In this document: positions 1 through 38,665 of the stretch, piece by piece
Position numbering within the stretch: position 1 is the first letter of the stretch
Layout: each line of letters opens with the position of its first letter
Made by a program: the position numbers and the translations under genes
Notes under the pieces: generated by a model
The model's database searches: none
What the model was told of the DNA's origin: nothing
The model's input: the letters and a program-made list of their open reading frames with translations, nothing else
Source of the DNA: a virus
Length of the DNA: 38,665 nucleotides
IMG/VR virus record: IMGVR_UViG_3300006802_000213
Coordinates: 1-38,665 of that record
Strand: one strand, 5' to 3'

Positions 1-1
1 C

Positions 2-82
2 TCATTAATCATGTACCGCTCTGGCCAACGTTCTGTGGTCGAGTGGATTCAACACCACATTAACGAAGAGAACAATGGCTAA
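2..82 (+). CDS. C-terminal end of an upstream gene (partial) or a 23-aa ORF
   Basis: An open frame enters from the left edge and stops at 80-82, overlapping the ATG of the next gene at 75 in the ATGGCTAA arrangement used throughout this genome. It contains an in-frame ATG at 11 (MYRSGQRSVVEW...), so it could be a complete 23-residue peptide or the tail of a longer gene cut by the window. The overlap with the next start is the main support. The product is not recognised. Confidence 0.45.
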   Translation, partial: SLIMYRSGQRSVVEWIQHHINEENNG

Positions 83-809
83 AGACAAAAACAAAGGTGG
101 CGGCCTCGGTGCTGCAGTAAGGCAGGTTGGATCTAACTTGTCTGCAAGAGAAGCGCAACGTATCTCGAACCAAACAGGTGCTAGCACTGCACAAATCTTT
201 GCTAAAGCACAAGACAAAGGAATTGGTATCGGCTCTGCTGCTATCAATAAATTTAATGCTGGTAAACTGGGTACTAATTTTGCAACCCAAGTAGAAGGTC
301 CTTATGGATTGACCTACAATCCCCGTGCTGATGCCAAGACTAGCCAAGCTCTGGGTCAACTAGGTGCTCTCCGTAATCTTCGGATGCAGCCAGGCACTAG
401 CTACATGGGTTACAGTCAAACTGGAGATCAATACAACCCCATTGTGCTGCCTAAGGATATGCTGAAAGGTATGGGCATTGGTGGTCAACAGCCTGGTAGT
501 TCTAGCCCATACTCTAATCTAAATATACCCTTTGGCTCTAAGGCTGGTGAAGGCCCTGGTCCTTGGGCTGGTGGTTATGGCATGGCAGGTGGGGATACTA
601 CTGCGACGACTGCTCCCACTGAACAACCGACTGCTCCTATGTCTGTCAAGGAAATGCAAGATGAATCTACTGGTGATTCCTTCTTTCAGTTTGGTGGCGC
701 ATCAACTTGGCGGTCTCGGCAAAAGGGTAAAGGCAAGGGCATTAAGAGTACTTCTGCTGCATCACGCGGTCAACGCACCAGTCCTTACAGCAACATGCTA
801 GGTGTTTAA
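75..809 (+). CDS. Virion-associated protein in the T7 gp7.3 position
   Basis: This 244-aa, Gly/Gln/Ser-rich protein ends four bases before the portal gene. It starts MAKDKNKGGG, has a low-complexity Gly/Pro/Thr middle (about residues 130-190) and a basic Lys/Gly/Ser/Arg tail (RSRQKGKGKGIK, then Ser-rich). In T7 the gene just upstream of the portal is gp7.3, a small Lys/Gly/Ser-rich tail assembly protein, and the tail composition here is similar. The assignment rests on position and composition only, because no catalytic motif is visible. The protein is about 2.5 times the length of T7 gp7.3. A structural or assembly role is an inference. Confidence 0.75.
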   Translation: MAKDKNKGGGLGAAVRQVGSNLSAREAQRISNQTGASTAQIFAKAQDKGIGIGSAAINKFNAGKLGTNFATQVEGPYGLTYNPRADAKTSQALGQLGALRNLRMQPGTSYMGYSQTGDQYNPIVLPKDMLKGMGIGGQQPGSSSPYSNLNIPFGSKAGEGPGPWAGGYGMAGGDTTATTAPTEQPTAPMSVKEMQDESTGDSFFQFGGASTWRSRQKGKGKGIKSTSAASRGQRTSPYSNMLGV

Positions 810-812
810 TAA

Positions 813-2438
813 ATGACAGCTAAATCAAGATACGATTATCTAAGTAAGTATCGTACCCAGTTTCTCGATACAGCTGTTCAGTGTTCTCAGTTGACTCTAC
901 CTACTCTCATCCAACAAGATGATGATGTAGGCCGATCAACTAATGTCAGGCTCATCACACCATGGCAGTCAGTCGGTGCCAAGGGGGTTGTTACACTAGC
1001 AAGTAAACTAATGCTTGCTTTACTTCCTCCTCAGACTAGCTTCTTTAAGCTACAAATTGACGACTCAAAAATCGGTGTTGAATTACCTGCAGAGGCACGA
1101 TCAGACCTTGACATTTCTTTCGCTAAGATGGAAAGGTCAGTCATGGAAATCATTGCTGCATCTAGTGATCGTGTTACCGTACACCAAGCTCTTAAGCATT
1201 TGGTAGTAGGTGGTAATGCGTTGATCTACATGGGTCCTAAGGGACTAAAGCTCTATCCATTGAACCGCTATGTCGTAGATCGAGACGGTAACGGTGATGT
1301 CCTAGAGATCGTTACACGAGAACGTATTAGTCGTAAGCTACTAGCGCCTATCCTTAAGGCCAGCCTTCCTGTTAACTCACCTGGTGAGGACGGAGCTGAC
1401 AACGAGGAAGACGTAGATGTTTACACCCATGTCAAGCGAGATAACAATCGCCTTGTTTGGCATCAAGAAGTATTTGATAAGATCATTCCCGGCTCTCAAG
1501 GTAAGGCACCTTTGGAAGCTAACCCTTGGCTTGTCCTTCGGTTTAATGTAGTCGATGGTGAGCCGTTTGGTCGTGGCCGTGTTGAGGAGTTCCTTGGTGA
1601 TCTCCGATCCCTTGAGGCTCTCATGCAAGCACTCGTAGAGGGCTCTGCAGTCGCCGCTAAGGTGGTCTTTACCGTGTCCCCGTCTAGTACTACCAAGCCA
1701 CAGACACTCTCGGCTGCGGGCAACGGAGCCATCATTCAAGGCCGTCCTGATGACATCTCTGTCGTGCAAGTTGGTAAGACAGCTGACTTCAAGACTGCTA
1801 TGGAGATGGCTAGTGTACTAGAGCGTCGCCTAAGTGAAGCATTCCTGATCCTTAATGTTAGGAACAGTGAGCGTACTACTGCTGAAGAAGTACGTATGAC
1901 ACAGATGGAATTGGAACAGCAGCTAGGTGGTTTGTTCTCACTGCTGACTGTTGAGTTCCTCGTTCCTTACTTGAACCGTAAACTTGTAGTACTACAGAAG
2001 ACACAAGAGATCCCACGGATCCCTAAAGATCTTGTACGTCCTACGATTGTTGCTGGTATCAATGCACTAGGTAGAGGGCAAGATAGGGAGTCACTAACTC
2101 AGTTCTTTACTGTCATTGCTCAGACACTGGGTCCTGAAGCTTTGATGACTTATGTTAATGTGGATGAAGCAGTGAAGCGTCTTGCTGCCGCTCAAGGTAT
2201 TGATGTACTTAACCTTGTTAAGTCTATGAGTCAGATCCAACAGGAGCAAGGTCAAGCACAACAGCAAGAGATGGAGATGGAGCAGCTTAAGCAAGCTCCT
2301 AACATGGCTAAAGCTCCACTGATGGATCCTACTAAAAATCCACAACTGATGAATGAATTAAATGGACAAACAAGCACCAACGAAATCCCGGAAACTGAGC
2401 AAACCTCAAACATCCCCGGAGGAAGTCCCTTCGGTTGA
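813..2438 (+). CDS. Portal protein (head-to-tail connector, T7 gp8-like)
   Basis: This 541-aa protein is close to the 535 or so of T7 gp8. The family forms the dodecameric ring at one capsid vertex through which DNA is packaged and ejected. Family features are visible: an N-terminal SRYDYLSKYR segment, the TPWQSVGAKGVVTLASKLM helix region, the ALMQALVEGSAVAAKVVF segment and the ERTTAEEVRMTQMELEQQLGG region preceding the C-terminal wing. The tail is Gln/Glu-rich (residues about 465-500). It is followed by an overlapping small ORF and then the scaffold, which is the T7 order gp8-gp9. Assignment is confident from length, motifs and synteny. Confidence 0.95.
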   Translation: MTAKSRYDYLSKYRTQFLDTAVQCSQLTLPTLIQQDDDVGRSTNVRLITPWQSVGAKGVVTLASKLMLALLPPQTSFFKLQIDDSKIGVELPAEARSDLDISFAKMERSVMEIIAASSDRVTVHQALKHLVVGGNALIYMGPKGLKLYPLNRYVVDRDGNGDVLEIVTRERISRKLLAPILKASLPVNSPGEDGADNEEDVDVYTHVKRDNNRLVWHQEVFDKIIPGSQGKAPLEANPWLVLRFNVVDGEPFGRGRVEEFLGDLRSLEALMQALVEGSAVAAKVVFTVSPSSTTKPQTLSAAGNGAIIQGRPDDISVVQVGKTADFKTAMEMASVLERRLSEAFLILNVRNSERTTAEEVRMTQMELEQQLGGLFSLLTVEFLVPYLNRKLVVLQKTQEIPRIPKDLVRPTIVAGINALGRGQDRESLTQFFTVIAQTLGPEALMTYVNVDEAVKRLAAAQGIDVLNLVKSMSQIQQEQGQAQQQEMEMEQLKQAPNMAKAPLMDPTKNPQLMNELNGQTSTNEIPETEQTSNIPGGSPFG

Positions 2439-2595
2439 CCAAGTTGATCCTCAACCTAATCCTGAACCTGCGCCTTACATGAAGCGTAGCAAGATTGGTG
2501 AGCCCACCATCGGTCGTTCCCCCGATTTTGTCAAGACAGTAGGTCTTGGAAATCTAACCGTTATCACAGCAAATGGCAAACGAAATTACGCTTAA
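2362..2595 (+). CDS. Small Pro/Lys-rich protein overlapping portal and scaffold
   Basis: This 77-aa ORF starts inside the last 77 bases of the portal gene, fills the 134 bases between portal and scaffold that would otherwise be non-coding, and overlaps the scaffold start by 23 bases. The sequence is Pro/Glu/Lys-rich (SPEEVPSVDQVDPQPNPEPAP, then a basic MKRSKIGEPTIGR segment). It is real or a chance open frame. The tight tiling with both neighbours favours a real, translationally coupled gene, but the product is not recognised. Confidence 0.5.
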   Translation: MDKQAPTKSRKLSKPQTSPEEVPSVDQVDPQPNPEPAPYMKRSKIGEPTIGRSPDFVKTVGLGNLTVITANGKRNYA

Positions 2596-3334
2596 TCCGT
2601 CTGAGTTGGCAGAGGGTGAACTCTCTGCTGAGGAACTTGATTCACTGGAAGTTGGTGAACGTCTAGCTGAACAACAAAATGAACTGCTGGCTGGTAAGTA
2701 CCGTTCAGCAGAAGAGCTAGAGCGTGGCTACCTTGAACTGCAGAAGCGTCTGAGTGGTAAGGAAGAACCTGAACCTGAACAGGAAGAACCTGAACAGGAA
2801 GAAGAGCCTGAAGAACAAGTAGAAAGTAGCTTGTATGATACTATCATGGAGTCCTACCGTACTGGTGAATGGGACCCTGAAGTAGTAGATAAAGTGGAGA
2901 ACATGAGTCCTGTTGATGTGGCTAACATGTTCCTTGAGAACCAACAAGCTCAACAACAATCTACTCCACAAGCTACTGAATCTGATATTGAACAGATCCA
3001 ACAAGCTGTTGGTGGCTCAGAGGAGTACCGCAGTATGATTGAATGGGCTGGTCAGAATCTTACTGAACAGGAAGTAGCAATGTATGATGCAGTAATGGAT
3101 CGTGGTGATCCTCTTGCTATGTTCTTTGCTGCTCAAGCTCTCAACGCACGTTATCAAGACGCTGTGGGTTATGATGGAGAGATGCTTACTGGCACTGCTC
3201 CACGTAATACAGCTGATGTCTTCCGCTCACAAGCAGAACTTGTTGCTGCTATGAGTGACCCTCGTTATGATAAAGACCCTGCTTATCGTGCTGACATTGC
3301 CGATAAACTGGAACGTTCTAACATTAATTTCTAA
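2573..3334 (+). CDS. Capsid assembly scaffolding protein (T7 gp9-like)
   Basis: This 253-aa protein is strongly acidic. It has long Glu/Gln/Pro stretches (about residues 63-85, repeats of EEPEPEQ) and a helical C-terminal half ending in RADIADKLERSNINF. Scaffolding proteins of this family are acidic and helical, co-assemble with the major capsid protein to set procapsid size, and leave before maturation. The position straight after the portal matches T7 gp8-gp9. In T7 the capsid gene follows directly, but here a 3-kb accessory cassette with photosynthesis genes lies between. Confidence 0.88.
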   Translation: MANEITLNPSELAEGELSAEELDSLEVGERLAEQQNELLAGKYRSAEELERGYLELQKRLSGKEEPEPEQEEPEQEEEPEEQVESSLYDTIMESYRTGEWDPEVVDKVENMSPVDVANMFLENQQAQQQSTPQATESDIEQIQQAVGGSEEYRSMIEWAGQNLTEQEVAMYDAVMDRGDPLAMFFAAQALNARYQDAVGYDGEMLTGTAPRNTADVFRSQAELVAAMSDPRYDKDPAYRADIADKLERSNINF

Positions 3335-3344
3335 TCTCCACCTA

Positions 3345-3518
3345 ATGAACGACACTAACATCTTTGCTAAAGAACCACCTATGTACACCGACAAAGATTA
3401 CATCGTACCTCATAACGAACGTGCTGAACTCCTCAACGGTCGCCTTGCTATGCTTGGCTTCGTGGCTGCTATTGGCTCTTATGTCGTGACCGGTCAACTT
3501 ATTCCTGGTATCTTCTAA
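3345..3518 (+). CDS. hli: High-light-inducible protein (Hli / HLIP)
   Basis: This 57-aa single-helix chlorophyll a/b-binding-like protein carries the signature [20 protein letters not shown], where Glu and Arg are the helix-packing and chlorophyll-ligand positions of the family, followed by [13 protein letters not shown]. Hlips sit in the thylakoid membrane and protect photosystems during light stress. Phage copies are thought to keep photosynthesis going during infection. The start at 3345 is chosen over more upstream in-frame codons because it lies just after the scaffold stop and gives the usual short hydrophilic N-terminus. Its stop overlaps the next ATG (TAATG). Confidence 0.93.
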
Positions 3519-3652
3519 TGCCTCTCAAGAAAGGGACTTCTGATAAGACTGTATCTGCTAACATCAAGAAGATGAAGGCAGAAGGTTATCCTCAAAAACA
3601 AGCTGTTGCTGCTGCTCTTAATAGTGCAGGTAAATCTAAAAAGAAAAAGTAA
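3518..3652 (+). CDS. Small basic conserved phage protein (44 aa)
   Basis: This 44-residue, Lys-rich protein starts [20 protein letters not shown] and contains [22 protein letters not shown]. Short proteins of this pattern (PLKKG...SANIK...QKQAVAIAL) are widespread in tailed phages, but their function is not established. It starts within the hli stop codon, so translation is probably coupled. Nucleic-acid or virion binding is possible from its charge but is an inference. Confidence 0.72.
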
Positions 3653-3675
3653 ATTTAATTAACCAATAGGTAATT

Positions 3676-4869
3676 ATGACATACTCTGGTGCAACCACCT
3701 CTAACATCAAGCCTGGTCGATATTCCAACTCTGGCTTTGACCAAGCTGATGATATGGTGAAAATCAAGAGTGTTCAACGTAAGTTCCGAGATAGCTTTAG
3801 CTCGGCTTCATTGAATACAACTAATTGGTCTACCAGTATTGGTGCAGGCGGTGGTATTTCCCAGACGGGTGGCACCCTTGTGATGACCTCAGGTACTACT
3901 GCTAATGCAGTGACCTCTATAACTGGAAAGATTACCTTTACAATCCCGTTTCGTATTAGCATCGGCCTAACTCTTTCTCAGCGCATTGCTAACCAAGACT
4001 TTTACGTTGAACTTATTTCGGTAGACGATAATGGTGTGCCTGACGGTAAGCACAGCGCAGCCTGGCTATTTAATGGTACTACTGCTACAAACGCAATCTA
4101 CTCGGTACAGAATGGAGGCTTGAGTCCTCTGCTTTCTGGAGCTTCTACGGTAGTAACAACCGCAAGTGGTGGCCTGTACGAGATTGAACCATTTGCTGAT
4201 GAAGCTTGGTTCCACTCGTCCACAATGGATAGCAACTCAGGTCGAACGAACTCTTATCGCCGTCATCAACAGACACCTGATCCTAACGCTAAATATGTTT
4301 GCCGTCTGCGCTGGGTAAATGGTGCTACTCCTCCTGCTTCGACAACGACTGCGACTGTTCAGTTTATTGCGATTCAGGACTACGCTGAACTGACAGCAGA
4401 GATTACAGCTGGCCGTGGTCAGAACATTGCTGGGCAGGCTATTGGCGTGAACATAGTGACACAGCCGAGTCTGTCAGCTGGCACTGCCGCTGTGGGTGAT
4501 GTAGGTGTTCAATACCGGGCAAATGCAACAGGCGCTGCCTCTTCAGTCAGTGTCCTGAGCCCAGCTACTCCTGCAGCTGCAACAGTTAAAGCAACGGCTG
4601 GAAGGTTGGTTGCGTATTGTCTTCAGAATAGTTCGGCTGCAGTTAGATCGGTAAAGCTCTTCAACGTAGCAGCACCAACTCTGGGTACAACGGCTGCTGT
4701 ATTTGAGATTGATATCCCCGCCAATGGTATTGTTGCGCAAACAATTGGAGGTGGTTTGGGGTTCAGCACTGCCATTACCTATTCGGTGACTTCAGCTAAA
4801 GGTTTGACTGATAACACTGCAACTGGTCTTGCTCTAGCTGACGTATCTGGTTTCTTCGCATTCGCATAA
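3676..4869 (+). CDS. Putative virion appendage or decoration protein
   Basis: This 397-aa protein is rich in Ala, Thr, Ser and Gly, with predicted beta-strand character throughout and no catalytic motif that can be seen. About residues 30-230 resemble a carbohydrate-binding or jelly-roll-like beta domain (FRDSFSSASLNTTNWS...). The last 110 residues (VKLFNVAAPTLGTTAAVFEIDIPANG...) look like the terminal domain of head-fibre or decoration proteins seen in other phages. It lies between hli and psbA, near the capsid genes. A surface-exposed structural role is inferred from composition and place only. Confidence 0.65.
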   Translation: MTYSGATTSNIKPGRYSNSGFDQADDMVKIKSVQRKFRDSFSSASLNTTNWSTSIGAGGGISQTGGTLVMTSGTTANAVTSITGKITFTIPFRISIGLTLSQRIANQDFYVELISVDDNGVPDGKHSAAWLFNGTTATNAIYSVQNGGLSPLLSGASTVVTTASGGLYEIEPFADEAWFHSSTMDSNSGRTNSYRRHQQTPDPNAKYVCRLRWVNGATPPASTTTATVQFIAIQDYAELTAEITAGRGQNIAGQAIGVNIVTQPSLSAGTAAVGDVGVQYRANATGAASSVSVLSPATPAAATVKATAGRLVAYCLQNSSAAVRSVKLFNVAAPTLGTTAAVFEIDIPANGIVAQTIGGGLGFSTAITYSVTSAKGLTDNTATGLALADVSGFFAFA

Positions 4870-4913
4870 TGAAAGGAAAAGGCGGTAAAGGCGGCGGCAA
4901 GAAAGGCTGCTGA
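4869..4913 (+). CDS. 14-aa Lys/Gly micro-ORF ending in Cys
   Basis: The ATG overlaps the stop of the preceding gene (TAATG) and encodes MKGKGGKGGGKKGC. The perfect coupling to the upstream stop, as used by hli and the 44-aa protein, and the position just before a hairpin suggest that it may be translated. It is too short to exclude chance. Confidence 0.3.
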   Translation: MKGKGGKGGGKKGC

Positions 4914-4924
4914 TGTATTGGTAG

Positions 4925-4955
4925 ATCCGTCAATACTGCGCGTGTATTGGCGGAT
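4925..4955 (+). terminator. Hairpin between the 397-aa gene and the rlpA-like gene
   Basis: A 12-base arm at 4925-4936 (ATCCGTCAATAC) pairs with 4944-4955 (GTATTGGCGGAT) with one T-G wobble and a 7-base loop. Only a short T-run follows (TTTG), so it may be a weak terminator or an RNA processing or stability hairpin. Confidence 0.5.
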
Positions 4956-4971
4956 TTGTAAGCGTAATCAA

Positions 4972-4977
4972 TATAAT
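4972..4977 (+). promoter_or_regulatory. Possible host sigma-70 -10 box before rlpA-psbA
   Basis: A perfect TATAAT lies 20 bases upstream of the rlpA-like ATG, immediately after the hairpin at 4925-4955. No good TTGACA-like -35 is visible at the usual spacing, so this is a tentative call. If real, it would let the host polymerase transcribe rlpA and psbA separately from the upstream operon. Confidence 0.3.
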
Positions 4978-4996
4978 AGTTCTTTGCTATTTTATC

Positions 4997-5293
4997 ATGA
5001 TTCCTCTTCTAACTACTCTGTCAGTCATTAGCTCATGGTACGGACCTGGTTTCCATGGTTCGCTATCCGCGAATGGCGAACGGTATAATCAACATGCCCT
5101 TACTGCAGCGCACAAGACACTCCCCTTCGGTACAAGACTTAAGGTCTGCTATCAGAGGTGTGCCATTGTTCGGGTAACAGATCGCGGTCCTTACATTCAT
5201 GGTAGGGAAATCGATCTTAGTAAAGGTGCGGCTGATGCTATCGGTCTCACTGACTCTGGAGTTGGACGGATTAAAGTAACTCGTCTTAACTAA
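4997..5293 (+). CDS. RlpA-like double-psi beta-barrel protein
   Basis: This 98-aa protein is essentially one double-psi beta-barrel (DPBB) domain of the RlpA family. The [20 protein letters not shown] start, the [17 protein letters not shown] core and the [21 protein letters not shown] segment, with the conserved Asp of TDRGP, all match. Cellular RlpA proteins are lipoproteins that cleave peptidoglycan lacking stem peptides, and they usually carry a C-terminal SPOR domain. Here there is no lipobox, no full signal peptide (only [11 protein letters not shown]) and no SPOR. It is placed 7 bases before psbA. It may act on the host wall or be a binding domain. The domain call is firm but the role is unknown. 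Confidence 0.82.
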
Positions 5294-5300
5294 CTTCATT

Positions 5301-6358
5301 ATGACTGCAATCGCAGTAACTCAGTCCCGGCCTAATAGCTGGGACTCTTTTTGTAGCTGGGTAACTAGCACCAATAATCGTCTTTATGTTGGTTGGTTTG
5401 GAACGCTGATGATTCCTTGCCTGTTGGCAGCAACCATTTGTTTTATTCTTGCATTCATTGCGGCTCCCCTGTCGATATTGATGGCATCCGAGAGCCCGTA
5501 GCTGGGAGTCTTCTTTATGGAAACAACATCATATCGGGAGCCGTCGTTCCGAGCAGCAATGCCATCGGACTTCACCTCTACCCAATTTGGGAAGCTCATT
5601 CACTTGATGAATGGCTCTACAACGGGGGTCCGTATCAACTCACAGTCTTCCACTTCCTCATTGGCATCTTTGCTTACCTGGGACGAGAGTGGGAACTTAG
5701 CTATCGACTAGGGATGAGGCCTTGGATCTTTGTCGCATACTCAGCTCCTGTCGCAGCGGCGACCGCAGTCTTCCTCGTCTATCCGTTTGGTCAAGGTTCG
5801 TTCTCGGATGGTATGCCTCTGGGTATTTCGGGAACCTTTAACTTCATGCTTGTCTTCCAAGCCGAACATAACATTCTCATGCACCCATTCCACATGCTTG
5901 GCGTTGCTGGTGTGTTCGGTGGGGCGCTATTCAGTGCAATGCACGGTTCGCTTGTTACGTCCTCTCTGGTACGTGAGACAACTGAGGAGATCTCTCAGAA
6001 CTATGGTTACAAGTTTGGACAGGAAGAAGAGACTTACAATATCGTTGCTGCTCACGGTTATTTTGGTCGCCTTATTTTCCAGTATGCTTCCTTCAATAAC
6101 TCTCGTAGCCTTCACTTCTTCCTTGCTGCTTGGCCTGTGGTCGGTATTTGGTTTGCCGCCCTGGGAGTGAGCACCATGGCCTTTAACCTTAATGGATTCA
6201 ACTTCAACCAATCTCTGGTTAGCTCTGAAGGCAAGGTGGTTAACACTTGGTCTGATATTCTCAATAGGGCTAATCTTGGTTTTGAGGTTATGCACGAGCG
6301 TAATGCTCATAACTTCCCTCTTGATTTGGCTGCACGTAGTGCTCCATTGATTGGGTAA
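5301..6358 (+). CDS. psbA: Photosystem II D1 protein, frameshifted as sequenced
   Basis: Two overlapping frames together encode a full D1 reaction-centre protein. Frame one (from 5301) gives [10 protein letters not shown] through AFIAAP, and the next frame continues [13 protein letters not shown] to the end. The break is in CCCC at about 5466-5469, where D1 needs CCCCC, so one base is missing. The repaired protein has 352 aa. Key positions fall where expected: Glu130 ([11 protein letters not shown], the high-light D1:2 state rather than Gln130), the [10 protein letters not shown] segment, [13 protein letters not shown] with Asp342 and Ala344, and an 8-residue C-terminal extension for processing. 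D1 turns over fast in light, and phage psbA is known to sustain PSII during infection. As written the protein would truncate at about 66 aa. Confidence 0.93.
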
Positions 6359-6364
6359 TGGATT

Positions 6365-6398
6365 GGGGGCACCTCAGAGTAGGACCCCCTTTTCTTTG
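6365..6398 (+). terminator. Rho-independent terminator after psbA
   Basis: GGGGG (6365-6369) pairs with CCCCC (6385-6389), with an inner CCT/AGG pairing around a 6-base loop, followed by TTTTTCTTT. It starts 6 bases after the psbA stop and separates the photosynthesis cassette from the capsid operon. Confidence 0.75.
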
Positions 6399-6440
6399 GC
6401 TTAGGCCGGTTACGACCGATACCCTTTGCCATGACGGTGG

Positions 6441-6467
6441 GAGAGACCACATCGTATATATTTTAAA
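6441..6467 (+). promoter_or_regulatory. Candidate promoter upstream of the major capsid gene
   Basis: The spacer between the psbA terminator and the capsid gene contains GAGAGACCACATCGTATA (6441-6458) followed by an AT-rich TATTTTAAA. The TCGTATA core and the preceding GAGA...CCAC recur at 29389 and 34915, and the core recurs at 8575. It could be a phage RNA polymerase promoter. The TATATATT could also act as a host -10. Confidence 0.4.
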
Positions 6468-6520
6468 GCGCAAAATTTTTCCAAGCTTGGAGAGAAGTCC
6501 TAACAAATCTCTCTACTCTA

Positions 6521-7537
6521 ATGGCTAACGTCAACCAAACAGTACTGGGTACGCTTAATAAGGCGGTATCGAACACCGCTGGCTCCCAGGCTTATGATAC
6601 TAAGTACGCAACTTATCTGAAGTTGTTCAGTGGCGAAATGTTCAAGGCCTATGAAGGGGCTACGATCGCCAAAGGAACTGTGCAAAGCCGCACTCTCAAG
6701 AACGGCAAAGCTATGCAGTTCATCTTTACTGGCCGTATGCAGGCGGGTTACCATACACCTGGCACCCCGATCCTTGGGTCCGGTGATCCTCCGGTGGCAG
6801 AGAAGACCGTCGTTTGTGACGACCTGCTGATCAGCTCGGCATTCGTCTATGATCTCGATGAGACTCTTGCTCACTACTCGCTGCGAAGCGAGATCGCTAA
6901 AAAGATTGGCTATGCTCTAGCCGAATCTTATGATAAAAAGATCTTCCGTCAGATCGCTAAGGCTGCTCGTGAAGCTCACCCCATCACTGCTGCTCCTGGC
7001 CCCGAGCCCGGCGGTTCTGTGATCCAACTGGGTGTGCAGAAAGAGTTCGATGCTCAAGCTCTGGTTGATGCTTTCTTCGAATCTGCTGCTATTCTGGATG
7101 AGAAGAACCTGCCTAAGCAAGGTCGTACCGCTGTGCTGTCCCCGCGTCAGTACTATGCTCTCGTCTCCCAAGTCGATAGCAACATCCTGAACCGTGACTA
7201 CGGTAATAACCAGGGTAACCTGAACTCCGGCGAAGGTCTCTATGAGATCGCTGGTATCTCTATCAAGCGTTCCAACAACCTGCCCTTCCTGGCTGGTACT
7301 GTGGGCCGTGTGTCTGGTGAGAACAACGATTACGGCGGTGACTTCAGCACCCACTGTGGTCTGATCTATTACAAGGATGCTGCTGCCGTTGTGGAAGCTA
7401 TTGCTCCCTCTGTTCAAACTACCTCTGGTGATGTCTCTGTGATGTACCAGGGTGATCTGATCGTGGGTCGTCTTGCTATGGGTGTGGGTACTCTGAACCC
7501 CGCTGCTGCTATCGAGCTGCAGTCGGCTCGTTCCTGA
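6521..7537 (+). CDS. Major capsid protein (T7 gp10-like)
   Basis: This 338-aa protein is about the size of T7 gp10A (345). Family segments are visible: AYDTKYATYLKLFSGEMFKAYEGA near the N-terminus, then SRTLKNGKAMQFIFTGRMQAGYHTPGTPILG, DDLLISSAFVYDLDETLAHY, and the C-terminal LIVGRLAMGVGTLNPAAAIEL. It is the HK97-fold shell protein made in the greatest amount. Codon choice is strongly biased (ctg, gtg, atc, ccc) compared with the tail genes, as expected for very high expression. A 160-base spacer with a terminator and a promoter-like motif precedes it. Confidence 0.96.
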   Translation: MANVNQTVLGTLNKAVSNTAGSQAYDTKYATYLKLFSGEMFKAYEGATIAKGTVQSRTLKNGKAMQFIFTGRMQAGYHTPGTPILGSGDPPVAEKTVVCDDLLISSAFVYDLDETLAHYSLRSEIAKKIGYALAESYDKKIFRQIAKAAREAHPITAAPGPEPGGSVIQLGVQKEFDAQALVDAFFESAAILDEKNLPKQGRTAVLSPRQYYALVSQVDSNILNRDYGNNQGNLNSGEGLYEIAGISIKRSNNLPFLAGTVGRVSGENNDYGGDFSTHCGLIYYKDAAAVVEAIAPSVQTTSGDVSVMYQGDLIVGRLAMGVGTLNPAAAIELQSARS

Positions 7538-7555
7538 TAAGTGAGGTACTGAGCA

Positions 7556-7777
7556 ATGTCTATTGTTCCCGGCTCCTCGCGTGTTGTGACCATTGGTGGT
7601 GCCTCTGCTGCACCTAACGCACCAAATGGTAAGATCTTTGGCTCCTCCAAATCCGTTAAAAGTTTCACTATTAACCCCAATACTCCTCTGGAGTATGGTC
7701 GCGCTCTTAGTGGTGCTGGTGAATTGGATCGTGCCTCCGCTGCTAGCTCTATTGCTGGCAACACTGCTGCAACTTAA
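7556..7777 (+). CDS. Small capsid-operon protein (73 aa)
   Basis: This 73-aa protein is rich in Ser, Ala, Gly and Asn (MSIVPGSSRVVTIGGASAAPNAP...). It follows the capsid gene by 18 bases, with a GAGGT ribosome-binding-like sequence just upstream. The codon bias is the same as in the capsid gene, which implies high expression and a likely virion or assembly role. The family is not recognised. Confidence 0.7.
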   Translation: MSIVPGSSRVVTIGGASAAPNAPNGKIFGSSKSVKSFTINPNTPLEYGRALSGAGELDRASAASSIAGNTAAT

Positions 7778-7796
7778 TTCTTTCAGGAACTAACAA

Positions 7797-8282
7797 ATGT
7801 CTCTTACTCTTAATGGTAACTTCGGAGCTGTATATCAGCCCGATGTTATGACTCTTGGTAATGTCGTTGATGCTGATCAAACGGTTACCAACAGTGCAAC
7901 CCTGGTCACTGTTCCTCAGCTGACCATCCCTGTCGGTATCAACGAGCGGGTTCTCTTCCGTTATACCGTGTTCTATACCAGTACTGCTACTGGTGACCTT
8001 AAGTATCGTGTGGATGTGCCCGCATCCCCGACTCTCTATCGTCTGGCTACTGATAACGTGGCTGATGATCTCACCGCTGGTGTGACCTCTGTGATCATCA
8101 CTGAAGCTGACAGCACTGCGCTGCTGGCTACTGGTGTGAACGGTGTGCTGCGTCTGACTGGTGTTCTCCAGAACGGTACTACCGCTGGTCAGGTGGTCTT
8201 CCAGTTTGCTCAGAACACTGCAACTGCTGCTCAGTCGGCCATCATTCGTGCTGGCTCTTCCTTTGAATATCGGTACTTCTGA
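7797..8282 (+). CDS. Beta-rich structural protein, possible capsid decoration
   Basis: This 161-aa protein is predicted to be nearly all beta (alternating Thr/Val strands such as VTVPQLTIPVGINERVLFRY and GQVVFQFAQNTATAAQSAIIR). It shares the capsid gene's codon bias and lies between the capsid gene and a strong terminator. Cyanopodoviruses such as Syn5 carry extra capsid proteins (knobs, horn), and this gene is a candidate for that class by position and expression. No specific match is recognised, so a decoration role is an inference. Confidence 0.75.
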   Translation: MSLTLNGNFGAVYQPDVMTLGNVVDADQTVTNSATLVTVPQLTIPVGINERVLFRYTVFYTSTATGDLKYRVDVPASPTLYRLATDNVADDLTAGVTSVIITEADSTALLATGVNGVLRLTGVLQNGTTAGQVVFQFAQNTATAAQSAIIRAGSSFEYRYF

Positions 8283-8284
8283 TC

Positions 8285-8569
8285 ATGGCAAACGCTGCAA
8301 GCAATGCTGGCGGCAATGGTGTAGGCGGTACTCGGGCTGCTGGTCTTCCCAGCACCCGGTCCTCCTTCTCCTTTACTGCTGGCTCCAACTATAACGCTTC
8401 TAGCGGCAGCATCACGAACACTACGGCTATTCGTCGTTCGGTGGCTCGTACCAGCCGCTCTGCACCCACTAACTACGGTGGTGTGTTCTCTGAAACCCAA
8501 GGTATGCGTACCGCTTACCCTGGTGCTGAACTTGACTCTCCGGCTATTACCCGCTCGGGTACCTCGTGA
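8285..8569 (+). CDS. Small Ser/Ala/Gly-rich capsid-operon protein (94 aa)
   Basis: This 94-aa protein starts MANAASNAGGNGVGGTRAAG and is basic in the middle (IRRSVARTSRSAPTNYGG). It is coupled to the previous gene by a 2-base gap. The codon bias matches the capsid gene, and a strong terminator follows. Composition resembles the 73-aa protein at 7556 (low complexity, no hydrophobic core), so both may be disordered virion-associated peptides. The function is unknown. Confidence 0.68.
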   Translation: MANAASNAGGNGVGGTRAAGLPSTRSSFSFTAGSNYNASSGSITNTTAIRRSVARTSRSAPTNYGGVFSETQGMRTAYPGAELDSPAITRSGTS

Positions 8570-8574
8570 GTTAA

Positions 8575-8581
8575 TCGTATA
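8575..8581 (+). promoter_or_regulatory. TCGTATA motif after the capsid operon
   Basis: GAGTTAATCGTATAAATGGGGG-like sequence overlaps the start of the terminator region. The core TCGTATA followed by a G-run matches the elements at 6452, 29399 and 34925. It is a candidate phage RNA polymerase promoter for the tail operon. Confidence 0.35.
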
Positions 8582-8586
8582 AATGG

Positions 8587-8611
8587 GGGTCCTTCGGGAT
8601 CCTTTTTTTTT
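8587..8611 (+). terminator. Strong rho-independent terminator after the capsid operon
   Basis: GGGTCC-TTCG-GGATCC forms a 6-bp stem with one G-T pair, capped by a stable TTCG tetraloop, followed by nine T residues. It separates highly expressed capsid-type genes from tail genes, which is where T7 places its main terminator relative to gp10. Confidence 0.9.
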
Positions 8612-8634
8612 AATTTGTATATAACATTATTGTT

Positions 8635-9294
8635 ATGCCAACAACCAATAACGCTCAGGCTGAGCTACAAGCTGTTAATGAAATTCTGGCGTCTATTGGT
8701 CAGGCGCCTGTAACCACCATCGAAGCACAAACTATCACCTATGAGGATGGTACTAGTGCAGAGATTCCAATCAACCCGGAAGTTGCAATTGTTTATGAGA
8801 CTCTGACACAAGTCTCTCGTGAGGTACAGGCAGAGGGATGGACATTCAATAAAGAAAATGAATATCCCCTAACACCAGATGTTAATGGCTACTTGTCTAT
8901 GACTGGTAGTATGCTGCAACTGGATTTGAGTGACACTGTTGCTAACAGTACATATGATACTGTGATTAGGAATGGTAGACTCTACGATAAACTAGAACAT
9001 ACTGATGTGTGGGATACTACTCAAACTTATGATGTTGATGTAGTTTGGTATTATGATTTCTCAGATCTCCCACAAGTATTCCGAGATTATGTCACAGCAA
9101 GAGCTGCTACACGTTGTGCTATCAGACTTGTTGGTGATGTAAACTTGACTCAAGCCTTGTCTTCATTTGAAACATGGCGTCGTGCTAACTGCCTTGAGTA
9201 CGAATGTAACCAAGGAGACTACACGATGTTTGGATTCAAACAAGGCGATGGCTTCTATAATAGCTATAAACCATTTAAGGCACTTGCACGATGA
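8635..9294 (+). CDS. Tail tubular protein A (T7 gp11-like)
   Basis: This 219-aa protein has the T7 gp11 family signature: AVNEILASIGQAPVTTIE near the N-terminus, the VSREVQAEGWTFNKENEYPL segment, and a C-terminal FRDYVTARAATR helix followed by an acidic/aromatic tail. gp11 forms the ring joining the portal to the nozzle. It overlaps the start of the gp12-like gene by 4 bases (ATGA), as T7-like phages often do. Confidence 0.93.
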   Translation: MPTTNNAQAELQAVNEILASIGQAPVTTIEAQTITYEDGTSAEIPINPEVAIVYETLTQVSREVQAEGWTFNKENEYPLTPDVNGYLSMTGSMLQLDLSDTVANSTYDTVIRNGRLYDKLEHTDVWDTTQTYDVDVVWYYDFSDLPQVFRDYVTARAATRCAIRLVGDVNLTQALSSFETWRRANCLEYECNQGDYTMFGFKQGDGFYNSYKPFKALAR

Positions 9295-11768
9295 CAGCTA
9301 TTTCCCAACGTATTCCTAACTTCCTTGGTGGTGTCTCTCAGCAAGCTGATGAGAAGATGCTGCTTGGTCAAGTTAAAGAAGCGCTTAACTGCTACCCTGA
9401 TATTACACTTGGTATGCTTAAGCGTCCTGGTGGTAAGTTCCTTGGGAAGCTATCTGGTCTAACTGCTAATACAGCTGACAATGCTGCATGGTTTAGTATC
9501 CTACAAAGTGCTACTGATAAGTATATTGCTAGTGTATCTAGTGCTGGTGTACTTAGTGTTTGGAATCTACTAACTGGCCAGACAGCTACCATTAACTACC
9601 CTACTGGTAAGCAAGCTTCTATTGTGTCGTATCTTACGGCAGCTGACTATAGGAGCATTAAAACGCTTACCATTAATGACTATACGTATATCCTGAATAC
9701 TGAGAAGACAGTAACTGCTAAGACTGCTCCTACATGGAATGCAAATAGGCAGGCTACACTTGTAGTCAACACTGTTGATCATGCTATTACATATTCAGTA
9801 ACGTTAAATAGTACAACCTTTACTTATACTTCTCCTTCATCTGGTTCTGGTAATCTTATCATCAGTACAGTGATGGCTGGCATATCAGCTGCTATTACTT
9901 CTGGTTTTGCTACTAAGACCATTATTGATAATACTATATACTTGACCTTTAACACAGATACTAATGTATCTGCATTTGGTGGTCCTGATGGTAAGTATTT
10001 CAGAGCTTTTCAAGATTCAGTAGAACTATTTTCTAAACTACCTGAGCAAGGAAAACATGATCAAGTAGTAAAGGTAGCTAATGCTTCTGCAGCTCTTGAT
10101 GACTTCTACCTTAAATTTGTAGCAGATAACGGAACAAGTGGTAAGGGTTATTGGGAAGAGACTGTAGCGCCTAATGTGAGTACAGGCTTTAATGAGAACA
10201 CAATGCCTGTTGCTCTTATTCGTACTAGCACTAGTCCTCTTACATTTAAAGCTACGTTCCTAGATGGCTCTACTCAGATTGATGGTTCAGCTACAGTTAC
10301 AGCTAATGCTGATACTTTAATTTGGGAGCCACGTGGTGTAGGAGATGATGACTCTAATAGTCAACCTACCTTTGTAGGTAATACCATTAGTGATATCTTC
10401 CTGTTTAACAATAGGCTTGGGTTTCTGACTGAAGATAATGTCTCCATGTCTCGGGCTGGTGACTACTATAACTTCTATCATAAGTCGGCTACTACATTGA
10501 CAGCTTCTGATCCTATTGATCTTAGCTGTGCTAGTATTAAACCTGCTATTGTACGTTCTGTTGTACCAGTTACACAGGGTTTGCTGTTGCTTAGTGATAG
10601 CCAACAGTTCCTGATGGAAGCTGAGAATGGAGCCTGGACTCCTTCTAATTGTACGATTAGTACCATTGCTAACTATGAGTATGATCGCTACCTGAAGCCA
10701 GTTGATCTTGGTTCTACTATTCTTTATATTAGTCGTAACCAAAGCTGGGCTAGGGCATTTGAGATCTTTATTCGTGGTCAACGGGAGACACCTACTGTAA
10801 CTGAAACTACGAAGGTTGTTCCTGAGTGGATCCCAAGCACTATCACAGACGCTGTAGGAAGCGCCCAGAACGGCCTGTGGGTGGGCTCTGGTAGGACTTC
10901 AAGGTATATGTACCTGCACCGCTTCTACGAGCAGGGAGACGAGCGTCCTATGGCCTCCTGGGTTAAGTGGTATCTGCCGTCTAATGTTATCCATGCTGCT
11001 ATTCAAAGTGATGTGCTGTATGTACTCACTAGTGGAACAGAAGGTTACACAACTACTCAGTATAAGCTAGTACAAGCTGCCACTACTGGTGGTCTTGTTA
11101 ACATCTTAGGTAATACAGTTGACCCAGCTCTTGATTCATGGTGTGAAGTAACGGATGCTGCTATTGTATCACCAGCACCTCCTACAGCACCTAGTTACAA
11201 TCAAGTTGCTAATACTACTAAGGTCTACCTACCTACTTATTTCAACACTGCTAGGACAATTAAGTTTGTTGTTGGTACGTTGAAGGCTGGTGGCTCTGGT
11301 ACACAATCTGGATATACAAATACTGCTACACTTCTATCTGATGGTGGTGGTACTTATTTTAATATCCCTGGTGATGTATCCGCTAACTACATCTATGTTG
11401 GCTATGAGTACAACATGGAAGTAACGCTTCCTAGGTACTACTATAGTATGGGTCAGCAAGGTGTGGACTTTACTGCTGTAACCACTACTGCTCGTATGCA
11501 GTTCTACACTGGACTTGGTGGTGATATTTACTTCTACCTAAAAGATCGTAGTAGGCCTGGTTGGTATAGTATTGGTGGTGCTCAAATTGCTGATTTCTAC
11601 ACAGCTAACACTGCTCCCTTCCGTGACTCATACGTTTATAAAGTTCCTGTTCATCAGAGGCCTGACAACTATACAATGAAAGTAACATCTAATACACCAT
11701 TCCCAGTTAGTCTTGTGTCTATGCAATGGGAAGGCAGGTACTCACCTGGATTCTACGGTAGGAGCTAA
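9291..11768 (+). CDS. Tail tubular protein B / nozzle (T7 gp12-like)
   Basis: This 825-aa protein compares with about 794 in T7. It opens ISQRIPNFLGGVSQQADE, the conserved gp12 N-terminus, and contains the beta-propeller-type segments VGDDDSNSQPTFVG, ISDIFLFNNRLGFLTEDNVSMSRAGDYYNF and MYLHRFYEQGDERPMASWVKW. It ends VSLVSMQWEGRYSPGFYGRS, also typical. The nozzle is the DNA-exit tube of the short tail and part of the fibre docking site. Codon use is AT-rich (gct, act, gtt), unlike the capsid operon. Confidence 0.95.
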   Translation: MTAISQRIPNFLGGVSQQADEKMLLGQVKEALNCYPDITLGMLKRPGGKFLGKLSGLTANTADNAAWFSILQSATDKYIASVSSAGVLSVWNLLTGQTATINYPTGKQASIVSYLTAADYRSIKTLTINDYTYILNTEKTVTAKTAPTWNANRQATLVVNTVDHAITYSVTLNSTTFTYTSPSSGSGNLIISTVMAGISAAITSGFATKTIIDNTIYLTFNTDTNVSAFGGPDGKYFRAFQDSVELFSKLPEQGKHDQVVKVANASAALDDFYLKFVADNGTSGKGYWEETVAPNVSTGFNENTMPVALIRTSTSPLTFKATFLDGSTQIDGSATVTANADTLIWEPRGVGDDDSNSQPTFVGNTISDIFLFNNRLGFLTEDNVSMSRAGDYYNFYHKSATTLTASDPIDLSCASIKPAIVRSVVPVTQGLLLLSDSQQFLMEAENGAWTPSNCTISTIANYEYDRYLKPVDLGSTILYISRNQSWARAFEIFIRGQRETPTVTETTKVVPEWIPSTITDAVGSAQNGLWVGSGRTSRYMYLHRFYEQGDERPMASWVKWYLPSNVIHAAIQSDVLYVLTSGTEGYTTTQYKLVQAATTGGLVNILGNTVDPALDSWCEVTDAAIVSPAPPTAPSYNQVANTTKVYLPTYFNTARTIKFVVGTLKAGGSGTQSGYTNTATLLSDGGGTYFNIPGDVSANYIYVGYEYNMEVTLPRYYYSMGQQGVDFTAVTTTARMQFYTGLGGDIYFYLKDRSRPGWYSIGGAQIADFYTANTAPFRDSYVYKVPVHQRPDNYTMKVTSNTPFPVSLVSMQWEGRYSPGFYGRS

Positions 11769-11771
11769 GAT

Positions 11772-12605
11772 ATGTGGAATGCAATTATTGCTGGCATTGG
11801 CGCTATTGCTGGCATTGCTGGTTCGGCTGCTAGTACCTCTGCACAAAATGCTGCTGTTGATAGGCAGTATGGGTATGATCTACAGTCTTGGAAATACAGT
11901 AAAGATCGTCTTAGAGCCGACCGTAAGCATAATGTTGAACAGTGGCGGTACAACGTACAGAATGAAGAGACATTAGGCGCATTTAAGGATGCCACTAATC
12001 TCCAAGACTGGCAGTATCAGCTCAAGATTCAACGTCAACAATATGCTCAAGACCTTAAGCAATATGCTAAGTCTGAGCAGATCTTTAACCAACAGCTTAC
12101 CTTTAACGAACTAGCTAAATCAGCTGCTGTTGAAGCTGAATACCGTAAACTGGAAGATGCTACTAATGAACTAGCACTCCAGAATCAAGACATTATTATT
12201 AAAGCTCTGCAAACACAAGGTACAACTGCAGTTAAGGGTCAAGTAGGTAGGAGTGCAGATAAGGCTGAACAAGCTGAGTTTGCATCATTTGGTCGTAACC
12301 AAGCTATCCTTGCTCAATCTTTGATCAGTGCTCAAGCTGATGCTCAAGGTGCTTTACGTAAGATTGCTAATGATAAGTTTGGTGCAGACCTTGCAGCAGA
12401 AGCTAATCGTATGTTGATGCCTGATCGTCCTATTGAAGCACCTAAGCCACTTACTACTCCGCGTGCTCAGTATCTTAAGCCCCGTAAACTTAAGAAAGCT
12501 GACTTTGGTCCTAAACCGATCAAAGGCGCTCAAGCTTCAATGGCAGGTAGTATTCTCGGTGCTGCTAGTAGCGGTCTTGGTAGTGTTGCTGGCTTTATTA
12601 AATAA
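11772..12605 (+). CDS. Internal virion protein (T7 gp14-like)
   Basis: This 277-aa protein has an N-terminal hydrophobic Gly/Ala stretch (AIIAGIGAIAGIAGSAAS, residues 4-21), a long helical Gln/Lys/Ala middle and a second Gly/Ala/Ser hydrophobic end. T7 gp14 has the same plan: it is ejected and sits in the outer membrane as part of the channel that leads DNA into the cell. It lies directly after gp12 and before the gp15-like protein, in T7 order. Assignment is from context and composition. Confidence 0.85.
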   Translation: MWNAIIAGIGAIAGIAGSAASTSAQNAAVDRQYGYDLQSWKYSKDRLRADRKHNVEQWRYNVQNEETLGAFKDATNLQDWQYQLKIQRQQYAQDLKQYAKSEQIFNQQLTFNELAKSAAVEAEYRKLEDATNELALQNQDIIIKALQTQGTTAVKGQVGRSADKAEQAEFASFGRNQAILAQSLISAQADAQGALRKIANDKFGADLAAEANRMLMPDRPIEAPKPLTTPRAQYLKPRKLKKADFGPKPIKGAQASMAGSILGAASSGLGSVAGFIK

Positions 12606-12620
12606 CCTAATAAAACTTAA

Positions 12621-15614
12621 ATGGATCAAGTAAGTTACAGAGGGTACGCCCGTAGTATAGGTTTCGATCCTATTAAAGCCCCGACAGAAGGTCTCAATCG
12701 GATGCAAGAGCGAGACAACCGTGTTATACGTAACATGGAAGATAATCGCAGGGCTATAAAGGAAGTAAGGGATGACTATGCCCGTGGTCTTGAGAGGAAA
12801 CTAAACATTGAATCTCAAGATAGGGATAGGAATTATCTCTATGAAAAATCACTTGATGAGAATAGACAGAAGTTTATTGATAAAAATGCTCAGACTCTAG
12901 TTCAAAATGAACTACAGCGTAGCAAGAATATCATTACTACGTTCGAGAGTCTGTCTAAATTTAGTACGACTCTTGCTGATACTGTCACTGAATATAAGAA
13001 GAAGCAGGATGAAGCGCAGCAAGCTGAAGGTCGCTATAAAGTGGCTACTGGTGAAATCTCTGCTCAGCAAATTAACGATGCCCAGAACCTAATTACTCTT
13101 GCTAAGACAGCTGGCAAGTCTAATGACATGATCACAGCTGAGCTACAAAAAAAGGGAGCTTCTCCTTATCTGATCTCAGCTTTGATGTCTAGTAATCCAG
13201 CTCGTAAGGCTGGTATTATTCAACAGCATGGTATTCAAGTACTGGCTACCTATGGCTCTTGGTCGCTTGATAAACTCAATGAACGTGGTCTGACAACTGC
13301 AGAGCAACGTGCTGCAGCAGCTCCTGAGTTGCTTAATGAGTTTGTCAAGTTGAATGGGCTTGAAGGTATCAACCCAATGCTCCTTATGGAGCCCCTGCAG
13401 CGAGCTAATCTTGCTTATACTGGACACGTCGAAGCCGCTAGGAAGTCTGACATTCGTAATAAGTCAGACGATATCCGTAGTCAAGAGATCAGGAATCTTG
13501 TTGCTACTAAGACAGGTGAGCAACTTATGTCTTCTCTCAATGCCCTTGCATTGACGTATGGGGAAGATGCTACAACGCCTCTTGGTCTTAAGGGTGCTAG
13601 GGATGAGTTGTATCGTGTCCTTAAGGACCCTACCCTGTTTAGTGATACTGATGTACAAACTATCCTATCTAATGCCCAGACTGATCAGGGTAGTATGAAG
13701 GATAGGTTCCCTGCTGAGTATGATGAGTTGATGGAGCAGCGTAGGGCTGAGTCTAATCAGGAAGCTGCTCAAATTGAAGCTCAACAAAACAGGGAAAATA
13801 AGGTAAAAGAAGAGAAGCTTCTTGAATGGGTTCAGGGGAACAATCCTAATGAGGATGAACTGAATACCATCATTAAGAAAGCAGAACTTGCTGGTATCCC
13901 AACTGATCGTCTGAAAGCTGCTCTTGCTTTTACCCCTCAACGTCAGAATCAAGACTTCTGGAATAAGTTGTTTAGGGATCAGGAGGAGGCTGGTACTCTA
14001 TCTGCAGAGGATGTTAATAAGCCTGGTGTGCCGATTGAAGTACGTGAGACATGGTTGTCTCGTGCTCAACGTTTGGACAATGCTAGGGCTAACTCTGGCA
14101 TCTCTCCAGAAGTTATTAAAGCTGAACTAACTGATGCTCTTAAGCAAAAACTGGTTGGTGATAGCACTACTAAGAATGCACACTATAGTATTCGTAGTGC
14201 ATCTGATTATGCTTTGCGTCTTTATAATCAGAAGTTCAAACAGTACTCTACAACTATGGAACCTTCTCAAGCTGCTGAGAAGGCTAGGTTGGATGTACTG
14301 ACAGCTATTGAGAAAGGCACTGGTAGATTCCTTCTTACTCCTTCTGGTAAAGCCACAGGTAGTCAAGCATTTTTTAATGCCTTTACTCCTGGTAATCACC
14401 CTGGTGCTCCTAAGAATATCAGTACTGTAACTGATGTATCAGCTACGATTGCTAGTGTACGTAGGGACAATAGTAAAATCAGTACAGAGGTTCTCACTAG
14501 CCCTGCTATCTTGAAGAGTATTGACAATCAAATTAAGAATGGTAAACCAGTTTCTGTTCCTGAACTGTATCGTCAACTAAGCAGGGCTATCCCTGGTATG
14601 TCCCCTACGGATATCCTTAATGCTCAGCTTAAGGCGGCTAAGCTTACTGGTCAAGTTAAGCCTGGTGCATTGGATACACTAGATCGTACTACGACTGACC
14701 CTTATCTCAAGAGCCTCCTTACTCGTAACCCAATTACTCAGGATAACATCAACACTGCTATTGTTGGTAGTGGTCATGCACCTGCTACTGTACGTACAGG
14801 TAATGCTGGTTATACTGATGTGCAAGCTCTTGGTAGTGCATCTGGCTTTAAGTTCCCTCAAGTGATGGCTGCTATGTGGGCATTGGAATCTGGCTGGGGT
14901 CGTTACACCTCAGGTAAGAACAATGTCTTTAATATCAAAGCAAGGCCTGGTCAAGGTACACAGAAGAATGGTTCCTATTGGAGGGACTATGCTTCACCGC
15001 TTGAGTCTGCTAAGGACTTCATGAATCTCATGACTGATCCACGCTATGCTCCTGGGCTTTCTAAAGCTAAGACGCCACGTCAAGCCATTGAGGCTATTGC
15101 TGCTGCTGGTTATGCTGGTGGTGAAGCAGCCTATCCTGGTAAGATCATTCGTGTGATGCAACAGATGGGTGTTAATGTTGATCAACCTTATACACCTGCA
15201 CCTCCTGCTCGTAACACTAATTACATGAGCACCACACTTGCTTACATTACTGGTAACATTGGTCCGACTTCCACTGGTCCACATCTTGATGTCAAACAGC
15301 AAGATAATCCGAATACTCCTCAAAATGAAAGGGCTCGTAACTTCCCAACTAACGTATTAGATAACTTTGTTGTTGTCGATGACCCGCAGCTTGGTAGAGT
15401 TCCATTGAGTCGTATTCCTATTACCAATACATTTGCTCAGCATGTTGCACGTGGCTCTCATGGTGTTGACTATGGTACTGCTAGTGGATCTAAAGTATTC
15501 CTGCGTAATGGAGCTAGGGTTGTCTCTAAACAATCAACACAGCATGGAGCCTTAGTTATTATTCAATTGCCGGATGGTCGGCGTTTCAGTTTCTTACACG
15601 GTAAATCAGTATGA
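12621..15614 (+). CDS. Internal core protein (T7 gp15-like) with GH73 and permuted M23-like domains
   Basis: This 997-aa protein compares with 747 in T7 gp15. About residues 1-720 are helical and coiled-coil-rich, as in gp15. The extra C-terminus carries two wall-related modules. Residues about 738-850 are a glucosaminidase (GH73-like) domain with AAMWALESGWGRYTSGKN, whose Glu is the predicted catalytic acid. Residues about 865-997 look like an M23/LytM peptidase in permuted order: the usual C-terminal TSTGPHLDV motif comes first and the usual N-terminal HGVDYGTASGSKVF and FLHG motifs come last. Two zinc-ligand positions look altered (HLD for HLH, S-H-G-V-D spacing). These modules probably open peptidoglycan during DNA entry. 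Confidence 0.9.
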   Translation: MDQVSYRGYARSIGFDPIKAPTEGLNRMQERDNRVIRNMEDNRRAIKEVRDDYARGLERKLNIESQDRDRNYLYEKSLDENRQKFIDKNAQTLVQNELQRSKNIITTFESLSKFSTTLADTVTEYKKKQDEAQQAEGRYKVATGEISAQQINDAQNLITLAKTAGKSNDMITAELQKKGASPYLISALMSSNPARKAGIIQQHGIQVLATYGSWSLDKLNERGLTTAEQRAAAAPELLNEFVKLNGLEGINPMLLMEPLQRANLAYTGHVEAARKSDIRNKSDDIRSQEIRNLVATKTGEQLMSSLNALALTYGEDATTPLGLKGARDELYRVLKDPTLFSDTDVQTILSNAQTDQGSMKDRFPAEYDELMEQRRAESNQEAAQIEAQQNRENKVKEEKLLEWVQGNNPNEDELNTIIKKAELAGIPTDRLKAALAFTPQRQNQDFWNKLFRDQEEAGTLSAEDVNKPGVPIEVRETWLSRAQRLDNARANSGISPEVIKAELTDALKQKLVGDSTTKNAHYSIRSASDYALRLYNQKFKQYSTTMEPSQAAEKARLDVLTAIEKGTGRFLLTPSGKATGSQAFFNAFTPGNHPGAPKNISTVTDVSATIASVRRDNSKISTEVLTSPAILKSIDNQIKNGKPVSVPELYRQLSRAIPGMSPTDILNAQLKAAKLTGQVKPGALDTLDRTTTDPYLKSLLTRNPITQDNINTAIVGSGHAPATVRTGNAGYTDVQALGSASGFKFPQVMAAMWALESGWGRYTSGKNNVFNIKARPGQGTQKNGSYWRDYASPLESAKDFMNLMTDPRYAPGLSKAKTPRQAIEAIAAAGYAGGEAAYPGKIIRVMQQMGVNVDQPYTPAPPARNTNYMSTTLAYITGNIGPTSTGPHLDVKQQDNPNTPQNERARNFPTNVLDNFVVVDDPQLGRVPLSRIPITNTFAQHVARGSHGVDYGTASGSKVFLRNGARVVSKQSTQHGALVIIQLPDGRRFSFLHGKSV

Positions 15615-18600
15615 CACAATCTCCCTACGCTGCAGATGATGAAGAACTGAGGCGTCTAGAGGAGGAATATAGGGCTCAGGAGCAGGCATTAGCAGCAGCA
15701 GCTCCTGCCTATGATCCTAAAACTAACGCTCCTCAAACAATGTTTAAGGAGGCTACACCAGCACAGAATAAAGAAGCTGGTAATGTGCAACCTGTTAAAT
15801 CACCTGCTCAGCAAGCCACTCAACAATTGACGGGTACTGGGGAGAACCAACCTAAGGAACCACTTAATCAAGGTAGTGGTTTTATGTATGGCAGTGGTGA
15901 CCCTAATGCTACTCTTGGAGAAGATATTGGTACTTATGCTCAACGTACCCTTGAAGGCATTGGCTCCATTGGTATGGGTGTCCTTGACTTTGGTATGGAT
16001 GCTATTGGTCGTATACCAGGTGCTGAATGGATTGATGATGCATGGGATGCTAAGACTAAATACAAGAACCCTGCTTTTCAAAAGGTAAGGGAAGTATCAT
16101 CTATCCTTGTACCTAGTATTGGTGTTGGTGCTGCATCACGTGTTGCTACTACTGGTATGGCAGGTGGCCCTATTGCACGTGGCCTTGCTGCTCTTGGTAT
16201 TAATGCTGCAGGGGATGTAGCTGTTAATGCCATTAGTGATCAATCAGAAGGTGATACGGTATCGACAATTGTAAAGGAAGCTGCACCTTGGTTGCCTGTT
16301 CCTGATGCACTTGTTGTTAAAGATACTGACTCTCCTGAAGTACGTCGGCATAAAAATCAGTATGAATCTGCTGGTCTAACTATTATTGGTGATGTCATCG
16401 GTTACTCTGCTGCTGCTGGCAAAGGAGTCATGGATTGGTTTAAACCTAAGGATAAGACAGCTCAGGAGTTTATGTCTTCTGAGGTTCTTGTTAATGGTGA
16501 CTCTGCTACTGCCGTTAAGGTATCTGAACTAGAGACCCAACGTGCTTCTCTTCAAGAAGAACTTGATCAGATCTCTTCTGTGGTTCCTGCTAATGAAGAA
16601 GAGCTTATTGCTCAAAGCATTCAGATTAGTAACCTTGATACACAAATCAAGGAACTTGACAAGCAAGCTACTAACCTTAACTCTCAGTACGTTAATACCG
16701 GTGCTTCAGATGTCACTGAGAGCCCCCTAGAATCGTTTGTAGAGCGTCAGCAGACTAGTCGGGATACTCAGATAGATGAGGTGGGTAAACAGCGCCTTAT
16801 GGACGATCCTGAAGGGGCTGGTGGAGTTGATCCTATGGTCACCTCTAAGATGTTCCCTGAAGGTGCTACTGCTGCTTTTAGTATCCCTCCTGGTAATCAT
16901 GCTAGGAATATGGCAGATACTACTGCTATTAAGATGGGTACGTCTACTGGTACTCCTGCTCCTATCTTATCTGAACGTGCATACTATGACCTGAGTAAAG
17001 GTAATAGCAAGTCACGTGATATCCTGGAAGGACTTGCTGAAGGTACTAGAGCTACTGGTAACTTTGATGCTATCGTTGACGGCTTTAGGTACACCAAAGC
17101 TCAGATGAGTGATGCAGCTTGGAAGATTTATAACGATATCATTGGTACTGATAAGGTATCTGATCTTAAGAATCTATTCCTTGATAACCGTGATGTAAAG
17201 CATCTCCTTGATGGTCGTAAAATTAAATACATCAATGATATCCAAGCTGAAGGTATTGGCTTTGCCATGCGTGACCTGACTGATAAGTATCTTGGTAGAG
17301 TTGTTACTGAAACATCAGCTCGTGCTATGGATACAGTAGGTAGGGAGATCGCTGATATTGCTGAAGGCTATAAGGCATTCCCTGAAAGTGCAGACTACAA
17401 TCGTGTTACTGAGATGATCGGTGATCGATTGGCTTTCCTTATGGAAGAGTATGCTCTCAATAAGTATATTGCTGGTTGGGCACTTAAGAACCAAGATCGT
17501 TGGAAGAAGTACCTAGAGGCTGCCCCTGATAAAGAAGCAGCTCTTAGACAGATTACTGAAGACTTTAACCTTAAAGCTCAAGAGAAGCACGCCCAGTCAC
17601 AAGGTTATCGGGATATGATCCGTAAGATTGCTACGGAACGTCCTGATGCTGCTCAACCATTGATTGATGCATTTGCATTGTCCAATGGTGATGTTGATAC
17701 ACTTGATAAGCTGATGAAGTGGGCTGCTAAGCAAGTCAGTCCTATGGGGCTTATCTATAGTGGTGATGGTGGTCTTAATGCTTTTGCTCAAGGTGTGTGG
17801 TCAGTACGTTATAACAACGTATTGTCTGGTATCTCTGCACTTAAAGCAATCACTGGTAACACTGTATCCCTTACACTCCGTACTAGTAATGCCTTTCTAG
17901 GTACTGGTATTGGTATGCTGATGGGTAAGAACACTCCTGAAGATCTCCGTAAAGCTACGTATGTCTATAGTTCCTTCTGGAATGTTAACAAACGTGCAAT
18001 GGGTGATGCTTGGAGTACCTTTAAGCGTACCTGGAATAATGGTCGTTGGGGTAATGATGCTAACATGGATCCTCGTGACCTTGCTCGTGAAGACCTGGTA
18101 ACTGACTATAACCCTAACCTATGGGATACGCTTGCTGATATGGAAGCTGTATGGGAAAAGGATGGTGATTGGGGTCGTCTCTTCCAATACCGTTCTGCTA
18201 GGTTCCTGTATGACCTTGGTAACTGGCGTTGGTTTAAGTACGGTACTAATGCAATGATTAGTGCTGACTCCTTTGTACAAACTACTGTTGCTTCACAACT
18301 TGCTCGTGCTAGGGCATGGGATGAGGTAGCTGGTATTGGTTACAAAGGACAAGAACTTGCTCAACAATTGGCTAAGGCTGAGAAGATTGCTTATGATGAA
18401 TCTTTTGATTCTCTCGGTAATCTAACTGATGCTGCTGTTAAGAACGCTACTGGTGAGATTGCACTTAACCTTGATGATCAAACTGCTGCATGGTTGACAC
18501 GAGGTATCAATAAACTGCCTATCCTCAAACCCTTCTTTATGTTCCCGAAGACTGGTGTTGGTGGTATTAAGACAGCTATGTCTTATACACCTATCGCTAC

Positions 18601-19831
18601 TCTGCCTGGAATGAATAAGTACTCTAAGGTGTTGTGGGCAGGTGATGATATTGATAAGATCAAAGAGGCATTGATGGAGCACAACATTGCTTATGATGCT
18701 GTTCCTAATGGTATGGCAATCTTCAAAGGTCTTGAAGCTGAGTATCGTGGTCGTGTTGCCTTTGGTGGCCTCCTTGCTACATCAATGTTTGGCTATGCCT
18801 TAGGTGGTAATATCCGTGGTAATGGTCCTGTTAATGCTGCTGAACGTAAGAAACTACGTGATAACTTTAACTGGCAACAAAAGACTATCAATGTTGCTGG
18901 TAAGTGGGTGAGCTATGCTGGTTATGAACCGCTTGATACTATCTTGACTCTTGTTGGCGACCTTGCTTACTACTCTCGTGATATCGGTTCTACCTTGACT
19001 GAGAGTTTTGTTGATAAACTGATGTGGACTCTTTCTGCTACGTTTGTTAATAAGTCTTGGGTTGCTGGTCTTGAACCTGTCGTTGCTGTTGCTAATGGTG
19101 ACGAGACAGCTATCACTCGATTCCTTGCTAATGAAGCACGATCTGCTATTCCTATGTCTGGTGCTCTTGGTGTTGTGTCTAACGCTATCACAAGCTCCCA
19201 GAAGGATATCTACAATGATCTCATTGGCTATGTGACCAATAAGGTTCCTGGCTTCTCTAGTAAGCTTCCTGAACAGATTGATATCTACACTGGTAACCCA
19301 CTTAACGATATCGATAATCCAGTACTGCGTGCATTAAATGCTATCAATCCTGTTAAGATCAGTGATGGCACTGAACCTTGGCGTCAGTGGTTGATTGATA
19401 GTGGATGGGATGGTATCCAGATGATCCGTAAGGATAGTACTGGTAACCACGAGTACACTCCTCAAGAGCGTGAGATTCTGTATAAGTATATCGGTGAACA
19501 ACAAATCTGGAAAGAGTTTGATAAACTCAGCAAGAACAAAAAGTATAACGATCAACTAGACCGTATTCGTGCAATGCGTGTTCAAGGTCGTCCATCTGAG
19601 GAGATCCAAGCAGCTCAAAGTGAAGTCTATTCAGTGATGAATGATATCATGTCTCAAGCCCAAAAGGCTGCTGAGATGCGTATGCAGCAAGAGAATGAAC
19701 CGATGTGGCGTTCCATTCAAGAATCCCTGACCAATAAGAACCTTATGAAGCAGGGTCGTATTGATGATGCTGCCAGGGCTGCTGATCGTCGTAAAGCAGA
19801 GATTGAGCGACTAACCCAAATGTACCGATAA
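15611..19831 (+). CDS. Internal core protein / ejectosome (T7 gp16-like)
   Basis: This 1406-aa protein compares with 1318 in T7 gp16. The N-terminus is Gln/Ala/Pro-rich, residues about 120-290 are Gly/Ala-rich and partly hydrophobic, and residues about 303-360 are a coiled coil (ELETQRASLQEELDQ...). The C-terminal half has long amphipathic helices. Family role: it is ejected and forms the periplasmic to inner-membrane part of the DNA translocation channel. T7 gp16 carries a lytic transglycosylase at its N-terminus. No such motif is seen here, and the wall-lytic activity appears to sit in the neighbouring gp15-like protein. It overlaps that gene by 4 bases. Confidence 0.9.
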   Translation: MTQSPYAADDEELRRLEEEYRAQEQALAAAAPAYDPKTNAPQTMFKEATPAQNKEAGNVQPVKSPAQQATQQLTGTGENQPKEPLNQGSGFMYGSGDPNATLGEDIGTYAQRTLEGIGSIGMGVLDFGMDAIGRIPGAEWIDDAWDAKTKYKNPAFQKVREVSSILVPSIGVGAASRVATTGMAGGPIARGLAALGINAAGDVAVNAISDQSEGDTVSTIVKEAAPWLPVPDALVVKDTDSPEVRRHKNQYESAGLTIIGDVIGYSAAAGKGVMDWFKPKDKTAQEFMSSEVLVNGDSATAVKVSELETQRASLQEELDQISSVVPANEEELIAQSIQISNLDTQIKELDKQATNLNSQYVNTGASDVTESPLESFVERQQTSRDTQIDEVGKQRLMDDPEGAGGVDPMVTSKMFPEGATAAFSIPPGNHARNMADTTAIKMGTSTGTPAPILSERAYYDLSKGNSKSRDILEGLAEGTRATGNFDAIVDGFRYTKAQMSDAAWKIYNDIIGTDKVSDLKNLFLDNRDVKHLLDGRKIKYINDIQAEGIGFAMRDLTDKYLGRVVTETSARAMDTVGREIADIAEGYKAFPESADYNRVTEMIGDRLAFLMEEYALNKYIAGWALKNQDRWKKYLEAAPDKEAALRQITEDFNLKAQEKHAQSQGYRDMIRKIATERPDAAQPLIDAFALSNGDVDTLDKLMKWAAKQVSPMGLIYSGDGGLNAFAQGVWSVRYNNVLSGISALKAITGNTVSLTLRTSNAFLGTGIGMLMGKNTPEDLRKATYVYSSFWNVNKRAMGDAWSTFKRTWNNGRWGNDANMDPRDLAREDLVTDYNPNLWDTLADMEAVWEKDGDWGRLFQYRSARFLYDLGNWRWFKYGTNAMISADSFVQTTVASQLARARAWDEVAGIGYKGQELAQQLAKAEKIAYDESFDSLGNLTDAAVKNATGEIALNLDDQTAAWLTRGINKLPILKPFFMFPKTGVGGIKTAMSYTPIATLPGMNKYSKVLWAGDDIDKIKEALMEHNIAYDAVPNGMAIFKGLEAEYRGRVAFGGLLATSMFGYALGGNIRGNGPVNAAERKKLRDNFNWQQKTINVAGKWVSYAGYEPLDTILTLVGDLAYYSRDIGSTLTESFVDKLMWTLSATFVNKSWVAGLEPVVAVANGDETAITRFLANEARSAIPMSGALGVVSNAITSSQKDIYNDLIGYVTNKVPGFSSKLPEQIDIYTGNPLNDIDNPVLRALNAINPVKISDGTEPWRQWLIDSGWDGIQMIRKDSTGNHEYTPQEREILYKYIGEQQIWKEFDKLSKNKKYNDQLDRIRAMRVQGRPSEEIQAAQSEVYSVMNDIMSQAQKAAEMRMQQENEPMWRSIQESLTNKNLMKQGRIDDAARAADRRKAEIERLTQMYR

Positions 19832-19837
19832 CCCTAA

Positions 19838-20818
19838 ATGGCAACTACACAAAATACATTCACTGGTAATGGGTCCAATTTAGGACCCTTTTCTTTCACC
19901 TTTAAATGGCTTGAATCTACTGATATTAAGGTTAGTGTTGGTGGTGTACTGAAAACAGCTGGTACTCACTATAACCTACAGAGCCTTAACTATACGACAA
20001 AGACCGGTGGTCAGGTCCTGTTCACTGCAGGTAATGCTCCTGCTAATGGGGCCTCTATTCGTATCTTTCGAGATACTGATGATGATGCTTTGTCTGCTGT
20101 CTTTTCTTCTGGCTCTGCTATCCGAGCAAAGGACCTGAATGATAACTTCACTCAAAACCTGTACGTAACACAGGAAATCACTAATAACGCTGTTAGTACT
20201 GATGGTTCCAACCCAATGGTTGGTAATCTTGACATGGGTGGTTATAAAGTTATTAACCTACAAAGTAACCCCACCTCCGATACTGATGCTGCTAACAAAC
20301 TTTATGTAGATACTAAGGTTGGTGCATCTGGTCCTCCTGGTTATACTAACTGGTCTTATACTGCTGTTGGTGGTGAAACTGTACTTGGAACATCTGGAAC
20401 TGTTCTTGAATACCAATCAGGAAAAGAGCAGGTTTACCTTAATGGTGCCCTTCAGCAGCGCAATAGTGATTACACTGCTTCTAACGGTAACACAATTACA
20501 TTTCTTGTTGGACTTACTGCTGGAGATGTTGTCCAAGTAAGGTGCGTTAATTACCTTGCTGCTAACCCAGCTGCTTCTTATAGCTATTCCCGTTGGGCAC
20601 ATACTGCTACTTCAGGGCAAACAGTACTTACAGGTACAGGGTCTATCAGTAACAATGTGTTGAGCTATACTGTTAATAGAGAGCAAGTCTTTATTAATGG
20701 TGTTCTGCAGATTCGTGGCGTTGATTACACAGCTACATCTCCCGGCACACAAATTACAGTAACCCCTGCACTTACGGTTGGGGATATCGTCGAAGTACAC
20801 TCAAACAACAGTATCTAA
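19838..20818 (+). CDS. Tail fibre, T7 gp17 N-terminal type
   Basis: This 326-aa protein starts with the T7 fibre attachment domain (FTGNGSNLGPFSFTFKWLE ... FRDTDDDALSAVFSSGSAIRAKDLNDNFTQNLYVTQE), which binds the tail. Next comes a short linker with GNLDMGGYKVINL. Then two tandem beta modules of about 70 residues follow (WSYTAVGGETVL...QVYLNGALQQRNSDY and WAHTATSGQTVL...QVFINGVLQIRGVDY). No receptor-binding tip is present. The following gene probably completes or decorates the fibre. It ends 2 bases before the next ATG. Confidence 0.9.
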   Translation: MATTQNTFTGNGSNLGPFSFTFKWLESTDIKVSVGGVLKTAGTHYNLQSLNYTTKTGGQVLFTAGNAPANGASIRIFRDTDDDALSAVFSSGSAIRAKDLNDNFTQNLYVTQEITNNAVSTDGSNPMVGNLDMGGYKVINLQSNPTSDTDAANKLYVDTKVGASGPPGYTNWSYTAVGGETVLGTSGTVLEYQSGKEQVYLNGALQQRNSDYTASNGNTITFLVGLTAGDVVQVRCVNYLAANPAASYSYSRWAHTATSGQTVLTGTGSISNNVLSYTVNREQVFINGVLQIRGVDYTATSPGTQITVTPALTVGDIVEVHSNNSI

Positions 20819-20820
20819 TA

Positions 20821-22563
20821 ATGACAAAAACACGTGACTTAGCCGACCTGGGTGGAGGTTTCATCCAAGTTGGTACTGGTGCTGTGCAGCGCACCGTTGA
20901 ATCAAAGCTGCAAGATGTGGTGAGTGTTAAAGACTTTGGAGCCGTTGGTGATGGGGTTGCTGATGATACGGCTGAAATTGATGCCGCTAAAGCTGCTCAT
21001 CCTAATAGTGTTATCGACCTGGGTGGCGATACTTACTTAGTAACCTCAATAGCTGCTGGATGGGGTTATCAAAATGGCTTGTTAGTATTGGATCCCGCAA
21101 ATACTGACGATCAGCCCCAAAACGAAGCGTATGGTTACGGAGCATTGAGCTCTAATACCTATGTTCCAAAGCAACATAGCTCCTCTACGCTTACATGGGC
21201 ATCCGGCAACTTTAACGCTGCATTTGGATCGTACGCTCTTGGCAACAACACGACAGGTAGGCGCAATACCGCATTTGGCTCTGTTGCCTTGCGCTTGAAC
21301 GCTGGCGGTTACTACAACACCGCCGTCGGCTCCTGGGCTCTAAATAGTAACATTGCTGGCAATTACAACACTGCGGTCGGAGTGCAGGCCCTTCAATTTT
21401 GTACCGCATCTAACAATACCGCAGTAGGCAATGGAGCCCTTGTATCAAACAGCAATGGTGAAGATAACGTAGCAATCGGTTCGCAAGCATTGGCCCTTGG
21501 CACACTCAACAGAACTATTGCCATCGGAAGACAGGCTGGCTGGTATCACACAGGATCTGACTCTGTAGCCATTGGGTACCAAGCTCTTTCGGCATCTTCG
21601 TCATCCGGCCTTTACAACGTCGTCATCGGAAGTGCGGCGGGCGCCAGTCTGACTACAGGCAATAGCAATGTTGCCATGGGTAGGCGAGCACTTGCGGCAT
21701 CTTCGACCGGCAGTAACAACACCGCCATTGGCAACGATGCTATGGTCTCTGCTGGCAATGGCGACAGCAATACGGCGCTGGGTGGCAATACGCTTCAAAA
21801 CAACACCACCGGATACCAGAACACCGCAGTCGGCAGGTTTGCTCTCACCGCTAACCAAGACGGGTTTAATAATAGTGCGGTGGGTCGCTACTCCCTTGGC
21901 AGTTGTACGTCTGGTGCCGGGAACGTCGCTGTTGGCGAGCAGGCTCTTTATGGTCTGACCAGTGCCAACTATTGCTCGGCGCTTGGGAGTGCCGCTTTAT
22001 CAACCAACTCGACCTTTGGCAACTGTTCTGGAGTCGGTTACAACTCGCAGGTAACAGCCGCAAATCAAGTTCAACTTGGTGATGCTTTTACTACAACCTA
22101 TGCCTATGGCGCCGTTCAAAATCGTTCGGACGAAAGGGATAAGGCTGACATCAGAAATACAATGCTAGGGCTTGAGTTCATCAATAGCCTTCGCCCCGTT
22201 GATTTTCGCTGGAATTACCGTGAAAGCTATAGGGAAATTATTGAACGAGAGGAAACCTACACAAATGATAATGGCGAGGACAAAATTCGCATTGTTCAAG
22301 AGGTCATTGAACACCCGCAAGACGGCAGCAAGAAGCGCAACCGCTATCACCATGGCTTGATTGCTCAAGAAGTCAAAGCGGCCTGCGATGCAGCTGGTAT
22401 CGACTTTGGTGGCTACCAAGATCATTCGATCAACGGCGGCAAGGATGTCCTTTCTGTCGGCTACACGGAGCTAATTGCTCCCCTAATCAAAGCCGTGCAA
22501 CAGCTTTCCGCTGAAGTCGAACAGCTTAAATCCCAGATCCACTCCTCTGCCGCATCTTCGTGA
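20821..22563 (+). CDS. Tail spike/fibre with beta-roll repeats and peptidase S74 chaperone
   Basis: This 580-aa protein has three parts. Residues 1-75 resemble the pectate-lyase-like spike start (VSVKDFGAVGDGVADDTAEID). Residues about 130-420 carry some 16 imperfect repeats of about 17 residues with the pattern N-T-A-V/I-G-x-x-A-L, as in trimeric YadA/haemagglutinin head beta-rolls. The C-terminus is an intramolecular chaperone of the peptidase S74 family with the Ser436-Lys441 dyad (SDERDK), HHGLIAQEV and a terminal coiled coil. S74 domains trimerise fibres and then cut themselves off before the Ser. From about 21.1 kb the codons become GC-richer than in neighbouring genes, which suggests a swapped-in receptor-binding module. 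Confidence 0.9.
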   Translation: MTKTRDLADLGGGFIQVGTGAVQRTVESKLQDVVSVKDFGAVGDGVADDTAEIDAAKAAHPNSVIDLGGDTYLVTSIAAGWGYQNGLLVLDPANTDDQPQNEAYGYGALSSNTYVPKQHSSSTLTWASGNFNAAFGSYALGNNTTGRRNTAFGSVALRLNAGGYYNTAVGSWALNSNIAGNYNTAVGVQALQFCTASNNTAVGNGALVSNSNGEDNVAIGSQALALGTLNRTIAIGRQAGWYHTGSDSVAIGYQALSASSSSGLYNVVIGSAAGASLTTGNSNVAMGRRALAASSTGSNNTAIGNDAMVSAGNGDSNTALGGNTLQNNTTGYQNTAVGRFALTANQDGFNNSAVGRYSLGSCTSGAGNVAVGEQALYGLTSANYCSALGSAALSTNSTFGNCSGVGYNSQVTAANQVQLGDAFTTTYAYGAVQNRSDERDKADIRNTMLGLEFINSLRPVDFRWNYRESYREIIEREETYTNDNGEDKIRIVQEVIEHPQDGSKKRNRYHHGLIAQEVKAACDAAGIDFGGYQDHSINGGKDVLSVGYTELIAPLIKAVQQLSAEVEQLKSQIHSSAASS

Positions 22564-22605
22564 ATAAGGTCAATTTACTTAGTTAAAAAACCCGCCTAAT
22601 CAATT

Positions 22606-22812
22606 ATGATCACCATCCTTGGCATCAAAGTGTCCTACGAAACACTTGCCTTCTTCATCCTATTCATCGCTTCTGAATACCTTGGTATGACCAAGAAGCG
22701 CCGCTCCAATAGCGTTACCCAAGCCATTTCTATGGCTGCCGCTTACTTTAGTAAGACCCGTACTGAAGATGACACAGTACGTCGTATCCGTAGAACCTTT
22801 AGAGGGAAGTAA
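22606..22812 (+). CDS. Small membrane protein, possible holin
   Basis: This 68-aa protein has one clear hydrophobic helix (ETLAFFILFIASEYL, residues about 12-26) and a basic tail ending RRIRRTFRGK. It lies directly upstream of the endolysin gene, with 5 bases between. A single helix plus a positively charged cytoplasmic tail fits a class-III or pinholin-like holin or a membrane-bound lysis accessory. No family is recognised, so the holin role is inferred from place and topology. Confidence 0.62.
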   Translation: MITILGIKVSYETLAFFILFIASEYLGMTKKRRSNSVTQAISMAAAYFSKTRTEDDTVRRIRRTFRGK

Positions 22813-22817
22813 TTATC

Positions 22818-23786
22818 ATGGTATTGCTGCAAGTTAAGCAGTACTACCCCCAGACAGATAGTGCAACAGGTCATGGAGATCGGATGTGCTTTAGCTCTAC
22901 GTGTGCTATGGCCGTCAAGTATCTCCTACCTGATGCGCTGAAGGGTAGTAATGCAGATGATGACTACCTCCGTACAGTCCTTAAGTACGGTGATACTACT
23001 TCCTCTACAAGTCAAATAAAAGCCTGTCAGCAATACGGTGTGTTTGCTACCTTCTACCAAAAGGGTACAAGACAGGATCTACTTAATGAACTTAGGGCTG
23101 GTTACCCAGTAGCTACAGGTATCCTCCACAAAGGACATGTCTCTAATCCTGTTGGTGGTGGTCACTGGATGCTTCTCATAGGTGATGATGGAGAACACGG
23201 TATCTTCCACGATCCATACGGAGAGATGGATAACGTCAATGGCGGCTACGTCACTATTGGCAAAGGTGGTAAGGATGTCAAGTACACATGGCACAACTGG
23301 CTTAAGCGTTGGGAAGTTGAAGGTAAAGGTACTGGTTGGTTTATGACCTTCCGCCCAACCAATACTCCGCAACCAACGGCTCCTGTTGCTAACACCTGGG
23401 CGGGAGTGATAGCTGCAGCCTCTAAGGCAGGAGCTAAGTTCCCCCAAGTAGTAGCTGCTCAATGGGCATTAGAGAGCGGCTACGGCAAGCACACTTCTGG
23501 TAAAAACAATTTCTTTGGTCTCAAAGGTTCAGGTACTGACCGTGAAACTAAAGAGTTCATCAATGGTCAATGGATCACCATCACCGCTGGATTCCTTGAC
23601 TTTCCAGACCTTAAGACCTGCGTCTCGTACCTTGTAGATCGCTGGTACAGAGATTACAAAACATACAAAGGTGTAAACCGTGCCACTACCCCAGAGGAAT
23701 GTGCACGTCTTTTGGTATCCGAAGGGTACGCTACAGATCCCACCTATGCAGAAAAACTAATCAAAATCATGAAAGAAAATGATTGA
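22818..23786 (+). CDS. Endolysin: C39-like peptidase plus glucosaminidase (GH73)
   Basis: This 322-aa two-domain enzyme has an N-terminal papain-fold, C39-like peptidase with Cys24 (RMCFSSTCAMAVKYL), His116 (GGGHWMLLIGDD) and Asp132 (IFHDPYG), the expected triad order. A Pro/Thr linker follows at about residues 180-192. Residues about 195-322 are a GH73-like N-acetylglucosaminidase with Glu219 in AAQWALESGYGKHTSGKNN. Together they would cut both the peptide and glycan parts of the wall. No signal peptide is visible, so it needs a holin for release. The GH73 domain is clearly related to the one in the gp15-like protein. Confidence 0.9.
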   Translation: MVLLQVKQYYPQTDSATGHGDRMCFSSTCAMAVKYLLPDALKGSNADDDYLRTVLKYGDTTSSTSQIKACQQYGVFATFYQKGTRQDLLNELRAGYPVATGILHKGHVSNPVGGGHWMLLIGDDGEHGIFHDPYGEMDNVNGGYVTIGKGGKDVKYTWHNWLKRWEVEGKGTGWFMTFRPTNTPQPTAPVANTWAGVIAAASKAGAKFPQVVAAQWALESGYGKHTSGKNNFFGLKGSGTDRETKEFINGQWITITAGFLDFPDLKTCVSYLVDRWYRDYKTYKGVNRATTPEECARLLVSEGYATDPTYAEKLIKIMKEND

Positions 23787-24024
23787 AGCACTCATTACTG
23801 GGGTGGTATCACTCATTGTTGGGGTAGGTGGTGGTGTGATGTCCATTCACGGTAAGTCAAACTCTCGTATGGATACTATCGACAAACGTATTGACGACAT
23901 TGAACTACGTCTTGCTGAGAAGTATGTTCCACGACAAGAGTTAGCCACTGCCCTTCAAAAGATGGAGGATCACATGATCCGCATCGAAAACAAACTAGAT
24001 CAGATTGTATTGAGAAATGGCTAA
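23779..24024 (+). CDS. Membrane protein with coiled coil, holin or spanin-like
   Basis: This 81-aa protein overlaps the endolysin stop by 8 bases. Residues 2-23 form a Gly/Val-rich transmembrane helix (EALITGVVSLIVGVGGGVM). Residues 30-80 form a charged coiled coil (MDTIDKRIDDIELRLAEK...). An N-terminal membrane anchor plus coiled coil fits an i-spanin or a holin-like lysis protein, and the location between endolysin and terminase supports it. The exact class cannot be decided. Confidence 0.65.
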   Translation: MIEALITGVVSLIVGVGGGVMSIHGKSNSRMDTIDKRIDDIELRLAEKYVPRQELATALQKMEDHMIRIENKLDQIVLRNG

Positions 24025-24268
24025 AAAGAAAGCAACGGAGGACATGTTTAATGAACTCCACAATATGGTTACACAAGAACTTCTCAATCGGATTAAGTCT
24101 GGTGAAGCCTCTACTGCTGATCTAAAGGCGGCTTGTGATTGGCTATCTAAAAATGACATCAGTGGTGTTGCTTATGATGGTAACCCTCTCGATAAACTTG
24201 CTACCATTATGCCTAAGGTAGATCCTGAACTAGTACAAAAGAGGCTTTATGGCAAGTCGCACATCTAA
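24017..24268 (+). CDS. Terminase small subunit (T7 gp18-like)
   Basis: This 83-aa protein reads MAKKKATEDMFNELHNMVTQELLNRIKSGEASTADLKAACDWLSKNDISG, the pattern of T7 gp18 and its cyanophage relatives: a short N-terminal helix, the LLxRIKSGEA motif and a helix-turn-helix-like region. It recognises phage DNA and stimulates the large subunit during packaging. It overlaps both neighbours (8 and 20 bases). In T7 it lies next to gp19, but here six genes separate the two subunits. Confidence 0.88.
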   Translation: MAKKKATEDMFNELHNMVTQELLNRIKSGEASTADLKAACDWLSKNDISGVAYDGNPLDKLATIMPKVDPELVQKRLYGKSHI

Positions 24269-24503
24269 ATACTATAAAGCAAACCCTGAAGCAAAGGCTA
24301 AGCGTCTTAAGCAACAGGCTGCATACAATAAAACAAAGGATGGTCTCAAGATTCGCACTGAGGCTAACCAACTTAATCGTAAACTAGGTACCTATGGCAA
24401 TGGTGATGGTATGGATGCTTCACATACCGGTCCTAATAAAGGTAAACTAGAATCACCTAAGGCTAACCGTACACGACCTCGTAAGGGAAAGAAGTATGGC
24501 TGA
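24249..24503 (+). CDS. Small basic conserved phage protein (84 aa)
   Basis: This 84-aa protein is very rich in Lys, Arg, Ala and Asn. It starts MASRTSKYYKANPEAKAKRLKQQAAYNK and contains the GTYGNGDGMDASH motif, a combination found in small proteins of many marine phages with no assigned role. It overlaps the gp18-like gene by 20 bases and the next gene by 8. DNA binding is possible from its charge but not shown. Confidence 0.75.
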   Translation: MASRTSKYYKANPEAKAKRLKQQAAYNKTKDGLKIRTEANQLNRKLGTYGNGDGMDASHTGPNKGKLESPKANRTRPRKGKKYG

Positions 24504-25086
24504 TCCATTGAAGATTCGTAGTCCTCAAATGGATACTGCTGTGAGGATGCTTACTGATGGTACGTTCAGTAAGATGACTGGTCGCAAGGTTCCTGCATTT
24601 TCTCTTGAGCAAGCTGCTGCATTAATTGGTAATGCAATGCATGAAACAGGTTCACCTAACCTGACTAATGTTGATGTTGTTGAAAAAAGCAGTGGCAAAG
24701 GTAGAGGGTTAATGCAGTATACGGGAGCAAGGCGTGAAGCATATGATCGTGCTAACCCTGGTCCTGACATTAAACGTCAACTGCAGTATGCTGCTGAGGA
24801 GTATAAAGGACAGTATGACCCTAATGGTAATTCATTGGTTGGTTATACGAAGTCTTTGGAAACTGCTCCACGTAAGGATGTTGTAGCTGCTACTACACAT
24901 CTTCTCAATAACTACTTTAGGCCAGCTGACCCTGAAGCTAGTCGTAAAGAACGTGTCAATAACGCAAAACAAGTCCTTAAGATTTACCAACAACTAACTA
25001 AACCGAAGCCTAAGGTTAAGCCTAAACCACAGCAACAGCCTAATGTGTTTAGCAATCTTTTGAAGATTATTGGAGTCACACGATAA
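24496..25086 (+). CDS. Lysozyme-like protein (phage tail lysozyme type)
   Basis: This 196-aa protein has residues 10-140 that look like the phage tail lysozyme family: FSLEQAAALIGNAMHETGSPNLTNVDV, with His-Glu as the likely catalytic site, then KSSGKGRGLMQYTG, a typical substrate-cleft segment. The C-terminus is a Lys/Pro/Gln tail (PKPKVKPKPQQQPNVF) with a final hydrophobic helix. It would be a further wall-cutting module in this genome. The role (virion or lysis) is unclear. The gene overlaps its neighbour upstream by 8 bases. Confidence 0.72.
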   Translation: MADPLKIRSPQMDTAVRMLTDGTFSKMTGRKVPAFSLEQAAALIGNAMHETGSPNLTNVDVVEKSSGKGRGLMQYTGARREAYDRANPGPDIKRQLQYAAEEYKGQYDPNGNSLVGYTKSLETAPRKDVVAATTHLLNNYFRPADPEASRKERVNNAKQVLKIYQQLTKPKPKVKPKPQQQPNVFSNLLKIIGVTR

Positions 25087-25087
25087 C

Positions 25088-25414
25088 ATGACTCCTTTAC
25101 TGCCTAGTCCTGATCACTACATCTACAACCTAATAACCATGACAAGCCCTGAAGCAAAGCGTATGTGGAGACGCGCTATTAAAGAGCACTTTAATTGTCA
25201 ATGTGTTTATTGCGGAGAAACTTATGAACTACACGAACTTACACTGGATCACGTTCGCCCTAAGTGTCTTGGTGGCGAAGACCTTACATCAAATCTTGTT
25301 CCCAGCTGCAGAAAGTGTAATCAGGACAAAGGTAGTAACAATTGGCTACAATGGATGAGGGAAACCTTTGGCCATACTACTAGAGAGAATCTAATCTTAT
25401 CCCACATTAATTAA
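25088..25414 (+). CDS. HNH endonuclease
   Basis: This protein has 108 aa from the ATG at 25088, which lies just after the preceding stop. An in-frame ATG at 25070 would add six residues. It has the full HNH/zinc-finger pattern: C-x2-C (CVYCGE), LTLDHVRP, LGGEDLTSNLVPSC, C-x2-C (CRKCNQDKG). HNH enzymes near terminase genes often assist packaging in other phages, and free-standing ones can be homing nucleases. Which applies here is unknown. The 2-base gap to the next gene suggests that it belongs to the operon. Confidence 0.87.
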   Translation: MTPLLPSPDHYIYNLITMTSPEAKRMWRRAIKEHFNCQCVYCGETYELHELTLDHVRPKCLGGEDLTSNLVPSCRKCNQDKGSNNWLQWMRETFGHTTRENLILSHIN

Positions 25415-25416
25415 TT

Positions 25417-25911
25417 ATGGCGACTAACGAAAAAGATAAAAACAAACCACAGTCTTTGGCTAGTATGGCTGGAGAACTTCGAGAGCTTCGTAAAAAAGTA
25501 GAGGCACGTAGTTCTGGTACTGATGACACTAGTGTTAAGCAGAAGGAACGGATGGATGCTATTAGGAAACGTATCAATGAAGATGTGCGTAATAGTCCTA
25601 ATGCAGGTGGTCGTCGTATGCCATCTAGTCCTCAACAAGCACAGGAGTCTAAATCTAGCGTTAAGCGAGCTAGCAAGAGCCCTGCAGCTACTACTAAGGT
25701 AGAGCAGGCTAATTTCAAGGATGACTCTGGCATTGATTATAATCAGAAACCTAGTACTAAAGAACCGTCTAGTGCAAACAAGGTGCGAGGTGGTATTAGT
25801 AAGAATCGGTTTAATAAGTATGTTGGTGAAGGCCGTCAGCATAGTTATGAGAACTATATGAAGGAAGAAGAGAAAAAGAAAAAGGGTGAGTCTAACGTTG
25901 TTGGGAGCTAA
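25417..25911 (+). CDS. Lys/Ser-rich disordered protein of unknown function
   Basis: This 164-aa protein is highly charged. It has an N-terminal coiled-coil-like stretch (SMAGELRELRKKVEARS), a Ser/Lys/Ala-rich middle and an acidic-basic tail (KYVGEGRQHSYENYMKEEEKKKK). It sits 2 bases after the HNH gene and 3 before the next. The composition suggests an unstructured protein, perhaps a virion or DNA-associated factor. No family is recognised. Confidence 0.7.
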   Translation: MATNEKDKNKPQSLASMAGELRELRKKVEARSSGTDDTSVKQKERMDAIRKRINEDVRNSPNAGGRRMPSSPQQAQESKSSVKRASKSPAATTKVEQANFKDDSGIDYNQKPSTKEPSSANKVRGGISKNRFNKYVGEGRQHSYENYMKEEEKKKKGESNVVGS

Positions 25912-25914
25912 GTA

Positions 25915-27219
25915 ATGGCTCCTCGTCCAATGCCTGTACGTAGTCAGCAGACTCGTGAAATTAAAAAAGTACTGAGTGAAGGCGTCTACACAACGACTGA
26001 CCCACAAGGTCAGATCAATGTTATGCGTCAGTACCAGGCAGCTAACCTTATTCCTCCTCAATTTGAGACACCTAATCAGGTTTCAGATGCTGTATCATCT
26101 TTGATGGAGTCTGGCCTCTCTAAAGTAGAAGCACTTAGTCAATTAGAGATCTCACTACCTCGTTCATTCTTTGATAACAAAGGTAAGTTAATTGGTAGAA
26201 AGTTTAGAGATGCTCAAAGTCCAGCACTGATTGAAGCATGGAACAAAGCTACAGGTGGTCTAGCTGCTGAAGATCTTGGCAAACTAGAAGGATCTGAATG
26301 GAGTAATCAGCAAAAGGTTCTGCAAGAAGTAGGGCGTAGGCTTGGAATGAAACTTGACCTTGGTCACTTTGAAACTTCCGCTTCTGGTGCTCCTGGTAAT
26401 ATAGCAGCTGCAGGCGCTGAATACGCTCAAGCTAATCAAGCAGCTGGCCGTAGTTTAGAGAATCCATTTAGACCTCAGACACAAGCTGAGGTTATGGATA
26501 TTGGCATGGCTACCAATAAAGTGCAAGGGTTATCTGAAGCTGCTTTGTTGGCTCAAGATGTTCCTACTAGAGGTGGTCTTACTGGCAGTCCATTGAATCC
26601 TTATGTATCAGCACTTCTTGGTACTAATTTAAATGGTCAAAGTTCTAGACTTTTACCTGACACTAATCTAGAAACATTTGACTATACCTTTGATCAGCTT
26701 GTTAAACAAGGTGCTAATCCAGTAGCCATGTATGATTACATACGTGAACGAGCTGGTGAAGGTATTGACATTAATGAAATGTCAAGAGCTGGTCTAGAAC
26801 AGTATGACATATCAAGGTTTGCACCAAAGGTAGAACAGTCTACAGCTGGTCCATTAAAGATTGCGCAACCACCTACACCTAAAGGTCCTACAGTTACAAC
26901 TCAAGGTGTTCCTAAAGGGTTGCAGGTTGTACTGACACCTAGTCAATCACGAGGGCAAATGGCAGCAGCTATTGCTAATCGAGAACCTGTTAAACCTCCT
27001 AAACCTGTTGTTGTTGCAGCACCTGTTAAACCGAAGCTTAAACCTAAACCTAAACCAACAGCTAAACCAACAGCTAGGTTATCTATTCGTGGCCCTGCTG
27101 TCCCCAAACCAGCTAAGAAATCTGCAGCTTCATCGTTGCAAAAAATTACTGAAGCAGCACTAACTGATGTCATTAGAATTGTACCTGGACAAGGGTTGCC
27201 AGGATTTGAAGGAGTGTAA
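25915..27219 (+). CDS. Unknown protein with possible GH..N nuclease-like motif and KP-rich linker
   Basis: This 434-aa protein has no clear family. Residues about 135-190 contain LGMKLDLGHFETSASGAPG followed by N, AEYAQ and NQAAGRS. The order D-x-G-H, then N, then N resembles the metal finger of non-specific or HNH-fold nucleases, but key residues cannot be confirmed. Residues about 350-400 are Lys/Pro-rich repeats (KPKLKPKPKPTAKPTA), a probable flexible linker. The end is a helical, hydrophobic tail. It is flanked by an HNH gene cluster and terminase, so packaging, DNA processing or virion roles are all possible. Confidence 0.7.
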   Translation: MAPRPMPVRSQQTREIKKVLSEGVYTTTDPQGQINVMRQYQAANLIPPQFETPNQVSDAVSSLMESGLSKVEALSQLEISLPRSFFDNKGKLIGRKFRDAQSPALIEAWNKATGGLAAEDLGKLEGSEWSNQQKVLQEVGRRLGMKLDLGHFETSASGAPGNIAAAGAEYAQANQAAGRSLENPFRPQTQAEVMDIGMATNKVQGLSEAALLAQDVPTRGGLTGSPLNPYVSALLGTNLNGQSSRLLPDTNLETFDYTFDQLVKQGANPVAMYDYIRERAGEGIDINEMSRAGLEQYDISRFAPKVEQSTAGPLKIAQPPTPKGPTVTTQGVPKGLQVVLTPSQSRGQMAAAIANREPVKPPKPVVVAAPVKPKLKPKPKPTAKPTARLSIRGPAVPKPAKKSAASSLQKITEAALTDVIRIVPGQGLPGFEGV

Positions 27220-27221
27220 CT

Positions 27222-27524
27222 ATGCCTAAACAAAAAGAAAAGTCTCTACAGGATAATCTACTAAAGCTACTAAAAGATCTAAAGATTGGCTATATCACTG
27301 GCCAGAACCCTTCTGCTCGTGCTATGACTGGTTGGGGATTCCTGCCTGCTAAAAATGCAGCTCTTAACTTCGGTAGGCTTATTAGGAATGTTCCAGTTGA
27401 TCCAGAAATGAAGATTGGTAGTAATGACCCTGCTAATGTAGCACGTAAAACAACTGCCTCTATTGGTCGTCTTGAACGAATCACTAACACCTACGGTAAG
27501 CCACGCGTAAAGCTTGCTGACTGA
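27222..27524 (+). CDS. Small basic protein upstream of large terminase (100 aa)
   Basis: This 100-aa basic protein starts MPKQKEKSLQDNLLKLLKDLKIG and contains FLPAKNAALNFGRLIRNVP and IGRLERITNTYGKPRVK. It is coupled to the previous gene by a 2-base gap and followed by a hairpin. The family is not recognised. The position just before the large terminase hints at packaging, but nothing in the sequence proves it. Confidence 0.7.
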   Translation: MPKQKEKSLQDNLLKLLKDLKIGYITGQNPSARAMTGWGFLPAKNAALNFGRLIRNVPVDPEMKIGSNDPANVARKTTASIGRLERITNTYGKPRVKLAD

Positions 27525-27535
27525 TAATCCCTCAT

Positions 27536-27568
27536 GAGAGGCCCCTAGAAGCCCCTAGAAGGCCTCTC
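27536..27568 (+). repeat. Hairpin with a tandem repeat in its loop, upstream of terminase
   Basis: GAGAGGCC (27536-27543) pairs perfectly with GGCCTCTC (27561-27568). The intervening bases are part of a tandem CCCCTAGAAG repeat. There is no long T-run, so this may be a processing or regulatory hairpin rather than a classical terminator. Related CCTAGAAG-like strings occur at about 27609 (CCCTTAGAAG) and 30931. Confidence 0.6.
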
Positions 27569-27595
27569 TACCACCACTTAGGTACAATCTACCAC

Positions 27596-29338
27596 ATGGA
27601 CACTTTAACAGCCCTTAGAAGCGATTTTAAGCTCTTTCTTCAAGCACTATGGCAACAGTTAGACCTGCCTTCACCTACACGTGCTCAATACGCCATCGCT
27701 GATTACCTACAACACGGTCCTAAACGTCTACAGATTCAAGCCTTCCGAGGAGTCGGTAAGAGCTGGATTACTGGAGCCTTTGTGTTGTGGACACTCTTTA
27801 ACGATGCTGAGAAGAAGATTATGATTATCTCTGCTTCTAAAGAGCGGGCTGATAACATGTCTATCTTCCTACAAAAGCTTATTATTGAGACACCATGGCT
27901 TGTACACCTTAGGCCTAAGAGTGATGATAGTCGATGGTCTCGTATTAGCTTTGATGTTAACTGTTCTCCTCACCAAGCACCATCCGTAAAGAGTGTAGGT
28001 ATTACAGGACAGCTAACTGGTTCTCGTGCTGACCTCATGATTCTGGATGACATTGAAGTTCCTGGTAACTCAATGACTGAGATGATGAGAGAGAAGCTTC
28101 TACAACTTTGTACAGAAGCTGAGTCTATCTTGACACCTAAGAAAGACTCTAGAATTATGTACCTAGGGACACCACAGACTACCTTCACTATCTATCGTAA
28201 GTTAGCTGAACGTAACTACCGTCCTTTTGTCTGGCCATCACGTTACCCACGTAAAGATAAACTATCTCAATACGAAGGTCTTCTAGCTCCACAAATTGTA
28301 GAAGACATAGAGATGGGTATCGAAGAGTGGGAACCTACTGACCCTGATCGCTTCTCTAGTGAAGACCTAGTGGAACGTGAAGCTGCTATGGGTCGTAGTA
28401 ACTTCATGTTACAATTTCAACTTGATACAACTCTAAGTGATGCAGAAAAATTCCCACTTAAGTTCTCAGATCTTGTCGTTACCTCAGTTAACCCGACTCA
28501 AGCGCCGGATGCTGTTGTGTGGTGCAGTGACCCTCGTAATTGTCTCAAGGATCTGCCTACGGTTGGCTTACCAGGTGATTACTTCTACTCCCCGATGCAA
28601 CTCCAAGGGGAGTGGGGTCCGTACAGTGAAACGATCTGCTCCATAGACCCAAGTGGTAGGGGTACAGATGAAACAGCAGCAACGTACATAAGTCAAAAGA
28701 ATGGATTTCTCTACGTTCACGAAATACGAGCGTATCGCGACGGTTATAGCGACAATACACTTCTTGACATCCTTCGTGGGTGTAAGAAATACAATGTTAC
28801 TAAACTCCTCATCGAAACAAACTTTGGTGATGGTATCGTCGCAGAACTCTTCAAGAAACACCTGCAACAAACTAAACAAGCAATAGATGTAGAAGAAGTA
28901 CGTGCTAATGTACGCAAAGAAGATCGTATTATTGATGCCCTTGAGCCAGTCCTTAATCAGCATAAGCTTGTTATTGATAGGTCTGTGGTGGAATGGGACT
29001 ATAACTCGAATAAAGAAGCCGCACCCGAGGAGCGTCTCCTATACATGTTGTTCTATCAAATGTCTAGGATGTGCAGGGAAAAAGGGGCCGTTAAACATGA
29101 TGACAGACTCGATAGCCTAGCTCAAGGTGTTAAGTACTATACAGATGCTATGGGTATCTCTGCTTATGAAGCTGTAAAGACACGTAAGCAAGAAGACTGG
29201 AATGATATGTTAGAAACTTTCCTTGATAATCCCCAGGCTGCTACTAATCATTTAGTGCTTGGATTCAGTTTAGATCAACGTAGACAAGCTCGTGGTAAAC
29301 AGACAAAAACATCAGTTCCTTCATGGGTTAGCTTGTGA
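27596..29338 (+). CDS. Terminase large subunit (T7 gp19-like)
   Basis: This 580-aa protein compares with about 586 in T7 gp19. It has the packaging ATPase and nuclease: Walker A RGVGKSWITG (residues 51-60), Walker B LMILDD (147-152), the coupling segment IMYLGTPQT, and an RNase-H-like nuclease with CSIDPSGRGTDETAATYIS (Asp near 351), LIETNFGDG and DDRLDSLAQGVKYY. It drives DNA into procapsids and cuts concatemers. A hairpin precedes it and two hairpins follow, so it may be transcribed as its own unit. Confidence 0.96.
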   Translation: MDTLTALRSDFKLFLQALWQQLDLPSPTRAQYAIADYLQHGPKRLQIQAFRGVGKSWITGAFVLWTLFNDAEKKIMIISASKERADNMSIFLQKLIIETPWLVHLRPKSDDSRWSRISFDVNCSPHQAPSVKSVGITGQLTGSRADLMILDDIEVPGNSMTEMMREKLLQLCTEAESILTPKKDSRIMYLGTPQTTFTIYRKLAERNYRPFVWPSRYPRKDKLSQYEGLLAPQIVEDIEMGIEEWEPTDPDRFSSEDLVEREAAMGRSNFMLQFQLDTTLSDAEKFPLKFSDLVVTSVNPTQAPDAVVWCSDPRNCLKDLPTVGLPGDYFYSPMQLQGEWGPYSETICSIDPSGRGTDETAATYISQKNGFLYVHEIRAYRDGYSDNTLLDILRGCKKYNVTKLLIETNFGDGIVAELFKKHLQQTKQAIDVEEVRANVRKEDRIIDALEPVLNQHKLVIDRSVVEWDYNSNKEAAPEERLLYMLFYQMSRMCREKGAVKHDDRLDSLAQGVKYYTDAMGISAYEAVKTRKQEDWNDMLETFLDNPQAATNHLVLGFSLDQRRQARGKQTKTSVPSWVSL

Positions 29339-29388
29339 CAGTTGTGAATTGGCTAATCGCTGAGATCGATTGCGCTGGAATCGATTTC

Positions 29389-29410
29389 GAGATACCACCC
29401 GTATAGGGGG
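29389..29410 (+). promoter_or_regulatory. Candidate phage promoter motif after terminase
   Basis: GAGATACCACCCGTATA followed by GGGGG. The 17-base string matches 34915-34931 (inside the RNA polymerase gene) in 16 of 17 positions. The ACCCGTA core resembles the promoter reported for the cyanophage Syn5 polymerase (contains CACCCGTAA, from memory). Confidence 0.5.
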
Positions 29411-29441
29411 AGTTGGAGGGTGGACCACCTTCCCCGACCAG

Positions 29442-29477
29442 GAGGAAGACATGTCTTTAATAAGACACATCTTCCTC
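29442..29477 (+). terminator. Strong hairpin terminator downstream of terminase
   Basis: GAGGAAGA (29442-29449) pairs with TCTTCCTC (29470-29477), and inside it TGTCTT pairs with AAGACA around a TAAT loop, with only a 2x2 internal loop. TTTATTAAT follows. The stem length and position fit a transcription terminator or RNase III site at the end of the late genes. Confidence 0.8.
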
Positions 29478-29483
29478 TTTATT

Positions 29484-29505
29484 AATGTCCCTGGGAAAGG
29501 ACATT
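29484..29505 (+). repeat. Second small hairpin downstream of terminase
   Basis: AATGTCC (29484-29490) pairs with GGACATT (29499-29505) with an 8-base loop, 6 bases after the first hairpin. It probably reinforces termination or marks an RNA processing site. Confidence 0.55.
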
Positions 29506-29583
29506 CTGTAAGTACTGTTTATTAACTATTCCTCCACCTCCATTTAATGTAGTTAATACTGGATGATCTAGATTCAATAGAAT

Positions 29584-29590
29584 CCGTATC
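29584..29590 (+). promoter_or_regulatory. CCGTATC motif upstream of the thyX unit
   Basis: GAATCCGTATCATCACTT lies 27 bases before the 60-aa ORF. It resembles GAACCCGTATCTAATC at 31388, upstream of the early genes. It is a possible phage or early promoter element. Confidence 0.35.
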
Positions 29591-29616
29591 ATCACTTATT
29601 ATACAGCTATCTAGTA

Positions 29617-29799
29617 ATGAGTAGAACATACCGTAAACAACCTACCCACGTATTTAGATCTCCTCAAACTCACTCTGAACTAAAGCAACAGTATTTCGAT
29701 AGTGATGGCTATGATGTCTCTAGACATAAGAGATATATACCAACTAACTACGATGATATCCGACCTACTGCTTATTATCAACTAGATCACAAGTCCTGA
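29617..29799 (+). CDS. Small hypothetical protein (60 aa)
   Basis: This 60-aa protein is rich in Tyr, Arg, His and Asp (MSRTYRKQPTHVFRSPQTHSE...). It lies between the terminase terminators and thyX, 29 bases before the latter. Codon use and position support a real gene. No family is recognised. Confidence 0.6.
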   Translation: MSRTYRKQPTHVFRSPQTHSELKQQYFDSDGYDVSRHKRYIPTNYDDIRPTAYYQLDHKS

Positions 29800-29828
29800 T
29801 CCGTTTCACTACTCAGAACTCACCATTA

Positions 29829-30473
29829 ATGACCCACACCACCACCCTGGTACACATCACACCTAACGCTGAAGAACTTATTGCCTATATGGCCCGTGTA
29901 AGTAATCCAGCTAATCAATCAAACACTGAGACCTCTCAACGACTCATTAGGTATCTAATCGAGCATCAACATTGGTCACCGTTTGAGATGGTTAATATGT
30001 GTGTTTCTATTGAGACCACTAGGAGCATCGCTGCACAGATCCTTAGGCATCGGAGCTTTAGCTTTCAGGAGTTCAGTCAACGGTATGCACCAGTAACTGA
30101 GATGGCTGTAATCCCACAGCTTAGGACTCAGGATACAAAGAATCGACAGAATAGTATTGATAATCTTGATGAGGTAGTAGATAAAAAGTTTCAGTTTGAG
30201 ATAGCTAAGCAGTACTGTGAGGCGTATAGGTTGTATCGGGATATGATTGATGCGGGCATCGCTAAGGAGTGTGCAAGAGAAGTACTCCCACTAGCAGCAC
30301 CAACAAAGCTGTACATGAACGGTACCATTAGGTCCTGGATTCATTACTGCCAGCTTAGGTGTGGTAACGGGACACAACTGGAACATAGGATGATCGCAGA
30401 AGGTGCCTACAAGCTCCTACAAGAGCATCTACCTGGTGTCTGTGCAGCTCTAGTGTGCGTTAGCACGCACTAA
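29829..30473 (+). CDS. thyX: Flavin-dependent thymidylate synthase ThyX
   Basis: This 214-aa protein has the ThyX motif RHRX7S at residues 73-83 (RHRSFSFQEFS) followed by QRY. Other family segments are YLIEHQHWSPFEMVNMCV, AREVLPLAAPTKLYMNGTIRSWIHYCQLR (substrate site) and QLEHRMIAEGAYKLLQEHLPG. It makes dTMP from dUMP using FAD, NADPH and methylene-tetrahydrofolate, supporting fast phage DNA synthesis. It is known in several cyanopodoviruses. The C-terminal codons contain a palindrome that is repeated in inverted orientation near 31405. Confidence 0.95.
   Translation: MTHTTTLVHITPNAEELIAYMARVSNPANQSNTETSQRLIRYLIEHQHWSPFEMVNMCVSIETTRSIAAQILRHRSFSFQEFSQRYAPVTEMAVIPQLRTQDTKNRQNSIDNLDEVVDKKFQFEIAKQYCEAYRLYRDMIDAGIAKECAREVLPLAAPTKLYMNGTIRSWIHYCQLRCGNGTQLEHRMIAEGAYKLLQEHLPGVCAALVCVSTH
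30454..30473. repeat. 20-bp inverted-repeat copy A (palindromic)
   Basis: TGTGCGTTAGCACGCACTAA at the very end of thyX contains a perfect hairpin (GTGCGT-TAGC-ACGCAC). Its exact reverse complement is at 31405-31424. The two copies flank the large non-coding region. Confidence 0.8.
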
Positions 30474-30476
30474 GTC

Positions 30477-30722
30477 ATGTATAGCCGTACTGGACCTAGA
30501 GAACAAGGTAAACGGTACTCTAAGGGGTCTAAGAGGCCCCAGAAGGTCCGTCAAGCTAAAGCCAGGTACAAACACCTTAAACGTAAATACAAGCCCCTTA
30601 CAGGTCGTTCTGGAGGGGCCTCCTTAATTTTTGACATAAATTTAACAAGCCTTATATCGCCAGATGGCCTCGTATTTCCCCCCAGTACCCCCCTCTTGCG
30701 ATCAAGGACTCACACGGTATAG
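30477..30722 (+). CDS. Small basic protein, C-terminus doubtful (81 aa)
   Basis: The N-terminal 45 residues are strongly basic (GPREQGKRYSKGSKRPQKVRQ and onward), begin 3 bases after thyX and look protein-like. The rest overlaps a terminator-like inverted repeat (about 30611-30625) and a sigma-70-like promoter (30631-30658), and it becomes proline/hydroxyl-rich and unlikely. It may be a real basic gene that ends later than expected, or an ORF read into regulatory DNA. Confidence 0.42.
   Translation: MYSRTGPREQGKRYSKGSKRPQKVRQAKARYKHLKRKYKPLTGRSGGASLIFDINLTSLISPDGLVFPPSTPLLRSRTHTV
30631..30658 (+). promoter_or_regulatory. Candidate host sigma-70 promoter
   Basis: TTGACA (30631-30636) is followed after 16 bases by TATATC (30653-30658). 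A small GGAG-GGGC-CTCC hairpin and TTAATTTTT precede it. Host-type promoters are expected near the early end of a T7-like genome, where the host polymerase transcribes the first genes. Confidence 0.45.
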
Positions 30723-30782
30723 CAACAGACAATGCTGCTTGTTAACAATAGCTGAGGGGCTAGTTATATATCTATAGTCACG

Positions 30783-30809
30783 CCTTATTGAGAATGAATT
30801 GCAATAAGG
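30783..30809. repeat. 8-bp perfect hairpin
   Basis: CCTTATTG (30783-30790) pairs with CAATAAGG (30802-30809) around an 11-base loop, within the non-coding region. Confidence 0.6.
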
Positions 30810-30828
30810 AGTAGGTGATAGTAATCGG

Positions 30829-30868
30829 TATTGTACGTATTGTACGGTGACAAGGTGTGGTATATATC
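30829..30868 (+). promoter_or_regulatory. Tandem TATTGTACG repeat and possible -10
   Basis: TATTGTACG occurs twice in direct succession (30829-30837, 30838-30846). The second copy supplies TTGTAC at 30840, 17 bases before TATATC (30863-30868), a plausible sigma-70 arrangement. The tandem repeat could also be an operator. Confidence 0.38.
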
Positions 30869-30929
30869 AATTTATCTGTACAACGACCCTGTTAACGCAG
30901 GTCACTGCAGCTATAACGCTATTAGACAC

Positions 30930-30958
30930 GCCTAGAAGCGGCTATAAGGCCCTTCTAA
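30930..30958. repeat. Imperfect hairpin with CCTAGAAG/CTTCTAA ends
   Basis: TAGAAG pairs with CTTCTA, with an inner GGC/GCC, giving a short stem-loop. The CCTAGAAG end is also found in the hairpin upstream of terminase (27536-27568), suggesting a family of related control hairpins. Confidence 0.45.
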
Positions 30959-31018
30959 CCGTTGTTAGGTATACTGACACCTAGAGCGCAGTAGAGGGGC
31001 ATTACAGAGCCTTGTGTG

Positions 31019-31054
31019 AAATGAAGCGATTAGGGCATGTTAAACGCTTCATTT
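31019..31054. repeat. 10-bp perfect hairpin
   Basis: AAATGAAGCG (31019-31028) pairs exactly with CGCTTCATTT (31045-31054) around a 16-base loop. A T-run (TTTTT) comes 16 bases later. It could be a terminator, an RNase III site or a terminase recognition structure. Confidence 0.6.
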
Positions 31055-31391
31055 GCGTGTATAGCCTTTTTGCAGTAGTTCGCCTATGACGCGACCTGTA
31101 GCACTATTTCCATCCACACGACTTGCTCACTACGTTCACACTCATCGCCAGCATCAGACAGCAGCCCTACGGTTTGGATCGATAAGGAACGCTGATAGGG
31201 TCAGATAGGCGTTTGGTATCAGGGCGAACTACGGGGAGTCTGGATACCTGGTATATTAGGTACATCGGTGGGGGACAAGCCTGCTGTGTTACCTTGACAA
31301 CTAAATAGTGTGGTTCGTCATAAGACGGAACTAGCGGTGCGAGCGATCCCGCGAGTAACTATAGGTTGCAACTCAACCTGGTTACACGAAC

Positions 31392-31398
31392 CCGTATC
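31392..31398 (+). promoter_or_regulatory. CCGTATC motif upstream of the early genes
   Basis: GAACCCGTATCTAATC lies about 91 bases before the first early gene, next to the inverted-repeat copy at 31405. It matches the element at 29584 upstream of the thyX unit. Confidence 0.35.
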
Positions 31399-31404
31399 TA
31401 ATCA

Positions 31405-31424
31405 TTAGTGCGTGCTAACGCACA
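31405..31424. repeat. 20-bp inverted-repeat copy B (palindromic)
   Basis: TTAGTGCGTGCTAACGCACA is the exact reverse complement of 30454-30473 and itself folds as a 6-bp hairpin. TTAGTGC is repeated immediately afterwards. Confidence 0.8.
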
Positions 31425-31488
31425 TTAGTGCAGAGCCACATGCACTATAAACATTAGATCATGGCGCCTGTTCCATTGCTATTAGTTT

Positions 31489-31638
31489 ATGTCCATTACT
31501 ATTGATAAGAAGGTTGCTACTGGTCTTCTTAGTAAGGCTAGTACAGGTAATGATCTCTTGAGTGTACTTGAGATGATCGTTAGTAGTTTCACTAAGTCTA
31601 CTGTTGTTGAGCCTACTCTTGAGGAGATTGAGTTCTGA
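31489..31638 (+). CDS. Early small protein (49 aa)
   Basis: MSITIDKKVATGLLSKAS... is the first gene of the early block. Its stop overlaps the next start (TGATG). It is acidic at the C-terminus (EPTLEEIEF) and helical in prediction. The function is unknown, but early position suggests host takeover or defence-evasion roles. Confidence 0.6.
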   Translation: MSITIDKKVATGLLSKASTGNDLLSVLEMIVSSFTKSTVVEPTLEEIEF

Positions 31639-31856
31639 TGTCTACCTATACATTTGACCAGTTGCGTGATGCTGTGCAGGAATGCACCAGTTATGATCTT
31701 GTTCAACGGTTTAGTGATGATGAGGATGAGTATGCGTTGATTGATCCTTATGGTGATCAAGATGGTGATCCATTCTATGATCTTAATGATGTAGAGGATT
31801 TCATCCGCAATAACGATCAAGTTGATCAGTATTTGTACGAGCTTGTCAATCAATGA
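31638..31856 (+). CDS. Early acidic protein (72 aa)
   Basis: This 72-aa protein is strongly acidic: Asp, Glu, Gln and Asn dominate (FSDDEDEYALIDPYGDQDGD...). It overlaps both neighbours (1 and 4 bases). Such acidity is common in small DNA-mimic or host-protein-binding early proteins, but no family can be named. Confidence 0.68.
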   Translation: MSTYTFDQLRDAVQECTSYDLVQRFSDDEDEYALIDPYGDQDGDPFYDLNDVEDFIRNNDQVDQYLYELVNQ

Positions 31857-32005
31857 CATACTACATTGCCAAGATGTCTGATGAAGGTAACTGGGAGTAT
31901 TTAGATAATGCACCTAGTTATTCTGATGCAGAGATGATGCTTGATGCGTACTGTGATATGTATCCTCAAGCTTACATTGACGTAATTCACACTCACGAGG
32001 ACTGA
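31853..32005 (+). CDS. Early acidic protein (50 aa)
   Basis: MTYYIAKMSDEGNWEYLDNAP... starts within the last codons of the previous gene (CAATGACA) and ends 2 bases before the next ATG. It is rich in Asp, Tyr and Met (AEMMLDAYCDMYPQAYIDV). It is too short for a homology search without tools, but the overlaps make it a convincing gene. The function is unknown. Confidence 0.6.
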   Translation: MTYYIAKMSDEGNWEYLDNAPSYSDAEMMLDAYCDMYPQAYIDVIHTHED

Positions 32006-32007
32006 TC

Positions 32008-32583
32008 ATGACTACCACTACTACCTTTATGCTTAAGGGTCAATCACTTGTTGACTATCACAATGAGATGATGCAACGAGTTGAGAGGGGAGAGATTACA
32101 CGTACTGAGGTTATCCTTGATGCTGGTTATGTGTATGACAATGGCAAGGCTATGTATGTGGACTACTACACTGAGCTATTGAATGCAAGAGGTATTGTAC
32201 CTGTGACTACTAGTGATGTTGCGGACAAGGAATATGATGACCTGTCCACTGATAAGCGGGAGTTGTATGATAAGATCACTGATGTACTTGGTGAGAAGTG
32301 GACACATGAGGAGACGATTGAGTTCATGGATGAGCTTGAGGACATTGGTATTGAGACTGCTAGTGACTTTGATGATGCGTATGAGTGGACTCATGATAGC
32401 TACTCATCGTATGCAGAGAAGGAGTTTGCTGAGTATTGGTGTGTTGAAGTAATGGATGCACGTATCCCTGATATTGTGTATTCTGCTGTTGACTGGCAGG
32501 ATGTATGGGATCATAACCTGCGTTATGACTTCTCGTACATTGAGACTGTTAATGGTACGTTCTTCTTTCGTAATAACTTATGA
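32008..32583 (+). CDS. ArdA-like antirestriction protein
   Basis: This 191-aa protein is highly acidic. Its C-terminal third (about residues 128-190) follows the ArdA pattern: a SSYAEKEFAEYWC helix, then DWQDVWDHNLRYDFSYIE and the terminal NGTFFFRNNL. ArdA proteins mimic bent B-form DNA and inhibit type I restriction-modification enzymes. Early position in the operon fits defence against host restriction. The N-terminal 70 residues (MLKGQSLVDYHNEMMQRVERGEITRTEVI) are not recognised as ArdA, so this may be a fusion or a divergent variant. Confidence in ArdA-like is moderate. Confidence 0.68.
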   Translation: MTTTTTFMLKGQSLVDYHNEMMQRVERGEITRTEVILDAGYVYDNGKAMYVDYYTELLNARGIVPVTTSDVADKEYDDLSTDKRELYDKITDVLGEKWTHEETIEFMDELEDIGIETASDFDDAYEWTHDSYSSYAEKEFAEYWCVEVMDARIPDIVYSAVDWQDVWDHNLRYDFSYIETVNGTFFFRNNL

Positions 32584-32732
32584 CAATTGATGAGCTGCTC
32601 GATCAAATGATGATCAAGTCTTTTGTTGAGTCTGTTCACTATAGCAACAAACTTGAGGACATCAATGTTCCTCTTGATCGTTGTTATGACCTGTGTATTG
32701 GTACTTATGATGATGAAAGTTCGAGTACGTAA
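32580..32732 (+). CDS. Early acidic protein (50 aa)
   Basis: MTIDELLDQMMIKSFVESVHYSNK... overlaps the preceding stop (ATGA) and shares its 3' end with the next ORF. It is acidic, with DDESSST at the end. The four-base overlap at its start suggests coupled translation. The function is unknown. Confidence 0.58.
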   Translation: MTIDELLDQMMIKSFVESVHYSNKLEDINVPLDRCYDLCIGTYDDESSST

Positions 32733-32889
32733 CGTATTAAGTGAGGCTATAGAGCGTGGCATACGTCATGCTCTGATGAATACTGATCGTGTTGCTATTG
32801 ATGAGCCTGATATCACTTACTTAACTGAGGAGATTGATCGATCAGTGTGGCTTCAGGTTGACGACTACTTCACCTTTGACTTTGATTGA
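32707..32889 (+). CDS. Early acidic protein (60 aa)
   Basis: The longest open frame reaches back to 32623, but the MMMKVRVRNVL start (32707, with further Met codons at 32710 and 32713) overlaps the previous gene by only 26 bases and is more plausible. The protein is basic at the N-terminus and acidic later (IDEPDITYLTEEIDRS, ending FTFDFD). It is not recognised. Confidence 0.55.
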   Translation: MMMKVRVRNVLSEAIERGIRHALMNTDRVAIDEPDITYLTEEIDRSVWLQVDDYFTFDFD

Positions 32890-32890
32890 C

Positions 32891-33139
32891 ATGTCTGTTT
32901 TCACACTGACTAACTACTGCAGCTGTGGTAGTACGTCTATTCTTGGTGTCTTTGAATCTATGGAGGCTTGTCTTGAGCGTTGCCGTGTGCTTGCTGTTTG
33001 TACTGAGCCTGGTGATGAGTATCGCATTGAGTGCTTCGATGTGAAGACATTCTATGAAGAGGAAGCTAACACTGAACAGGTGTTGCGTTCACGTGCTGAG
33101 TGGAAGGCTAAGCAAGCCAAACTTGAGGAGATGGAGTGA
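32891..33139 (+). CDS. Early Cys-containing protein (82 aa)
   Basis: The start MSVFTLTNYCSCGSTSILGVF at 32891, one base after the preceding stop, is preferred over earlier in-frame codons. It has five Cys (CSC, C, C, C) and an acidic, helical C-terminus (EEEANTEQVLRSRAEWKAKQ). No CxxC pair is visible to prove zinc binding. The function is unknown. Confidence 0.62.
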   Translation: MSVFTLTNYCSCGSTSILGVFESMEACLERCRVLAVCTEPGDEYRIECFDVKTFYEEEANTEQVLRSRAEWKAKQAKLEEME

Positions 33140-33327
33140 TGCCAACTGTACACGACACAGCCATCAAGGTTGATGTGTATCCTGATGAGTTCAAACCTAT
33201 CATGAAGGCAGTCAAGTATGCATTAGTATGTGATGACTCACGTAGTATCTTTAATGAAGTAGAGTGGGCTACGTTGAATGCGTGGCTTGATGATTTCTCT
33301 GATGTTGCACTTAACGAGGCTATCTAA
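33139..33327 (+). CDS. Early acidic protein (62 aa)
   Basis: MPTVHDTAIKVDVYPDEFKPIMKAV... The ATG at 33139 overlaps the preceding stop (TGATG). An adjacent GTG at 33136 is an alternative. It is mostly helical, with an acidic end (NAWLDDFSDVALNEAI). The function is unknown. Confidence 0.65.
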   Translation: MPTVHDTAIKVDVYPDEFKPIMKAVKYALVCDDSRSIFNEVEWATLNAWLDDFSDVALNEAI

Positions 33328-33497
33328 TGGCTAAAGCTCTCACTGACGAACAGCGTAAACTGCGTCTTGAGTTGGTTGATCTAGCTGCTCAAGGTATACG
33401 CACTCAAGGCACAAATGGTTACTACGACCAAGCACAAATTGATTATCTAGTGCAGCAACTAGAGCGTGTTGCTAAGTTCCTTTGCCTTAAGAACTAA
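33327..33497 (+). CDS. Small protein (56 aa)
   Basis: MAKALTDEQRKLRLELVDLAA... starts on the last base of the previous stop (TAATGG). It is helical, with Gln-rich motifs and a C-terminal LERVAKFLCLKN. The function is unknown. Confidence 0.62.
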   Translation: MAKALTDEQRKLRLELVDLAAQGIRTQGTNGYYDQAQIDYLVQQLERVAKFLCLKN

Positions 33498-33499
33498 TT

Positions 33500-33664
33500 A
33501 TGTACACCACTCACAAGGGCTTGAGAGAGTATGAGGTCACTCTTGGTTCAGGTGTTTGGTATCTCCTAGCACCCGACTCTGAGTCAGCAGCTTGGACTGC
33601 GTTAGAGTTGTCCCGTGAACGCAAGGATGAACTGCTTAATGTTAAACAAACTGATGAGTGGTAA
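33500..33664 (+). CDS. Small protein (54 aa)
   Basis: MYTTHKGLREYEVTLGSGVWYLLAPDSESAAW... starts 2 bases after the preceding stop and ends at the ATG of the next gene (TAATG). It is rich in Glu, Leu and Lys at the end (LELSRERKDELLNVKQTDEW). The function is unknown. Confidence 0.62.
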   Translation: MYTTHKGLREYEVTLGSGVWYLLAPDSESAAWTALELSRERKDELLNVKQTDEW

Positions 33665-33969
33665 TGGGTAAGAAACAAGACTTTCCAAACAACTGGCAAG
33701 AATACAAAGATGCAGATGATGACATGTTCATCCCTCATACATTTGAGGAGTTGATGTCATGGAAGCTAGCTAACTGGGAACTACCTGGTTCTGTGTGTTG
33801 CATCATCCGTGCTTCTGACGTAGAGACTAAGAAGGTCAAGGAGTATGTCTACAGTAAGCGTAGTGCTGCGCAAGCTAAGGTCAATCAACTAATCAACACA
33901 CCTGGTGTTGAGTTCACAGTTGTTGATCACGAGTCTATTCATTTTCTCACACCTACTGATTTCGAGTAA
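33664..33969 (+). CDS. Early protein of unknown function (101 aa)
   Basis: MGKKQDFPNNWQEYKDADDDMFIPH... The ATG at 33664 is preferred to the GTG at 33658 because it uses the TAATG overlap. Residues 45-100 contain VCCIIRASDVETKKVKEYVYSKRSAAQAKV and a beta-strand-like end (VEFTVVDHESIHFLTPTDFE). No family is recognised. Confidence 0.68.
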   Translation: MGKKQDFPNNWQEYKDADDDMFIPHTFEELMSWKLANWELPGSVCCIIRASDVETKKVKEYVYSKRSAAQAKVNQLINTPGVEFTVVDHESIHFLTPTDFE

Positions 33970-34103
33970 TGTCTGAATACACTTTCTCTCGTCGCCTTCA
34001 AGAACTGATCAAGCAAGTAGAGAATCATCCTAATCGTGATGAGATCATTAAGCTTGCAGAAGAGCAACTTGTTGATGACACGTTCACAATCACACGTAAC
34101 TAA
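33969..34103 (+). CDS. Early small protein (44 aa)
   Basis: MSEYTFSRRLQELIKQVENHPNRDEIIKLAEEQLVDD... starts within the previous stop (TAATG) and stops at TAA immediately before the TTG start of the RNA polymerase (TAATTG). It is helical. It is a good candidate for a coupled translation leader for the polymerase. Confidence 0.6.
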   Translation: MSEYTFSRRLQELIKQVENHPNRDEIIKLAEEQLVDDTFTITRN

Positions 34104-36443
34104 TTGGCAACACCTGCACAAATTGACGAACAAGTAGCATTAGAACGAGAACAGATCAGACAAGGACTACAACGCCTTAGAGACAACACTCGTAAGCTAC
34201 AAGACCAAAGCTATGCAAGTGCCACTGTATATGGTGTAGCGTCTATCGATGCGCTACTACCTAGCCTTGTCAAGCACATCGAAGAGACCACTGAATATCG
34301 CCTTAAGCGAGGTTCTGGTCATCAATTTGATATCGTCAAGAACTATGTAACGCAACTAGAGCCACTTGCTGCTGCTGCTATTGCACTAAAGCTTACCTTC
34401 GATAAGGTATTCTCTACTAAGCAAGGTAGTGATCAATTGCAAGCAGTATGTGATAGCATTGGTTCAGCTGTTGAAGCTGAATGTCAAATGCGTTACTACG
34501 AGAAGTCAGCACCTGCTCTTCTTGCTACTTTAAAGAGGAACTATTTTCATCGATCTATTGGTACACACCAGAAACTGGTTGTGATCCGTACATTGATGAA
34601 TAGATCTGATGTGAAGGAGTGGGATGCATGGGGTAGAGCTAATCGTATCAAGCTAGGTGCATGGCTACTTGATTGCATCATGCAAACTAGTGGATGGTTC
34701 ACCAAAGATCTACGTAGGCTTGGTAAGCAAACAGTTACGTTTGTTGCACCAACACCTGAGTTCCTTAAGATTAAGGATAAGGTCATGAGTGATGCTGAAC
34801 TATTTGCACCACTTGCATGGCCAATGCTTATTGAACCGAACGATTGGACTAACGATCGTGCTGGTGGTTACCTATTGAATGAGGTAATGCGAGGCAATGA
34901 TCTCGTGCGGAGGGGAGATCCCACCCGTATACAGGGGGGCACCCCTATAGAGTTTCTGAACAAGATTCAGAAGGTAGCATACCAGATAAACCCCTTTATT
35001 TACGGGGTTGCTGAGAAGCTTACTGAATTAGAACGCTCTGTTGGGAAGTTCCTTCCTATTGTCCATCATCCTCTTCCTGCTAAACCTGCTGATATTGAAA
35101 CCAACTACGATAGCCGTAAGGATTATCGAAGAAGGGCAGCGGAGGTGATGAACATACAAGCACAAGAACCTAAGAAGTCATGTCGTACACGCATGACAAT
35201 GGAAGCAGCTAAAAGGTTCAAGGATAGGGAGAGGTTCTATTGTCCGTGGTCGTTTGACTATCGAGGAAGAGCTTACCCTATCCCTGCTTTTCTTACACCA
35301 CAAGATACTGACTTTGGTAAGTCATTGCTGAGGTTTGCTGATGGTGCTTATATGGTACCTGAAGCTGAGTCGTGGTTAGCATTCCATGTAGCTACATGCT
35401 ATGGCCTGGATAAGGCTACAATGGAAGAGAGGTTGGAGTGGGTGTCGAATAACGTCACACTCATCAGCCGCATTGCTACTGATCCTATTGGGTCTTTACC
35501 TGAATGGGAAGCAGCAGAAGAACCATGGCAATTCTTAGCTAGTTGTGATGAGTATTATCATTGTGTGATCACAGCTGATAGACAATTTACATCATTACCT
35601 GTTGCTGTAGATGCAACATGCAGTGGTCTACAAATTTTGGCTGGACTCGCACGTGATAGGTCAACAGCTAAGCTGGTGAATGTACTACCTGGTGATAAGC
35701 CACAAGATGCTTATAAGGTAGTAGCTGAGGCTGCTATGTCCTCAGTGCCTGAACGTTTACGTCCTCACCTAGACAGGAAGAAGACTAAACGATGCGTGAT
35801 GACTATTCCATATAATGCAAAGCCATTCTCCAATAGGGGATACATTAAAGAGGCTTTCTTGGCGGATGGGATAGAACTTGATAAGGAAGAGCTTACTCAA
35901 GTTGTTAAAGCTATCAGGGCTGCTATGGATGAGGTCGTACCTGGTCCTATGGCTGTCATGAAGTGGATTGAGACTGAAGTAGCTGCTGCTGTTAAACGTG
36001 GAGCACAGCATCTAGAATGGGTAACACCATCTGGATTTGTTGTCTTCCAGAAGCTTAACAAGAAGCAGTTTCAGTCTATGGAGTTACAGCTGCTCGGTCG
36101 TTGTAAGATGAACGTAGCAGTTGGTGAAACAGATGAGGTTGATCTTAACCACCATAAGAATGCAACTGCTCCTAATCTAATCCATTCACTTGATGCTAGC
36201 CTATTACATCTAAGTGCCCTACGGTTTAACGCACCCATTGCTCTTATCCATGATTCTGTGCTTTGTCGTGCAACGGATATGTCCTCCCTGTCTACTATCG
36301 TCAGAGAGACATACATGCACCTCTTTGCAGAGCATGATTACCTACGAGACTTTGCCAAGTATATCAGTGCAGAGTCTGAACCACCGATCATTGGTGATCT
36401 AGAGCCAGAGACCGTGATCGAATCCACCTATTTTTTCTGCTGA
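34104..36443 (+). CDS. T7-type single-subunit DNA-directed RNA polymerase
   Basis: This 779-aa protein compares with 883 in T7 and is typical of cyanopodoviruses. The palm motifs are present: motif A VAVDATCSGLQILAGL with Asp503; motif B KRCVMTIPYNAKPFSNRGY with Lys562 and the Tyr-containing selectivity helix; motif C ALIHDSVL with His716-Asp717. The C-terminal foot ends TYFFC, like the T7 FAFA end. It transcribes phage middle and late genes from phage promoters. The start is a rare TTG directly after the preceding stop, and no in-frame ATG exists for over 100 codons. A promoter-like string lies inside the gene at 34915-34931. Confidence 0.95.
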   Translation: MATPAQIDEQVALEREQIRQGLQRLRDNTRKLQDQSYASATVYGVASIDALLPSLVKHIEETTEYRLKRGSGHQFDIVKNYVTQLEPLAAAAIALKLTFDKVFSTKQGSDQLQAVCDSIGSAVEAECQMRYYEKSAPALLATLKRNYFHRSIGTHQKLVVIRTLMNRSDVKEWDAWGRANRIKLGAWLLDCIMQTSGWFTKDLRRLGKQTVTFVAPTPEFLKIKDKVMSDAELFAPLAWPMLIEPNDWTNDRAGGYLLNEVMRGNDLVRRGDPTRIQGGTPIEFLNKIQKVAYQINPFIYGVAEKLTELERSVGKFLPIVHHPLPAKPADIETNYDSRKDYRRRAAEVMNIQAQEPKKSCRTRMTMEAAKRFKDRERFYCPWSFDYRGRAYPIPAFLTPQDTDFGKSLLRFADGAYMVPEAESWLAFHVATCYGLDKATMEERLEWVSNNVTLISRIATDPIGSLPEWEAAEEPWQFLASCDEYYHCVITADRQFTSLPVAVDATCSGLQILAGLARDRSTAKLVNVLPGDKPQDAYKVVAEAAMSSVPERLRPHLDRKKTKRCVMTIPYNAKPFSNRGYIKEAFLADGIELDKEELTQVVKAIRAAMDEVVPGPMAVMKWIETEVAAAVKRGAQHLEWVTPSGFVVFQKLNKKQFQSMELQLLGRCKMNVAVGETDEVDLNHHKNATAPNLIHSLDASLLHLSALRFNAPIALIHDSVLCRATDMSSLSTIVRETYMHLFAEHDYLRDFAKYISAESEPPIIGDLEPETVIESTYFFC
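34915..34939 (+). promoter_or_regulatory. Promoter-like element inside the RNA polymerase gene
   Basis: GAGATCCCACCCGTATA matches 29389-29405 in 16 of 17 positions, then CA and a six-G run. GGGCACCCC follows within 10 bases. It lies in coding sequence (RGDPTRIQGG) that looks GC-run-rich compared with the flanks, and it would drive the ssb-endonuclease-primase genes. Confidence 0.45.
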
Positions 36444-36444
36444 A

Positions 36445-37020
36445 ATGTCACAACCCATTCATGTTACTCAACAGCCTGTTGTCCTTGAGGGCTATCAAGC
36501 TGTACTGAAACCAAGTAAGTTTGGTTACTCACTGTCTGCTATCCTTGATCAACAACTGATTGAGGTCTTGGAGGTTGACCGCAAGGAGACACTCAAGTGG
36601 GCAGAGTCTAAACTGAAGAACCCTAAGCGTAGTGTTCTCAAACCTGAGCCTTGGGAAGAGGTGTCTGAGGGTAAGTACAAGACTAAGTTCTCGTGGAATG
36701 AAGAGAACCGTCCTCCTGTTGTCGATACAGAAGGTACGCCAATCACTAACCTTGACCTGCCTGTCTATAGTGGTAGCAAGGTGAAGCTTGCCTTTAAACA
36801 GAAGCCTTACATCCTCAAGGATGGTGTCACCTATGGCACTAGTCTTAAGCTTGTCGGTGTGCAGGTGGTAGAACTTAACAGTGCTGCTGGTGTCGATCGT
36901 GGTGACCTTGGTGATACTGAGGTAGCTGCATTGTTCGGCCAAACCACTGGCTTTAAGGCTAGTGCTGCCCCTCCTACTGCTGAGGTAGTTGAGGATAACG
37001 TAGAGGAAGATGACTTCTAA
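36445..37020 (+). CDS. Single-stranded DNA-binding protein (T7 gp2.5-like)
   Basis: This 191-aa protein is near the 232 of T7 gp2.5. It has an OB-fold-type body (WEEVSEGKYKTKFSWNEENRPPVVDTEG, YGTSLKLVGVQVVELNS) and the acidic C-terminal tail VVEDNVEEDDF with a final Phe, the T7 hallmark that contacts polymerase and primase-helicase. It overlaps the endonuclease start by one base (TAATG). It coats single-stranded DNA at the replication fork. Confidence 0.92.
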   Translation: MSQPIHVTQQPVVLEGYQAVLKPSKFGYSLSAILDQQLIEVLEVDRKETLKWAESKLKNPKRSVLKPEPWEEVSEGKYKTKFSWNEENRPPVVDTEGTPITNLDLPVYSGSKVKLAFKQKPYILKDGVTYGTSLKLVGVQVVELNSAAGVDRGDLGDTEVAALFGQTTGFKASAAPPTAEVVEDNVEEDDF

Positions 37021-37373
37021 TGGCTTTTCGCTCAGGTCTTGAAGAGAAGGTTGCTGATCTTCTCGTCAACCTGGGGGTGAAGTATGAGTATGAGTCTACG
37101 AAAGTTCCTTACGTGTTGCAATGCAATTACACGCCTGACTTTCTACTTCCTAATGGTATTTATCTTGAAACCAAGGGCCACCTCACTGAGGAAGATCGTC
37201 GAAAGATGAAGGCTGTGAAAGCAGCCAACCCTGATCTCGATATTCGCTTTGTATTTCAAACCCCCTATAACAAGATCTACAAAGGATCAAAGACAACCTA
37301 CGCTAAGTGGGCCGAGAAACACGGCTTCCCTTGGTGTGCATTCCACTCTATCCCAATCGAATGGCTAACGTGA
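37020..37373 (+). CDS. Endonuclease I / Holliday-junction resolvase (T7 gp3-like)
   Basis: This 117-aa protein is shorter than the 149 of T7, but the active site is clear: Glu8/Glu9 in SGLEEKVADLL, Asp40 in CNYTPDFLL, then Glu50 and Lys52 in IYLETKGHL. The D-10-E-x-K spacing matches T7 Asp55/Glu65/Lys67. It resolves branched DNA and helps degrade host DNA for nucleotides. It follows ssb, as in T7 (gp2.5-gp3). Confidence 0.94.
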   Translation: MAFRSGLEEKVADLLVNLGVKYEYESTKVPYVLQCNYTPDFLLPNGIYLETKGHLTEEDRRKMKAVKAANPDLDIRFVFQTPYNKIYKGSKTTYAKWAEKHGFPWCAFHSIPIEWLT

Positions 37374-37573
37374 CTAAGTACGGCAGTGTTGAGTATTATG
37401 CTGAGGGCTTCAGTGATTACCTGGCTGATGTTGATGCCAGCCAACCTGATGTTACTGATAACCTGATTAAAGGATTCTACCAAGCACTCGATTCATGGTT
37501 CGATTATCACGATGAGCAGGCACGAGCATACGCAGACATCCGAAAGCGAGTTCGTCAGACACTTACCGTGTGA
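37361..37573 (+). CDS. Small acidic protein between endonuclease and primase (70 aa)
   Basis: MANVTKYGSVEYYAEGFSDYLADVDASQPDVTDN... The start at 37361 overlaps the endonuclease end by 13 bases, and the gene overlaps the primase-helicase start by 62. An upstream in-frame ATG at 37307 would add 18 residues antiparallel in style to the endonuclease end and is less likely. It is acidic with an aromatic-rich helix and a basic tail (DIRKRVRQTLTV). The function is unknown. In T7, lysozyme gp3.5 sits in this slot, but no amidase motif is seen. Confidence 0.62.
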   Translation: MANVTKYGSVEYYAEGFSDYLADVDASQPDVTDNLIKGFYQALDSWFDYHDEQARAYADIRKRVRQTLTV

Positions 37574-38665
37574 TACGTGCGGGTCATCTGATGCAGCTAG
37601 TTTGTATTCAGATGGCCACACTTTTTGTTTCTCATGTAACGCCTATTCCCCTGGAGATGGCGCTGTTCACACTCACACAATGTCCACCAATGTTCAACTC
37701 CGAGGATCAGCCGAGCGGCTGCAGAAACGGAACATATCAGAAAAGGTATGCCAACAATACCGCATCTACAAAGATGGAGACGTTTTACGTTTCTATTATT
37801 TCGACGATGCTGGAGTCGTTAAAGGTTGTAAAGTAAAGACCAAGAGTAAACTATTTAGCTATGAAGGAGAGACTCCGGGAACCCTCTTTGGACAGCATTT
37901 GTTTCCCTCCACTGGAAAACGAGTCGTCATCACAGAGGGAGAACTTGATGCAGCTTCATGTAGTGAGGCTATGCCGGGGTGGCCGATGGTATCTTTACCA
38001 AGCGGTGCCGCAGCGGCAAGGAAGTCGATTCAACGGGCTATCCCATGGCTGCAGGGTTACGAGGAGATTGTCCTGTTCTTCGACAATGACGAGGCGGGCC
38101 GTAAGGCAGCGGAGGAAGCAGCAGGGGTATTACCACCTGGCAAGACAAAGATCGCCCGTCTGGAGGCGTACAAGGATGCCTCAGACGCCTTACAAGCTAA
38201 TGACTCGGAGTCAATCCGCAGAGCAATCTGGGACGCTAAACCGTACAGGCCAGACGGCATTGTAGACGGTAAGTCACTACTAGATCTTGTAACCACACCA
38301 TCACCACCATCAGATCATGCGTACCCGTTTCAAGGCCTTCAGCGAAAGCTACACGGGATCCGGTTCGGAGAGCTTGTTGCAATCACTGCTGGATCTGGCA
38401 TCGGAAAATCAAGCTTCTGCCGTGAACTTGCAACTCACTTACTCAGTAGCGGAGAACGGGTTGGTTACTTGGCTCTTGAAGAATCAATCGTCGCACAGCC
38501 CTCGGTTTGATGTCTGCTGCAGTTGGTAAATCACTACACATTGGAGAACATGACCGATCTAGCCTCACCGAAGCTTATCAAGCGACTCTTGCTAACTGGA
38601 ATCTTTTTCTTTTCGACGGCTTCGGTTCTTTTGATCCTGATCTCATCTACAACCGAATTGAGTAC
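37512..38665 (+). CDS. Primase-helicase (T7 gp4-like), partial and frameshifted as sequenced
   Basis: The first frame (37512-38510) has the zinc finger C20-x2-C23...C39-x2-C42 (LPCDTCGSSDAASLYSDGHTFCFSCNAY split), TOPRIM TEGELDA (Glu142) and FFDNDEAG (Asp191/Asp193), and helicase Walker A GSGIGKS (294-300), ending at VGYLALEES. The T7-like sequence then continues in the -1 frame from about 38486 (NRRTALGLMSAAVGKSLH through DGFGSFDPDLIYNRIEY) to the window edge. One base appears to be missing near 38484-38486. The zinc finger and TOPRIM make primers and the RecA-like domain unwinds DNA. As written it would truncate after 332 aa. Confidence 0.92.

Follow-up and report, generated by a model that had tools for sequence, protein, structure and literature searches.

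A circularly permuted M23/LytM-type domain with a putatively remodelled metal site at the end of a gp15-like internal virion protein from a T7-like cyanophage

M23 peptidases are among the best-studied cell wall hydrolases, and the literature consulted describes their H(x)nD motif as preceding the HxH motif. At the end of a gp15-like protein of a T7-like cyanophage, similar motifs occur in the opposite order, raising the questions of whether an M23 fold has been circularly permuted there and whether its zinc site is remodelled or dead, both of which had been put forward in an initial annotation of this DNA. The window (the whole stretch analysed, 38,665 nucleotides of IMG/VR record IMGVR_UViG_3300006802_000213) carries genes for a phage RNA polymerase and for head, tail and internal virion proteins. 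Annotated relatives of the end domain are found in Synechococcus phages DSL-LC07, S-CBP1 and P60, where the protein is labelled as tape measure (DSL-LC07), hypothetical or internal core (S-CBP1), and internal virion or virion structural protein (P60). The relevant features are as follows:

9291-11768, tail gene (phrog_457)
11772-12605, gene directly preceding gp15 (phrog_20153, unknown function), whose counterpart by position in DSL-LC07 is annotated as gp14
12621..15614, + strand, gp15-like internal virion (ejection) protein of 997 aa (PHROG 24152, unknown function)
14856..15167, + strand, glucosaminidase domain PF01832, gp15 residues 746-849 (Pfam, E=4.2e-16)
15234..15296, + strand, N-terminal piece of the permuted M23 domain, corresponding to the last M23 strands (TLAYITGNIGPTSTGPHLDVK, residues 872-892; profile comparisons)
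15297..15419, + strand, linker that connects the former C- and N-termini and contains two additional strands, 917-921 and 925-928 (AF2 secondary structure)
15420..15611, + strand, C-terminal piece of the permuted M23 domain, corresponding to the first M23 half (ITNTFAQHVARGSHGVDYG...FLHGKSV, residues 934-997; Pfam and profiles)
15611..19831, + strand, gp16-like internal virion protein of 1406 aa (phrog_6651, E=2e-303)

gp15 thus follows a gp14-like and precedes a gp16-like internal virion gene, the placement that characterizes T7-like ejection proteins, and its stop codon (15612-15614) overlaps the start codon of the following gene (ATG at 15611). Pfam names no domain in the gp16-like neighbour at E<=0.05.

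Downstream of the glucosaminidase domain, gp15 reads TLAYITGNIGPTSTGPHLDVK, then the linker, then ITNTFAQHVARGSHGVDYGTASGSKVF...RFSFLHGKSV and the stop. Within this stretch TSTGPHLDV occupies residues 883-891 (the initial annotation had placed it at about 875, some eight residues off), SHGVDYGTASGSKVF begins at residue 946 and FLHG lies at 991-994, so that the swapped motif order claimed earlier is borne out, as is the replacement of the second His of HLH by Asp (HLD at 888-890). In M23 terms, the order H(x)nD, catalytic His, HxH is permuted: the GPTSTGPHLDV strand comes first and the half running from HxGxD to YxH comes last, within approximately the last 125 residues.

Single-sequence searches detect this relationship only in part. 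With whole gp15 as query, Pfam M23 is unlisted even at E<=10; with residues 856-997 alone, the HGVD...FLHG half is matched at E=0.012 (profile positions 3-53 of 96), at a score of 16.3 bits, below the gathering cut-off of 28.7. When the two halves were swapped in silico, in two versions, the E values became 0.0011 and 0.0019 and the alignments extended over profile positions 4-84 and 4-86 of 96. Profile-level homology is clearer, although the single-sequence Pfam score remains sub-threshold. In an hhalign comparison of 40 cyanophage rows with 18 canonical-order M23 rows, which were drawn from searches with family members and are not an independent sample, the family profile scored 54.4 in its natural order (template 2-69) and 65.3 after rotation (template 2-102; probability 97.2). 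Shuffling alignment columns 1-60 before rotation gave 53.9 +/- 0.6 with a maximum of 58.5, and 65.3 was reached in none of 200 shuffles. All cut points tested between residues 37 and 73 gave about 65, and cuts within motifs scored lower.

A search of the PDB with the family profile returned the M23 peptidase 5kqb as the best match (E 2.5e-4), in swapped order: query 75-122 aligned to chain residues 26-74 (17.1 bits) and query 5-26 to 96-117 (5.5 bits), the second piece in such M23 chains being weak by itself (4-6 bits). The same search also lists 9k2v ('Internal protein'), ShyA, LytM, lysostaphin and zoocin A; the other non-M23 chains have weaker E values of 0.13 and above. An HMM of canonical-order M23 domains likewise matched the window domain and six relatives in swapped-order pieces, although in single cyanophage sequences the short N-terminal piece contributes only 0.8-2.6 bits. 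Rotation of single sequences raised the score by more than 3 bits in six of 15 (window, S-CBP1, L076, Acinetobacter, Moraxella and S-TIM54) and by less in the other nine. Among 122 distinct stretches positive with an M23 HMM, 51 were classed as permuted, 32 as canonical, and 39 as first half only or other; the 30 listed of these 39 are mostly cyanophage family members whose short first piece falls below threshold. Together, the shuffled-control profiles, the swapped-piece PDB matches and the existence of same-order relatives with canonical motifs support the earlier proposal of a circular permutation, and at the level of sequence profiles the last ~125 residues of gp15 are confirmed as a circular permutation of the M23/LytM-type domain. 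Truncation does not account for the arrangement, which recurs in the interior of long tape-measure proteins and in cyanomyovirus S-TIM54.

Scans for cyanophage-type contigs yielded 70 loci in the first scan (one of which, L074, is of canonical order), 98 in the second and 103 in the fourth, 80 being kept from each of the latter two, with overlap between the sets. Across 160 ORF segments representing 73 distinct cyanophage strings, the domain match always ended within two residues of the stop codon or contig end. Eight of ten diverse cyanophage relatives scanned carry a Pfam glycan-cutting domain just upstream: glucosaminidase in five, SLT in two and Phage_lysozyme2 in one (P60, slightly below the gathering score), with none named in the remaining two. 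The P60 domain is not listed by Pfam M23 and found no match in plasmids, and the cyanophage-type profile gave no confirmed relative among bacterial genome contigs. The canonical-order tape-measure protein L074 likewise combines an intact HLH with a D-9 His and has Ser where the canonical His would be.

A second group of permuted domains is associated with Acinetobacter and Moraxella. By tblastn, 24 Acinetobacter and six Moraxella phage records were matched, and the one record read from each proved permuted, within tape-measure or tail proteins; the Acinetobacter tape-measure protein carries no Pfam-named glycan-cutting domain. Viral contigs held 361 relatives of this type (80 kept), and a two-row Acinetobacter/Moraxella profile matched 3slu/6muk in the PDB at about 1e-7, again in swapped pieces. 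Searched against bacterial genomes, the Acinetobacter/Moraxella profile gave 18 matches, seven of them Acinetobacter loci spanning the whole query. Among 199 genomes of the Acinetobacter family (that of genome G001), 11 had matches, of which two (L295 and L296) are of canonical order and nine are permuted; one further match in this family (L299) covers the first half only. In a sample of the class, G001 itself was the sole match among 369 at E<=1e-10. The divergent cyanophage domain L166, compared with 50,697 phage records, had one non-cyanophage match at E<=5, a tail protein from a Moraxella phage (32% identity, 94% coverage, E 1), which is weak evidence that the cyanophage and Moraxella-type domains share a common ancestor.

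In the permuted domain of the cyanomyovirus S-TIM54 both motifs are intact, as HNGID and HAH; this domain lies beside a Phage_lysozyme2 domain and exceeds the Pfam M23 cut-off (41.9 versus 28.7 bits) in two stretches. It probably represents a separate, later permutation, because L278 and L282, found with it, share its RPNHNGID motif and yet have the canonical order, as the canonical-order HMM also assigned them. Other look-alikes were set aside as canonical in order: those of ACG-2014f, Syn1, S-PM2, Sf-CH3 and Vibrio Yong MS31; the Mycobacterium Hilltopfarm lysin A and Mastigocladus CHP58; the bacterial matches L186 and L188-L196, with L187 classed as canonical in two pieces; and, along with L278, L282, L295 and L296, the match L284. 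H51, H58 and H77 are of canonical order too.

The second question concerns the metal site, whose candidate residues in the window are as follows:

15282..15284, + strand, His888, first His of the HxH-equivalent motif, putatively catalytic (invariant 37/37)
15288..15290, + strand, Asp890, standing where HxH has its zinc-ligand His (among the permuted relatives seen, either Asp or His)
15441..15443, + strand, His941, proposed replacement zinc ligand in H(x)8D (lacking only from domains with the canonical HxGxD His)
15468..15470, + strand, Asp950, Asp of HxGxD and proposed zinc ligand (invariant 37/37)
15597..15599, + strand, His993, putative second catalytic His, equivalent to LytM His260 (invariant 37/37)

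According to passages of an M23 review (PMC9662197), H(x)nD and HxH are the family motifs; zinc is held by the former and the second His of the latter, and water is activated by the first His of HxH with a His about 30 residues before it. Across 37 sequences below 90% identity, only H888, D890, G948, D950, G986 and H993 are invariant, counting well-filled columns in an alignment that placed the canonical His of the Moraxellaceae-type domains in the His941 column. In gp15, Ser946 stands at the place homologous to the HxGxD His. Among 110 permuted domains (116 distinct strings less two truncated, three canonical-order and S-TIM54; many are close relatives), the first-motif His lies at D-9, as the His941-type H(x)8D, in 75 and at the canonical D-4 in 35, and no domain has both or neither. 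H(x)nD is therefore present in all 110, either as H941(x)8D950, with His941 the putative ligand, or through the HxGxD His. The 35 canonical cases comprise 32 Moraxellaceae-type and three cyanophage domains (L084, L085 and L088), in which Met aligns with His941. One point of the initial annotation needs correcting: the His of HGVD (His947) is not the displaced HxGxD His. P60 has Phe at this position and further relatives have Phe or Tyr, and His947 was ruled out as a metal ligand.

The third ligand varies in a restricted manner. HxH is lacking in the gp15 domain, and HxD occurs in 110 of 110; among the permuted domains of the nine Acinetobacter-family genomes, relatives found later, four have HxH (L292, L293, L297 and L298) and five HxD (G001, L289-L291 and L294). 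Only Asp or His was seen here in permuted domains, and a tree of 30 permuted rows including S-TIM54, which kept the trait columns and has long branches for S-TIM54, L294 and L297, implies three Asp/His changes. Because two metal-binding residues alternate with no third seen, a working metal site is favoured. Of the two fates suggested earlier, the conserved catalytic positions, the either/or His and the Asp/His exchange favour remodelling over death, and the site looks remodelled, not dead.

A degenerate and catalytically dead permuted M23 fold, acting in peptidoglycan binding or in regulation in the manner of EnvC/NlpD to help the adjacent glucosaminidase, would nevertheless account for the change of HxH to HxD and of the canonical His to Ser, and degenerate M23 folds with new roles are described in passages of PMC9662197. 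We consider this reading unlikely: the active-site positions belong to the six invariant ones, the D-9 His is missing solely where the D-4 His is present, and decay would be expected to place residues other than Asp and His at the third ligand as well.

Two further readings question the fold itself, and the structural data bear on both. AF2, run with 48 sequences, gave one confident, mostly beta domain (mean pLDDT 91.2, pTM 0.85). A BFVD search returned four matches with E<1e-3, namely P60, a virion protein of cyanophage S-TIM5 (E 8e-4, TMq 0.68, rmsd 6.4), a fragment of a tape-measure protein and a protein without a name. Searches against the PDB that depend on chain order did not point to M23: among the 50 of 136 Foldseek matches listed, all with E>1, there was no M23, and VIA listed no M23 chain, its top rows being LecB-type lectins (Z 4.4) that its own notes call uninformative. 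These results would suit an unrelated beta domain, for example a lectin-like one, with short motifs that are alike by chance; the permuted fold could explain the absence of M23 from order-bound searches, without this being proof. That no shuffle reached the rotated profile score, that an M23 chain heads the PDB profile search in swapped pieces, and that same-order relatives with full canonical motifs exist render such chance resemblance highly improbable. Equally improbable is an inter-subunit swap, in which no chain is permuted and each M23 site is made up of pieces from adjacent gp15 subunits. T7 gp15 is oligomeric according to passages of PMC8954989, so neighbours would be at hand, but the fold is modelled with confidence from a single chain, and the order is identical in tape-measure proteins and S-TIM54.

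The reading preferred here is that the end of gp15 is a permuted M23/LytM-type fold that probably binds zinc and cleaves peptidoglycan cross-links beside the glucosaminidase. It draws on the profile-level swapped order, the conservation, the pairing with glycosidases in most of the cyanophage relatives scanned and the place in the internal-virion cassette; the metal, the identity of its ligands, the catalysis, the substrate and the timing would be as follows. The chain would have been opened in the loop that follows the catalytic-His strand (FLH) and precedes the strand running into GPHLxV, with the linker tying the former termini together. One zinc or similar ion would be held by His941 and Asp950 of the long H(x)8D together with Asp890, which replaces the HxH His, and water would be activated by His888 and His993. 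The domain would then cleave the stem-peptide cross-links of cyanobacterial peptidoglycan. These are direct cross-links of the Gram-negative type, so D,D-endopeptidase specificity is likeliest. During genome ejection, the glucosaminidase would cut the glycan strands and the permuted domain the peptide cross-links, together opening the wall where the ejected gp14/gp15/gp16-type proteins assemble the DNA channel. On a broader scale, chances appear evenly divided that these domains form an active, circularly permuted M23-type family that arose at least twice in phages, with His-Asp-His changed to His-Asp-Asp and the first His moved five residues upstream.

If true, cyanophage ejection proteins gain a likely second wall-cutting activity, and the permuted branch offers a natural test of metal-site movement in evolution, in which ligand relocation and permutation could be traced stepwise in living sequences. 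The branch lies hidden under 'internal virion' and 'tape measure' annotations because most members fall below the Pfam cut-off and Foldseek against the PDB did not connect it with this family. The open-access literature searched, including passages of PMC9662197, PMC6403190, PMC7824862 and PMC12419801, yielded no account of a permuted M23 domain; the main text of PMC9662197 lacks 'permut' and 'circular', that of PMC4646655, PMC8557907 and PMC8790148 lacks 'M23', and PMC10575957 contains neither 'gp15' nor 'peptidoglycan'.

Among known systems, M23 (LytM/lysostaphin type; PF01551; 5kqb, 4zyb) is related to the gp15 domain by whole-domain profile homology once rotated, and shares with it the Asp of HxnD, the first His of HxH, the catalytic His and a virion-associated wall-cutting context. 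The gp15 domain differs in its swapped motif order, in Asp as the third ligand and in the shift of the first-motif His from D-4 to D-9. The length of H(x)nD varies among known M23 enzymes, and in phi29 gp13 (H(x)7D) and LasA (H(x)12D), as described in passages of PMC9662197, this His is also farther from Asp than in LytM, as in the H(x)8D of gp15. Judged from its sequence, the gp15 domain would work like an M23 metallopeptidase, and it is classed as a variant akin to M23 with a permuted chain and a changed ligand, since it departs from the family in two defining respects, HxH and the order of the motifs. As in T7, a gp15-sized protein directly precedes a gp16-like internal virion protein; passages of PMC8954989 describe how the ejected T7 gp14, gp15 and gp16 form an envelope-spanning channel, gp16 bearing a transglycosylase, and note that a wall-hydrolase domain can move to the gp15 homologue. 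Here, in place of the T7 gp16 transglycosylase, a glucosaminidase and the permuted M23-like domain are both on gp15. A further parallel is provided by the circularly permuted NlpC/P60 enzymes (YaeF/G6R, LRAT-like; passages of PMC6403190), another wall-peptidase superfamily in which permutation has swapped the catalytic motifs, although these enzymes are cysteine-dependent and belong to a different superfamily from the gp15 domain.

In cyanophage S-TIM54 (L170:2974-3380), the M23 domain is permuted, has fully canonical residues (HNGID and HAH) and adjoins a C-terminal Phage_lysozyme2, whereas the related domains of two other loci, L278 and L282, are arranged in canonical order. In a divergent cyanophage relative (L166:3900-4465), the open reading frame containing a tail-lysozyme-like region stops at position 4100 and the permuted domain goes on in a different frame, an arrangement that would be explained by a sequencing error, a split gene or a frameshift. 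Among the tblastn matches, those to the Moraxella phages Mcat18 and Mcat21 (H106 and H107) were in two pieces, spread across two features annotated as 'tail protein', and because of this split the corresponding gene may be broken or misannotated in these records.

When the PDB was searched with the family profile of the permuted domain, the region corresponding to the first half of M23 matched residues 647-716 of chain E of entry 9k2v, an 'Internal protein' of solved structure. Judging from this profile match, there may already be coordinates for a domain of M23-like type from a virion internal protein other than gp15.

Elsewhere in the window, a region of approximately 1.3 kb (30723-32007) contains only two ORFs among those of at least 60 aa, one of 143 aa on the minus strand and one of 72 aa on the plus strand, and is possibly regulatory. 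No tRNA was found in the whole 38,665-nt window.

The displaced histidine of the window domain (His941, nine residues before Asp950, with Ser946 at the canonical position) also occurs outside the permuted order. A long tape-measure-like protein (L074:1589-5899) carries an M23 domain in canonical order in which Ser replaces the HxGxD His and a His lies at D-9, a pattern common to both domains; unlike in the window domain, however, HLH is intact.

Follow-up and report, generated by a model that had tools for sequence, protein, structure and literature searches.

Twelve small genes ahead of the RNA polymerase gene

We analyzed a 38,665-nucleotide stretch of viral DNA (the window), which is the IMG/VR record IMGVR_UViG_3300006802_000213. 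Positions 31489 to 34103 are occupied by a train of 12 small open reading frames (g1 to g12), all on the + strand. A sequence-only reading had placed a dense series of overlapping or nearly abutting frames at these coordinates, with lengths of 44 to 191 amino acids (most under 105), but it had counted eleven of them. Apart from the count, this description is accurate: the frames tile 99.8% of the interval, with 5 bases left uncovered, and the measured lengths are 44 to 191 amino acids. In gene order, the stop-to-start offsets are -1, -4, +2, -4, -26 (or -20), +1, -1, -1, +2, -1, and -1, and then 0 to the RNA polymerase gene; all 12 junctions, including the last, lie within -26 to +2. The train proteins were also said to be mostly acidic, and indeed 11 of the 12 have a pI of 4.05 to 4.98, with g9 (pI 7.87) as the sole exception. 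Their pI values are lower than those of 25 other proteins from the window (Mann-Whitney p = 3e-4).

Comparison with other cyanophage early genes, which had been suggested as a check, showed that 68 IMG/VR loci, as well as isolates, carry orthologues; synteny is kept in those loci and in DSL-LC07, S-CBP1, S-B28, and WH11-B. The train is probably an early operon of modular build: its backbone (g1 to g4 and g8 to g12) is conserved, and between g4 and g8 lies a cassette slot (g5 to g7) whose contents differ between phages. This pattern of gene gain and loss fits an arms-race locus, but it does not prove one.

The backbone begins with g1 (31489 to 31638; 49 amino acids; pN/pS of 0.47 across 34 sequences), g2 (31638 to 31856; 72 amino acids, very acidic with a net charge of about -17; phrog_35755, of unknown function; pN/pS of 0.36 across 49 sequences), g3 (31853 to 32005; 50 amino acids, acidic; 0.49 across 43), and g4 (32008 to 32583; 191 amino acids), which is discussed below. 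It resumes with g8 (33139 to 33327; 62 amino acids; phrog_25680; 0.43 across 44), g9 (33327 to 33497; 56 amino acids; 0.39 across 32), g10 (33500 to 33664; 54 amino acids; phrog_29942; 0.29 across 46), g11 (33664 to 33969; 101 amino acids; phrog_9569), and g12 (33969 to 34103; 44 amino acids; phrog_21680; 0.39 across 36).

Within the cassette, g5 (32580 to 32732; 50 amino acids) is a rare gene whose pN/pS of 0.41 comes from 3 sequences only. In one locus (L026), g5 lies between g2 and g3 instead. g6 (32713 to 32889; 58 amino acids; phrog_22372; 0.52 across 20) would have 60 amino acids if it started at 32707, the first of three ATGs, but family members begin with MKV, and its start should probably be corrected to the ATG at 32713. 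The start of g7, a variable gene, needs to be corrected to the ATG at 32891 (32891 to 33139; 82 amino acids; 0.30 across 12); it matches DUF7336 (PF24024) above Pfam's cut-off, with E = 6.4e-7.

The train is closed by a T7-like RNA polymerase gene (34104 to 36443, + strand). Its TTG start abuts g12, 27 of 40 orthologues also start with TTG, and the copies in relatives are annotated as RNA polymerase.

Among orthologues, the median pN/pS per gene is 0.29 to 0.52, which indicates purifying selection, and codon position 3 takes 44 to 54% of the differences. It is extremely improbable that most of these frames, short as they are, are chance ORFs without a product: ATG-initiated ORFs of at least 40 amino acids covered just 17 ± 9% of 500 dinucleotide shuffles (maximum 41%), and the tiling, together with selection, conserved ATG starts, and synteny, rules this out for 11 of the 12 frames, g5 with its three known sequences being the least certain.

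A structured leader RNA and a promoter-like box

Upstream of g1 lies a conserved non-coding RNA (31265 to 31449, + strand) with a three-way junction (P1, P2, and P3a/b) and a 3' hairpin (P4). In an alignment of 43 sequences, 98% of cells were paired, versus 30 to 37% in slid controls. Sixteen pairs had changes on both sides, and there were 185 double changes, versus 53 in shuffles. We consider the structure to be close to certain. The RNA was found in 73 IMG/VR contigs; it is preceded by thyX and followed by the early genes. Nothing in Rfam 15 overlapped it at E <= 1, either in the window or in five relatives: this is a conserved structured RNA, uncatalogued in Rfam, that heads the early genes. 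In 194 cyanobacterial genomes, a search with tighter filters gave no match; that genome set included no positive control.

Just ahead of the leader is an extended -10 promoter-like box, TGGTATATT (31249 to 31257, + strand), identified from an alignment of 40 loci with the consensus taken over 35 of them. Most relatives have TTGACA 17 to 18 nucleotides upstream of this box; the window's subgroup has CGAACT there and no such -35 box. A generic sigma-70 scan gave no + strand site at the -10 box, so the putative promoter is assigned from conservation alone.

In the antitermination leaders HK022 put and EAR, too, a structured RNA precedes the genes of a long transcript and lies close to its start; we mention this parallel as a lead only. 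The leader of the train differs from them in having no sequence match in Rfam, and any antitermination role would be hypothetical.

g4 joins a cyAbrB-like domain to an ArdA-like part

The longest protein of the train has two parts. Residues 1 to 67 (32008 to 32208) are homologous to the N-terminal region of the host regulator cyAbrB. With hhalign, this domain matched cyAbrB with a probability of 97.7, E = 1.8e-12, and a score of 67.5, while 100 column-shuffled decoys scored 19.3 or less. Conversely, the N-terminal domain of host cyAbrB (queried as a consensus sequence) retrieved the g4 orthologues of S-B28 and WH11-B at 50% identity. When the g4 profile was compared to 292 cyanobacterial genomes, the matches retrieved for residues 6 to 66 were cyAbrB or carriers of its N-terminal domain. 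The initial queries for cyAbrB and for Tn916 ArdA served as seeds; our conclusions rest on the database sequences that they retrieved and on the reciprocal search. The homology extends over about 55 N-terminal residues, and the C-terminal AbrB-like DNA-binding part of cyAbrB (PF14250, about residues 43 to 112 of the host protein) is missing from g4. No protein in the window matched PF14250, and assigning the g4 domain to that family would be wrong because PF14250 is the C-terminal part of cyAbrB. There was no match to the first 67 residues of g4 in plasmids or to the g4 protein in genome contigs.

The second part, residues 68 to 191 (32209 to 32580), is strongly acidic like ArdA, with a net charge of -25 (the family median is -27). 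The structure model of g4 (pLDDT of 89.5) had ArdA (PDB 2w82) as its top Foldseek match, with a probability of 0.97. With VIA, residues 89 to 189 of the model, which resemble ArdA residues 75 to 165, again matched 2w82 best (Z of 5.7, 87 aligned residues, rmsd of 3.1); the next match had a Z of 3.2. Thus, two aligners, with moderate scores, point to the fold of ArdA's central and C-terminal domains in the modelled g4. Phage antirestriction proteins occur among the viral matches of g4, and its orthologues in DSL-LC07 and WH11-B are labelled "antirestriction protein."

Sequence similarity to ArdA is weak. g4 had no match to Pfam's ArdA family (PF07275) at E <= 1, and the best of 55 members of the g4 family reached E = 0.029 and 15.4 bits, under the cut-off of 27. 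A profile-profile comparison of the ArdA part was weak (probability of 22%; score of 28.1, versus a decoy maximum of 21.0). There was no match to g4 in Pfam, NCBIfam, or PADLOC, and comparing its profile to PDB sequences gave chance matches only.

Compared to the ArdA of Tn916, which is likewise strongly acidic and belongs to a family carried by mobile elements and phages, g4 lacks domain 1: the three-domain architecture is absent, and a cyAbrB-derived domain takes the place of the N-terminus. Small ArdA proteins of the sArdC type, which also have only the C-terminal side of ArdA, protect lambda against type I restriction (PMC12548430). Those are stand-alone proteins of about one third of ArdA, whereas in g4 the ArdA-like part follows a host-type domain of 67 residues, and its gene sits in the probable early operon of a phage.

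Possible roles of the operon and of g4

Overall, we favor, with a probability of roughly 60%, the view that these genes form the early operon of a T7-like cyanopodovirus that infects freshwater or estuarine Synechococcus or Cyanobium, with a structured leader and with g4 as an anti-defense DNA mimic. As in T7-like early regions, the small genes immediately precede the gene for a single-subunit RNA polymerase; this position and the conserved promoter-like box suggest early timing. Host RNA polymerase would probably start at the sigma-70-type box around 31252. The transcript would begin with the structured leader of about 200 nucleotides, whatever its role may be, and would read through the twelve small genes, which may be translationally coupled, into the phage's RNA polymerase gene. 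T7-like cyanopodoviruses such as S-CBP1, S-B28, and P-SSP7 share the run of small genes before RNA polymerase, as well as g11. They differ in that g4 and the structured leader are carried by the window's clade. In addition, genes for MarR and integrase precede that of RNA polymerase in S-CBP1 and some other relatives; these genes are absent from the window.

Our proposal for g4 is antirestriction by DNA mimicry, combined with an adaptor that derives from the host. In its favor, a protein encoded in a cyanobacterial genome (L182) likewise joins this N-terminal domain to ArdA, there in full length. Judging from its charge and its modelled fold, the ArdA-like part would act as a DNA decoy that occupies a DNA-binding defense enzyme of the host, most likely type I restriction; HsdR_N-type nuclease genes are present in 50 of 151 genomes of the family of genome G001. 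The cyAbrB-derived domain could serve in dimerization or docking.

The train as a whole had been described as a likely store of host-takeover and anti-defense factors. The anti-defense part of this claim is supported for g4, but nothing indicates a specific function for the other 11 proteins, of which seven match DUF7336 or PHROGs of unknown function. It is a realistic possibility, at somewhat less than even odds, that the small genes mostly encode factors for the takeover of transcription or metabolism and that anti-defense is minor, which would be compatible with our explanation for g4. Most train genes have no defense match, and PADLOC had none among the window proteins scanned (g9 and g12 were left out). 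Also, g11 is found in 38 phage records, including Prochlorococcus phages, and spans cyanopodoviruses of several host genera, so a core early function is likelier for it than a role as a defense accessory; its structure model (pLDDT of 78) had no convincing match in PDB. However, no takeover motif was found in the train either, and genes engaged in an arms race typically show such a variable cassette.

The main rival for g4 itself is that it targets cyAbrB and thereby counters silencing. The N-terminal domain of g4 would join cyAbrB oligomers and its DNA-mimic part would mask their DNA-binding faces, so that cyAbrB could not silence incoming phage DNA or would be stripped from host promoters. 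The protein does keep a cyAbrB-derived domain and has an acidic part in exchange for the AbrB-like one, and the domain occurs alone, as a 52-amino-acid protein, in Prochlorococcus phage P-TIM68 and in an IMG/VR contig (L274). (Cyanobacterial AbrB-type ORFs in IMG/VR were excluded as phage evidence because 75 of 82 are full cyAbrB and some may be host DNA.) Furthermore, cyAbrB2 was proposed to be nucleoid associated and possibly defensive, and cyAbrB1 binds it (PMC11368403); ArdA can bind the repressor AllR and relieve repression (PMC13300388). On the other hand, the literature we searched does not attribute oligomerization to this domain, and we found no paper on its role. The domain is also found in unrelated multidomain proteins, so it could be a module of general use. 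The chromosomal fusion L182 carries a full ArdA (Pfam score of 83.4 bits), which is equally compatible with restriction as the target. We consider anti-silencing to be rather unlikely. A broader and speculative version, which we view as less likely still, is that the leader is a new class of phage RNA acting in cis, which would control host RNA polymerase through antitermination or through a ligand, and that g4 docks on cyAbrB to lift nucleoid silencing of phage DNA.

By analogy with polyvalent proteins in which ArdC-N is fused to ArdA, and was proposed to recruit it to injected DNA (PMC5512222), the N-terminal domain could instead be a helix-turn-helix-like DNA tether that anchors the ArdA-like part to the genome of the phage. 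The domain is modelled as three helices, with weak fold matches that include winged-helix regulators (Z of 2.1 to 2.9), but its slight acidity (net charge of -3 in the window; family median of -2) is atypical of a DNA binder, and the recognized AbrB-like part of host cyAbrB is the C-terminal one. A tether seems improbable.

Counter-defense in cyanophages is poorly known, and g4, proposed here as an antirestriction protein, is a concrete and testable candidate. Its domain make-up ties a putative DNA mimic to cyAbrB, the main nucleoid regulator of cyanobacteria. Support for the leader, a structured RNA with no entry in Rfam, is strong; it precedes the early genes in a phage group that is widespread, and it is open to testing in the isolate S-CBP1, which grows on Synechococcus CB0101.

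A train of small genes before RNA polymerase

The sequence-only reading described a train of eleven ORFs at 31489-34103; we counted 12 on the plus strand (g1 to g12). Its other descriptions held: stop-start pairs overlap or are separated by a few bases (junction offsets of -26 to +2), and the proteins are acidic (pI below 5 in 11 of 12), with lower pI than the 25 other proteins of the window (P = 3e-4). Just 5 bases within the train are uncovered; by chance, ATG-initiated ORFs would cover 17 ± 9% (maximum 41% in 500 dinucleotide shuffles). Five TAATG/TGATG and two ATGA junctions match the expectation for coupled translation, as far as sequence can indicate. The label "early" reflects gene position.

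We compared the train across 68 loci from a search of IMG/VR with the g4 protein, along with the annotated phages DSL-LC07, S-B28, S-CBP1, and WH11-B. Each gene is under purifying selection (median pN/pS across loci of 0.29-0.52, with just three sequences for g5), as compared to 0.27 for RNA polymerase and 0.22 for the neighboring ssDNA-binding protein. The ORFs of the train are genes. The common order is thyX, the leader, g1 to g4, variable genes, g8 to g12, and RNA polymerase. The interval from g4 to g8 is the most variable stretch of the train, and in one locus (L026), g5 lies between g2 and g3. g11 turned up in 38 phage records, some of them from Prochlorococcus phages.

Extra genes lie between g12 and RNA polymerase in L004, L021, L032, L043, L054, and S-CBP1 (L152), but not in the window; those of S-CBP1 are annotated as a MarR regulator and an integrase. 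RNA polymerase (34104 in the window) has a TTG start in 27 of 40 orthologs, abutting the stop of g12, which is possibly a brake on its synthesis.

Two parts of g4

Residues 1-67 of g4 (32008-32583; 191 amino acids) match the N-terminal region of the host's AbrB-like regulator, cyAbrB. The two share 30% identity across 54 columns, and hhalign gives a probability of 97.7 (E = 1.8e-12) with a score of 67.5, versus at most 19.3 for decoys. In the reverse test, the g4 profile matched 31 of 292 cyanobacterial genomes, nearly always via residues 6-66, and the loci fetched from these matches encode cyAbrB or proteins with its N-domain. The host N-domain as a query directly matched the g4 orthologs of S-B28 and WH11-B (50% identity). 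The AbrB-like C-terminal part of cyAbrB (PF14250, approximately residues 43-112) is absent from g4.

The N-domain is a travelling module. It also forms stand-alone proteins of 52 amino acids in the Prochlorococcus myovirus P-TIM68 (L206, 1201-1356) and in an IMG/VR contig (L274), which are possibly micro-proteins that act on host cyAbrB, and it is embedded in larger proteins as well. In a cyanobacterial genome, a 250-amino-acid ORF (L182; G273:C1, near 1943304) couples it with an entire ArdA (83.4 bits in Pfam), so the pairing is not confined to phages. Three viral-contig proteins of about 230-240 amino acids (L294, L311, and L326) have the N-domain flanked by unknown regions.

The AlphaFold2 model of g4 (53 sequences; mean pLDDT 89.5) has ArdA (2w82) as its top solved structure (Foldseek probability 0.97); in VIA, the match to 2w82 has Z = 5.7 over 87 residues (rmsd 3.1), and the next chain has 3.2. 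Residues 89-189 of the model match 75-165 of ArdA, which is its central and C-terminal side. Several named matches in a viral structure library are antirestriction proteins. Against a profile of 12 ArdA sequences, the probability is low (22%); the score exceeds those of all 100 decoys, and the alignment runs out at the matching C-terminus. The ArdA-like part has a charge of -25, versus -3 for the N-terminal part. We filed g4 under neither ArdA nor cyAbrB, because for each of them g4 lacked a defining feature that we looked for. A cyanobacterial ORF of 116 amino acids (L186; G267:C1:343955-344212) matches the ArdA-like part only (E = 8.9e-11).

We favor the reading that g4 would be a DNA mimic against restriction, carrying a host-type adaptor, because ArdA proteins consisting of the C-terminal side only shield lambda from type I restriction (PMC12548430) and because, of 151 genomes from the family of a Cyanobium (G001), 50, mostly larger ones, carry HsdR_N-type genes. 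The main rival is that g4 targets cyAbrB: a proposal for cyAbrB2, which cyAbrB1 binds, is that it is a nucleoid protein, possibly one that defends against foreign DNA (PMC11368403), and repressor binding by ArdA is documented (PMC13300388).

A structured leader upstream of g1

A conserved noncoding element (31265-31449) lies upstream of g1, between thyX and the early genes; in DSL-LC07 and S-CBP1, no annotation covers it. The structure has five helices: P1 (columns 101-107/197-203 of the covariation alignment, A5), P2, P3a, P3b, and P4. It was drawn by eye from the same alignment on which it was tested, where, across 43 sequences, 98.0% of cells are paired (83% in shuffles), 16 pairs changed on both sides (12.5 in shuffles), and 185 cells have changes on both sides (53 in shuffles). 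With the structure slid along the alignment, 30-37% are paired. RNAalifold, unaided, recovers nearly identical pairs, and in S-CBP1, which is outside the alignment, P1 is complementary again (CACTCGT/ACGAGTG). In P3b, the conservation of a U-G pair favors RNA over DNA. The case for structure rests on covariation, not on single-sequence folding: the window's sequence alone folds unremarkably (z = -1.4).

We found the core pattern in 73 stretches of IMG/VR. In 64 of them, thyX is upstream, and each of the 47 with over 1.5 kb of downstream sequence has g1, g2, or g4 there. We found no match in Rfam or in 194 cyanobacterial genomes. Some relatives, such as S-B28 and L003, lack a full match, which suggests that the leader is lineage specific.

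In the window, the putative promoter does not have the -35 box that most relatives share. A 27-nt inverted repeat (30447-30473 and 31405-31431; 93% complementary) flanks the noncoding region from thyX to the 3' part of the leader, and akin, TGCGTTAGCACGCA-like palindromes are inserted in some relatives. After thyX, a basic ORF of 81 amino acids (30477-30722) is conserved in other loci (a family of 6) over its first 45 or so residues and diverges beyond them; its true 3' end may differ from the call.

Our leading guess is that the leader is for antitermination of the host polymerase. As an uncatalogued structured RNA, it is probably the most novel item of this region.
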